From assembly GCA_027574665.1 (NCBI GenBank), contig CM050665.1, forward strand, positions 992,001-1,056,000: DNA of 64,000 nt. The letters run 5' to 3'. The stretch comes from Rhynochetos jubatus (lineage: Eukaryota > Chordata > Aves > Eurypygiformes > Rhynochetidae). A program made the translations under genes and the position numbers. Positions within the stretch are counted from its first letter, which is position 1; every line of letters starts with the position of its first letter. Positions 1-64,000 of the stretch are shown in pieces. The notes beneath the pieces are model-generated. The model ran no database searches, was not told the origin of the DNA, and saw only the letters and a program-made list of their open reading frames with translations.

Positions 1-3000
1 AGTTTGTTCTGAGCTTATCCAAGGAGCCTTCTGCTGACATGGGATGCTGCTTGCTCAGTTCAGTGTTAGTAGGGACAGTCAAACTGGGACTCGCAGCAAA
101 GAGCTCCAGGCGTATTTGCAGGAGGGCTGATGCCGCTCTGTGTCCCAAAAGGCGCAGCTGTCCCTGCCCCGAGTCCCTCCCCTGCTCGCTCGGCAGCTCT
201 CCACAAACCCTGGCTTCTTAGCACGTAAGCGAGCTCTAATCCTCGGCGAGGTTCTGCCCCACGCCCAGGGATTGACTCCCTCCCCTTCCTCGGAAGGACC
301 TTGTGAAATTGTGTCTGAGCACAGCAAGTGACACCCGGGTGTCCCTGTCCCCCCGGGCTCCGGCAGGCGCTCTGGGGGGGCCGGGGCCTGCGCTCCCCAC
401 TCTGAGCGGGATGTCTGGGATCCTGGAGCCGTCGCTGCCCCTCCTGCCTGGAGGGAGGGTCCTGGCCAGGGCGGCCGGAGCTCGGCGGGGGCTGCGTGGG
501 CATCGTCGCTCAGCCGGGGCTCGCCAGCAGCACCCCGAGAGCTGGCGCTGCCGGAGGGTGCAGGGCACGGGCGCCACCGTCTGCTGTGGAGCTGCTGCTC
601 CGGGGGCCGGGGCCCTCGCTGCGCAGGGTAATCCTTCGTGCTAAACGCTCCCACGAACGTTGCGTGTGGTGCAACACTGCATAAAATGAGTAAAAGCTGG
701 CATCACCCCCCGCCTTCTGTTCTGGGAAAACAAATGCTGTTGCTGCAGGGTTATTCCCGGGGTGTTTGGAGACGCTCCCAAGCGATGCCGCCTTCCCCAG
801 CGAGAGGAGGCGGCTGCCGGTGCAGATGGAGACACCCCTCGCTTCCCCCATGTGCTTTAGCGTCACCTCCCTCCCCCACCTCTTCTCCAGTCCCTTTTGC
901 GCCCCATGGCGCGCTCACCTTCGCCGCCCGCTCTGTGGGTTCCCTGGCTGCGTCCTCCTTCGTCCCCCCGGCTGCCCCTGGTGCGGTCACCCCTCTTGCA
1001 CTTCTCCCTCCTCCCCCACATGAACCCGGGTGCTGACAAACTGCTGCCACCAGCCCATCTGTTTCTCCGTACAAATTTGCAGCCACTTTTGAAACGTGAT
1101 TTATAAATATTGCTTTTGCAGCCAAGGAGTGACACTGATGGATGTCAGCACAGATGGATTCCCTGAGCTCGCGCTCGGATCCTTCTTCTCTCCTTCGCTG
1201 CGCACCCACTTCCCACGGCTCCCGCGAGGCAGCAGGAGGCCACCTGGGAGGGTGCCTTGTCCTTGGCACAGCAGGGCCCCTCTCGGGAGCGCGCCCGTCA
1301 CGGTTCATCGGGGCGACGGCACCCGGCCAGGGTGGCCACGGCCAGCCGCGAGTTCGCTGCGAGCTGCCCGAGGGGTGTCCGAGGCTCCGAGCTGGCCACC
1401 ATGCCCACTCCCAGCTGGCCACTCTGCCCCCTGGGGGGGCTCCAGGGGAGCCCCAGCGGGCAAGAGGGCGCGGGGGGTGGCTGCGCAGGCAACACCTCGC
1501 TGGCAGAACTGACCCCAGGAGTGGGTCGGTCAAACCCTGCAGAGCAGAGCCAGGCGCAGGGACAGGAGGGGACGCTGAATGCAGCCGGGACTCCTCAGGG
1601 GCACACGGAGGAAGGCTGTGAGGGTTTGGGGGAAAGCCCAGGGGTCGCTGGGGCAGCCCGTCCATCACCCCATGGGGTACCCACTGGTAAGGGGGCGGTG
1701 GGCAGTGGTCATGGGGCTGGCCTGCAGCCGGTACGGCCATCACATGGTCACAGCACTGCCCCTTGCCCAAACCCTGCTGGGTCAGGGCGGCACGGAGTGG
1801 GGCCGGCCCTTGCAAGGCGTCTGGGGCCAACACCCTCGGCTCTGGCATGCGAAGCCCTTCGGCTCTGGTGCGCCGGGCAGCGGTGCAAGGGCACGAGGCG
1901 ACCTGGCATTGGCTGGGTGGCAGGGCTCTGGCTTCTAGAAGCAGTGCTGTTTCCTGCTGGGATCCCTTTTCTTGCTTTTGCTCTGTCCCAGGGAGTGCTC
2001 AAGCACCTCCTGATTCCTGAGACAAGGAGTCTGTGGTGTGGTAACAGCCCGGATCCAGCAGGAAGGTTCCCAGCCAATGAGGCCCCTGGAGGAACAGAGA
2101 GAATTGGAGAAGCTGACCTCGCCCAGGTCCAGTTGGTGCTATTCCAAAGGCATCCACCCTGGCTGGCTGCCGTGGGCCTCCCCGTGCCTTTCCCCGAGCT
2201 CCTCACAGCAGCCCTGTGCTCTCAGGTGGATGGGCAGGGATGGCTTTTCCCCTGTCTCCTTTCTGCTGGAATCCCGGCTCCCCGCAGCTATGGCGCCGAA
2301 AGCTCTGCTCCCTTGGCTGCACGGCTGTATTCTGGCAGCACAAACCGGTGGGTGAGCCCAGAACCCTGAGGATCGAAGCGGGATCTGGAGTTCAGCTCCG
2401 CGGGAGCGGAGCACCGTCTCGGCACAGCCCGGCACTCGGAGCCCATCCTCCTCACTCTTGCTGCACCCAGCCCTGCTCCACTCCATGGGCTTCATCGCTG
2501 CCCCCACGGGGGCACGGGTTGCCCCAGCTCCTCCTCTTCCAGGCTGCCCAGCCCGCCTTGCCCCTGGCCTGTGCTGGGGGTGGCTGCGGCCATCCTGGGG
2601 GCAGGTCATCGGTGTCTGCACCTCTGGGATCTGCCCCACTTCCCATCTGGCCGGGGGATCCTCCCTGTCCCGCAGCTCAGCGAGCCTGCCCCCTGCTCTG
2701 CCTTGGCTCGCCTCCCGTGCCCCCCGCGCCCCCCCGCGCTCCCGTGCAGCGCGCGATCCATACAGCAATTTCCGTGGTGGCAGGCAGCCCACGAGCCGGA
2801 ATTGGAATGGATGTCTTTTCCAATTGAAGAGCTGATGGATACAGGAACGGGCCAGTCCAGCGTAAATCAGGTGCAACGAGGGGTCTGTAGGCAGCAGCGC
2901 CCTGCTGTGAGCCGGCCGCCCCACGCTTTATTGGATCAAGGCGGCAGCGATGCCTGACAGCTGGCCACAGCTGTTCAGCTCCTCCTCCCCCCCTCCCCGC

Positions 3001-3868
3001 TCCGCTGCCGCCTGGCAGCGAGTGGCACGCGGGAGCAGGGAGCCGAGCTGGTTCCCAATCCCTGTTCCCACCAGCCCTGCTCCAGACACAGCTGGTGCCC
3101 GAGCTCATCCCTGTGCCAGCGCCCGGGAAGCGGCCGTGTTCATGGGATCGTAGTGGGTTACGCGGTGCCGGCTGCGCCCTGGATCTGCGGGGTTCGGGCA
3201 GACAGAGAGGGGGATTGGCTCGGCTGGGAGTTGGAGGGAGCTCTGCCTGCTCCTCCAGAACCACAAGGGCCCCCGGGGTATCTGGCCCTGAGGCTGAGGC
3301 CGGACTCTTCCCCTGTGGCCCTCATGTGGGTTCCGTGCCCCCCACAGAGCCCCCGGCTCTGGGCTGAGAGGGCCGGGTCGGGGCAGAGGGGGTTCTCCAC
3401 GCCAGCAACAGATTCTTAGCCCGATTCCTGCTCTGTGCCCCTCGGAGCATTGTCTGGAAGGTGTTTTCCCCTCCCTGCGGTGTTTGTCAGCACGGCTCAG
3501 CCACCCGCGTGCTGTTGCCCCTGCTTCGGGTTCTCCCTGCCCTGGACACGCTGGCGGGTGAGCCGCCGGCTGGCCCCAAGGTGCCCGCAGAAGGGCACGT
3601 GCTGGAGCGGAGCTGGGCACCTCCGGGCGCTGTGAGGGGCTGCGGCGCAGGGGGGCTGCGAGCTCGCCTCCCACTCCCCCGCGATGGAGAGGAGGGAGAT
3701 CTGTCCCCGCATGGGGTGGCTGCTGGAGCTGGCGCAGGAGCAGCCGCCGTGCGAGCGGTACCACGCGGCAGTGCCCGGGTGTTGATCTGGAGCGCGGAGG
3801 AGCTCACGCAGCGCCGCTGGCGGCACCGCTTGCGGTGCCACAGCCGTGACTTTGCTTGTTCCCTGCAG
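1..3868 (+). other. CDH22: CDH22 intron (3' part), no exon recognised
   Basis: This GC-rich stretch lies upstream of the first recognisable CDH22 exon and ends in a good acceptor, TTCCCTGCAG. I searched it for cadherin signatures (calcium-binding DxNDN-type and LDRE-type motifs) and found none, so I read it as intron. Two less GC-rich patches stand out: about 1075-1150 and about 2755-2960. They could be conserved regulatory elements, but nothing diagnostic is visible. The open frames here are long because stop codons are rare at this GC content, not because they code. Confidence 0.6.
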
Positions 3869-5935
3869 ACAACACGGCTGCGGTGCACACCCAGAGAGTG
3901 GGCTTCAACCGGCAGGAGCAGGACGTGTACTTGCTCCCCATTTTGGTGGTGGACAGCGGCCCCCCGGCCCTCAGCAGCACGGGGACCCTGACCATCCGCG
4001 TCTGCGGCTGCGACAGCAGCGGGGCCATCCAGTCCTGCAACAGCACAGCCTACGTCGTGTCCGCTACGCTGAGCCCCGGCGCCCTCATCGCGCTGCTGGT
4101 GTGCGTCCTCATCCTGGTCGGTGAGTGCCCTGTCCCCCCGCCTCCCCCAATCCCTCTGCAGCAGCATCGCTCAAGCGAGCGCAGGCAGAGACTCCGCCTG
4201 TCTCCTTGCTGGTGGCCGCAGCGCGGGGGGCAGGACGCCCAGACCCGTGCCAGCGGGGGACCAGCGGGGAGGGTCCTGTGTTGGTCCCAGCCCTGTGTTG
4301 GAGCCGGCCTCCCTGGAGAGCTGTGGGCTCGCTCCCTCCTCGCTGTCGGGAGCCGGGAGCTGCTTGCGGCAGGGTTCTTGGAGCACGCGTGTCCCAGCGC
4401 GGTGCCCGTCCCCACGCGGTGCCCAGGGCGGCAGGCGTGGCACTGTCACCTTGGGGCGCTGGGAGGGTCTGTGCCGCTGCGCCTGCACACGTGGGCAGGA
4501 CACGGCGCTGGGGTGTGCGCAAACCGGAGCATTGCCCGTGCTGGGACCTGCGCCCTGGGAATGCTGCGGCTGCCGCCCACGCACTGTGGCCACAGCACGG
4601 CATGAAGGCGCAGGGGAGTCACGGGCTCGTGTGGGAAGGGGCTCGGGGGTGTTGCAGTGCCCCCAGGTTTAGCACAGGGCAGGGGATGGACGCTGCTGCC
4701 AGAAGCCCTTGGGCGTGGGTGCTGGCTCCTGAGGGCTGTCCGGACGCTGCGGAAGCCAGCGCGTTGTTCCGGGAGGTGTCTCCTTGGCCCAGCTCTGCTC
4801 CCGGCTCCTGCCACGCCTCCGCTTAGGAAACCCTTTCCCACAGGGTGCACTTCACACCGGTTTCGTTTTCCAACGCAGCGCAAACCAATTTCTGCCTAAT
4901 TGCCCAGACGAGTAAAGCGCAGCCGGTGCTTCGGAGGTGATGGGCTGAGCGGGTGACGATCCGGGACACAGCTGCGGCTCGCCGCTCAGGCGCCGCGCCA
5001 TCTGCTCCACGCTCGCCCTCCCCTTCGGCTGCTGCTGTGATTCACGCACCCCCTTTTCCTACTCAGCTTCTGCAGAATCCATCCGTCTGTCCAGCTGCGC
5101 GTCCATCCATCTGTCCCTCCTGTCTCAGCGGTCGTGCCGCGTGGCGAAGGAAGCTCCCGGTGTGCACCGGAGCCCGGGCCAGCCTCTCCCAGGCAGCGAC
5201 ACTGCTGCTCCGTGTGAGGCCTGGCCAAGAGGAGCACGCTCCCGGTGCCAGTGGCTGCAATGCTCCCGGTGCTGGCGGGCTCAGCTGCGGCGCTCCCGGT
5301 GCCAGCGGGTGCTGCACGCTGCGCTGAGCACGGTTCGCCCTCGTGCCCGCAGGAGCGCAGCCCCCGCGCCCGTCTGACCATCTCTTCCCTCCCCAGTGTT
5401 GGTCCTTCTGATCCTCACGCTGAAGCGGCACCACAAAAGCCACCTGACGTCCGAGGACGACGAGGACATGCGGGACAACGTCATCAAGTACAACGACGAG
5501 GGGGGCGGCGAGCAGGACACGGAGGCCTACGACATGTCAGCCCTGCGCAGCCTCTACGACTTCAGTGAGATCAAAGGCGGCGACGGAGGGGGGGGCCCAG
5601 GAGAGGGGCCCCCAAGCGGAAACCCGGCCTCCCAGCTCCATGCCCTCCCACAGTGGGTGCAGAGCCCGGACCTGGACTTCTCCGTGTTCAGAGACTACAT
5701 CTGCAGGAAGGTGGCGCAGGCGGACGAGGACCTCTCCGTGCCACCCTACGACTCCTTCCAGACCTACGCCTTCGAGGGCTCTGACTCCCCCGTGCCCTCC
5801 CTGAGCTCCATCAACACCTGGTCCAGCGGCTCGGAGCAGGACTTCTCCTACCTGGGGGGCTGGGGGCCGCGGTTCCGGCAGCTGGCAGCGCTGTACGCTG
5901 GGCGCAGGGGCGAGCAGGACAGCGAGGAGTCGTAG
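3869..5935 (+). CDS. CDH22: Cadherin-22 (type II cadherin), last two coding exons
   Basis: Type II classical cadherin, a calcium-dependent homophilic adhesion protein of the plasma membrane, mainly neural in mammals. Exon 3869-4120 (252 nt) encodes the second half of the last extracellular repeat, with the type II phrase DVYLLPILVVDSGPPALSST and the EC5 cysteines (CGCD...SC), then the start of the membrane segment (GALIALLVCVLILV). Donor GTGAGT is at 4121. Exon 5397-5935 starts after CCCCAG, continues the membrane helix, and carries the cytoplasmic tail to TAG at 5933-5935. The juxtamembrane p120-catenin region (RDNVIKYNDEGGGEQDTEAY) and the distal beta-catenin region ending near WGPRFRQLAALYAG are both recognisable. 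The tail has a glycine-rich insert (GGDGGGGPGEG), typical of CDH22 rather than other type II cadherins. CD40 and NCOA5 downstream support the assignment. The 5' part of the gene lies left of the window. Confidence 0.95.
4121..5396 (+). other. CDH22: CDH22 last intron
   Basis: The intron is 1,276 bp, with donor GTGAGT and acceptor CCCCAG, in phase 1: the final G of exon 3869-4120 joins TG of the next exon to make a valine codon. A small (CCATC)-like run sits near 5080-5125 and short repeats of a CTCCCGGTGC-type motif lie near 5235-5310. I see no further exon. Confidence 0.85.
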
Positions 5936-8252
5936 CCATCCCGCCAGCCCCGCGGGGCTCCGGCACCTCCGGGACAGCGCACACCTGGGCTCCATAGGCG
6001 CTGGAGAGGGGCTGCGCCCTGGGACCGGGGAGCACGGGGTGTTGTGCTCCTCGGCACGTGCTGCCCCATCGGGGTCCCGCTGCACCCACCCGGCGAGGCT
6101 GGGGTGCCCACGGGGCCGCTGCGGCGTCATCACCCGATACCAGTCTCCCGTAAAGCACCGCGCATTTGCTTAGGAAAGAGAAAATCTAGTTGGAGGGGTT
6201 GGCCGGGGCTTCTGCCCCACGAATTATCATTTAAATGGATGTTGGAGAGCCCAGGCAGGAGGAGCAGACCGGGAGCCTTTGTTGTCTAAATTGGTTTTGT
6301 CACTTGAGTCGGAGTGTTGGAGGAGCTTTGATTTCCTTGGGAGCCTCCCTTGCCCAGGGAAACGAGCTTTTAACTCCTGTTCAGCTTTTTCCCCCCTCGT
6401 GTTCCCTTTCCATGGCTCCTCGGCAGCGCCCGGCTGCGGGCCCGGAGCCGGGGGTGCGGGTCAGGGGTCGTGTCCCGCGCAGAGCAACCGCTGCGCCGGT
6501 CCCTGCGGAGCTCGCCCCGGCCCTGCGCCGCCGTCGCTCCGCGTCTCGGACCTTTCCTGGGGTCATCAGAGGGGCTGGAGGTTTGAAGGGGCTCTCCTGC
6601 CCTGCACAGTGGGTGCTGTCTGCGGGGTCCTGGTGTGCCCTGTGGCCCCGGTGTTGGACGGGGATGTCCGGCACGGTGCTGTGGGCTGAGCCGCCGAGCA
6701 GCTGCGGTGCTGGGCAGCACCGTCGGAGGGGCGTGGAGCAGCACCCCCGGCTCGGCTCTGCCAGCCTCTCCGGCAGGCTGGGCCTGGGTCTGCAGGGCTC
6801 TCGGCCGGGCAGAGGGCAGGACAGCGGCCCACCCCGGCCTCCAGCTGGGGGGAGCTGCGTCCTGGCTAGAGGCCCGTGTCATAGGGCGCGAGAGACCCCA
6901 GCCCCTGGTTTGGAGGGATCATTCCCGCTCACAAAGCGTTCCTGACGGCAAAGCATCGCCGCTGGCGAGAGAAGAGCCATCCCCGGGCCGTGCGTGAGGC
7001 TGGATCCGGCTGTGGCTGCTGCAGCCCGGGCAGCGGGTCTGTGACACCTTGGGGTACCCGGGGGGGGTTCCCACCCCAGCATGGTGCTGCCCTCACGTGA
7101 CGTCTCTGGTTTGGAGAGCGGGTCCCCCCAGCTGCCCCTGCCGCTGCCCCTTGGGGTGCAGACGATGCTGCAGGGGGGTGCCCGGTGCCCTGCGCCTTTC
7201 CAGCCAGCCGGCTGCCCCCGGGGCGCAGGGGGCAGCTTTGGGGGCCGCGCTGGCAGGTGCAGCTCTTCTCGGCTCCTGGTGGGGGAAAAGCAGTTACTGG
7301 TGGGTGACTGACACGTCCTGGGCCTGTCCTTGGCTTTGTCCTTCTCGTTTAGCCTCAGACAGATCTTGCCCCTCGGAGGGGGTTTAAATGCAGGGCTACA
7401 CGCGTGTTCGTTTTTTACGGTGTTTTGCTTCCCGGCTGCTGGTGTTGGTCCTCTGGCCGCAGCGCGAGACTGGACAGCGGAGAGGGGCGGGACGCGTCTT
7501 TGTGGCTGCCCCCCGGCCCTGGGCTGCCCCTGCCCTGGGCTACTGGTGCCCTGGGCTGCCCCCACAGCCTCCCGCACGGGACCCACAGCTCAGCTTCCCC
7601 ACTGGGACCAGGAGCTGCTCGCTTCTCAGGGTCTCTCCGGCCCCCGCTGCTGGCGCCCACAGCCGGCGTGCTGCTGGCTCACTGTGATGATGCTGGGGAG
7701 GCCAGCGGGCTGCGCCGCGCCGGCCCTCGAGTGCGGGCTCTAGCCACGCCGCCTCCGGCAGGCGAACCCTGGAGCAGGAGGCTGGAGAAAGTCCTCTCTT
7801 TCCTCAGGAACGTGTCGGTGTTTTCCCTCGGGCTGAGCTGTGCCCGCGCCCCTCCGGAGCCGGCCCTTCCTCTCGCGAGTGCTGTGCAATACCAGGGCTC
7901 TGTCCGTCGCGATGGGGCCTGACAGGGTACGTGTTTAGCAACCCTCCCCCCGGGTTTTTCTCCATCCCTGACCAGCCCGTCCTCCCCAGCGCACATGCAC
8001 GCACGCTTGCGTTTTGAGTTCTATCCCACGTGTAAATACGGGAGGAGCGCGGAGCCGAGCGAGCCGGCTGCTCCGCGCGGCACTGCCCGCGCCCCCTGCC
8101 CGCACCGGGCGGGCGGACGGCAGCTGCCACGGTGTCGATGGAGTCACTTTGGCTTTCTTTCTCTACCCAGATGAATTAGGAGGTTGAGTTCCTCACCCTT
8201 GTTATTTTTTCAAGGTCTTTCTAGGACCTGGAAATAAATTATTTCCTTGTCG
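5936..8252 (+). other. CDH22: CDH22 3'UTR (extent inferred)
   Basis: This region follows the CDH22 stop codon. The first canonical AATAAA downstream of the stop is at 8233-8238, followed by a GT-rich stretch, which suggests a 3'UTR of about 2.3 kb. An earlier end through a variant signal cannot be excluded. A less GC-rich patch at about 6150-6420 may be a conserved UTR segment. No second coding region was found. Confidence 0.45.
8233..8238 (+). terminator. CDH22: Candidate CDH22 poly(A) signal AATAAA
   Basis: Canonical hexamer in GAAATAAATTATTTCC, with a GT-rich sequence (CTGTGCTGATCTGGTCTTGT) about 30 nt downstream, as expected for a cleavage and polyadenylation site. Confidence 0.45.
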
Positions 8253-10819
8253 TCCAGCCCGAGGCGTCTGTGCTGATCTGGTCTTGTTCCGTTTCCTCCT
8301 TTGCACCGTCCGCGTGGTCCTGCCAGCCCCTCCCCGGGGGGACCGGGCAGGATGGGCCTCGGCACAGCCCAGCGTGTTCCCTGGCGGGAGCCCGACCGCC
8401 TGCCTCCCGCGGCGACTTCTGGGGCAGGACGCGGCTCCTCTGCTGCTTCCTGGATTTTCACGGAGGCGCTCACCAGGAAAAGCCGCCTCGGGAGAGGGGT
8501 CGGGTCTTCTGTCTGAATCTGAAGGAGAGGCTGGAGCGCCCTTGGCTCTCTCCATCCCTGCGGGAGAAAGCCAGGTCGTGCTTTGAGTGGCACGAGGTGC
8601 CGGGTGCGTGCTCCGGGCTGGGCGCGGTGCCTGCCGTGCCCGCTCCTGGCAGAGCCATCCTGGCTCCAGGCTCCCTGGAGCCTTGCCCCCCCCGGGGAGA
8701 GCAGCAGCCGCTCTGTCTCGCGAGAGGGTGGTCGCTCCTTTGCCCCGCGGCACAGCGGCACAGAGCCCGAGCGGCAGCCCACGCGCCGAGCCCCGGGAGG
8801 TCTGGCGATGCGGCCTCGTGGCCTCTCGGCCGAGAGTTCTCAAAGATTCTTTAGAAGGTGAGTCTTCAGTGTTGCCGAAGCCCCAGCCGCCTCACAGCTG
8901 ACCGACTGACCAGCTGCCCACCCATGAGCATGGATCTGGGTCCCGCGCTCCCCTGCAGCTGGCACTGTGAGTGGGTTTGTTACCATGACCCGTCCTGGCA
9001 CGTGTTACGGCGTCGTTCGGGTACCGGCTGCAGCCAGTAAACCTCCCTCACAGGCCATTTAGTGCTGAGAAGATGCAAGTCAGTAACACTCCAGCCACCC
9101 ACAGAGAGAGCGGCTGCCGGTGGCTTTGGGGAGGGAGCGAGGTGTGAGCAGCAAACCAGCACGAAGGGCCCTGCGCACAGGCGGCCTCGCCGCGCGGCTC
9201 CCAGCGCTCCGGCACCTGGCGGTGGCAGCCGCAGAGGGCCGGATGTGGCACAGAGCAAGGGGCGCGCAGTGGCGTCAGCGTAAGTCAGCGGGTGGCGCCG
9301 GCAGAGTTCAAACCTCTCCACGGAGTGACGGTCCCAAACAGCATCTTGCAGCCCTCGCGCCACAGCGGCCTCATTCATCCCTGAGGTCTCTGAGTGTTCC
9401 CATGTCCTTTGCCGTCCCCGTGCCTCCGCTCCCATCCCGCTGAATCTTGGGGAAGAAGCATCTGGTGACCTTTGATGATATTCGGTGGGGTGCTGCAAGG
9501 GAGGAGTCTGAGGCCGGGGGGTGTCTCAGACGGGCGAGGCATGCTGCCAGACCCCGGCGTACACCCAGCCTTTCACGGTTGCAGCCGGTGCCTCCGGAGC
9601 TGCCAGCCTTAAGGAGGCTGGTTGGCGAGTGTCGTGGCTGATTGCGCTCCCAGCCACCTGCGCCAGCAGCTCTGCACGTGGCGGGCAGCTGCCCTTGGCT
9701 GCTGGCGGTTGCCGTGTGTTCGCATCCCGGGTTTTCAGCCCAGCAACAAGAGCTCTCGTGTTCCAGCGGAGCCGGCGCCGAGATGGGCTCCCTGAGCCCG
9801 GCAGCCCAGCTCCAGGCACCGCGGCAGCAGCCTCGCCACCCTGGGACTGGGGATGAGGAGCTCCACGTTGAGGGGGGAAGAGCCTGCAGGCAGCGTGCTC
9901 CGGACACGAGTGCCCGTCGTTGGGTGTGAGCCGGGGCACGCAGAGGGATTTGCTTCTTGATGTGGTGGAGGAATGGAGAGAGCTCGACGCGCCAAATTGC
10001 CAGCCAGAACCAGGCCCTTAACTATGAAAGAGGATGATCGAGAGCTCTGATGGCAGAAGCGTTTGTGAAGATGTTTGAGAGCTCCATGGCCCTCGACACA
10101 GCCCCCTCTCTGGAAAACTTTCTGTAGCAGCTGCGCACTCAGCAGCCGCTGGCTCCGGGCCAGGCAGGGGCAGGTCGTCTCCTCCTCGCTTCTGCAGGAG
10201 AGGAGGGCAGCCGGTGCTGCTCCGCAGGGACAGGACTGGGGGGTCCAGGGGCTGCGCTGCTGCCCGGTGCGCAGTGACGATGCTTCTCCCGGGTCTCCTT
10301 GCGTCGGAGGCGGCCGGGGGCGTGGAGCAGGCAGCGCCATGGGCCCGGGGCTCCTGGCTCATGAACGACCCCCTGCGTGGGGCAGGCAGCGGGTGCACAG
10401 CACGGGCGGGCGCTGGGCAGTGGGGTCCCCGAGGAGCGGAGCGGGCGAGTGTGGAGGCAGCTGCTGGAGGGCGATGGCAGCGGTCGGATCCTGCTGGCAC
10501 CTGCCACTTCAGGGGTTCCTTCGAAGCAGGGCTGCTCCCGGAGCGGAGCGCGGCAGCTCCAGCGCTGCTGCTTTGCCTGGTGGTTTTGCTGAAGAGCGGC
10601 TGCTCCCCAGCTCCCTCGCTCCGGCAGCGCTCAGCATCCTTGCAGGCTCCTGGCACCTGCACACGAGTCACCCCTCACCTCCCTCCTCCGGGGCTGAGGC
10701 ACCACCCTCACCACACGGATGCAGCCTGGAGAACGGTGGCATCTGCCCCACCATACTGGGATGAGTCCCGCAAGGCCGGTGCCCCATGCCGCACCGGAGC
10801 TGGACGCTGCACCTCCGCT

Positions 10820-10923
10820 CCAGCGCCAGCACGGAGGCGCTGCAGCAGCCGCCAGCGCCTTCGCCTCGGCCCCAGCGCCAGCACGGAGGCGCTGCAGCAG
10901 CCGCCAGCGCCTTCGCCTCGGCC
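10820..10923. repeat. Tandem duplication, 2 x 52 bp
   Basis: The block beginning CCAGCGCCAGCACGGAGGCG at 10820-10871 is repeated immediately at 10872-10923 with no visible difference. The identity indicates a recent duplication. Confidence 0.9.
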
Positions 10924-11782
10924 ACGGCGGCTCCAGAAGGTGAGGCTCCTCTGGAGAGTTAGTGCAAAAGATGGATGGGATCTGCTGGGATTGTTAAGGG
11001 GGAGTGAAAAAAGGGCAGGGGTATCTGCACCCCCGGGAGAAAAACACCTCTCTGGTAGCTGAGTGCCAGCAAGGCCGTGGAAGCCTCCGCCTCTCGCTCG
11101 CCTCCGTAATACGCTGCTCAGGAAGGCGAGCGCTTCTCCCCCCGTAATACGCTGCTCCGTTACCGCCTCTGCCACAGCTCCCTGCATCCCTTCGTGCGCC
11201 GAGCCCTCGAGTGCCGCCGGGGCTGGGCCAGCTCCGGCTGCTCAGCACGCCCCGGGTTCCATCGCGGCTCCCCGTGCTCGCTGCGAAGGCGGCAGCTGCG
11301 CTTGTTGCGGTCTCTCGCTCTTCTCGTTCCTTGCTGAGGCCGCGCTGCCTCCCAGCCCGTCCCGGGGGTGGCCCAGGGCTGTGGTGGGCAGCAGCAGGCG
11401 TTCGTCCCGTGGGGCGGGAGCTGCGTTCCAGGGCAGCTCGCAGGGCTGCGCGTCGCCACAGCCGGAGAAGCTGGAGAGCAACATCACTGAATCTTACTTG
11501 GCCTTGGACTCTTGCCCCGGGGCACAGCCAGCGGGGCTGGGACCTGCCGCTCGCCTTGCTGAGCACGTCACGGTGGAGAACAGGTGTTCCTGTGCCTGCG
11601 GGACAGCTTCCCGCTCGGACTCCGGTGCCGTACGGAGCAGCCGGGCTGGCTGTTGGCTACTCACCCAGCCCAGCCCAGGCTTCCCCCGGCCCTTTTCCAG
11701 GTCAGTGGGGATTTCACGACTGTCCTTCCGATTCTCAGGGAAAGACCTGGGGCTTTGCAAAGCTGGAACAGCTGTTTCGCTG

Positions 11783-11935
11783 GGACAGGTTGCCCACGGA
11801 AGCTGTGGGTGCCCCATCCCTGGGAGTGCCCAAGGCCAGGCTGGATGAGGCTGGGAGCACCCTGGGCTATGGAAGGGGTCCCTGCCCATGGCAGGGGGTG
11901 GCACTGGGGGGCTTTGAGGGCCCTCCCTTGTCTGA
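11783..11935 (+). mobile_element. CR1 LINE 3'-end fragment (copy 1)
   Basis: The text from GGGACAGGTTGCCCACGGAA through the stretch with GTGCCCCATCCCTGGGAGTG and GGTCCCTGCCCATGGCAGGG matches the remembered 3' tail of avian CR1 retrotransposons, which are usually 5'-truncated on insertion. The terminal octamer repeats are not clear in this copy. It is non-coding and closely resembles the copy at 24478-24660, in the same orientation. Confidence 0.85.
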
Positions 11936-12114
11936 GCAGACTGCGTCCCCTCAGCTAGTGTTCGAACCGCTGTAACTGGAGGAGTTTCAATCCCTCTCCT
12001 GCCAGGGGAAGCAGGCATCACCAGCAGAACCAGACCCCCTGACCCACCCCCGGCTGCGTCTGCCCCCAGCAGCTCCTCCGCGGTCGCCAGTCGCTCACCT
12101 CAGCCAGGAGCCAG

Positions 12115-12590
12115 GCAGCTGTGGAAATCCCGTCGCACCACACGCAAATTAGGCATTGAAAATGCTCATTACAGCCAACATGACACGCCTTCATTACTCC
12201 AGAATAATTGTCTGAGGGCTCAGCGCACAGCGCAGGCTTCGCTGGGTGCAGGAATGTGATAAAAAGAAAACAGGAAGTGCAATCAATGCTTGTAATCCTT
12301 TCAAATAAAAAGGTACTTGCTGGGAGCTGCCAGCATCTTTAAAAAGCCGTGATTTCCCCGGAGAGGGCCCTTATCAGCTGTGACTGCGTGTCATTCTGGC
12401 TGCCTGTCAATCCATCAGCCCTCGGTGCCGCTGACATTAAGGAGCCAGGCGTTAAGATTATCACATTTAGCCGTAATGTAGCGCAGATTGTGTTGACATT
12501 TGGGAAGTATTGCACCGCAGGAGCCAGTCCACGCCAGTACTTTCTTCCCAAAGAAAAAAAAACTACTTGGAAACCTTCCGGGGCGACGGG
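12115..12590. promoter_or_regulatory. AT-rich island, candidate conserved noncoding element
   Basis: About 450 bp of markedly AT-richer sequence within GC-rich surroundings. It contains CAAATTAGGCATTG, CCAGAATAATTG, TGCAATCAATGC (CAATCA, PBX/MEIS-like), CTTATCAGCTGTGAC (an E-box next to a GATA-like site) and AGATTATCACATTTAG. This composition and motif density are typical of vertebrate developmental enhancers, but no orthologous sequence was compared. Confidence 0.4.
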
Positions 12591-12763
12591 GAGCCTGCGA
12601 GGTGCTGGAGGGCCGTGCCACCCTGCCGTGGCGGCGAGGAGGAGGAGGGCGAGGGTGCGATGGCCACAGGCAGGAGGGACCGCGATGGGCACAGCGCGCG
12701 GCCCCCGGCCGTGCGGCACCGCTGGCTCCGGAGATGCAGCTCCCCCAGCCGCTGCCCTTGCAC

Positions 12764-12927
12764 GAGGCACCTTCGTTAGCCAAGGAGGCACTTTGATTAG
12801 CCAAGGAGGCACACAGGCACCTTTGTTGGCCAGCGAGGCACATGGGCACCTTCATTAGCCAACGAGGCACACAAGCTCCTTCGTTAGCTGAGGAGGCACG
12901 TGGGCACCTTCGTTAGTCGAGGAGGCA
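12764..12927. repeat. Minisatellite, about 21-30 bp unit
   Basis: Six diverged units read roughly GAGGCACRYGGGCACCTTCGTTAGCCAA. The first two are shorter, about 21 bp, and the others are 28-30 bp. The array sits directly beside the AT-rich island at 12115-12590. Confidence 0.8.
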
Positions 12928-13084
12928 TCCCCACGCAGCTTGGCTGCAGGGAGCCGGCGAGCAGCACCCCGGGACGCGGGGCCCTACCCCCGCGGGCACG
13001 CCTTCTCCCGGGAAGGCTTCAGCTCTTCCCGCAGCCGAGAGGGGGATGTTCCAGGCCACGCGCCGGGGGAGGCTGGCCGTAGCA

Positions 13085-13330
13085 ACGATGGTAAATGGCC
13101 TGAAATGAACTGATTAATCTCTTTAAATAGCTGTGAAACCATTTTCCAGAAAAAGTTAATCTACCCTAAATGGCTCCGGTGCTTTTCCCGGGCTCCGATC
13201 GATGCGAGCTCGCTGGCTTTCCTTGCGTCGTTCACGGTAATTGCGAACGAGCGTTTTCTTCAGAAAATGCCGTTCTGCGAGCAGAAATGCAAAGCGACAC
13301 TGGGAGCAATTAGCTTTAGATCCCAGAGCG
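13085..13330. promoter_or_regulatory. AT-rich island, candidate conserved noncoding element
   Basis: This patch contains AACTGATTAATCTC, TTTAAATAGCTGTG, AAAGTTAATCTACC, CGGTAATTGCG and GAGCAATTAGCTTTAG, a cluster of homeodomain-type core motifs in otherwise GC-rich DNA. No open frame here has coding character. Confidence 0.35.
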
Positions 13331-13944
13331 AGGCGTGCCGCCGGGCGAGCCGGGCAGCGTCGCAGCTCCGCGTCCTGGGCTCCTGCTGGAGCGGGTTGTG
13401 TCCAGCCAGCTGGCTCGGGAGCCTGCTGCTCCCAGGCCTGGCTGCCCGGACCACAGAGCCCGCCCGCTGCAGAGGGACAGGCTGCAGGGTCGCGGGGTTT
13501 GGCGGAGGCACGTCCAGTTCCTGCCGCCGCAGACGCCGCTGGTGCTGGGAGCGGCCGCGCTCGCCTGCCCGGCTGCGCGGGGCAGCACAGACCCCGCGCC
13601 GGCCCCGCTCAGCCACGCTCCCGTCGCCGCGGGGCTGCTGCGGCCGGGATGCAGCCCAGCCCAGGTAGGTGCCCACGTCTGTCCTACCCCCTTCGCCTCC
13701 CGTTTGGGTTTGCACTTGCCTCATCCTTGCCCAGCCTGCTGGCACGCGCCCACACAGCTGGCTCCTGGCCCACACCACCCCGGGGCTGGGGAGGGCTGTG
13801 TGGGGCAGGCAGCGAGGTGGAGGGGCGGAGGGGTGGACAGGCGGATGTCCCCAGCAGGGCACAGCTTCCCTAAGGCTGCCCAGCGTGGCGTGCTGAGGCC
13901 TCGAGCCGTGGCTGCCTGACGGGAGGCCAGGCAGCCCCTTCCAG

Positions 13945-14070
13945 GGAGACCATTGCTTTTCTGTCATCTGCTGTGCAACTGGAACATCATTTTCCTGGAT
14001 GTCACTCTAATTCCAGCGGGAAAGCTTATTACTTGTGATTTACCCTTAGAAAAGCGCGATGAGCTACGAC
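13945..14070. promoter_or_regulatory. AT-rich island, candidate conserved noncoding element
   Basis: A short AT-richer segment with CACTCTAATTCCAGC and AAGCTTATTACTTGTG, flanked by GC-rich sequence. The call rests only on composition and motifs. Confidence 0.3.
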
Positions 14071-14466
14071 TGCGTGTCTGTGGGTTCGCCCATCAATCCA
14101 TCCCCGGGGCTGCGGGCGGGCTCTCCGCAGGGCAGGGTCCCCACGTGGGGACCGAGGTGAGGACGCCCTGTGAGTGACCAGCTGCCGCCGGCCGGCCGGA
14201 CAGCCCCGACGTGCTGCGGTCAGTTCTGCGCCACGCTCGGTGCTGCAGCTCCCGCTCCTCCGGTGAGGGGGCAGGCAGGAAGGAAGGAAGGGGTGCCTGA
14301 CGCCTCGTCCCCACACCCGTGCAGGGGGCTGGGGGGCTCCCCACAGTGAGCTGAGCCCAAAGTGGTGCCCCAGGCAGCAATAACCCCGGCGTGATGCCCT
14401 CCCCACCCCCCTGCCCACGTCCTGCCTCCCAGCCCCCGCGCACACCTGCAGGGCAGCGGGCACATG

Positions 14467-14502
14467 CTGGGGGCTGCGTGGGGGGCTGCGTGGGGGGCTG
14501 CA
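14467..14502. repeat. Short tandem repeat, 13-bp unit x 3
   Basis: Repeats of GGGGGGCTGCGTG. The array is G-rich, short and non-coding. Confidence 0.75.
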
Positions 14503-15424
14503 GCCGTGCAGCAGCATGTTTATGCGTGTGGCAGATCGCGGGGGTGTGTTGCCGCAGCTCCCGGGCTCCCCCCGAGCTCAGCGGTAGCAGTTGGACCGTT
14601 GCGATGGCTTTTCGTTCCGGCACGTGTTGTCTTTCAGCCGGGGGCTAACGAGGGCTAATGAGATCAGCTCGCTGGTCGCCACGGCCCTGTCCCTCCTGCA
14701 GCCCGGCTGCCCTGTGCCCCTCCCTGCCTTGCTGCTCGGGCAGGGAGGGGGGCTCGGGGTCTGCTCCCCTGGGAGCGAGCTGCAGCTCAGTGGCAAAAAC
14801 TCCGTCCATGGAGCAGCAGGACTCGTTCGGTGAGTTAAACCTCCTCGTGCTGCCCCCCCAGTTCTGGGGCTCCCATCAACACCCCCGCGACCCCAGTCAG
14901 ACCCCGTGGCTGGGACGCCCGCAGCCTTGGCGTGGCTCCTCCTGCCCCAGGAGCCCAGCACAGCCGCCACCCTGGGACCCTCCTCACGGAGAAGGAGCAG
15001 CCGACGGCCCCTGCAGCCCGTCAGCCCCTCGTGCCACCCCACCGTGCCGCAGGGTCTGCACGGGGTGCAGCGGCCCCTGGCACCCGGAGAGGTGACGGCT
15101 GACCCCTTGTGCCCCTGGCGCAGGGCCTCCGGAGCCAGCCGTGCTGTGGGGCTGGGGGCTGGAGCTCTGCGCGGGCAATCTCACGGGAGGGACGGAGCTC
15201 TGGGAGCAGCCCGCTGCCCCTCGCCCTGCCGGGGCCCTGCTCATGGCTCCCCGCTCTGGCCCCCCACGGCCGCAGGCGCCGGGGACGCAGCAAGACCTTG
15301 GCGCAGGGGCTGCTGTGGGGCAGCCTGAGGGGGCCAGCGGGAGGCTCGGTGGGGGCAGCCTCCCCCAGCCCAGCCTCCCCAGCCCGGCGCGGCACTGCTC
15401 CATACATTTATCAGGATTCACGAA

Positions 15425-15457
15425 GCGTGCAGCAAGCGTGCAGCAAGCGTGCAGGCG
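15425..15457. repeat. Short tandem repeat, 11-bp unit x 3
   Basis: Three copies of GCGTGCAGCAA in a row. Confidence 0.8.
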
Positions 15458-15769
15458 AGGCGCGGCCGCGGCGAGGCGGAGGATGGAGGAGAGCCGGCGG
15501 GGTGTCACGCAGACCCGGGGAGCGGCACGAAGCCGACGTGTGCTCGCTGGCCCGGGCTGCCCGCGAGCGACAGGCACTCCCCACACACGCTCCCCCCCGC
15601 ACACGTGCTCCCCGCCGCACGCGCACTCCCTGATGCCTGCACGGGCAGGTGGAAACACCCGTGTCGCTCACGGCCGCGCGTGTGCACGCAGGAAAGCGAG
15701 CTGCTCTCGCCAGGGCCTGGCCGCCAGCGACCGAGCAGAGCCCCTGAATGCCCACAGGCCACCCCGCGC

Positions 15770-15900
15770 GTTTGCATACCTGCCTAATAACCAATTACGG
15801 CCGTGGGAAGCCCGGTCATTAATTACCCAGCATATTTCCTTTCAACTCCCTCCCTTCTTTCCTACAGACTGAGCTGTTTTCCTGCTGGTTCAGCGAAACC
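15770..15900. promoter_or_regulatory. AT-rich island with homeodomain palindrome
   Basis: This island contains CTAATAACCAATTACGG and, 20 bp on, GTCATTAATTACCC, giving paired and palindromic TAATTA cores, followed by a pyrimidine-rich run. It is a candidate conserved enhancer element. Confidence 0.4.
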
Positions 15901-16200
15901 TGCTCACTCTGCCACCAGCACGGGACGGGCGGTCAACGCGTGCTTGGTGTGACCGCAGCTGCGCCGGCGGGAGAAGCAGTGACGGGCCCCACGCGGAGCG
16001 GAACTACTTCTGCGTCTACCTGGGGCCACTTCAGCTGTTTATTGTCACAAAGAAATCGGCCAGCGCGATCGCTGCCGGCGTGATCACGGTGGGAGTTTAC
16101 GCAGGGCCCAGCCCGTCGGGGAGGTGGAACAAGCTGACGCCGAGGATGCTGCACCGTGCGGGGCAGGACCCTCGGCCAGGAGAGCGGCAGGACGCCCCTC

Positions 16201-17330
16201 GGTGTGGGCACCCCGTGGGGACAGCGAGCATCCCAGGGGGACACTGGTCATCCCAGAGGGACAGCAAGCATCCCAGGGGGACAGCAGGCACCCCATGGGG
16301 ACAGCGGGCATCCCAGGGGGACAGTGAGCATCCCGTGGGGTCAGTGAGCATCCCAGGGGGACAGCGAGCATCCCAGGGGGACAGCAGGCATCCCAGGGGG
16401 ACAGTGAGCATCCCGTGGGGTCAGCGAGCATCCCAGGGGGACAGCGAGCATCCCAGGGGGACAGCAGGCACCCCATGGGGACAGCGAGCATCCCAGGGGG
16501 ACACTGGTCATCCCAGGGGGACAGTGAGCATCCCGTGGGGTCAGTGAGCATCCCAGGGGGACAGCGAGCATCCCAGGGGGACACTGGTCATCCCAGAGGG
16601 ACAGCAAGCATCCCAGGGGGACAGCAGGCACCCCAGGGGGACAGCGGGCATCCCAGGGGGACAGTGAGCATCCCGTGGGGTCAGTGAGCATCCCAGGGGG
16701 ACAGCAGGCATCCCAGGGGGACAGTGAGCATCCCGTGGGGTCAGCGAGCATCCCAGGGGGACAGCGAGCATCCCAGGGGGACAGCAGGCACCCCATGGGG
16801 ACAGCGAGCATCCCGTGGGGTCAGCGAGCATCCCAGGGGGACACTGGTCATCCCAGGGGGACAGTGAGCATCCCGTGGGGTCAGTGAGCATCCCAGGGGG
16901 ACAGCGAGCATCCCAGGGGGACACTGGTCATCCCAGGGGGACAGCAAGCATCCCAGGGGGACAGCAGGCACCCCAGGGGGACAGCGGGCATCCCAGGGGG
17001 ACAGTGAGCATCCCGTGGGGTCAGCGAGCATCCCAGGGGGACAGCGAGCATCCCAGGGGGACAGCAGGCACCCCATGGGGACAGCGAGCATCCCGTGGGG
17101 TCAGTGAGCATCCCAGGGGGACACTGGTCATCCCAGGGGGACAGTGAGCATCCCGTGGGGTCAGCGAGCATCCCAGGGGGACAGCGAGCATCCCAGGGGG
17201 ACACTGGTCATCCCAGGGGGACAGCGGGCACCCCGTGGGGTCAGTGAGCATCCCAGGGGGACAGCGAGCATCCCAGGGGGACAGCGGGCACCCCGTGGGG
17301 TCAGCGAGCATCCCAGGGGGACAGTGGGCA
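16201..17330. repeat. 20-bp minisatellite, about 56 copies, with 340-bp higher-order units
   Basis: The consensus unit is ACAGCGAGCATCCCAGGGGG. The array keeps a strict 20-bp register with no insertion or deletion that I can find for 1,130 bp. Units differ only by substitutions, which fall into a small set of types such as ACACTGGTCA, ACAGCAGGCA and TCAGTGAGCA heads with TCCCAGGGGG, TCCCGTGGGG or CCCCATGGGG tails. The order of types repeats: 16241-16580 and 16581-16920 are 340-bp (17-unit) higher-order copies, and 16921-17200 is a third copy three units shorter. The long open frames on both strands are a by-product of the 20-bp period. Confidence 0.97.
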
Positions 17331-18338
17331 GCGAAGATGCGCCCACACGTGCTCCCTGAGGGAACCCCACGGGGACACTCTGGGAATGCAGCCCTCCGGA
17401 AGGACTCCCGGGATGTGGAAGAGGAGGGAGTTCAGAACTCCCTTTATTATCCCTTTGGAACCATTTTTGCTTGGTGGAATCGCGGCGTCTCGGTGAGATA
17501 TTGACCCTCGTTCTGTACAGATGCCCCGAGCCCCCAGACACGGCCCCCGCCCTGGGCGAGAAGGGGCAGCCCCCGCCTCAGCCCCCGCCCGCTGCGGCAG
17601 CCCCGCCGGGCGCCCTCCAGCATCACCGCCCCGCGGGTGGCCCAGCAATTAGCGAGCTGCCTGATTAGTGCTGATTGCTTACCCCGCCGCGGTGGCCTCC
17701 CCCGCCCTCCGAGCCCGGCACTGCCGGCTCTGCTCCGCAGCGACCCCGGGGCCGACCCTGGCACACAGCGGGACCCCCCCCCAGGTCTCCAAGACCAGGT
17801 TCCCCTGGCGCTTGCCCCGGTGTCCCGGTTCGCGTCCTGCCGGTTCCCGTCCTGCCGGTTCCCGGTGGCTCCGAGGTGAGATTCTGGAATGGCACGAGGA
17901 TGCAGGGGGTTTGCGGCATCAGCACGGGGGGGTGACAGGAGCTGCTGGGACCCAGCCCCCCGGGACAGTGTCCCCATCACCACTGATGACCTGGCGTCCC
18001 CCTCCCTCGGGGCAGCCCCTCGCCTTGCAGTAGGGCCGTGGGCACCCCCCGGCCCGGCCCGGCCCCCCCCGGGCACGGGCTGCTCCGCTCCTCCCGTCGC
18101 ACAAGTGTTGTCACAACGAACCGTTGGCCAGGTGTCCCCGGGGGGTGTCTGCCCACCCAGGGGGTGCCCGGTCACCCTGTGCCCCACAGCCGCTGCTTCC
18201 AGGGGGCTCCTAGAGGGACCAGCAGCTCCCAGGTGCGGGAGGTGGCGGTGCGGGCAGGGGGAGCGGAGGGAAAACCGCCTCCAGCCCGGGGCCCGGTGGG
18301 AGCGGGTGGCCAGGCCATGGGGCCAGCGGCGGGGGACG

Positions 18339-18453
18339 CCGGCTGGGAGGGCCGCGGGACCACCGGCTGGGCAGGGGCTGCGGGACCACCGGCCGGGAGG
18401 GCTGCGGGACCACCGGGCGGGCGGGCTGCGGGACCACCGGCTGGGTGGGGGCC
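18339..18453. repeat. Minisatellite, 24-26-bp unit x 4
   Basis: Repeats of GGCTGCGGGACCACCGGCYG, spaced 26, 24 and 24 bp apart. Confidence 0.85.
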
Positions 18454-19254
18454 GCGGCGCAGCAATCACGGCACGCTCACACCAGCTCACGCGGTGGGTT
18501 GATTGCAAACCGCAGCACAGGGCCAGCGACCCGCACGGAGCGAGCGCAGGCGGGAGCTCCCCACAGCCCCACCGGCTGCCCAGGCCCGGCCACGGCCCCC
18601 GTGCGGGGCCACGGCCCCCAGCATCCCCCTGCGGGGCTGAGCGCGGGCTGGGGCGGCGTGTGCGTTGCTGCCAAGGGAACTCGTGGGAATCAACACTCGC
18701 TCTTTTCCTGGGAACGACCCCGCCTGGAAGCAGCCCATTCCCTCGACCTGTGGGTCTGCAGGGTGCCAAAGCTGACCAGGACAGCGGGGGCCAGGGAGGG
18801 GGCCCCAGGGGGTTTGTCTCTCGTGGGCGAGCCGGCGTCCACCCAGAGCCTTGTGTGGGATGTGGGTCTGCCCACCGCTGCGTCCGGCCGTGGGGACGGG
18901 GCAGGGGTCCTGGGCAGCGCTGAGGAGGCTCCCGGGGACCCTGCGCTGGTGCTCCCTATGCTTGGCCGTGGTCCCCCCACCTGTGGCGCAGCGCTGCTGG
19001 CAGAGCTTGCAGCCCCCACGCCTGGGGACGGCACCCTCTGAGGGGTGGCCGGGGTGCTGCTCCCAGCCGGCTCTGGGGGTGGCTCGTGGGCTCCGTCCCA
19101 CAGACGGGGCCCGCCATGGGGCTGGGGCGTGTGGAGCCGTGTGCTCACAGACTGTCACCACGTCTGTGCCGGGGAGGGGCAGGAGGGGCCCCTCTACCCT
19201 GGCTGTCCTTTTGCCGGGGACAGGCGGGGGGCGCGGGCGGGGGGCAGCGCCTGT

Positions 19255-19425
19255 CAGCCCGCTGAGGCTGATGCCTTTCATCTCCGAGTTACTGGCTCGT
19301 GTCAGGGCAGAGCTGGAAATGTCAGGGACTGCTGCAGGGTGACCGTGCGGAGTGGCAGATGGTCAATGATGGATTTGTCACTTCGGATTCAGGCGGTTTT
19401 TAAATATTCAGCAGAATCGGAGGTG
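19255..19425. promoter_or_regulatory. AT-richer island, weak candidate element
   Basis: A moderately AT-rich patch that includes GGTTTTTAAATATTCAGC. Only composition supports it. Confidence 0.2.
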
Positions 19426-21034
19426 ACAGCTCATGGCAGCAGGCAGAGTTTCCCTACGTCTCGCAAAGGCCTCCTGCCCCCTGGGAGGGGGGGCACAGCA
19501 GGACAAACCCTGCCAGCTCCAGGCGGTGGCTGGGGACGGCGCAGCCTGGGACTGCGCTTGGCCGGGGCTCCTGGCGCTCCCCGGTGCCGTGTGGGCGCGA
19601 GGCCGGCGCTGTGCCTGGTCTGCCCCGGCTGCTCCCCGCGAGGGAAGGCGGTGGCCCTGCTGGGGACACACAGGCCAGCTCGGGAAATGTCTCCTGTTGC
19701 AGGAGGAGAGCCAGGACGGAGTGTGGGCCCCGGTTGATGCAAGAGACGTGGGGCTCCCCTGCGCTGGGAGATGCGTGGCTGTGGCTGTGCTAGGGGTGCT
19801 GGCAGGGAGGGAGGCAGCGAGGCTGATGTGTGTGCAGCCGAGCAAGGCAATGCTGACATCCCCGCCAGCCTGGCCTGGGGGGACCGGCCCCCCTGGGAGC
19901 ACGGTGGGACATGGCTCGGCTGCCAGGGCTGGAACTGCAGCCCCTTCCCAGCCAGGACCATGGCTGGGTCCGTGATGAATGGTGCCAGCCAGCCAGTGCT
20001 ACCAGCCCTGCCCCCAGCCCCAGAGCTCTGCGCAGCAGCCTGGCCCGATGCCCCCCAGGAGCCAGCGTGTTCAGGCCACCCCAGCTGCCCGCAGCCCCGC
20101 GTAGCTTTGCAGAGCCCGCTCCTCGCCGTCACTGGTGCCCGTTGCCAACAGCTCGTGGCTGTCCCCGGCACGGTCTGCGCGGCCGCGGCAGCCTGCGGCA
20201 GGGCCAGCTCTGCAGCCCAGCCCGGTGCCAAGCTCTCCGCCGTCGGTGCCTCCCTCATCAGCAAGCAGAAGGCAACTTGCTGGCCGATCTCTCCTGAAAG
20301 AGCTGCGCTTGGCTCCGGCTCCAGCCTGCGCTTGGAGCAGTTCATTCTCCGCAGCAGGAGGGGAGAGGGAATTAATTTTGGTTGCCACTCCTTCGGGCCA
20401 CACGTGTGGCGCCTGGTGCCACGCTGAGCGATGCTGGCTCCCTCCCTCCTCTGCTCACAGCTGCTGGAATTTCTTTGGCTGCCTTCATCACTCCTTGAAT
20501 TAACCAGTTCTTGGCCGCTGGAAGGGCTGCAGGCTGCTCTGCCCGGCGGCTTGTCCCTTCTGGTGACGGGCACAGCCCGCAGCCCAAGGAATCCGCAGGC
20601 CGTAAATCGAGGGCGGTGGCGGCCGCAGCGCAGGACTCTGGGTGCTTGGTGGGAGCCATCCACACCGCGCACCCACTGTGCTGAGGGATGCAGGAGGAAA
20701 TGGCCAGGGGTGCGATGTCAAGGCTTCACCGCAGAGCCAGAGCGGCCGGCGGTGTGCCTGCCCGCGGAGCCCTGCCCGTGCCCGTGCCAGCGTCCCGGAG
20801 GGCATGGGGCAGGCAGGGCTGCCTCTGGAGCGTGCTTGGGGCAGGCTGAACTCGCTGGCAGGGGCTGCCCTGCGCAGCTGCAGTCCCCCATGCTGTGCCC
20901 CCTCCCCAGGTGGCAGTGCAGGACGTGCCCCAGCCCAGGGCCGGGGGCAGTGGGGCCGCTGCCCAGGGCCGAGGGGCTGAGCGCTCACCCTGCAGAGGGG
21001 CACGCGGCTCCGGCTGGCTCTGAAGAGGTTAAAT

Positions 21035-21230
21035 CTTTCTAATCGCTCAGTAAGACCTTCTTCAAGAATTTATCTACTTTCTGCCTTCCAAGAACATATG
21101 GATAAAATCCCCCTGAGCGGGACTTACATTTATAGCATCTATTACTGAGATCAAGGTTAATCCAGAGTAATCTAATGGGGTGAAAAGGACTTTCGATAAA
21201 TCTGGTTTAATCTACGGGACATGATAGCCT
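21035..21230. promoter_or_regulatory. AT-rich island with K50-homeodomain motif cluster
   Basis: Within about 170 bp there are several TAATC cores (TCTAATCGC, GGTTAATCC at 21155-21163, GTAATCT, TCTAATGG, GGTTTAATCTAC), a CATATG E-box, and TCAAGGTTA (NR5A-like). TAATCC/TAATCT is the known preference of OTX, PITX and GSC homeodomains. Clustering of this kind suggests an enhancer, but no orthologue comparison was done. Confidence 0.4.
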
Positions 21231-21555
21231 GCTGAGGCCACCAGGAAACCCGTGTGCCACGGGCCGGGGCAGGGAGAGGTGCCCGGGTGGCTGGGGGACG
21301 CGCCAGGGTGAGTTGGCTCATCTGTGGCCGCATCTCCGGGGCAGCGTGGGGCGGCCGGCGGGGCTGGGATGCGACTCCCTGGGCTGGTGTCCTGGTGTGC
21401 GGCTGCCGGGGTGGCTTCGGGCAGGTGGAGCAGCTCTGTCCCTGTGGGGGTGCTGTGCCGGGGACAGGGAGGCTCCAGGTGCTCTTCCCGCTCAGCTCTG
21501 AGCCACCCCTGGTAGGTGTGGTGGGTGCCAGCGCGCCCTCCCTAAGCTGACTGAT

Positions 21556-21903
21556 GCCGAGTGCTGCCCTGGCAGCTCCTGCTGCCCCGGCGGCTCCCAC
21601 GACTCCGGTGGCTCCCGCTGCCCCAGCGGCTCCCACGGCTCTGGTGACTCCCACGGCTCCGGCGGCTCCCGCTGCCCTGACGGCTCCCACTGCCCCGGCG
21701 GCTCCCACGGCTCCCACTGCCCCGGTGGCTCCCGCTGCCCTGACAGCTCCCGCTGCCCTGGCGGCTCCCGCGGCTCCCGTTGCCCCGGCAGCTCCCACGG
21801 CTCCGGCGGCTCCTGCTGCCCTGACAGCTCCCGCTGCCCCGGCGGCTCCCACAGCTCCTGCTGCCCCGGTGGCTCCTGCTGCCCCGGTGGCTCCCACTGC
21901 CGC
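21556..21903. repeat. Degenerate GGCTCC / 9-18-bp minisatellite
   Basis: About 350 bp of imperfect units of the form GGCTCCCGCTGCCCCGGC, with 9-bp half-units. It can be read as an Ala/Pro-rich frame on the plus strand, and other frames are open too, because the period is a multiple of three and stops cannot form. There is no start context, splice frame or homology to support coding. Confidence 0.85.
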
Positions 21904-21929
21904 CCATCCGAGGCCAAACCAGGGCGTTC

Positions 21930-22320
21930 TCCGGAGCACGGCGTGTCGTTTTACATCTGCTCAGATGGAGAGGGAGTTATCCGGGTCCCCGAGTCCCCGA
22001 CCTGCCAGGAGACAGTATCTCAGCTAAACGATGCAAAAATGATTTAATGGAGGGAACTAATCAAGGAATCCAAGAGAGACTGCTCACCGCGGGCTGGGCG
22101 AGATTCAATTAAACTGCAGCCTTTGTGGGCTCACCGTTTTAATTTTCCACAAATTAGCTTAAAAAAGGTATGGAAATGAAGATATTAGATTTTTTTTTTA
22201 AGTCAAAAGGAAAAATCCTTTGAGGATTACGTGAGCTATCCCGCGTTAACAAACATCGTTTCTGTGCTCGTTTGCCTGGCTTAATCTCGGCTGTTTCCAC
22301 TTCGGCTCCGGTGCCGGTGC
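21930..22320. promoter_or_regulatory. AT-rich island, candidate conserved noncoding element
   Basis: This island contains AACGATGCAAAAATGATTTAATGG, ACTAATCAAGG, GATTCAATTAAAC, CCGTTTTAATTTTCC, CACAAATTAGC, and a T9 run beside AAGTCAAAAGG (TCF/LEF-like TCAAAG relative). It has the highest AT content of the intergenic interval. Confidence 0.4.
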
Positions 22321-23924
22321 TCTGAGAACGGGCGGGGAAAGGATGTGGACTCTTCCGAGCAGGCCCGGTGGCGGCGGCTCCGCAGGATCCGGCTCCGCAG
22401 CGGCGGGGGGAGAGCTGCGGCACAGGCAGCCCTGGCCAGCCCCCTGGGGCAGCTGGGGGCTGACACGGGAGCACCTGCTGCGCCCCCAAAGGGAGCTGTG
22501 CCGCCCGGCACCCCCGGGTACCCCAGCTCGGCGGTGGCATCCGTGCGTGGGGCCGGCACCGCGGCCAGGTGCCCCGCGCTCTGCGTGGGCCCCGCCGCGG
22601 CGGCCAGCCCTGCCCCACGGTAGCGGTGGAGATGCCGCGGCACGGGCGATGCTCTGCGTTGTCGCTGGGCAGAGGCCGGCGGCGAGCGAGCCCAGCGCTG
22701 GGGTGGGATGGGGCCACGGGCCGCCCCGGGCTTGTGGCAGCGCTCGGTTCCCGTCATCCCACATCTCCAGCTCTTGCCCGGAGGCAGCTGGAGCCGAAAG
22801 CGGAGCAAGTGTTGAGTGTCGGCTGCGATTTGTCTTCTGCAGGAGCGTGTCTGGCGCTGAGGATCTCCCCAGAATAATAACGGCTCGGGGGGGCTGTGCC
22901 GCTGCTGGGACACGCTGGGCTGGCAGAGCCGTCCCCTCCCGGCCCTGTGAGCGGGTCCCGCTCCGCCAGGCTGCCCCACAGCTGGGATGGTGCCTCGGAA
23001 GTGGCCAGTCACCAGGCTTTGCCTGGGGGGACAGCCCCTTCCCTCCCTGGGGCTCACTGCTCACCGGCTGGAAACGGGTCCCCAGCAGCACCATCCACAG
23101 GCCCCCCGCCCCCTGCCCATCCGCTCCTGGGGTGGGGATGGCTCCCGCTCCCCCTCTCCTCCCACTGCTGCCTGTCCGGGTCCCGCACCCACCATCCGCC
23201 CACCGCTCACACCCTGCCATCGCGCGCCGGCCCCTCCTGGGCCCCCCTCGCCCTGTGGCAGCATCATCCTGGATGACCTTCAGCCTGCAGCTCCCGGACG
23301 CGCCTCCCTGCCGCCTCGGCCGCGCGAGCTGGAGGAGCCCATTTGTCACTGTCTCTTTTGAAAGGTCCAAGCTCGTCCTGGGGGTCACTCGGCGGCTCTG
23401 CCAGCTCCGCGTGCTGGCACGGCTCTGCCGCAGCCACCGCAGCTGCCAGCCCGGGACGCGCCGTCCCTGGCATCCTTGTCCTTGGGGTCCTGCTGGGGTC
23501 TCCCTCTCCCCATGGGCAGAGGAGCTGTGACACGGGGGGTGCCCAGGGGTGGCTGAAGCCCCCGCTGGGCCCTGCAGTCGGGGCACCCCTTCCCCTCTGC
23601 CAGCACGGGGGGACTCGTGCAGCCGGCACAGCCCAGCCCGTGGGACCGCAAGAGACACCCCACCCCATCTAGGGCTGGGCTCCAGCTGGCACATCAGGTG
23701 GCTCTGGGGCTGTCCCTGTCCTGTGAGCCCCACTGCTGGCCGGGGGTCACTGCTGGCCGGGGGCTCTGCCAGCCAGGGCGAGGGGCTGCGGAGCCGGGCC
23801 TGGAATGCAGGACACGTTCCCGGGGTGACCGTGTGCGAGCTCCCAGCTTTGCCCCACGGGGGGTTTGGTGGCAGCGGCCGGGGCTCCCCGCTCCCCCGGC
23901 CTGCGCGCGCTGGATGGCGCTCGG

Positions 23925-24205
23925 TGCAGGATTAATTTGTCACAGTGACACTGATCGTTTGTTACGGAGCGGAGCGGAGCCCATTCATTTGGGCAGAAAA
24001 CGTCGCGTCTTATCTCCTGCCTTTTCGTGCCGCGGCTCTCGCTCTTTAACCTTGGACAACGAGACATTCATAATTTCCGCGCTGGCTCTATGGCTCCTTT
24101 AGATAAGAAACTTATTTTTTAATCTTTCTTCCATTGAATTTTAAACGTGTTCAGTTACAAAACCTGATGCACATAACAACGCGTTTCGCCCAGCATTCAT
24201 GTGGC
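23925..24205. promoter_or_regulatory. AT-rich island, candidate conserved noncoding element
   Basis: The island includes GGATTAATTTGTCACAGTG, CATTCATAATTTCC, TTAGATAAGAAACTTATTTT (GATA-like) and CATTGAATTTTAAACG. It lies just upstream of the CR1 fragment at 24478. Confidence 0.35.
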
Positions 24206-24477
24206 CACGTTGCGCCGCGGTCTCAGCCCTGAGCCGGGCGCCCGGCCCCGCCGTGCCCCGCGGGGTCCGCGGGCTGCCCGCAGGGGTGCAGGGGTGCAGG
24301 GGTGCAGGCAGCAGCCTGGTCCTCCCCGCGCTCGGCCGTGCCGGGCCCTGCTGAGGTCTGGGGGACGGTGGGTGCGCGGGGGCGCTGCCGGCAGCTGTGG
24401 GGAGGGTGTCTGGGGCTGCGGGGCGGCTCTGTCCATGCCAGGGATCCGGGCGGCCGGAACCGTCACAGCAGGAAGAT

Positions 24478-24660
24478 GCTTGGGACAGGTTCCCAGAGAA
24501 GCTGTGGGTGCCCCATCCCTGGGAGTGCCCAAGGCCAGGCTGGGTGAGGCTGGGAGCACCCTGGGCTATGGAAGGTGTCCCTGCCCGTGGCAGGGGGTGG
24601 CACTGGGGGGGCTTTGGGGTCCCTCCCAGCCCAAACCTTTCTGTGATGCTATGCTGTCAC
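24478..24660 (+). mobile_element. CR1 LINE 3'-end fragment (copy 2)
   Basis: This copy runs from CTTGGGACAGGTTCCCAGAG through GTGCCCCATCCCTGGGAGTG and GGTGTCCCTGCCCGTGGCAG to CCAAACCTTTCTGTGATGCT. The ending resembles the short ATTCTRTG-type repeats that terminate CR1 elements. It is truncated at its 5' end and carries no coding part. Confidence 0.9.
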
Positions 24661-25429
24661 CGGCTCATGGTTTCCAGCGGTTCCCGTTTGCTCTACGTGG
24701 TGTGAGTTTGGGGGGGACACGTGTTGCTCGGGGACAGTCACCGGAGAGCCACTGTGTGACTGGGAGCCGCTGCGGCCCCATGCACGAGCCCTGGTGCGGC
24801 CCCGGGCGCGGCGGTGCAGGGTCTGGCTGGGCCCGGGGCTGTGAGTGGCGCCGGGGGGACCGATCTCATCTCCAGCCCACGTAGCGGCTGCTCCGACAGC
24901 GAAGAGCCCCGTGGGGCCCCTACCAGGAGAGGCCACGATTACTTGCCGCCGGCGGGAGAGCCGCAGAGATAAGGCTCTCACCTCCGAGGCTCTGCTGAAA
25001 AATTAGGGAGGGAGGCGGGCGGGAGCAAATGGAGATAAACGAGCGTGCCGCACGGCATCCTGCCCGCCGGACGCTGACACGGAGACCAGTGAATCAAAAC
25101 TCCCCAGTCTTTATCTGGCCAGAGCCCCGATGGGCCGGTGATGGCTGTAACGGAGGAGCCCGCGGGAAGCGCCTGGGTGAGGGCCCTGCCCTCTCTCACG
25201 CCGCGGGGAGGCACCTGCCGTTCGCCGGGGAGCGGGTGCTGCGGGCACGCAGGGCGGGGGGCTCCCGTCCCTCCCGGTGCGCCGCGCTGGCTGCCGCGCC
25301 GGTCCGCAGGGAAAGGCTCGGCTCCTTCCTCACCGTGAAAGGCACTTTTCCAAGGCGTCCTTCAGAGGCAGGGAGAAGGCAGATCAGATGCCGAATTAGG
25401 CTGCGAGAGCCGCGTTCCCGTCTCCCTTA

Positions 25430-25720
25430 TCTCACTCCCTGTAACAAGCTCTTTGCATTTATTCTACCCGATGTGCTGCGGAATTGCATTGCAGCTCATG
25501 GCTTCGAGCCATCTGTGGAGAGAAATCCAGTTATACCTTGTATAATAAGTCCCTGACAATCTTACAGAGGACTCCGGGTCATAAAAGTCTCCCAGTTTTA
25601 TCGCCAGTAACAGACACGGAGAGAAATTAAGTTGTCTTATCAAATTTAGATAATATATATCCCTCTGGAGCGGGAGGTTTCTGATGGATCTTTTACAGTA
25701 TTAGCGCGTCCAGAGGGGTG
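25430..25720. promoter_or_regulatory. AT-rich island, candidate conserved noncoding element
   Basis: AT-rich DNA including TGTATAATAAGTCCC, AAGTTGTCTTATCAAATTTAG and GATAATATATATCC. A smaller related patch lies at about 24960-25120. No coding frame is present. Confidence 0.35.
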
Positions 25721-26279
25721 AACAGAAATGCGCGGCGAGGGGGGGGAGCACTGGGGAGCACGACACCCCCGGGGCACCAGGGAGCAGGGTCCGGCAGCCG
25801 CTGGGCAGAGCTGGGCCCTGGGGAGCCCTGGAAGTGCAAGAGGAGGCAGGAGCCGTGCGAGACGTGGCCTCTGCTCCCCTCGCGCGCTCGACGCCGTCTC
25901 CGGCAGCCACAGCCTCTGGCAGCCCTGCTATGCAGACTCCCCACTGCCTCCGGCGTCGCGGGAAGGAGCGTGGGGTGTTGGCTGCGTCCCGGGGGCTCCT
26001 GCTCAGCCTGTCGCCCAGTGCCCAGCCTGGGCCCTGACCCCCAGCTCGGGGCGAAGGCTCCCACGGCGGGTGCTTCTGGGGGTCATGGCTGCCTGCGGAG
26101 CCGATGGCTTGGGAGGGCCGGGGTGCGCGGCGCCTGCTCACCGTCCCGTGTTTGGCTTGCAGGGAAGGCAGGGCGCAGCAGTCATGGCGATGGAGCGGGC
26201 AGCCCCGGCACCGCCGGCGTGCCGTGCCATCTCCAGCGCCTCGAGATCCCCGTGCCGATGGAAAACGAACCCTCGCTCC

Positions 26280-26430
26280 CTGAGCTCCGTGGTTTTAAAG
26301 ATGGGTTACTCCGTCTTTCCGTCTTTCATTCACCTCCTAAAATCCCTCTTGCCCATCGGTGCACGATCACCTGTTTCGCCGTCGTTCCTTTAATCACAAT
26401 TGGCTTCCCCACCCCGTTAATGAGACCCTA
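26280..26430. promoter_or_regulatory. AT-richer island, weak candidate element
   Basis: The patch includes CTTTAATCACAATTGGC (an E-box CAATTG) and CGTTAATGAGACC. A further patch at about 26690-26870 has GGCTGATGAATCAGCC, a near-perfect palindrome with an AP-1/MAF-like core. Confidence 0.3.
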
Positions 26431-27539
26431 CACGGGAACGAGGGGGTCTTCGCGGCCGTCCTGGCGCTCCCCAGGCCCAGGGTCTGCCGTCCCACCGGAG
26501 CCGGGGGTCGGTGCTCCCCGTGCCGTGCGCTCCTCCCCGTCCCCCTGGTCGGAGACATGCCGAGCCCCGCGGCCACACTCCGGCAACCCTTCCCTGGCAG
26601 GCTGCACAGCAGGGCGGGAGCCGTTCCCGCTCCTCCGGGCAGGAGCAGAGAGGCTGGGAATTAGGATTTGGCCCGGCGAGTGGGTCAAGCGCCTGGCTCC
26701 CCACGTCTTTGCTTTGGAGCGTTTGGCACACGCAGAAGGGTTTTTATTCTGGTGGGGAACCGTGTGGCTGATGAATCAGCCACGGCTCGGGGCCGGCACA
26801 GCTGATTTACACAGAGCGGTCGCTCGCTCCGAGTCATCCATCAATTTCTTGCCACGTTAGAACCGACATCCTGCCCTGGGAGTGCAGCGGGGGCTGCACC
26901 CCGTGGCTCCCCCCGCACACCCCTGGCACGGCATAGCCGTGCAGGTCCCCCAGCCCCTGTGCCGGACCCACGGGTGACACGGGGAGCCGTCGGCACACGC
27001 CGGGACAGGCACAGGCTCCCCGTCCCACAGCCCCTGGCCGTGGGGTGCCCGTGGGGCGCGGGGGAGGGGGTATTTGCAGCTTCGGTGTGTTGGGAGTGGG
27101 GCTGGGCGCTGCAGCAGGGTCCCGGCACAGCCCTTGGCACCCACTGCCCAGGCGTGGGAGAGGCCACGGGAAGCAAAGCCCCCCCCCCCCAGGCCGGGCA
27201 CCGATGGCCGGGGCCCACGGGGAGCCCCGTCCGAGCCCCCCCAAAAGCACCGACAGCTTCTGGGCTGGGAGCCGCCCGTGCCGCAGCAGGGGGCGGGGGT
27301 GGCCGTGGCCTGGCTGGCGCTGCCGGGACCCCACAGGAGGCGTCATCCGCAGGCGGAACTGGGATAACTGCTGACGTGGAGTCCGCAGGCAAAATCCCGC
27401 GTCCGGGGTCAGATGTCGCGGGAAACATTTGTCTGTCGCATCAAAGGGTCTTTTAATTAACGATCTTGTTCTTGCAACTGCTTTAGTTTTTAAGAACTTC
27501 TGTGGGGAGTCAGTTAGACCCAGCAGATGGGGAGGCCCA

Positions 27540-27675
27540 CCCCACCATCAGCCCACCCTGCCACCAGCCCACCCCGGCTCCAGCCCACCCTGCCACCAGC
27601 ACACCCCGCCACCAGCACACGCCGCCACCAGCACACGCCGCCACCAGCACACCCCGGCACCAGCACACCTTGCCA
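27540..27675. repeat. Minisatellite, about 15-bp unit
   Basis: About eight units of CCACCAGCACACCCCG-type sequence with diverged copies upstream. It can be read as Pro/Thr/Ser-rich in some frames, but no gene structure surrounds it. Confidence 0.8.
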
Positions 27676-28212
27676 TCTGCCAGCGCCAGAGGGCAGGGTG
27701 GCCCTGCCAGCCCCACGTACCCCACGGCAGCCCCCTCCCTGGGACAGGGCTCACCTCCGCCCCGGAGGAGGGTCCCCTCAACAGGAGCCACGTGCTGCCG
27801 GTGCGGCAGCAGCTGGCACAGCCGGGGCAGGACGGCTCCCTACGCTCCCGGGGGGCTGCCTGGCACACGGACCCCCGCGTCTGTCCCTGCGAGGCTGGAG
27901 CAGGGCTGTCGGCCCTCGGGAGAGACACGCCCGCGGGGACACGGGGCACTGCCGGGCTGGCTGCAGCCTGTCACGACGAGCAGGAGTCCCTCAGGCCTCG
28001 TCCCTGCACCACGTCCCCCCGCCCCTCAGTGCCCGTCCCTCCCCTGCGCCAGGCTGCGTCCCGGCGGGTGGGCTGGCAGCGCCCGCTCCTGCCGCTCTGC
28101 GCAATCAGATCCCGCTGCACAAGTGGCACCTGGTGCGTTGGTTCCGCAATCAGCCCCCTCGCGCCCAGCGCCGCGCCACTCGCGCTGATTGTCCTTTGTC
28201 CCGGCAAGGCCG

Positions 28213-28283
28213 CGCGCCGTGGCGGCACCGGTGGCGGTGGCACAGGCGGTGGTGGCGCAGGTGGTGGCGCAGGCGGTGGGGCC
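28213..28283. repeat. GGTGGC-type simple repeat
   Basis: An imperfect run of GGTGGC/GCAGGC triplets, G-rich on the plus strand. Confidence 0.6.
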
Positions 28284-29678
28284 GTGGCGTGCCCACGGCA
28301 GGCACTGCACTGCTCCCTGCACGGCTCTGCCCTCCTCTCCCCGAGTTCCTCTGTCCCCCACAGCTCTGCTGGGGCTTTCCCAGCTCCGGGGGCTTATCCC
28401 AGCGCAGGCTGGATGGGAGCCCCTGGGACGGGCTCTCTGCCCACCGCTGACTCTGCTGCCCCTGCCCCGGTCCCTGCCCGCAGGAGGGGCCGGCCTGGTC
28501 TCCGGGTCTGTCCGGACCAGGCGTGGGGCGAGCGGCCGGCCCGGCGGCTGGCAAGGCAGGGGCACGGCGAGCGGGTGGCTGGGCTGGGCGCGGGGCAGAG
28601 CACCCCGGACTGGGCTGGGTGCGGGGCGGGAGGGGGCACGGCCGCCCCGAGCGTCGCTCCTGAGCCACGCCGCTGGAACGTGTCCAAGGCGCCAGGGAGG
28701 GAAGCGCCTCCGTCTGTCGCGCCAGCCCCCCCGAGATGTCCCCCTTTACCCACAACCGGTTTTTAATCGCCGGCTGTCAGTGGCAGCACGATGGATCGGG
28801 CTCCTGGGGAGGCGGCAATTAGCGCGGGGGGACACGCAGGCAGCTCCCTCTCCCCGCAGCCACCGTGATTTGTAAACCTGTCACCCAGGCGCCAAGCTCG
28901 GCTCCCGCCCGCCGCACGGCCTCGCACGGGAAGCGGGAACCCCCGGCACCCACGTCCACCCGGCCCCCCCGGGACACGCAGGACCCGGGCACCCACCCCA
29001 GCATCTCCCTAGAGCCTCACCATGTCCCCCCCCGGATGAGGGGAGGGGAGCTCGCTGCCTGCGGGTGGGCACCCTGCGGGTGGGGCAGGAGGGGTGAGGA
29101 TGGGGCAGCACCAGGGCAGGAGGGGCCTCTGCGAGCAGAGGAGGAGCAGAGGGGCTCGGGGCGGGCTGGGGGCAGGAGCCCCCCCAGCCAGGGCACCGCT
29201 CCCGCCGGGGGGAATTAACACCTACAGCTTCTGCTGGCTGTGGCCACCCTCCTGATTAGGCCTGGTGACAGCGGCAATTAGTCATCCAGGCTCCTGGCGC
29301 GGGGCCTGGGGGAGCTCTGACCACGCTGCTCCCCACGCCCCCCCCACATCCTGCGGGCGCTCTGCCTGCGGCTGCCGGGTCTCCCCGGCCAGCTGCCCTC
29401 GGCCTCGGGGTGGTCTCAGCGTTGCCAACGTTTGTCCCTCCCCGTAACCTGCTCAGGCAGGGGGTGACCTGGGTCACCGGGGGTCTGGCTGGGGGCGGCA
29501 CAGCCGAGTCCTTCCCTCCGTGGGGCTCTGCCCCAGCCGCAGCACCAGCCGTGCCCTCGCCGGGGCTGCCGTCGGCCACCGCCTGCTCCCTCGACTCCCC
29601 CCACCCTCCCTCTCTGCCGCGTGGCTTTTGTCTAATTCCCTGCGCCCCTTTCCCATTTTTCTTCTTGACAGAAGCAGC

Positions 29679-29778
29679 CGCCTCCTGCATCCGTCGGCTC
29701 CTGCATCCATCGGCTCCTTCATCCAGCCGCCTCCTGCATCCGTCGGCTCCTCCATCCGTCGCCTCCTGCATCCAGCCT
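29679..29778. repeat. Minisatellite, 15-16-bp unit
   Basis: About six to seven units of CGGCTCCTGCATCCGT. Confidence 0.85.
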
Positions 29779-30646
29779 CTCCGTGGCCGCCCCCGTGGCT
29801 GCAGGTCGGATCTCCCAGCATGGGGCCTGCTGGCCGCTGGCCGAGGGGGTGGGCACAGGGCCCTCCCCGTCCCGGAGCACAGCACAGCCCTGGCAGTGCC
29901 CGGTCCTCGGGGAGGGTCCACGCAGCGGCGCGGGGTGACCCCTGCCAGCCCCGCCGCGTGGGGCTGAGCCCAGCCCTGCCAGCCCCCCGGGCCAGCGGGG
30001 AGGGCAGATGTGGCAGGAGCCCCGCAGCCAAACTCTGCCGAGCACCCCCCGCTCCCCGCTCTGCTCTGTTCTTGACCCCGGGGGGGTGCAGCGTGCGGAG
30101 GGAGCCTGGCTGCTCTAATTAAACCGTGTTTGCAAACTCCCGTGGTAAGCATCGCTAATTATAATTAGGGAGAGCAGCTCTGTCTTCCCTGCCACTCGCA
30201 GACATGAGCAAGCTCCCTGCACGCCGGCCAGGCTTGGGGGGCGCCGAGGGCCGGCACACGGCATCCCCCGGCCAGGCACGTGTGGCACAACACCCCCCCG
30301 GGGGCCCTGGGGCCGGGGGCGCCGGGCGGGGGCAGGGGGCTGCGGCGCAGCTCCGTCCGGGCGGGGTGCCCGCCGCCCCGCTCCCTCGGCAGGCCACCCT
30401 CGCGCTCCGGCCACTGCCCCAGTGGTTTGGGGTTCCCCCTGCTTCCTGCACGCGGTTGGTCGCTGCTCCCGCTGCGGCTCGGTGGCCGTGAACGGCCAGA
30501 GGCACCGGCTCGGGGCCGCGCCGCGTCCACCTCGGCGCTTCGGCCTCGCCGCCCGCGCGGGGTGGCCGCCAGCGCCTGCCCCCTGCCTCGCCGCCTGCGG
30601 CCACGGGACCCCTGGGCACACGCAGGCCCCCTCGGCAGATGAGACA

Positions 30647-30762
30647 CGGCTCGGTTCGGCTCGGTACGGCTCGGCTCGGCTCGGCACACGAGGCATGGCT
30701 CGGCTCGGCTCGGTTCGGCTCGGCTCAGCTCAGCTGAGCTCAGTTTGGCTTGGCTCGGCTCA
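30647..30762. repeat. (GGCTC)n pentanucleotide microsatellite
   Basis: A run of GGCTC and GGTTC pentamers, interrupted once near 30687-30697. Its 3' part shifts to AGCTC units, so GGCTC and AGCTC variants form separate blocks. Confidence 0.9.
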
Positions 30763-32689
30763 GCACAGCCCTGCTCGCTGGCACAACTGTGGACGAGGGG
30801 CTTTGGCCATGGGGTCTGGGGAGGGCCAGGAGCCCTGGGCAAGTGGGACGCACTGGGACACACCGGGGGCCATGCAAGCGGCAGGGCAGCAAACTGGGAA
30901 GGGCGTGGCCTGAGTGGGTGTGGCCCGAGTGGGCGTGACCCAGACCAGTAAGTGCAGGTGGGGCTGGTTTGGGGCATTTAGGGCAACAGTCCCTGCAGGA
31001 GATGAATGGAGGGGTGGGGGCACTGCCTCGCCCTGGCCTGGCATGGGAGGAAGCTGAGGCTGCTCCTGCCGGCAGGGAGGGACGGTGGGGGCAGGCAGGG
31101 TCTGTCCCTGGGTGGGAGGGGGCCTGTCCTGCCGCTGAGGACTGTGGTGGGTGCCCGGAGCCCCAGCTCCCTGCAGCCCCTGCGCCTGCCGGGCTGGTGC
31201 GGCTGTACCTGCGCAGGTGAGTGCTCCCAGGGGGCTCCAGCGCCGCTGGTCGGGGTCGGCCAGGCCAGACCCCCAGGCCTTGGGGAGCTCACCTTTGCCC
31301 CCCGCCCCGCCCATCCAGGCTGTGCTGGGGAAGGGGCCGGCTGGGGCTGCTGCGGGCGCAGCCCCCACGCTGAGCCGCAGAGCTCCCAGGGGCTGGGACA
31401 CCCCTTCCCAGCCCTTGGCGGCAGCACCCCCAGGGACCCCCAGGCTCCTTGGGCTGGCACCTGCCCCGCTCCTCCCTTCGCGCCCCTGTCCCGGCCCGTC
31501 CGCTGCCCTCTTGCGCATCCGTGGGCTCCATCCTCCTGCTGTAACCTGGGAACGCGACTGCCTTCCCCACCTTCCCTTTTTCCCTGTAAACACCAGCTCT
31601 TCAGTGAGGTGCCAGCGGAACACTGCCAGTGGTGTCGGGGGCGAGCCCCATCGTCACGGCTACGCGTGGGTTCCCGGCATCCCGCCCCCGCCACCCGGCG
31701 AGGAGCTCTTCGTCGCTTCTACGGATTTATTGCCCGATAATTTGGTTTCGCCCTCAGCCCCGGGAAGATGAATCGGCCCTGGTGCCTTGGAGCCAGCCTC
31801 CTCCACCTGCTGCCTCCGCACGAGGGTGAGCAAGTCCGTCAGCAGCGGGGGACGGGCTGCAAGTCTCGGGCGGTGGAGGGGTGCTGGGGCCCAGGGGCAC
31901 CCACCTCCGCGGGCACCCACCCCGCTCTCCTGGCCGTGCTTCGGCGTGGTGCTGCCAGCTGTGCCCCCTCCCGCACAGCTGCGCTTGCCGCGCTCCCACC
32001 GCGCGAGGCTCGTCAGTGTAATTAAAGGCGAGGGGCTGCCCTGCCCCCAGGCCCGACCCCTCATTTGCCTCTGATTTATTATGTCGTCTTCATTCATGTA
32101 AATGACCCCGGTGTTCGCACAGGCTGGGGGGCGCTGGGGGGGCGCTGGCTGGCCTGGAGCAAAGGGAAGGCAGCAGGAGGGGCTCAGCAGGCGCCCACCC
32201 TGGGGCAGGCAGCCACGTCCACCCCCCAGGCACCCTGGGGCTGTGGGGCGGGGGGCCGTGGGCAGCCCCCTGAAACGGGAAGCGCCTGCAGAGCGAAGCT
32301 GCTGCGGTTCGTGGCCGGTTTAGGGGCTTTGTCCTGGCTCAGAGCTGGCAAAGGCAGGAGGATGGCGGAGCCTGGGCCGGGGGACCCCGCTTGGCCCCGC
32401 TCCCGGGGTGCGCAGGGGCTGGGGTCCAGCTGGAGCTCACCGTGGCTCCGGGGAGGAGTGTGGGACCCCGGGAGAGCCCGTGGCTGGGCTGCGAGGGGTC
32501 AGTCTGTGCCCGAGGCCGCAGGAGGCTCCTCTCCACAGAGCCCCTCGCTCCCCCCGCCCCCCCGGCTCCCGAAGGGGCACCGTGCGGAGGGGCAGGGTGC
32601 TGCCTGCCTGCCCCGCACCCCCGGATGGCCGTCCCGGTGCTTGCACGGCCAACGGCCCCGGCGCGGGGCACTGCTTCGCGCTCGTCCCC

Positions 32690-32892
32690 GTTGGATTTCA
32701 TCCCATTTTTTCCAGTCCATTTCTCCGCTTTGTCAAGACCGTTTTGAATTCCGATCCCGTCCTCCGAGACACTTGTCGTCCCTCCCAGCTTCGTGTCATC
32801 TGCAAATTTAATAAGCGCTTTCTCTGTTCCCTCATCCAGGTCCTTAATGAGAACGTTCAGCAAACCAGGCCCAGGGCGAGCCCTCGGCCACC
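32690..32892 (-). mobile_element. CR1/L3-type LINE fragment encoding part of reverse transcriptase
   Basis: The minus strand reads LLNVLIKDLDEGTEKALIKF followed by ADDTKLGG, then a diverged stretch around GLDKAEKWTGKN. The FADD box is the catalytic YADD-type motif of CR1-clade reverse transcriptases and the surrounding text fits that clade. Only about 65 codons survive, and both ends run into unrelated GC-rich sequence, so it is a dead fragment. It is from the middle of an element, unlike the two 3'-end fragments, and looks older. Confidence 0.85.
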
Positions 32893-34170
32893 CCCGCTGG
32901 CGCCGCGCTCGCCACCCCAACGCCGTGGGAGACGGTGCCGGAGCTTTGCCGTGTGGGCTGCGCCCCCCTTCACGTGGGACCCCTCTGCTTCACCGGCGCA
33001 GGGCTGGGGCCGCGGGGAGCTGCCAACCCTGCGGTGCCCGGCCCCGGGGGTGCGGGAGCTGGGAGGGGGCAGAGGGGCTGAGCCGCTGGCACGGTGCCGT
33101 CAGGGCCCTGCGGCTCCACGCGACGTGCCAGGTAGCGGGGAGCCCAGCAGGGCCCCGCGCAGCAGCTGTGTGGTAAACGCCGTGGGGCTGTGCCCCCCAA
33201 CCTTGGCAGCAACGCTGAGACACGGCTTCGGCAGCGGCTGGCCCGTCCTGGTGGGCGTGCAGCGGTGATCACGGCCCAGGCAAGCGACCCTCACCCAGGT
33301 GGTCAGTGTGGGCACGGGGGCTGCAGAGCAGCCCCTGGTGGGGCCATCCTCCCCCTCCTGGCAACGTGGTGGGGGGCAGCAGCCCACGTCCTTTCCACTG
33401 GGTGCTGTCTCCCCCAGCCCCCCGCTCTCCCTGTGCCGAGCCTTTTCCTTCGGGGGCCAAGGCTGCTCTCTGGCTGCACAGCTGGGACCTGGAGCCCACC
33501 CAGAGGGGCGCCACCCTGTGTGCCCCCAAGCCCCTGGCCGTCCCCCCTCTGTAGCTGGTGGTGGAAAGCTGCTTAGGACACCCCCCACCGGCTCTGCCTG
33601 TCTGGGCAGAGCTTCCTTTCGCACAACAGCTCCAGGGGCAGCCCATGGCTCTTCCCAAACCGCCCCGCGCCAAGCCAAGAGCCCCGCGCGCCGCATGGGC
33701 TGTGCAGCGCGGGAATGGCTCGTGCGGTGCCTGCAGAGCAGCTCCCTGGGCTGGCTCTCACGTGCGGGGGGGCTGCTGCCCACGGGCTCGGCTGTGTGGG
33801 ACCCCCAGGGCTGCAGCCTGGTCCGTGGGGAGCCGCGGGCCCGGGTCTCCATGCAGGCATCTGGATGCGGACCTGGCCGCTGGCACCTCCTGCGGTGCCA
33901 CGTCTCCGCGGGGCCATCCCGGAGGTGTCCCAGCAGGACTGCCCGGTGCTGCGGGGCAGGGGTTCCGCTGGGAGCTGGTGCTCCTGCGGCGGCTCCTTCC
34001 ATGTCAGCTGTAATCCCGTGGTCGGGGTCTGGGAGGTTTGTACACTCGGACGCATTAGTTCTGCGTCTGGTGAGACGGAATAATCGGTGTCACATCCATT
34101 AGATCAGCGCCTGGATACCGCGGTGCTCAGGGCCGCGCAAGAGCCGCCGGGCTGCGGGATCCGAGGGATC

Positions 34171-34325
34171 CCAGCGGGGAGCGGGGCTGGTGGGGCTGGC
34201 ATCAGCGGGGACTGGGGCTGGCGGGGCTGGCATCAGCGGGGAGCGGGGCTGGTGGGGCTGGCGGGGCTGGCATCAGCGGGCAGAGTGGGGCTGGCATCAG
34301 CAGGGAGCGGGGCTGGTGGGGATGT
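34171..34325. repeat. Minisatellite, about 31-35-bp compound unit
   Basis: Imperfect units of CATCAGCGGGGAGCGGGGCT followed by GGTGGGGCTGG, four to five copies. The plus strand is strongly G-rich. Confidence 0.8.
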
Positions 34326-35757
34326 CGAGTTCCAGGGGCGTGTGGTGTGTTTGTCCCTTGTGGGAGAGCAGCAGGGCCCGGGGCTGCTGTGCCGGGGGGA
34401 TGCGGCTCTGGCTGCCAGGGGGTGGGGGTGTGCTCAGGGAGGTGCTGCCAACCCCTGAGCCCCAGCTGCCCTGTCACGGGGCTCCTCGGTGTCAAGCCAC
34501 CCGCTGGGCCCCCAGTTCGGCATCAGCCCCCCTCCCCTCACCCCCCTGGGCCGCCGCTGCAGCCCGTGGCGTGGATTTGCTCACACGGTGGATTCGGGGG
34601 GCACAGTGCCACCCCCTGCACCCGCCAACAGAGGGGGGTCAGGGGGGTCACGGACAGTGTGGAGGACCCCAGGATCGCATGCCTGCAACACCGCTCAGCA
34701 CTGATGTTCCCCCTCCCACGTGTCTCCCGTGTGTGGACACCCACCGCCAACCCCCCGGGGGTGCGCGGCAGGACAGGGGGTCGCCTTCTCCTCGCTGAGC
34801 TGCTGCTGGTCCCTGTCCCCCAGCGGTGACCCAAACGCGCACCCCCGGCCGCTTCTCACCCCCGGCCGAGCCCGGCAGCTGCGGGGCCCCGGGGCACCCA
34901 TGCGGCACCACGGGCCCTGGGGGCGGCGAGACGCGGAGACCGGGTGCCCCTCCCGGTGAACCAGCCCCCGGAGTGCTGGGTGCCTCGTGGGGAGGGTCCC
35001 GGTGCTGCGGGGTCGGCCGGCTCCTCCCGGGCTCGTGCAGCAGGACCCCAGGGCGCGGGGCTGCCCGCTGCCGGGAAGGGCTGGCCCTGCTCCGCACAGC
35101 CAGGTGCTCCTCTCCCAGCCACGCGGGTGCGGTGGGGGAAGCCGTGCGAGGGCAGAGCGATGGAGGTGGCTGCCCGGGACGCTGTTTCGCCCGGGAGCAG
35201 GTGCTGGGGAGGGCCGAGCGCCAGCTCTGGCGTGGGAAGGGGCTGGTGAGTGCGCGGGGGGGTGGCTGGGAGCTCACAGGGAGGGGCTGGGGGCCTGTGG
35301 GGCCGGACCCACCGCAGGGCAGGGCAGGAAGGCTGCAGGCACAAGGCCCGGGGTGCCCGGGTGCTGCTTGTGCGGTGCCAGGGGCCCAGCCCCGGTGCCC
35401 CCGTGTCCGGGGGTGCCGCACAGCATCACCCGCTCCCGCTGGGGCGGGACCCCGCAGCTCGCCGGGAACAGGGGTGCGGGAGCGCAGAGAGCTCGCCCTC
35501 GTCTCCGTAGGGTCTGCGCCCCGGGAGGGCGCCGGGACGAGCCCGCCAGCTGCGACAGCGGCCGGGGCAGCGCCTGGGAGCCCGTGAGCGGCCGGAGAGT
35601 GGGGCCGCGTTCCGTCTGGCACGAGGAAGCGGAGGCCGGGCCCAGGTTTACGCGCTCGCCTCAGCCGGTACTCGGTATTCCGGGGCGCGCGGGAGCTGCT
35701 GCTCCGGCACCCGCCCATTTGTTTGCCCGCTGTCTCCCTCTCCCCTTTCCAGAATGA

Positions 35758-35828
35758 GCGCCCCCGTCCCTCGCGCCCCCGTCCCTCGTGCCCCCGTCCC
35801 TTGCGCCCCCACCCCTCATGCCCCCGCT
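35758..35828. repeat. Minisatellite, 15-bp unit x 4-5
   Basis: Units of CCCCCGTCCCTCGYG. Confidence 0.85.
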
Positions 35829-36299
35829 CAGCCAGAGCCTCTGCCGAGTGAACAATTAGTGACGTGCAATTAGGCCTCCCGCCCTCGCTTCGGGGACGGA
35901 CACGCGAAGGAGGTGGCACACGTGGGAGCAGGCGCTGGACACGCCGTGTGGGCAGGGAGAGGCCGGCGCGGGGGGGGCAAGGAGCCGGAGGGGCCATGGG
36001 GCGGCCATGGGGCAGCCATGGGGAGACGGTCCATTTGGGGCCAACAGCTCCGTGTCGGTGGGCTGGAGGATGCCGGCAGGGCCAGCAGGAGTCGGGGTCA
36101 CAGCTGTCCCCAGGGCGGGGCGTGGGCTGGGGCTGAGGGGCCGCGGCCCAGCCCTGGCCCCCCCGGGGGCTGGGGTGCTTCTATGTCCCTTGTGAGTCCC
36201 GCCGCTGGGTTTTCAGAGGAGCCCGAAGTCAGGTCCCACTGCCTTCGTGGTGGAAGCGGCTCTGGGAATTGGGCCTTTCCGGTGCCATGCTCCAGGTGC

Positions 36300-36378
36300 C
36301 GGGCGGCAGGGGGTCACGGGCGGCAGGAGGTCACGGGCAGCAGGGGGTCACGGGTGGCAGGGGGTCGTGGGCGGCAGT
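36300..36378. repeat. Minisatellite, 18-bp unit x 4
   Basis: Units of GCGGCAGGGGGTCACGGG, diverging to the right. Confidence 0.8.
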
Positions 36379-36809
36379 TGTCCCTGGGGCTGCGGGGTTC
36401 CTGCAGACCTGCCCCACGCAGGGGGTCGGGGCCCACGGCGGCCTCACTGCTGCCCCCTGGCACCCCACAGCGCTGCCCTGCAGCGAGACGGGGCCCCCCA
36501 GCACCCCACGATGGGGGGGGCAGCCGGGGGGGGCCATGGCAGGGGCCAGCAGAGCCGGTGGGCATCTTCCCGTTCTCCCTCCCGGGAGCACCGTTCCCGG
36601 GAGGGGGGAGACCAGCAGCGCCTGCCTGCAGCTGCCTGCCGGGGGGGATAACGGGGTCCCATCGTGCCCCCCCTGCCGCGTCCCCGCGTCCCGCCCGCCG
36701 GCCCCGCGCCGGTCCCGCAGCACCATCTCCCGGCCGCCGCGCGTCGGTGTGCGGGGACGCCCCCCCACACCCCCCCCTCCGCCCAGACGAGGGGCCGCAG
36801 GCGCTCCGG

Positions 36810-37196
36810 GGGGCGACCCCCCCCCTCCTTTATTTGTTCCCGCGGACCCGGCCGCCAGCACGCGCCGGGCCCCGCTCCCGCACGGGACCCCGCGGGGGGT
36901 CCCGCAGCCCACGCTGCCCCCCCCGGGCACCCCCAGTGTCCCGGGCCCTGCCGCGGGGGCTCCCTGGGAGCGCCCCCCCTCTGCTCCTGCACGGGGGCTG
37001 CTCCGGGGGGGCCGGGGGCATCACCCCGAGCCGCCACGCCCCGCCCAGCGCCCCGAGGGGGTGGCGGGGCCCGGCCCGGCCGCGGGGTCCCGGGGGGTCG
37101 CGCCCCCGCCCGCTGCAGCGGAGCCTCGCGCCCAGGTCAGGGGGAGATGCCGTCCGGGCCGGGGGGGCGATGCTGCCCCCCCGAGAGCCCCCGCCC
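36810..37196 (-). other. CD40: CD40 3'UTR
   Basis: About 390 nt on the minus strand between the CD40 stop codon and the first AATAAA. Extremely GC-rich and short, in contrast to the long CDH22 and SLC12A5 UTRs. Confidence 0.6.
36829..36834 (-). terminator. CD40: CD40 poly(A) signal AATAAA
   Basis: The minus strand reads GGAACAAATAAAGGAGG. It is the only canonical hexamer within several hundred bases after the CD40 stop codon. Confidence 0.65.
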
Positions 37197-40100
37197 TCAC
37201 AGCCGCTCCTGCTCGGCCATGCGGCTCTCCTTGCCGTCCTCCTGCGCCACGGGCTGCCCCCCCAGCAGCGTCTCCTGCACCGGGAATAATTCCTCCCCCA
37301 TCTCCGTGGGCTGCTGCGCCTCGGGCACCGCCCCAGGATTCCCGGCCTCCACCTGCGCAGGGGCAGGGGTGGGCAGGGGTCGGCAGGGGCTCACCCTGTG
37401 TGGGTCCCCCCCTCTCCGCACGTGCCAGCGGCCCCCAAGGCTGTCCCAGCCCCGCAGCCCTCAGAGAGCCCCCAGACAGCCCCCCCTCCCGTGCCTCCCT
37501 GCAGCAGGCACAGCCCCCCCATACCCAGGAGGGACCCCGACCCACTGCTGGGGGGCAGCTCTGGGCACTCACCTCCTCCTGCACCCGTCGCCTGGGACCT
37601 GGGGGGGCAGAGAAGGCACCGGTCAGGGCAGCACCCCCCAGCTCCCGGGGGGTCTGAGCCGGGGCTGCTGCACCGCAGGTCCTGCGGCCCATGCCGTGCC
37701 TGCTGCCGCTGCCGGGGGAGCCGGGCTGCCCGTCCCCCCAGGAGCCGGCCTGGCTTGGGCTGCGGCAGCGCCAGGGCAGAGCCCCCTGACCCCCAGGGCG
37801 AGGGGAGCCGTGTCCCCGCAGGGGACATCCCCAGCCGCCCCTGCTCAGCCCCTCGGCCCCCAACGGCCCCTCCGGGGATGCGCTGCTTCCCGGGGGTCCC
37901 CTCACCTGCGTGGACCCGGCAGTAGATGCAGATGCCCAGGAGGCACGTGAGGACGGCGGCCGCGATGGGGATCAGCACCGACAGCGAGGAGCGCCGTCCC
38001 GACTCTGCCAGGGAAAACGGGGTCCGCGAGGCGCCCACGCCTCCCCCCAGGCGCCCACTGCCCTGCTCCAGGCCCAGTCCCGCGGGATCGCTCAGGGGAC
38101 GGCGGGGAGCGGGAAGGCACCGCGCAGCCGGACCCTCCGATCCCCAAGGCAGCCAGGGGCCGGGCCAGCTGCTCCGAGTGCTGCGGTGCCGGAGCGCCGG
38201 GGGTCTCGGCTCCGCACCGGTACTCACCGCAGATCACGTCCGAGGCGTCGGTGCCTCCCACCTTCACCACCAGCCCCCTTTCCTCGCAGCTGCAGGGCAG
38301 AGCGACACCATGGAACCGCAGCAGCGGCCTGAGCGCGCGGCACCCCCGGGAGGACCCCCCAGGGCTGGGCACCAGAGCCGCGCGAGCCTGCGGAGGGGTG
38401 AGCGGCCGGGGGCCGATGGGGGGCCCGGGGCACGCGGCGTGTGCCGCGGGAGGAGCAGGTGCTCGGGAACGCCCGGCCGAGGAGGCCCCGGGGCGCGGGC
38501 GCTCGGAGCCGCTGCAGAACAACCCGGAGCCGACTCGCGGACAGGCGGGAAGCGGCTCCGGAGGGTCAGCTCTGGGCACAGTGAAACGCGAGACCAACCC
38601 TGCCCGGGAGCGAGGCGCAGCTTCCGCGGGGAGCGCGGTTAACCCGCACGCAGCTTCGCACCGGCAGGGCCGCCCTGCAGCGCGGCACCGTCGCCAGGCT
38701 CCCCGCGGATCGGCCAAGCACGGCCTGCACGGGGCCTGGGGGTCCCCTAGCCCCTCACCCCTCGCTCCCCGGCGCGGAGGACAGGATGGAGGTCCCTGGG
38801 GGGGAGCACCCTGCGCCCACGCTGGGGGACCGTCACGCTCTGCCCGGAGCTCGCCGCGCTCACCGCTCCTGCCCTACACCGCGTCCCTCAGACCGGCCCG
38901 GCCACCCGGTCCCCGAGGCCACCACGGAGCCGGCAGCAGTGGACGCGCTCACGGGGACCAGGGACGGATGAGGGATGTGGCCAGCGTCCCGGCCGTACCT
39001 GCTCCAGGGGCGGCACGGCTCGGTTTTCGAGGAGACATTGGAGAAGGTGCCTTCAGCGCAGGGCTCGCAGGGCGACGACGTGCGGGCCAAGGCCTTGGCT
39101 GGAGGGGAGCAGGGGTTGCGGGGGGGTCAGTACGGGCTGCGGGGGGCAGGCGAGCAGAATCCCCGCGGCGCAGCGGCGGCAGCTCTCCCGAAGCTCTGCG
39201 GGGGGCACCTTGCTGGGGGAGGCCCCCTCTCCCCGGAGGGCCCGGGGTCAGCGCTGCCAGGGCAGCCTCCCACCACGGGGGGCCCTGGGACCCACCTGCC
39301 ACGAAGCCGAAGCCGCGCTGGCAGGGCTGGTTCTCCAGGCAGGTCTGGCAGGTGCCGTCGGAGCAGTGCATTCCGGCCCGGCACTGGCACACCGCGTTGT
39401 GCGTCGCGTTGCCTGGCGTCTTCACGACGAGGCCGGCATCTGGGCGAAGGGCGCAGGGGCGAGGTGAGACCCGGGGTGGGTGAGGCGGGGGGGCACCAGC
39501 TCCCCCCGCGGCCGGGGGGCACGGGGAGCACTCACTGTCTTGGCAGATGTCGTGGGGGGCACAGTGCCTCTCCCTGGTCCAGCCCTGCTGGTAGTGCCCG
39601 CTCTCGCAGCGGGCGCAGGCGGAGTCCGCTGTGATGTTGCATTCCGACACCAGCTTCTCCCCTGCAACAGAGGCTGGTGAGGGGGGGCGAGGGGGCTTTC
39701 CCCCTCTCCAGGCAGTGGCTCTGCCAGGCCAGGGGAGCAGTGGCCACTGTGGCACGCTGCTCGGTAGCCCGATGCCGCCCTGCACAGGGCCAGGCGGGGA
39801 GGGCTGCTGGGGCGGGGGAGCGGGGGCGTTCACTGCCTCCAGCGCTCCAAAGCCTGGGAAATGATTTGGCAGCAACGGCGGGAGCTGGCAAATCCCAGGA
39901 TTCGGTAGCGCCGGCGGCAGCACCCTCCCGCGAGCCGCCTGCGCCGCAGGGCCCTGCGGCTGCAGGAGCTCAGCGCCACGCGGCCGATTCGGCCAGCTCC
40001 GGGGGGCTCAGGGCACCTGTGGGGTCCCTACGTGCTCCAGCACCGAGGCGACACCGGGAGGAGCTGCCAGCGCTGCTGGCGACAGGGCGCAGGGGCTCGG

Positions 40101-41379
40101 TCCCGCCGAGCTGGGCTCGCTCCGTGCCAGGCAGCGGGTCCTGGCACAGCCAGGCCTTGGGGTCCCCGGGAAGGGGAGGGGGTCTCCGTACCTGGCTGGC
40201 ACCGGTTGCAGCACCGGCCCTGGTGTTCGTACTGTTTATCAGAGCATCGTACGGCGGCACCAGGCTCCCAGCACTGCGGGAAACAAGGCCCGTGAGCTCA
40301 GTCGCTGCCCAGCGCCGGCAGCGCCCGGCTCCCGCGAGCACAGGCGAGCTAGCCCGCGTGCCATCCCGCGTGCCAGCCCGCGTGCCAGCCCCCGTGCCAC
40401 CCGCAGCCCGAGCCGGGCCCCCGCCCCGCTGCGCCCGCGCTAACCGCAGCCCGCTGATGCCACCCGCGCCCTTTGAAGTGGGGTGGCAGTGATTCCGGCA
40501 GGTTCACCCCACGTTTCCTACCGGGGGGTGACCGCACGCCGCCCCGTGCCCCACCCCGGGCAGGGGGGGCGCTGGGGACAACCTCCGTGCGCAGGGTGCT
40601 CCGGCCCCCCCGGCTGCTGCACCGGCCCCGGGGGCAGGAAAGCCCCGAGGAGTCCGTGCTCCAGGTGGGCCCCCCCAGCAAGGGGCTGCGGGCGGCGGGC
40701 GGCTGGAGCGGGGCAGGAGCCCCCCCGCGGGCACCCCCGGCCCCGCACACGGCGCGCCCCGCGCTGCCCCCTCCCCCCCCGCCGCCCCCCGCGGACCGGC
40801 CCCGCCGTCGCGCCCGCCCGCCGCGGAGGAGAAAGGGAAGTGAAAGGGGCGCAGCCCCCGCACCCCAACCCGTGCCCCGGGGGGGCAGAGGGGGCCCGGC
40901 CGGGGGTCCGGGACTGCGGAGCCCCCGGGGGTCGACGCTGCCCGTCGCGGCCCGCGGGCACGCGCGCCCCATGGCCGGCGCTGGGCTGGAGCCCCCCGAC
41001 CCGTTCCCCCGGGGAAAAGCGAAAGTGAGATCGGGACGAGATCGCCCTCCCCGCCCCCCCCAGCCCCGTCCGCGCTCCTGGCGCCGCCGGGGGGTCCCCC
41101 CGGACCCCGCACCGGGCTGGCTCGGCGCGGCTCGGCCCGAGCGGGCGCTGCCGGGGCTCCCTGCGCCGCCGCCCCGGGGCTGCCCGGCCGCCGGCCTCCC
41201 GGGGGGACGGGCCAGAGCGGCCGGACCGTGCCCCTTCCCGGAACGCCCGGCGGCCGCTGGCCGGGGCTGTGCCCCGGGGGAGGGAGGGAGCTGCCCGGCC
41301 CCGGCCCGGCCCCCGCCCCCGCCCCACTCACGCCCAGCAGCACCGCGCCGAAGACCCCCAGCAGCCCGAGCCCCTTCAT
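37197..41379 (-). CDS. CD40: CD40 (TNF receptor superfamily member 5), complete, 9 exons, 280 aa
   Basis: Type I membrane receptor for CD40 ligand on B cells and antigen-presenting cells, signalling through TRAFs. Exons in order on the minus strand: 41332-41379, 40192-40273, 39536-39661, 39296-39439, 38999-39098, 38228-38289, 37906-38004, 37573-37598, 37197-37352. All junctions are GT-AG and phases match, giving 843 nt with stop (human CD40 is 277 aa). Exon 1 encodes a signal peptide starting MKGLGLLGVFGAVLLG. Exons 2-6 carry cysteine-rich TNFR repeats (for example RCCNRCQPGEKLVSECNITA, PCEPCAEGTFSNVSS). Exon 7 holds the membrane helix, about residues 195-216, followed by YCR. The tail ends with PVQET (residues 253-257, the TRAF2/3/5 site) and QPVAQEDGKESR, nearly identical to mammalian CD40. 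PTEMGE (244-249) fits the TRAF6 consensus PxExx(acidic/aromatic). Confidence 0.97.
37573..37598 (-). CDS. CD40: CD40 exon 8, 26-nt juxtamembrane microexon
   Basis: A 26-nt exon between CCCCCAG and GTGAGTG encodes GPRRRVQEE, a basic stretch just inside the membrane. It is needed to keep frame between the membrane exon and the TRAF-binding exon: without it the phase-1 donor of exon 7 would meet a phase-0 exon 9. Confidence 0.85.
40351..40408. repeat. Short tandem repeat, 12-bp unit, in CD40 intron 1
   Basis: About four to five units of GCCCGCGTGCCA near the 3' end of CD40 intron 1 (40274-41331). Confidence 0.75.
40836..40845 (+). promoter_or_regulatory. Perfect Ets-IRF composite element in CD40 intron 1
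   Basis: GGAAGTGAAA matches GGAANNGAAA, the composite site bound by PU.1 or SpiB with IRF4 or IRF8 in B cells and myeloid cells. It lies about 490 bp inside CD40 intron 1, within the CpG island. Binding is inferred from motif and gene identity only. Confidence 0.45.
41013..41028 (+). promoter_or_regulatory. ISRE/IRF-like element in CD40 intron 1
   Basis: GGAAAAGCGAAAGTGA contains two GAAA-like half-sites at IRF spacing, the first one base off consensus, and also resembles the PRDM1 site. It lies about 170 bp from the Ets-IRF element. Confidence 0.4.
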
Positions 41380-42650
41380 GGCGTTGCCCCCCGCCTCGGC
41401 CGCCCGCCCTATAACGCCTCGGCCCGTTCCCGCCCAGGAAAGGGGCGTTGGGCCGCGCGCCGCCGCCCCCGGGGCTTCCCCGCTCAGCGCCGGGCCCGGG
41501 GAGTCCCGCCAGCCCCGGCCGGGGGGGGCAGCTCCCCGCCAGCGCTCCCGCATCCCGGGGCCGCCCCAGTCCCCCGGGGCCCGCCCCGCCCCTGCAGCCG
41601 TGGCTGCCCGTGGGCCCGGGCCCGGTGCCCGCCTGCCGTCCAGGGCCTCGGCAGAGCCGCCGGGGCCGGGGGTCGCCGCCAGCCCCCCGGGCACTGCGGG
41701 GCAGGGCGGGTGGGGCGGCGAGGGAGGGCAGAAGTTGGGGTTTCGCTTCCCACGGCAGCTGGGAGCCGCGGCCCGGAGAGCCCCTCACCGCTGCCCGCCG
41801 GCCCCGGCCTCGCCACGGAGCCCCCGCGTGCGTCAGCCCAGGAACGGGAAGGGGCGCCGGCGCCCGAGGCCCGGCCGCACCTCGGGCTCGGTTCCCTCCG
41901 AGGAGTCCCTGCGCCAGCCCCGGGGGAATTCCAGGCTCCCCTGCCCGCTCCGGAGACTCCCCGGGCTCCCCCTCCCGTCACGGCGTGCGGCAGGGCAGGG
42001 AGCGGCGGCTTTTTGGCCTCACGGTGTCCGGTCACGCTCCCTCCGTGCTGCGGCGGTGCCAGCGTGGCCTTCCCGGCCCCCGCCTCGGCCCTGCTCCCGG
42101 CCCCAGCCCCCGGCCCCGGGCCAGCCCGGCCTTTGCTGGCTCAGTCCCGCTCCGGCTCCTGCGCGGCAGCCAGCGGGATGGGAGCCGATGGGCCGGGAGC
42201 CTGGTGGGCTGGGAGCGCAGCAGGCCGGGAGCCGGCGGGCCGGGAGCTGATGGGATGGGAGCCGATGGGCCGGGAACCGGCGGGCCGGGAGCGCAGCGTG
42301 CTTCCCCGTGGCCGCGGGCAGGCCCGGGCCCCTGCGCTGGAGCGCCCACCCGCCCTCGCTTCCCAGCAGTGACTCACTGGCGCGCGAAGGGTCCCAGGGG
42401 AGCCGGGGGGCAGCGCCGGGGGGGGCGAGGTGCAGGGGATTTCTGGGCCTGGCTCCCGTGGGCCCGGCCCGGGAAGTCCCCGCAGCCCCGGGCTGCTGGC
42501 ACCGCCGCTCCGGCCCCGAGCGGCCGGGGGGGGCCCGGAGCCCCGGTCCGGCGGGAGCGGCTCAGGCAGCTCCGGCCCACGCGGCCTGCCCGGGCCCAGC
42601 GCCCAGCGGGCCGGCAGCGCTGGGCAACGGCGCCGCGGCAACGGCGGGGC
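41380..42650. promoter_or_regulatory. CD40-side promoter region in a shared CpG island
   Basis: Dense CpG sequence upstream of the CD40 start codon, continuous with the NCOA5 promoter. GGGGCTTCCC at 41471-41480 matches the kappaB consensus GGGRNNYYCC about 92 bp upstream of the ATG. TTATAG on the minus strand near 41407-41412 is a poor TATA-like match. A 15-16-bp G-rich tandem array occupies 42176-42299. The transcription start itself cannot be placed. The very long open frames here are composition effects. Confidence 0.55.
42176..42299. repeat. Minisatellite, about 15-16-bp unit
   Basis: Imperfect units of GGGCCGGGAGCCGGCG and GATGGGAGCCGATGGG between the two promoters. Confidence 0.75.
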
Positions 42651-42653
42651 CCA

Positions 42654-42836
42654 GCCCCGGTGCCCGCCCCGGTGCCCACCCCGGTGCCGGTGCCTACCCT
42701 GCTGCTGAACCCGGCCCCGGTGCCCACCCCGGTACCGGTGCCCACCCTGCTGCTGAACCCGGTGCCGGTGCCCACCCTGGCCCCGGTGCCCACCCTGCTG
42801 CTGAACCCGGTGCCGGTGCCGGTGCCGGTCCGGCCG
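42654..42836. repeat. Minisatellite, 48-bp unit, beside the NCOA5 promoter
   Basis: CTGCTGCTGAACCC recurs at exactly 48-bp intervals, with GCTGCTGAAC starting at 42701, 42749 and 42797. The spacer consists of CCGGTGCCCACCC subrepeats. The array ends 39 bp before the ZNF143-type site. Confidence 0.9.
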
Positions 42837-42874
42837 GGCTCTGGTGGCAGCACCCGGCGGCCCGGTCCGGCCGC

Positions 42875-43097
42875 ACTACAAGGCCCAGCCTGCCTTGCGG
42901 CGGCGCGCGGGGCATGCCGGGAGCCAGGGCCCCGCCCCCGCGGCGGCGGGCCGTGCGTCAGCGCGTCGCGCCGTAAAGCGCGAGGCGTCGCGGGGCAGGT
43001 GGCGCTGCCCTGCGCTTTGCGACGGTGCCGTGCGGCGGCGGTTGGCGCCTTTGTCCTGGCGGGCGGCGGCCTGAGGCGGAGCGGGCCCGGCGCGGCG
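42875..43097 (+). promoter_or_regulatory. NCOA5: NCOA5 promoter and noncoding exon 1, with ZNF143-type sites
   Basis: 42875-42900 begins ACTACAAGGCCCAGCCTGCC and continues TTGCGG, matching the long ZNF143/THAP11 element (ACTACAnnTCCCAGCATGCC, then nnGCG) at most positions. About 12 bp further on, GGCATGCCGGGAG at 42911-42924 is a shorter match in the opposite orientation. The CpG-rich stretch then ends in a strong donor, GCGGCGGTAAGT (GT at 43098), which I take as the end of the noncoding first exon. No ATG occurs in that exon. Confidence 0.55.
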
Positions 43098-44742
43098 GTA
43101 AGTCTGCGGGCGGGCGGCGGCGCCCCGCGGTTCTGCGGCGGCTTCGCGCGGGAGCGCCCCAGTCAGAGGCCCAGCGAGCCTCGTGGAGGGCCGAGTCCCT
43201 CCCGGCTGGGGCTGGGCGGGCCGGGCGTGCCCCGCGGCCTGCGGCCCGGCCTCCGCCTCACGGCCCGGCGCGCCCGGGGAGCGGCAGCGGGCAGCGCGGG
43301 CCCGTTGGGCCCCCCCGCTCCTCGGGCCGGCCGCTACGCGGCGTTAACGCGGCTGAGGAGCGCTTTTCCCCGGGCGGGTTCGTTGTCGCGGTGAGCGCGG
43401 CCCCCGGCAGCGCCTGCGGCCCGGTGTGAGCGCGCGGCGGGCACCGGCGGAGCGCCGGGAACGCGGTTCTCCCGCCGCTGCCGGAGCCGTGAGGGGGGTC
43501 CTGGGCGGCTGCGGTTCGAGGGGCGGAAGGCGAAAGGGTTCTCGGCGGTAACGCCTGCCCGCGGGCCTGCGGCGGGCGGCTGCTGGTGCTGCCCGAGAGC
43601 CGCCCGGTGCTTGCGGTGGCGGCCTGCCGGGTGCGTCTTGGCTCTGGAGCGCTGGGAGCCGCTGGGCAGTGCGGGGCGGGAGCCTTCTTGCTCCTCGGCA
43701 TCCTTCCGCTCCGTGGCGGCGGGCGTTAGTGTTTCTGCCTGGCCCGGGAACTCCTCGGCCCCTTCTGCGTCGCGTTTCCCTCGTGCCAGGTTAGTTCTGC
43801 CCCTCCCTTGGGCCGCGTTTGCCTGCTGAAGCTGTAGCGCTGTCAACAAACCGCTTCCCCTTTAGCCGTAACGCTTCTGGAAGCGCGGTTTTAACTAACG
43901 CCCGGCGGACTGGTTGGCGCGGGAGCTGCCGTCGGCTGTGCTGTGCTAGGAGCCCGCTCAGCCGGCCGCTCGCCCTCGGGGTTGGCACCTTGGGGCGCGC
44001 CGTTGGCCTCTGGGGGCCCTTCGCCGTGTCGTGCCCCGAGCGGGGAGCGGCAGGAGGTGGTATCCTCCTGTGCGGGGGTTCCCTGGTCGGTGTGGTGGCT
44101 GGGATTTGCTGGCCGGCTTTGAAAGGGACCCACAAGGGGTAGCGCAGCTCCCTGGTTTTCCGCATATGGAAAACTGGCACCCTCTTCCCCAGCCCCTCCC
44201 TGCTGTCCCCACCCTTAAGGAAAAGAAATCCCTTACTGTTTTTATACTGAAAGTTCTGCCAGCAGCAGGTTGGGTCTCTGGCGCCTGTTTGCCGCGAGCG
44301 CGCGTACAGGTGACGCTGCGGCTGCTCGCCGGGGCTCCGGGTGCCCATCCCTGGTGCTGCTGGTGGTATTGGGACGCTCCTTCCCCTCAGCCGATGGGAG
44401 CTGAGGCTGCAGGAGAAGAGAAATGGGGTGCTTCCGTACAGAAAAGTGGGAGAAGGTGTGGTACCTTGGCAGGTGAAACTGTGCGTACGAGCTCCGGGGA
44501 GGGTCGAGGCAAACGTAGAAGGAATCAGCTTTCTGGGAGTTGGTTTTGGTTGGGCTGGTGGCTCTTTCCCCTCTCTCTTCTGGCAGTTCAGGTCATTTTA
44601 AGAAGGTGATTAGAGGGGGGGCGTTCTCTGCCTCCCATCCCTGCGGGGTTTCCTGGGAGGAAGGTGATGTGAGTGCGAGGCGGGTTGCTGTTCAGCCCCA
44701 GGGGCCGCGCACCTCCCAGCCGCACGCCTGCCCCCTCCCCAG

Positions 44743-45174
44743 TGTCATGGGGTGGAGAAGACAGGGAGACTCGTGGGGCGGGGTAAGAACAGTTTAACTG
44801 TTGGAAGGACGTGAAACAGCGCAGCCGACAAGGCTGACGGTACTGATCCTTCTGGTGTGCTGCTGGTGTGTGATGGAAGTAACGGAAGGGAAAAGAGATG
44901 GCAGAACCGCTCACCGCCCGATGCCCAGCCTGAGCCTCCCCCCGCCCGTGGCGTTCGGCCTGGCACGTCCCCTGGGTCAGCCTGGTCAGCTCTCCGGGCT
45001 GTGTCCCCCCCAGCCTCCGGTAGGGAAGGCGCTGGGAACACGGGGGCAGTAGCCAGACTGGGAAAACGGCCTGGGTTGGCATAAACAGCCAACCCGTCAG
45101 TGTTATCAGCATTCCCAGCTCGGCCTCGTACGAGCTGCTGCGAGGGAAACTCCGTCCCAGCTCAAACCAGCCCA
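44743..45174 (+). mobile_element. Diverged solo LTR of an endogenous retrovirus
   Basis: It starts TGTCATGGGG, has AAGAACAGTTTAA early, GAACCGCTCACCGCCCGATG in the middle, CAGTGTTATCAGCATTC late, and ends CCAGCTCAAACCAGCCCA. This order of motifs matches an LTR family I remember as common in songbirds and other neoavian birds. No internal retroviral genes are present, so it is a solo LTR left after recombination, heavily mutated. The family name cannot be given without a library search. Confidence 0.7.
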
Positions 45175-46268
45175 GGCTCTTTAGTCTTACCCCCCCGAAT
45201 TGTATGGCTGGAGCCCGGGGTGATGTGTTTGGTGGCAGCTCAGTGCTGGAAAAGTACTTAGGCGGAAGGGGTTTGCGTTTTGGGGCGTCTGGCCTGTGGA
45301 TCTCGAGGGAAGGTTCGAGCGGGGGGGCTGCGGTGGGGGCGCGTTGGTGTGCGTGCCGCCGGGGAGCCCTCGCCGGGGAGGGGACGTGCCCAGCGTCATC
45401 GCCTTGTGCTTCCCAGGTTCCCTGCGTGTTAGGGATGGGGAATCCCAGCCTGCCCTTGGAAGTGTGGGGGCGTTGGTGGACGATCCCGTGGTCAAGCGTC
45501 CCAGCCCGCCTGGGGGGTTGGGTGCGTCGCGGTAGTTGGTGGCATGGTGACTCCAAGCCAGAAGGTGAGCGTGGGGTGTGCGGCTGGCACGGGGGTGTGC
45601 TGCCGGTGGGTTTGCGCGGTGAGGGGTGCCGACTGCTCCAGCTTGGGCTGCAGCGGCGTGGCTTACCAAGGGCGTGGAGGTGTAGGGGTGCAGCACCCAC
45701 GCGGGGGCGGTTACCCCCCAGGCTCTGGGCACGCCTTCTGTGGGAGCGGAGGGTGCTGTGGGGACAGGCCCGGGCTCTTTCGCAGGGGCGTGAGCGAGAA
45801 CCTGTGTGTTCTGGTACTGGGAAGCTGGGGTATCCCATTCGGTACAGCGAAGCGAGCCGGGTCGCTCCGGAGCACTTGCGGGGGGGCCTGGGCCCCGTTG
45901 GGCAGCGCTGCGGGGAGCGGCGCCTTCCCGCCTGTCGGAGCGTGGCGCGAGGAAACAGCTGTGACTGCAGTGGGTGTGTTGAGACGCTTCCAGTTAGGAT
46001 GGTTTAGTGGAAAATGAGCTTTGTTTGTATCTCAGCTCAGAGTTATACCGTGACAGCTTCTGCGTGAAACAAGGAGCCTTACGCCTGCCGTGTCGCCCAG
46101 AGCTCAGCCGGGCGCTGCGGGCCACGCTCCGCCCGCCCGCGGGACCCCGGGCGCCAGGGTTCCTCTGGAGTCACGTTTGCGTCAGGCGTGGCGCCTGCAA
46201 GGCTGTTGGCTTTGGGCAGTCGGATGTAGGGGATTGGGATTGCACGCGTGGCCGTTTCTCTCGGGAAG

Positions 46269-47022
46269 GGTTGGATTTGGAAGGCAAACCGGCTCGAGGA
46301 CCCAAGAACAATAGCGTCAGAGACCGCGGCTTCGCTACCGGCTCCAGCCCTCAGGATTTAGAGGGGAGACTCTTTATCGGCAGTTTGCGCACGGACTGCG
46401 TGACTCGGGACGAGGTGGAAGAGAGGTTTTCAGAATACGCCAAAATCAGGGGTTCGTATGGAACCTTCGGCCTTTCTGTGGCTGGGGCTCAGCGAGGAGG
46501 GAGACTCCTGCCGGTCAGATGCTGTTGGTGGTGAGGAGCGACTGGTGGTGTTCGGGAAGGTGGCCTGTCAATGGCAGTGTTGGCTAAAGAAAGCGGTTGC
46601 TGCAGCGGGCTGAGGCGTGACGCCCTCCCTCTGCGCCGTTTGCGCTCCCGGGGCTGCCGCGTGGTGTCACGGTGCTCTCTAGGTGCCCTCGGAGTCTCAA
46701 CCTGGTCGCCTCGCGGGCTGTGCCTGGTCCCCGCCTCGGCAGGAGGGGTTGATCTCCAGCCTATTTCGGAGTCTTTACGCTCTGCGTTTTGATCCTGGCA
46801 GACCCGGTTCTCCCGGGAGCCCTGCTCAGCCGGCGGGCTCAGGCGGTGGCCTGGGCGCGGGTCGTTGGTGTCCCTGAGGTGTAACCCGTCTTGCCCCGCC
46901 GTTAACTCTTGCGGCCCTCGGCATGCACCGTGGCTATGGGTCCGTGCGGTTTGACTGTCTGGAAGATGTCCAGGCCGCTCTGGATGGCGAGAAGGGTCGC
47001 CTTGAGAAAGGGGATGGATTAG
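46269..47022 (+). CDS. NCOA5: Candidate upstream NCOA5 exons encoding an RRM (two exons, possibly decaying)
   Basis: Segment A, 46269-46451, reads 60 codons including NNSVRDRGFATGSS and LFIGSLRTDCVTRDEVEERF, an RNP2 box (LFIGSL) plus helix 1. Segment B, 46915-47022, reads ALGMHRGYGSVRFDCLEDVQ then AALDGEKGRLEKGDGL, an RNP1-like box plus helix 2. Both start and end in phase 1. B has a good donor (TTAG|GTAAGG) and joins the acceptor at 50300 to read GDGL-DINKAVERRNMNKASSR, which completes strand 4 and runs into the conserved NCOA5 start. Problems: the base pair before B is GG where AG is expected (a CTGAG at 46874-46878 could serve instead, adding 12 codons in frame), the donor of A (GGG|GTTCGT) is weak, RNP1 has Ser for an aromatic residue, and no initiator exon was found. 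It is either an N-terminal RRM isoform or its relic. Confidence 0.55.
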
Positions 47023-50000
47023 GTAAGGAAACCTGATCCGTGCTCCCCCCGCCCTAGCATGTGTTCTGGCTCCGGCGCCGCTGCTCTGAGCCTGCTCTCG
47101 TGTGTCAGCCCTTGCCAAGCTCTACCCCCGGCGTAAGAAGGCGTTCCACGCGGCAGCGCTGGAAGGCAGCGGCTGCACCGCATCCGCGTGGATTCGGAAT
47201 CGCTCGGGAGCCGGCACTGGGCCCGTCGCGGTGGGTCGGCTGCGCGCGGGCGACGGGGCTGGGAGCGGTGTGGTCGGTACCGGGGCTCGGCAAGGGCCGT
47301 GTTCGTGAGGGTGAAAATAACTGCTGCCTCTGCTGGGAGCCGACAGGGAAATGAGTGGCTGGAGATCCAAGAGGGACCTCCAGGTGCCAGGAAAAGCCGG
47401 ACTTCCCCAGTGAGCCTGTGCCCATTTGAAGAAGGACCTTGCTCGGGAAGGAATGGAGGAGCGGTGAAGGGTGACCTGTGGGAGCGGGGCGTGCGGGACC
47501 AGGCCCAGCCCGGAGGAGGAGGGTGAAGGGTACGGCAGGCGGTTGGGGCAGCGTGGCAAAGGCTAGAGCGTAAGTGGGAATAGCTTTGGGAGCTGGAAAT
47601 GGTAACGTTGGAACTGGAAAGGGCCGCCTGGCCCTGGTTGACGCTTCTGCTGCCCCTCTGAAGAGCAGGCAGTGTTTAACCCTTGCCATGTCAGTGGGAA
47701 AGTAAGAAAGGCACAGCAGGAGCTACCGCAACCGGACCTCGCCAGGGGTTAGCCTGACCGCCGAGCGCTGCAGAGCTGCCCTGGGCTGCTGCTGGTTTGC
47801 CACCATCCTCGGGAGCCGGGGGGTTTGCGGGGAGCTGGCAGAGCACCGCAGAGGTGCGGTGGGCAGCACCGCTGGGGTGAGCCCCTGACGGCAAAGGGCC
47901 GCTTTCACCCGATAGCCAGCGAGAAGGCGTTAATTAACGCAATCAGAGTAAGTCCTGACTAACTCATCCCTACGACGCTGCGGTTCCGTGGCTGGCAGTA
48001 GCGGTGTCGACGTCGGCTTCCCCGAGATGCTTGGCTTCATTAAGAAGGTAGAGCAATTAACCCCAGCGTAGGGGTACGGGGATTTCAGCTGAATCTCGGG
48101 GTGGAGTCACTGATGGTGACGTGGCCTGGGGTCTTCCTGAGCTGGGTGTGAGCAGAGCCGAGCTTTCGGTAAAGCCCGCAGGGACCCCCAAAGCGCTTCT
48201 GTTGTCCTCAGCTGGACTAGCCACAGGTTTGTGAGCGGGGAGGTGTTGGTACCGGGGGTTGCTGCTGGGGTACGGTGTTCACTTCTGGTGTGCCTGGTTC
48301 AAAAAGAACGTGCTGAGTTGGGGAAGCCTCAGAAAAGCCTGCAGGAGGGCAGAGGGGCTGAAGAACACGGCTGAGCAGAAGCTGGAGGCACAGGAGTGAC
48401 GTGATGGGTGTTACAGCCCGACCTGCGTGCGAGTGAGCTTTGGCCCAGCAGGCGTAGGCACGGCACGGCCCAAGTGGCGGCAGACAGGTGAACAGCAAAG
48501 CGCTTGCCTTCTGGAATGGTCGGTTGAGGTCTGGTGGTTTCTGTGCTCCGGAGTTTTAAATTGGATGTTTTGCTGAAAGCCAAGCTCTGGTTCTGCCCGG
48601 AGCTGGACTGGGATTCCAGAAGCCCTGGTCAGTGTGTTCGGGTGATGCCGTGCTACAGGGCCCCGTCATCTCGCGTCCTGCAGATGGAAGACTTGGGCTT
48701 TTCCCCGGAGCTTTGTCAGCGTGAAACATGTAACCTGTAAATGCTGTTGGCATGAAATAAACCGTTACCACCTCGGTGGGGTTTGCACGAGAGAAGGGGC
48801 CCGGCCAGAGGGGTGTTTTCTTCCAGGGAAAGAGTTTTGTTCAGCCTTTGTTCAGTACGGTTTTTTATTTGAAAGAAATGTACGTGTTGAGTGTAAAAAC
48901 CACGGCCGGTGTCTGCGCCCCACAGAAAATAAAATCGTCTTAAACCAAAGGGCAGACAGTGTCTTGCTTAAAGACAGCGCTGGACCTGAAGGGGGAGGAA
49001 CTCCCGACATAAAGGCGTGAGAGCGCTTGCCTGCGTTGCGCAGCCAGACGCGCGCCGTACCTGGACGGCCACGGGCAGGCCACGGGCTGTGCCGTCACAC
49101 CGATCCCGGCACGGCGCGGGGAAGGACTCCCTGGCCTTAAACTGCGCCGGGAGCGGTGCCCGTCACATCCAGTTGGTGACGGCGCAGCTCCGCTCCGTCC
49201 CGGACAGCCTGCGCGGTAGTCCCGCGCGCGCTGCCGCCTCGCCCTCCCCCAGGGAGAGCGCGCCGCCGCTTGGGGGGCTGCGGGAGAAGAGGGACTAAGC
49301 CGTTAACTCCCGGGTTGGCCTCAAAGGTAGGGAAGGATAGTCGGAAGGTACGGAGGACGCTAGGACAGCCTGCCTGGGCGCTGCGGCGCGGTTATTCTCT
49401 TGCAGGAGCTTTGGGAGTAGTTCCTGCAAATAACTGACAGGCAATTCCAGTTGTGGACTGGCTCTGGGGGAGCAGGTAGGGCCTGGGTGTGCCTTGTTCT
49501 TTTCCGTGCACGGCTCCCAGTAAACACCCAGGGTCGCTCCCGTTCTTGCCCCTCCAGCGCGTTGCTGCACCTCAGGCCACTGTTAGGGCAGGCGTTGGTC
49601 CTGCGCAGGTGGGCCCCGGCCTCCTCGGGCAGCCTCGCTTGTTCTGGCTGAGGGCGACTGTTGCCCAGCTCTGCCCGTGCTTCCCCCCGCGGGGTGTTCG
49701 CGGAGGTGCTCAGAAGCCAGCCAGTTCTCGCGCTGCCGATCGTTGCACCGCGTTACAGTGGTGGTGTGAATGGCCTTGGTGACTTGTACTTCAGGCTCCC
49801 GGGTCCCCGTTCCCTCCGTGGGGGTGGCTGTACGGCCTGTCGCTGCAGCAGCCCGCTGGAAAGGGTTGGCTGTGCCGCTTGAGCCCTTGGATGGTTTCCA
49901 GCAAGGCTGGCGGCATGCTCCCTGGCCAGGACCAGACGGTGCTGGCCATCAGCTCCCTCCCTGGAGGTTTTCAGACCCTGCCTTTTCTCCTAGAGTCCAT

Positions 50001-50147
50001 GAGTCGCTTTCTGCTCGCTCATAGACTGCAGAAGAAAGAGCTGCTCTTACGGAGTGAGGAGTCTGGCTGTAGGCCTGAACACAAGGGGTTAAAACCGCCC
50101 CCGAGTCACATCCATGAAAATTTCGTGCCGCTGTACCCTCTGAACTT

Positions 50148-50153
50148 AATAAA
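50148..50153 (+). terminator. Possible intronic poly(A) signal upstream of the first conserved NCOA5 exon
   Basis: AATAAA in CTTAATAAAAACTTGTC, followed by GT-rich sequence (GGGTGTTGCTGGGCGGATGT) 50-70 nt downstream. It lies 150 bp before the exon at 50301, so use would truncate any transcript starting further upstream. It may be fortuitous. Confidence 0.25.
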
Positions 50154-50300
50154 AACTTGTCAAAGTGGCAATGTCTCTGCTGATGGATTTTCTTGCACCA
50201 CCTGGGTGTTGCTGGGCGGATGTTGCTGTCGTTTGAATTGTGCTGATGACCTGTTTTTTGTTCCGTAGCATTGAACGGATGGGTTGATTATTCTTTACAG

Positions 50301-53300
50301 ATATTAATAAAGCAGTGGAAAGAAGAAATATGAATAAGGCTTCATCAAGGTCCAGTCCGGCACGAAGGTAAAGTACCCGGAAGCAGTGAGTTGTACTCGG
50401 AAGGTCAGGCTTCTAGGGCACGAGCCCGGCAGCCTGTGCTAACTGTCTGTGTCTCTTCCCCACCACCGCCCCCAGTCCAATGGAGATGCTCAAGCGAGAC
50501 AGGCAGGACGTGCGGCTCCTCCGTGGAGAGCCCTGCTGGCGCTGCCCCCGCGCGAGGCGCGAGGGAAGCCTCGTGTCTGCTGCTGTTGCTGCAGCTGAGC
50601 GTGTTGTGCAGCACGGCGTGAGAGCTGGGGAAGAATGCGCTTGATCTTTGCTCCTGCCTGGAGAAGCCGAGGCGTAGCTAGAGAAGGGCACCAGACCGCG
50701 GCATTCCCGTGCTGCAGAGGACTTGGGGATCTTACGTCTTGTGGTGTCGGAAGCTTCCAGCGCTGAAAGACTGGAGAAGAGCGTGTGAGCGAAGCACAGG
50801 ACGGAGCAAACGTCTCTGCGCTGTCCCAGCTGCGTGCTTGTGCTCTCGGTACCTGGAACCAGGCCCCCGTGCCCTGAGTGACGTCTGCCTGCAGCCTCTG
50901 CCTTCCCATCCCTCCGGCGGCACAGCGTGCGCAGCTCCGGCACGTCCCCCGGCGAGGGGAGAAGACGTGTCCTCCAGAGACAGGCCAGGCCGACTTCAGT
51001 TTCCTTCCCAGGGCATGGCCCGGGAGCATGTGGAGCCCTGCGGGGTTACGGTGCGGTGTGAGGTGTGCAGTGCCTGTGTGGCAGTGCGGTCACACGAGGG
51101 AGCGTGGGTGAAGGTAACCGAGCTCTCCGTGTGTGCTCTGCTCCGCTAACCTGGCCTCTTAAATTACCAAGAATGGGGAAAACTGCAACCAGCAAGACCT
51201 CTCCCACTAAAACCCCGAATGAGCGGCTGCAGCCCTTGGCATCGACGGGGTCCTGTATGTGCTGTGCTCACCCTGCTGCTGAGCAAACGCACGGGCAGAG
51301 GCCGGCGCGTGGGCATCGCCCAGGAGCCCTTGGGCACCCAGCTGGGAGCTCCTGTCGCAGTGCGGCCAGCCTTGACCCCGGCGTCCGGTGCTCTGCTGGC
51401 ACCGGGGCCCCAGAGTGCGTGGGCACTGGGGGCACGTCTCCAGCCTTGGTGGCTCGGGCAGTGTGTAATGCTGAAGGTGCCGAGTGGCCTGCGGCTGTGG
51501 GAGGCACCTGTGCCATGAGCGTGGGTCCTCGGACCACGCTGCTGAGGGACGAGCAGCAGGCACCGATGCCACGGGCATTGGTAGCTGTGTCACCCTGCGA
51601 GAGCAGGTGCCGGCGTCACGGGCCTGAGGAGCACTGGCGCTCCGTGAGCTGGGGGCACTGGGCAGTGGACTGGACAGCCGCCACGGATGCAGAAGGCGTT
51701 GGTGCCGCTGGATTTCAGCTGGCACTGCGGACAGTGTACCTGAGCCATGCTGCCAGCACTGTGGCATGGGTGGCGACAAGGTTGTGGGCACCGGCCCTGG
51801 GCAAGGCCATGGGCACGCTGACGGTGACGATGGGCTCCGTGCCACGCCACGGGCATGAGCGAGGGCTCGGATGCCAGGCTGCGGAGTCCCCCGCGGTGCC
51901 AGCGGTACTGTGTCCTGGTGGATGCGAGCAGCGGGGCCGGCGCTGCAGGAGTCCACCCATGGGGACGGGGAACAGAAGGGTGCTGGTGCCGCTGCCCCTG
52001 CGAGCGACAGGGCCGCAGTGTGGGCCCAAGAGCGGAGGAGACGCCGCCACCCTGCGCTGCTGCCGCAGTTCTGCGTTGCTTGGTCCGGATCTCTGTCTGC
52101 TCAGAGGCTGGATGTGGCCAGGCTGGTCACCCTGCTCCAGCCGGGAGAAACGGCTCGTGCCGGCCAGCCGCGCGGCGTCTGCCTGGTTTGCTCCCCAGTG
52201 TACGGCCACGGAAAGGTCACATCCTCGCTCCCCGCTAGAGCGAAGGCATCTTCCCTGAGCTGCTGTCCTTCCTTGGAGGCCGGGTGAAGGGGGCGATGGC
52301 GTGATCCGTATCACACCGCATCCCAGGAGAGGCGCAGGAGGCGGATCTGTGTGTCCGAGAGGCTGGAGGAGCTCGCGCCGGTGCCGGGGGTTTCCCTTAC
52401 AGCGGGAGGCTGTACGTGCTCGTGCTGGCAACGCTGGTTTGCCCCAGGATCCCTTTTGTGACGGACACACGGCCAGCGTCCCAGCGTTCCCGGGTGTCCC
52501 CAGCACGCGGGGTGTCGCCGCAGGCTCTGCATGTCGTCCCGTTACTGTCGCCCCAGCCGATACGGAACGTGGGCCCGGCCGCTCCCGCTCCTCCTCTGCA
52601 GGCGGCGGCCGTGTGACCGCGCTGCGGCGGGAGCGGCTGTACGGTCGCTTCTCTTCCACAGGCCACGTCAGGCTGCAGAGGACTCGCTCCATCTCGTTTG
52701 GGAAATAAAACGGTTCGAAAAGCTGGGTTTTCCGGTGTTTGTCAGTGTCTCGGAGAAAGAACGTTCCGCACGTGACGCTCAGTGGTTTCTCTGCGATGTT
52801 CTTACGGTTTGGCTTAGACTGCGTGAAAGTCACGGGGGTTTCTGGAGAGCAAAGTATGACCTGGAAAAATCCTGCTCTTGGGGAAAAGATGAAGACTGGA
52901 GCGTTACTCTTCCTCGCCTCGAAGACAGCGCAGTGCGGCCTGAGCGAGCCAGGTCGTGCAGATGTGGCAAAGGACCCCGTTGCCGCCGAGGAAGCGGGGC
53001 TGGTTGGGCTTAGCACCCCCTTACCCTGGGGCGTTGTCGATGTCCCTTCACGTCCTGGACTCGTGGCAGCTGGCGCCGCTTTCTGCCGGCAGCTCAGGCC
53101 CGGCCTTGCCCCGGGCCCGGCCGCACCCGTGGCCGCAAGCCACGGTTTGTGTCGGTTGTGCCGCTGTCACGGGCTCGTGGCTTTGCCGGATCCCTGGGCT
53201 GCCCCTGCCTGGTGCATATTTGTGGGCGTTGGGCTCCTTGGCCTCGCATTCCCTCACTCCACGCTGTTGGGTGGAGAGTCTGTGCCGGAGGCCTCGGGAC

Positions 53301-56300
53301 GGTGGTTCGAGGTGCCTGTGCGCTTCCTCCGCGGGTGCCGCCGCTTGCGGTGCCGCTCTGTTCAGGAGCTCGCTGGGTCTGGTTTGTGTGACGGACCCTG
53401 GAGCTGAGGGGCCTCTCCACAACGGCGGGGTCGGGGCAGCTGTGGGCAGGAGGGAGGAGGCAGCTGCCGCAGCGGCACCGCAGGTAAGAGCCATAGGGGT
53501 GCCGGTGGCGGCCTGACGGGGGTTCCCCGGTGTTTTCCTCAGGGAGCCCTTCGCCTACGGGGACGGCCGAGATGCCAGACGCGACCGCTCCCCTCTTCAG
53601 GGGAGCCCACGGCGAGACCCCAGGGACGGTAGGAACGGGCGAGATTCCAGAGACGCACGAGACGTTCGAGCGAGAGACCACAGGGACCCGCGGGACCCTC
53701 GTGACGTCAGAGATCTCCGGGACCCACGGGAGCCGCTGTACGATCGGTACAGGGACCCGCGGGACGTGCGCAACCCACGGGACGTGAGGGACCCTGTGTA
53801 CAGGTAACTCCCGCGGGATCGCGCTGCTGACGGGCCTGCCGTTCCTGCGGCTGTGCCGGCTGCCGGGGCAGTCGGGTGCTTTGCCTCTCGTGGGGGGCGG
53901 GTGGGCGCTCCGGCAGTTGGACCTGAGCCGGGGGGGGGGGGTCTGCGCGCGGGGCGTTGGCAGAGCTGCTGCCCGAGCCGGCGCCTGGACAGCCTTGTCT
54001 CTCGCAAACGTCGCAGGCGAGATGAAGCCTACGACCGGTACCTTCGCGTGGAGGACTACTACCGGCGGAAGGACGACTCTTACTACGACCGTTACAAAGA
54101 GCTTTTCGACAGGGCACCCGGCAGTTCCGAAGGTGAGTACCTGCCCGCTGCCGCGTGCGCTGCGTCCCGGGATGCTCCGGGCAGGCCCAAAGGGCGTTGT
54201 TTGTCCTGCCCGCCGCTCGCTTTCAGACCGTCTGACGCGTGAGGAGCGGCGCCGGGAGGAGCTGTACCGTCAGTACTACGAGGAGATCAAGAGGCGTTTC
54301 GATGCAGAGAGGCCTGTGGATTGTTCTGTGATCGTGGTGAACAAACAGACCAAGTAAGACCGCGCTGACGCCCGGGTTGGTTACTGCGCCGTCGCAGCAG
54401 TCGGCAACGGACGCGGTGCTGCCGTGAGGCTCTCTGTCGTGCAGGGTGGTGTGGAGCAACGTGGCTTTCGAGCCCTCCCAGAGCCGCAGCTCCTGCGCCT
54501 GCTCTGGGGACACGTGTTGATGAGATGGAGAGGCGTTGCTTTGCTGCGATGTCCCGCGTGTCCTTGCTCCGCTCCTTTCCCACCCTCGGTGTCAGCACTG
54601 CCAGTTGTGGCGCGCTGCGCTCGTCACTCGTGGGTAGGGTGCTGCAGGGCCGGTGGCTGCGTGCCGGCAGCGCGGGGGCGGCGATCGAGTCGCGGGGGGG
54701 CTCATTTCGGATCCTGGGGGTCAGTTACTGGCCCTGAGGCCCGTCGTTCCCGCCAGTCCCACGTGCAGGGCACACGGAAGCTGGCGGGGCAGGCGCTGTG
54801 CGGGGCCCGCGGTGCACCGGCGCCTTGGGGGCGGTCGGGGGCACCGCTTTGATGGCTGAACGCATCGCAGGGCTGGCTCGGAGTGCGAGGGAGACGCTTG
54901 TCAGGGGGAGTGTAAAGGCTTGTCCCCCCAGCCCTGCGGGGGGAGCTGGTCGTGGTGATGCCGCGCGGGGCGGCGGAACGGGAAACGAAGGGCTGCGATT
55001 TGTGCTTTGTGAGCTGGCACCTGCGGAGCCCATCCTGGACGGGGCCTTCGGGTTCTTCGTCCCACAGTGTCAGGGTCCTGGGGAGGCTGCTCCGATAGCC
55101 CGCACGTTGTACGTCGCGGGGAGAATTGACTGGGGCGAGAGGATCAGCGTAACGCCCGCGGGGTGGTGTTGGCGCGCGGCAGCCGCAGGCCCTCGGGGCT
55201 GAAGCGCGTCGATAAACCCGTGCATCGCCGCGTGTGCCGTGCTGAAGGATGGCTCCAGGGGGGCTTCGGTGCGTGGGGCTCGGGAACCCCTAAAAGGACT
55301 GTTGGCAGGGAACAGCTTCAGTCACATTACAGCGTTTGCAGCCGAAGAGGATGAACCGAGCTGCTTGCAGACGGGGCGGCTGCGCGGGCCCGGCACCTCG
55401 GGACGCGTGTGCCGGCGGAGCGGCAGGTTTGGGGCCAGGCCCAGCGGCCTCGGCCCAGCTCAGCCGGGTGAGCCGTGGCTTGTGCGGGGCTGGGAAGTCG
55501 CGGGGCAGCGAATACAGGCGCAGCGGGTCCGCGGGGGCTCTGTGGATGCCGGCTCGGAGCAGAAGGCGGAACGGGAGAGCGGGGCAGTGAGGAGCGGGCG
55601 CGGGTGAGCAGCGAAGGCGCTGAACTCGGCACAAGTAACCGGCTGCTGTGGGCCGGCCACTCTGCTGCGCGCGACTTGGCCCTGCGCGGGCACGAGCTGC
55701 GCCCTCCAGGGCTCGCCGAAACAGCAGGGGGGTTTCTGGGTGCGCGGAGCCCGTTGCGGGCGCTGCTTCCCAGCCAAGCTCGGCTCGTGATGCGTTCCGG
55801 CTGAACTGGGTGGGTGCACACCGAAACAAGGGCTTCTCTGGTACCCTCGTGGGACCGCCCGGGTGCTGTCCCGTGAAACGCCACCGAGCGTGCAGCCCTC
55901 GAACAGCGAGCCCGGGGGGCGGGGGGGTGCGGGGAGCAGGGGTGTCTGTTGCTGCCTGACTGACCTGTTCAACTCTGCTGGCTTTGCTTTGTGGTAGGGA
56001 GTACGCGGAGTCAGTGGGGCGGAAGGTGCGGGATCTGGGCATGGTAGTGGACCTGATCTTCCTCAACACAGAGATGTCGCTGACGCAAGCCCTGGACGAC
56101 GTGAGCAGAGGAGGGTCTCCCTTCGCCATTGTCATCACCCAGCAGCACCAAGTTCACCGCTCCTGCACCGTGAACATCATGTTTGGCACCCCACAAGGTA
56201 CGGAGGTCTTGGCAGGCCGTGCGGCTCTCAGGGGCTGGGCACCATGTCTGGAGCGTGACCGTGGTAGTTACCAGATGCTGATTTGTCCCTGTCCAAAGGA

Positions 56301-58129
56301 CTGCCTCGTTTCCGCAGGGACATCTCAGCCCAGCTCCGAGCACCCCACTCACCCCGCTCCTGCCCTCCCCATCCCCCCCGCCGTGTTACGGCGTTGGCAG
56401 AACCAGAAAGCGTTCCCATGGCTGCCCTGCTCTGCGAGGCTTCAGCCGCTGTCAGAGACCAAGTCTGGGCTCTGTCCATGGCTTGAGCCGTAGAGCAGCC
56501 GGGGCCTGGGCCCATCTGCTCTTGGGGCAGGGTAAGCAGGAGGCAGGGGGAGCTGCTTCCCCTTTGCTGGGCGAGGGGCAGGACAGACATTCCTGGGGCT
56601 GATCCGGCATCTCGGGGCCCCCGGCTGTGGGGGAACGGGTGGCCTTGCGGGGCAGCGGCCTTGAACTTCGGCTGCCTTAGGAAGCTAAAGCGTGCCGGGA
56701 AGCTGCCTGGGCCTGCCTGCGGAACGGGCCCAGGCGCGGCGCCGCCCGGTAGCAGCGCTTCCGTTCGCTCACGGCGTCGCTCTCCCTCGTGCAGAGCACC
56801 GCAACATGCCCCAGGCCGACGCCATGGTGCTGGTGGCGCGGAACTACGAGCGCTACAAAAGCGAGTGCCGGGAGAAGGAGCGTGAGGAGATCGCTCGGCA
56901 GGCTGCCAAGATGGCAGACACCGCCGTCCTGCAGGAGCGCCCAGCGCCCACCGAGGAGGGCGTCCGAGGGGGGCACCCTCCGGCCATCCAGACGCTGCTG
57001 AACCTGCTGGCAGACAACCGCTACCTGACGGCCGAGGAGACCGACAAGGTCATTAATTACCTGAGAGACCGGAAGGAGCAGCTGCTGCGCGGAAGCTCAG
57101 ATTCGCTGCAGGGTGAGTCCAGCCCCAGAGAGGGTGGCGAGTCCTGGGGCTTGTGGGCCGGGACCCCAGGACGGTCCCAGGACGGCCGGGGGGTTGCGTT
57201 TACCCTGGTGGGGGTTTCCTCGGGAGTCCCGGCACGGTGCCCATCTCTCCCAAGGGAAGAACTTCGCGCTGGGTTCCCTGGGGGAGCCCCGGCACTGCCG
57301 TAACCGGCGGGGCTGCCACGAAGCGCCGGGCGGTTGGGGTTCCCAGCGCTGCGCACTCCGCTCGCGGGGGCCGGGAGGGCTCGCTGATGCCTGCAGCTTT
57401 AGCAGCGGTTTCGCTGGGTTCCCGCCGTGTCCCTGCGGGTCGCTCGCAGAGCTCTGATGCCCTTCCCTTTCTTTCCCAGCCCCCATGTCGAGGCAGCCTC
57501 TGGCGGCGCCTCCTGCCTCATCTCTGGGCGGTCAGTCCGGCCTTCCGAGCACCCAGGCGCATCAGGGCGCGCAGCCTCTGGTCTTGGCTCCGCCTGCTCC
57601 AGCGCCCTCCTCCACCCCCCAGCAGGAGCTTCAGGCCAAAATCCTCAGTCTCTTCAACAGCGGAGCGGCGTCGGTGCCCGCCGCCACCAGCGGCTCCGCC
57701 GCCCCCGCCGCCACTTCGGGCGGCACTCCGAGCCAGAACTTCGCCAGCGTGGCCGGCGGGCAGGCCCGCCCGGCACAGATGAGCGCTGGCAACTTAAACC
57801 AGGCGCAGCAGAGGCTGCAGACTCCGAGCACGCAGCTTCCTGCTCTCCAGGGCCCTCCCAGAAACGCAGGTCCGAGACCCGGCGCTCCTCCGCAAGCTCA
57901 GCCGCTCTACGGTCAGCACCAGAACCGCCTCCCCGCACCCACCAGCGTCCCTGCGCAGAGGCCGATGTCCTCTGGGATCAACTTCGACAACCCCAGCGTG
58001 CAGAAGGCCTTGGACACCCTGATCCAGAGCGGCCCGGCGCTCTCCCACCTGGTGAGCCAGACGGTGGCCCAGGGGCGAGCGGGGTCCTCGGCCCAGCAGC
58101 CCCTGGGCTCCTACCAGCGACACTATTGA
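50301..58129 (+). CDS. NCOA5: Nuclear receptor coactivator 5, complete by its conserved start, 7 coding exons, 569 aa
   Basis: Nuclear coregulator of estrogen receptor and related receptors. Coding segments: 50330-50367, 53543-53803, 54017-54132, 54227-54353, 55998-56197, 56795-57112, 57480-58129. All introns are GT-AG and phases agree; total 1,710 nt with stop (human 579 aa). ATG at 50330 gives MNKASSRSSPARR, aligned with human MNTAPSRPSPTRR. Residues about 14-100 are Arg-Asp-rich repeats (RDPRDPRDVRDLRDPREP). Residues about 168-270 form the domain related to the anticodon-binding fold of class II tRNA synthetases (VDCSVIVVNKQTKEYAESVG, then VVDLIFLNTEMSLTQALDDV). The LxxLL nuclear-receptor box is LLNLL at 315-319. 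The tail is Ser/Pro/Ala/Gln-rich and ends in a conserved block, NFDNPSVQKALDTLIQSGPA to GSYQRHY. The exon at 50301 is open upstream of the ATG, relevant to the RRM exons. Confidence 0.96.
50368..53542 (+). other. NCOA5: NCOA5 intron between the start-codon exon and the RD-repeat exon
   Basis: The intron is 3,175 bp, from donor GTAAAG to acceptor TTTTCCTCAG. The part from about 51280 to 51980 has a decayed repetitive look, with recurring GGCACCGRYGCCACGGGCAT-like phrases at roughly 45-50-bp spacing. No exon is recognised. Confidence 0.75.
51280..51980. repeat. Possible decayed minisatellite, about 45-50-bp spacing
   Basis: Phrases such as GGCACCTGTGCCATGAGCGT, GGCACCGATGCCACGGGCAT, GTGCCGGCGTCACGGGCCTG and GTGCCACGCCACGGGCATGA recur at irregular but similar spacing. 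Divergence is high and a self-alignment would be needed to define the unit. Confidence 0.35.
54354..55997 (+). other. NCOA5: NCOA5 intron within the anticodon-binding-like domain
   Basis: The intron is 1,644 bp, from donor GTAAGA to acceptor TGTGGTAG. It is GC-rich and has no recognised exon or mobile element. The next intron, 56198-56794, is also without features that I can see. Confidence 0.8.
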
Positions 58130-59178
58130 AGCTGAGCTGCGGGGCCCCGGCCCCCCTCTGCCATTCCATCCGTAGCTGTTACAGCCGCCTGCCCTTGGCG
58201 CGGGACTGAAGCCCCCGGATATGCATGGCCTCTCCGCTTCGGCGGGAGCGTTCCCCCGCAGACTGTTAGCGCTGCCCCTCCTCGCCCTGGCCCGGCCGGC
58301 AGTGTCTGGAGAAGGACGCTCTCTTCCCGGCGGCGGGATGTGCTGATGCCGCTCTGGACAATCGGTTTGTGCGGCCCCGGGAGCAGCACCCACAGCCTGG
58401 CCGGGCTGGGTTGGCTGAACGGGCTGGGGCTGGCTCAGAGGTGACACGACCAGGGCTCCGAACAGAGCGGCACCTGGCCAGGCCTTCCCCGAGAGCCCCC
58501 GCCTCGACACCGGCCGCCTCGCCTCGTCCATTCCTGTTGTTCCCGGTGTCGGCGCCGGCTGGGCATGCGGCGGGAGCGCCAGCAGCAGAGCTCGCGGAGC
58601 ACGTGCCTGGCGGCTGCCCAGGGCGCCAGGGCCGTTGGGTCTCTCCTGCCCCGCCCTGGCAGCGAGAGGGGAGCTCCTCAGCTCGCCCAGCCCATGCAGC
58701 CACAGCCTCGGTCCGGGCGCCGCGGCCGATGCGGAACGCGAGAGCTTCCAGGTTCCCAGCTCCCTGCCCTTGCCCTGCGCCGGCTGGTCAGTGGTGCTGT
58801 CGCTCCCTTCGAGTCGCCGCATACGTCTCCCTTCCTTCTGCTCCGGCCTGGGTTGGCGGGTTCCCACGGCCCGCGCTGGGGCGCCGCCGGCCCTCCCGTG
58901 ACACCGGGTACCGGGCGAGCGTCACCTGTCTGCCCTGGCTGTGCTGCGGAGGAGGGGCTGGGCCGCAGCCCCGGTGGAGCCAGGCAGGGACCTCGGCGCG
59001 TTTTTAACCGGTGCCCTGCTCCGATACCGGGGCACACAGCGACCCCCCCGCAGGCCCCTCGCCCCGCGGGCCTGTCCCCTCGCCCCGAGGGGCCTTCTGC
59101 TGGCGCTGGCGTGGGTTCCTCCTCTCTCTGCTGGTAACGAGAGGATCACTTTGTAATAAAAAGGCAGGAGAACCACTT
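58130..59178 (+). other. NCOA5: NCOA5 3'UTR
   Basis: About 1.05 kb between the stop codon and the AATAAA at 59155-59160. It is GC-rich with no coding character. The human gene also has a 3'UTR of moderate length. Confidence 0.75.
59155..59160 (+). terminator. NCOA5: NCOA5 poly(A) signal AATAAA
   Basis: CACTTTGTAATAAAAAGGCAG is the first canonical hexamer after the NCOA5 stop. A GT-containing stretch (TTGGTGCGTCTGTGGCGCG) follows about 20 nt downstream. Confidence 0.8.
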
Positions 59179-59354
59179 GGTGCGTCTGTGGCGCGCGGCA
59201 GCCGGAGCGCCTCGCTGCGCCCCCCCTCCCTGGCACCCCACGGCGGGGCTGCCCCGTGCTGGGGCCCCTGGGGACGGCCTGCCTCCGTTTGTGCCGTGAG
59301 TGTGCCGGACCGCGGATCCTGCTTCTGGGAGCTGGGTGGGCGGGGGCTGCGCGA

Positions 59355-59772
59355 GGGGCCCTTTCGGCCGGTGGGGTGGGGGTGCTGGGGCCAGCGGTGA
59401 CCTTGGCCCTGCGTCCCGGGGGTGTGGGGGCTGCTTGGGCCAGAGGTGAGCTGGCCCTGTGTCTCAAGGGTGTGGGGTGCTGGGGTCAGCGGTGAGCTGG
59501 CCCCGTGTCCTGGGGGTGTGGGGGTGCTTGGGTCAGCGGTGAGCTGGCCCTATGTCTCAGGGGTGTGGGGGTGCTGGGGTCAGTGGTGAACTGGCCCCGC
59601 GTCCTGGGGGTGTGGGGGTGCTCAGGTCAGCGGTGAGCTGGCCCTGTGTCTCGAGGGTGCGGGGGTACTGGGGTCAGTGGTGACCTTGGCCCTGTGTCCC
59701 AGGGGTCGGGGGGTGCTCAGGTCAGCGGCGAGCTGGCCCTGTGTCCTGGGGGTGTGGGGGTGCTCGCAGGGC
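59355..59772. repeat. Minisatellite, 46-48-bp unit, about 8-9 copies, between convergent genes
   Basis: The unit is of the form GGTCAGCGGTGAGCTGGCCC followed by TGTGTCYYRGGGGTGTGGGGGTGCT in imperfect copies. The anchor GTGAGCTGG or its variant starts at 59446, 59492, 59539, 59586, 59633, 59680 and 59728. The array fills most of the 0.85-kb gap between the NCOA5 and SLC12A5 poly(A) sites and is strongly G-rich on the plus strand. Confidence 0.93.
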
Positions 59773-60042
59773 TGCGGGTCCCTTGGCCTCCCCCGCGCTG
59801 GCTGGTGCTGCCCTTCCTGTGCCAAGTGCCTCCGACTGCCCCCCGCCCCGGTGCGGGCCCGTCTCCCCGCAGCCCCCGGGCAGGGGGAGCGTCTCCTGGG
59901 CCGCTCAGAGGTTGGGGCGGGCGCTCGAGCGCTGCTGCTCCCCGCAGCCTCCTGCGCCCGGCCCGCGGCAGCGGGGCCGCCAGGTGCCGAGAGCCGGGGG
60001 GCGAGGACGCCGGAGCAGGCGGCGCAGGGTGTAATAAAATCC

Positions 60043-60048
60043 TTTATT
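60043..60048 (-). terminator. SLC12A5: SLC12A5 poly(A) signal AATAAA
   Basis: The minus strand reads AAAATGCAATAAAGGATTTT, the first canonical hexamer downstream of a long UTR without earlier good signals. A plus-strand AATAAA lies at 60033-60038, so the two form an interrupted palindrome. Confidence 0.75.
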
Positions 60049-62385
60049 GCATTTTGTGCAGACGGGAGTCTAGAAAAATGAGCACAGTGAAAGCAGAAAA
60101 GCAGCAACGGAGCACTGGGGAGCCGAGGAGCCGCCGCTCGGCGAGCACGGAGAGCAGCGGGCCCGGCCCCGGGCGGCCTAACGCACGACACCCGACAGCC
60201 ACGAACGCAAGTGCGCGCCTAGGGCGCGGGTTTTCTTCTTTTGTCCTGTTTTTGGCTTGCAGCCCGCTCTATTTACAGGGCGCGGCGGTGCTCTGCACAC
60301 AGATGCTCTAGAACACAAAGCAGACTAGTCACTACGTGGCCACTGCGCTACTGCACTCGGACGGGGCACTCGGACGGGGCACGCGGGTGGACGCACGCGA
60401 ACACGAGCTACGGTGGGCGGCGCTGGGGGGGCGGCCCGGCTCACGGCAGCACACAGGTATTGCACGGGTAGCGCAGACGGCGGGTGCCGCCCGGGCCGCG
60501 GGCTCCGGCCTGCTACAGCGGAGGGTCTCGGCTGCTGGTGCCGCTCCCGCCCTCCGCAGCGCCCGGAGCTCCTCCTGCCCGGGCCGGGCGCCCCCCGGTG
60601 CCCCGCCGCCGGGAACGGGGCAGCTCCCGCGCTGCAGACAGAGCACCGGGCCCGGCGCTGGGGGCCCGCATGCCCCCCGCCCACTGCGGGCCGCGCTGTT
60701 GTCCCGCCGTCCCGGGGAGCGAACTCAGGGAGGGGGGAGTCGAGACCATCCCGCCTGGAGCAAGAACTGGGCTGTGCCCGCGCGTGAGCCGAGGAGGGAC
60801 TCGCGTGTCTACCGGAGGAGGACGCCGCTTGGCCGCGGCGCAGGGCGGAAGGGTGCTCCGCGGGGACCGAACACTCGCGAGGCCGAACGTGCAGGGCTGG
60901 GGTTGTAAACGAACATGCAGTGCCGGCCGCTCGCGCCCCGGCCCCCCACCCGCGCCACGCTGCCGGGCAGGCTGTGCCGCGCGCCCGCTGGCGCCCTGCC
61001 CCGCTCCCGGGAGGGTGAGGAGGGGGCCCGCCTGGGCGCCACGGCGGGGGCTCACATCCCGCACCTGGGGGAGCCGGGGCGGTGGCTTCGGGGGGGTTGG
61101 GCGGCGCGGAGGGGGAGTGGGACGCACAGGCGGTGCCGGGGGGGCGCCGAGGCATGCCCCGGCCTGCCAGCACCGCTGCTGCCCCGTGCCCGCTGCTGGA
61201 GGAAGCGCTCCATGCCCCGGCGCGGCCCGTGGCCTCAGCTCGGGCCCTCGGCGCTGACCCGCTCTTGCGCTGGGGCGGAGGGCGCGGGCCCTAAGAGGGG
61301 GGCTGCAGGGAGCGGGGGGTCTTTGGGAGAGGCAGGGCAGCGGGCGAGCGCTGCGGCCTGAGGAGTGCGGTTCCTGCACGCGCCGCCCCCGTTGCGGCAG
61401 AAGAGCCTCTGGTAGCGGGGGGGAGGCTGGAGGCCGCGTGCTTGCTGCCTGCCCGCGGAGCCCCCCGCCCGCCCGCAGAGCCCGCTGCCCCGCGGGGCTG
61501 CCCTGCCCCGAGCCAGAGCAGCCCGGGGCTTGCCAGGGGGCTGCCCCCGCCACCCCGGGGCTCCTGTGCCTCGGCTCACCCCGCCGTGCCCCCGGGACCA
61601 GCTGCCGCCCCCAGGGCTGCGGGGAGGCAGCTGGGGAGAAGGGAGGCACTTGGGGAACGGGGACGCACGTGCGGCCGCGGCCTGGCGCGAGGCCGGGAGC
61701 GGCTCCCAGCAGGGACCGGAAATCCCGACCTCGGCACCAACCCGCTTCGGCCTGGACCTGGAGTCGGGGGGCTCTGCGGGGGGAGCGGGGCCGGTGCAGA
61801 GGGAGCTTCCTGCTCCGGCGGGGGCAGGAGGGAGGGGCGGGCAGGGGCTGGGTGCTGGGGCTGCACGTGCCGGGCGGGAGGGTGCCCCACGGCGATGCTG
61901 CGGCAGCACCCGCTCCCGGCGCTGTTCGGGGGCCGGGGGGGGGCCCGGCAGGCGAGCGCTCGATCGCGGGGGGGGGTGCTCGGTCCTGGCCGGGGGACAC
62001 AGCGCTGCCGCTTGGGGCGAGGCTGGCACAGAGCAGCCGGGAGAGGCGGCCTCAGCGGGGCTGCTCGGGAGTGGAAGCTCAAATCCGCTGTGAAACGAGT
62101 TCAGAAAAGTCGGACTTCTTTTCCCTGAAAACCCTTTTTTTGGAGAAGTTTGACTCGAGGAGAGAAATGACCCTGCGCCCTCACTGCCGGGGGCTGGGGA
62201 ACGCCGCAGCCTTCCCCGGAGCGCTGGGTGCCGACGGGCGGGTTCCCGTGGCGGGGTGCCAGCAGAGCCCTGCCTCTCCCCCCGCTCTCTCCCCCCCCCC
62301 CCGGGCACCTAAATCTCTGCAGATAAACTTCATCTGGTTCTATTCACATAAAGACGGGGGCACCTTAAAAATACACCGACTGTGC

Positions 62386-62402
62386 TATGTACACTATGTA
62401 CA
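62386..62402 (-). promoter_or_regulatory. SLC12A5: Two Pumilio-type elements in the SLC12A5 3'UTR
   Basis: On the transcribed strand, CTGTACATAGTGTACATAGC holds two TGTACATA octamers (62395-62402 and 62386-62393), each matching UGUANAUA, with one base between them. They sit in a locally AT-richer stretch. Confidence 0.55.
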
Positions 62403-62657
62403 GGGGTTGCCGGCGGCACCGCGCCCGGCCAGGGCCCGGCAACCGCTCGCGCTCCGGCGCGAGAGATGCTGAGGGGGTGGGGGGTGGGGGGGGGGGCACA
62501 CCACAACGATACGGGAGGGGGCGACCCTGCAGCTGCTGCCAAGGAGGGGCTGGATGAGGGGGCAGCAGGATGATGGGGTGGGGGCAAGCCCGCTGCGGTG
62601 TCCGGCCCTGTCAGCACCGGGGGGGGGGCCCATACGGGTGCTGGGACTACCTGGGTT

Positions 62658-62722
62658 GGCCGGCGCTAGCCCCCACGGTGCCCCCGCCAAAGGCGGGGGC
62701 ACCGTGGGGGCTGGCACCGGCC
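62658..62722. other. Long GC-rich inverted repeat in the SLC12A5 3'UTR
   Basis: Arms 62668-62688 and 62692-62712 are perfect 21-bp reverse complements (left arm begins AGCCCCCACGGTGCCC) around a 3-nt AAA loop. The pairing continues outward for about 10 more positions with one clear mismatch and one wobble-type pair. The RNA would form a very stable hairpin. Confidence 0.9.
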
Positions 62723-62907
62723 CCAGGGTGGGGGTCCATCAGCGGGGGGGCTGCGTTCAGTCTGCAGTACACTGTATATATATTTATATATGCACAAGGC
62801 CGGCAGCGCGGCCGGGATGGGCTGCTCCGGGGGGGGTCTGGCGCTGCAGTCCGAGGCGGGGGTTCGGGGTCGAGGGGGGGCACAAACCTCTCCGACGCGC
62901 GAACGGT

Positions 62908-64000
<1,093 letters not shown>

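Follow-up and report, generated by a model that had tools for sequence, protein, structure and literature searches.

In the kagu (Rhynochetos jubatus), two exons that encode the halves of an N-terminal RRM in the NCOA5 gene of other birds very probably survive only as relics in intron 1, left by a lineage-specific loss of the domain, with the short, RRM-less form as the only NCOA5 of this bird. The long, RRM-bearing NCOA5 of birds, turtles, and crocodilians is an annotated isoform that is already known and runs through DINKA.ERRN into MNKASSR; what is new is that the kagu genome departs from the RRM-bearing NCOA5 of other birds. The features discussed here, all located in a window of 64,000 nucleotides from kagu contig CM050665.1, are collected in Table 1.

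Table 1. Features at and near the kagu NCOA5 locus (positions in the window).
Feature	Position	Strand	Content or state	Basis
Cadherin cytoplasmic domain ORF	5378-5932	+	About 40 kb upstream of NCOA5	E 2.9e-20 to EP-cadherin
Putative relic exon A	46269..46451	+	Linker and first RRM half (RLFIGSL...KIR)	tblastn with bird NCOA5 N-terminus, E 7.5e-16, 55% identity
Site of the MARGR Met (initiator codon in other birds and turtles)	46289..46291	+	CCG	Protein comparison
GT after exon A	46452..46453	+	Weak donor (GGG/GTTCGT)	Compared with general donor consensus
Nearest AG upstream of exon B	46877..46878	+	Would give an in-frame exon B from 46879, 12 residues longer	
Exon B acceptor site	46913..46914	+	GG for AG	Placed by inference from the KIR/ALS junction in other birds' proteins
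Putative relic exon B	46915..47022	+	Second RRM half (MHRGYGSVRF...KGDGL); good donor (TAG/GTAAGG)	tblastn, E 4.5e-12, 71% identity
Candidate exon D	49994..50068	+	75-nt cassette (ESMSRFLLAHRLQKKELLLRSEESG), both ends in phase 1; in-frame ATG (MSRFLLAHRLQKK...)	
NCOA5 exon C	50301..50367	+	In other birds, supplies the RRM end (DINKAVERRN); short-form start codon at 50330	
NCOA5 body exons	53543-53803, 54017-54132, 54227-54353, 55998-56197, 56795-57112, 57480-58129	+		Gene model

NCOA5 lies on the + strand, and the gene ends at 58129. The coding exons from 50301 on yield a modelled protein of 569 residues that starts with MNKASSR and equals, in every letter, the kagu record P0034, which has the same start and no RRM. 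A genome search found exon 7 at a single place in the 1.33 Gb kagu assembly, and with a body equal to the kagu NCOA5 record the locus is the NCOA5 ortholog. A second kagu record (P0035, 91% identity) was considered as a paralog and ruled out, as it agrees with the body in the window apart from mis-set exon ends and two substitutions and does not represent a second gene; its coverage stops short of the RRM exons. No RRM-bearing kagu NCOA5 record was present among the matches listed (best 120 of 429). The window contains no Rfam family at gathering thresholds, and there are no tandem repeats at 44000-51000.

The NCOA5 N-terminus of the harpy eagle matched three places in the window, exons A, B, and C (tblastn, E 7.5e-16, 4.5e-12, and 1.1e-8), the next match standing at E 2.5. 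Exons A, B, and C follow one another in this order on the + strand and form one open frame, in which the A/B and B/C joints are both in phase 1; the sequence-only reading, which had reported this agreement of strand, order, phase, and open frame through exon C, is borne out here. The same reading had taken two segments of intron 1 for consecutive halves of an RRM. Indeed, the joined A+B+C passes the Pfam RRM_1 model (PF00076) with 25-27 bits by joint and 27.3 bits at best (cut-off 20.7), the halves failing singly (11.8 and 15.1 bits), and a search of 5.8 billion sequences with the joined protein led to a song sparrow match (E 2.4e-32). Judged by these comparisons, the homology of exons A and B to the NCOA5 RRM is far above chance.

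Among solved sequences, those closest to the intact avian NCOA5 RRM are RALY and hnRNP C (PDB 1wf1 and 1wf2, 57.9 and 55.8 bits), and this best match, together with a shared intron position, assigns the domain to the hnRNP C/RALY type. A RALY-like RRM exon on the same kagu contig (L003 1231-1611), whose name rests on its likeness to 1wf1, stops one base past the codon of the last Leu, so that its end matches that of NCOA5 exon B at 47022 in both residue and phase, whereas the RALY RRM is contained in one exon and that of NCOA5 is divided between two. The equal end residue and phase suggest that the RRMs of NCOA5 and RALY share an origin. As a control, the RALY-like RRM of the kagu is intact, with 2/65 differences from 1wf1. 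RALY and hnRNP C also align through the LDIN stretch equivalent to exon C, which shows exon C to continue the RRM; in view of this match and of the RALY-like exon end, the earlier proposal that the exon at 50301 completes the domain holds. hnRNP C binds U-rich RNA, and by analogy the NCOA5 RRM may do the same.

These searches also bear on a reading in which the window holds a decayed duplicate, with an intact, RRM-bearing NCOA5 located elsewhere. With exon B as query, the kagu assembly yielded the decayed exon at the NCOA5 locus (74%, E 1.9e-8) and, weakly, the RALY-like exon (44%, E 0.6), so that neither exon B nor exon 7 has a second close copy in the assembly. Searches of the assembly with these two exons thus gave no support for a duplicate, and the intact NCOA5 body speaks against it. 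The cadherin ORF upstream, which is probably CDH22, agrees with the gene order CDH22-CD40-NCOA5, and this also counts against a decayed duplicate, which is very unlikely.

With regard to other animals, a search with an intact bird RRM retrieved 32 proteins at E 0.001 among 186 candidates. The part of the RRM encoded by exon B is held by 22 of the 32, of which 21 have the whole RRM and one (P0025) starts within the part encoded by exon A; the other 10 hold the first RRM half only, the result of in-frame skipping of exon B. These half-RRM forms (P0023, P0024, and P0026-P0033) are from duck, goose, eagle, the frog Ascaphus, and turtles (six records). Most of the matches start with MARGR (27/32), and 18/32 start with MARGRKSNS. 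Lizards, snakes, and mammals are absent from the 32 matches, which is weak evidence since the search required shared 5-residue words; mammalian NCOA5 is not known to carry an RRM. Among 124 collected NCOA5 proteins, 12 (kagu's included) have the short-form start MNKA or MSKA, and 64 are partial records from exon 3 on and thus uninformative on the presence of an RRM. NCOA5 isoform X1 (e.g., P0011 of Harpia harpyja and P0013 of Caretta caretta) resembles the kagu locus in gene, in the frame into MNKASSR, and, as far as proteins show, in its junctions. Unlike the kagu, with its CCG, its GG acceptor, and 62% mean identity to 13 birds, it keeps the Met, and its full-RRM matches share 94-99% identity with the sparrow-based query.

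In fish, salmon NCOA5 has been described as RRM-bearing, and the three salmon NCOA5 peptides listed in that report match the body and not the RRM (PMC3598971). Zebrafish ncoa5 is reported to have two forms produced via alternative start sites, a long one that carries the RRM and is ovary-biased and a short one that lacks the RRM and is testis-biased (PMC9501657). As described in these reports, fish ncoa5 is thus like bird NCOA5 in having a long form with one N-terminal RRM and a short form without (PMC9501657, PMC3598971), but in fish the form is set by an alternative start site in the gonads, while in the kagu the RRM exons themselves have decayed. The isoforms of birds, turtles, and crocodilians and those published for fish contradict the outcome that would have spoken against the initial proposal, namely, that no NCOA5 outside mammals has an RRM. 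Its expectation that birds keep an RRM-bearing form agrees with the 22 of 32 proteins that hold the half encoded by exon B, although the isoform was already annotated and the kagu itself has lost the signals to make it. Among the papers listed on NCOA5 in birds, on NCOA5 together with RALY, and on the kagu genome (10 of 12), no title or abstract opening mentions RRM loss in kagu or bird NCOA5, and those listed on NCOA5 and an RRM are the two fish reports.

In the kagu, the start codon of the RRM isoform is absent, as CCG stands in place of ATG and neither exon A nor its open frame of 179 codons contains a Met. Just upstream of the initiator site, 4 more bases seem to have been lost (17 nt in the kagu versus 21 inferred from the sparrow protein, measured from a TGG-ATT-TGG stretch). 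The acceptor of exon B has GG; the donor of exon B and the acceptor of exon C look intact, and the donor of exon A, judged by eye and not scored by a program, matches the general consensus poorly. The splice junctions proposed initially are right in their phase, but position 46915 is preceded by GG, and position 46879, which follows an AG, places a 12-residue insertion, free of stops, inside the RRM domain. With the start codon and one acceptor gone and conserved domain residues lost, the kagu most probably does not produce an intact RRM form.

The protein sequence has diverged as well. Over the 90 residues that run from the start Met through exon B, the kagu differs from the bird consensus at 34, and in the domain core at 20/64; the replacements include N32S in RNP2, F64S in RNP1, I46R, and G51A. 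The RNP1 aromatic residue makes RNA contact, and the GYGFVQY that is found in 22/22 exon-B-holding proteins of the RRM search has become GYGSVRF. In an alignment of the kagu, 13 birds, and 5 turtles/crocodilians, from which 4 of these 22 matches (P0002, P0018, P0020, and P0025) were omitted because of truncated or altered ends, the kagu has unique changes at 29/82 RRM-exon positions conserved in at least 90%, and the other 18 species have 0-3 of 79-80 apiece. For the NCOA5 body, unique kagu changes (15/402) are inside the range of the other species (0-21), and the excess in the RRM exons over the body is significant (Fisher p about 1e-14). Mean RRM-exon identity is 62% between the kagu and the 13 birds, compared with 98% among birds and 95% between birds and turtles/crocodilians. 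The Pfam score of the kagu RRM (27.3 bits) is far from those of five relatives with the whole RRM (46.5, 50.6, 50.9, 51.5, and 52.5) and close to those of two half-RRM forms (20.2 and 24.4). Domain loss in one bird, while the domain hardly varies in the other sampled species, is modestly surprising.

The RRM isoform is present in other birds, and the kagu might have an ordinary, intact one whose odd bases are errors of assembly or base calling. Differences at 34/90 residues without an indel are unlike random sequencing error, and the body agrees with the separate kagu record P0035 save for its mis-set exon ends and two substitutions (P0035 omits the RRM exons), which makes this explanation extremely unlikely.

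Some features of the changes in the putative relic exons are those of neutral decay. Positions common to NCOA5, RALY, and hnRNP C were changed in the kagu as often as others (8/27 versus 12/37, p 1.0), which suggests that key sites had no protection, and about 26 of at least 39 inferred base changes are from A/T to G/C. This bias and the G+C content of these exons (0.585), close to intron 1 (0.61) and lower than the body exons (0.66) and the window (0.69), were likewise counted toward neutral decay. Between 46289 and 47022, the inferred base changes are also strand-asymmetric (A>G 15.3 versus T>C 3.0, raw values uncorrected for base supply). Pure neutrality, however, was not fully supported. 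In neutral simulations, whose figures are rough since the ancestral codons were guessed from kagu codons, 12-27% stayed stop-free, as the 270-nt coding stretch has done, with neither stops nor indels. Only 1/40 stop-free simulations with an equal number of replacements (1/20 and 0/20 by batch) reached an RRM score of at least 27.3 bits. Changes were fewer in the core than in the linker (20/64 versus 14/26, p 0.057), with 20 or fewer core changes in 6.8% of neutral simulations, and the unchanged 15-residue run of the kagu RRM was reached in 1.3%; replacements as mild by BLOSUM62 as those of the kagu occurred in 10%. The unbroken frame, the retained RRM score, and the fewer core changes imply that the sequence was under some constraint during part of the lineage's history, or is so even now, and the likeliest history is that constraint was relaxed first and the signals were lost later.

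The same observations could be taken to mean that the exons are still used, with exon B entered via the acceptor at 46879 and translation begun in an upstream exon or at a non-AUG codon, giving a fast-evolving, altered RRM. The open and unbroken frame would fit such use, as would the next upstream AG, which is in frame and brings in no stop, the strong donor of exon B, and an RRM score above that of 39/40 neutral simulations. On the other hand, the open frame that surrounds exon A has no Met in its 179 codons, the 12-residue insertion sits inside the domain, RNP1 Phe has become Ser alongside I46R and G51A, deeply shared positions are unprotected, and the kagu matches listed (best 120 of 429) include no record with the RRM. 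Continued use is therefore unlikely, and it is quite unlikely that the kagu has a remodelled RRM, spliced via 46879 and translated from a new upstream or non-AUG start, whose RNA specificity has changed in this one bird.

Between exons B and C, candidate exon D is identical to the song sparrow prediction P0001 at 22/25 residues and is present in 1/124 collected proteins. Its 3/25 changes (versus sparrow) compare with 34/90 in the RRM exons (versus bird consensus; p 0.016), the two yardsticks being different. If joined to exon C, exon D would give an alternative N-terminus.

The loss of the RRM in the kagu may be envisaged as follows. In birds, turtles, and crocodilians, exons A and B and the start of exon C together encode the hnRNP C/RALY-type RRM of the long form, and the short form starts in exon C. 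In the long form, an hnRNP C-like RNA-binding module is presumably attached to an RD-rich coactivator; the form without exon B would retain half of this module, and the short form would lack it altogether. On the way to the kagu, selection to keep the long form would have eased; exon A then probably lost its start codon and exon B its acceptor, and replacements accumulated, RNP1 Phe to Ser among them. The long transcript and RNA binding by this domain would then be absent from the kagu, and translation is plausible only from the Met at 50330 or the ATG of exon D.

The RRM is near-constant in the sampled turtles, crocodilians, and birds, yet one bird seemingly lives without it, and the kagu loss would separate the role of the RRM from that of the rest of the coactivator. 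The half-RRM splice choice, in which exon B is skipped, is annotated in birds, turtles, and a frog. The kagu offers a natural loss to compare with mammals, whose NCOA5 is not known to have an RRM, and with fish, in which the RRM-bearing form is reported to be ovary-biased (PMC9501657). It also advises caution, since an NCOA5 model without an RRM may, in some species, reflect a true absence and not an annotation gap.
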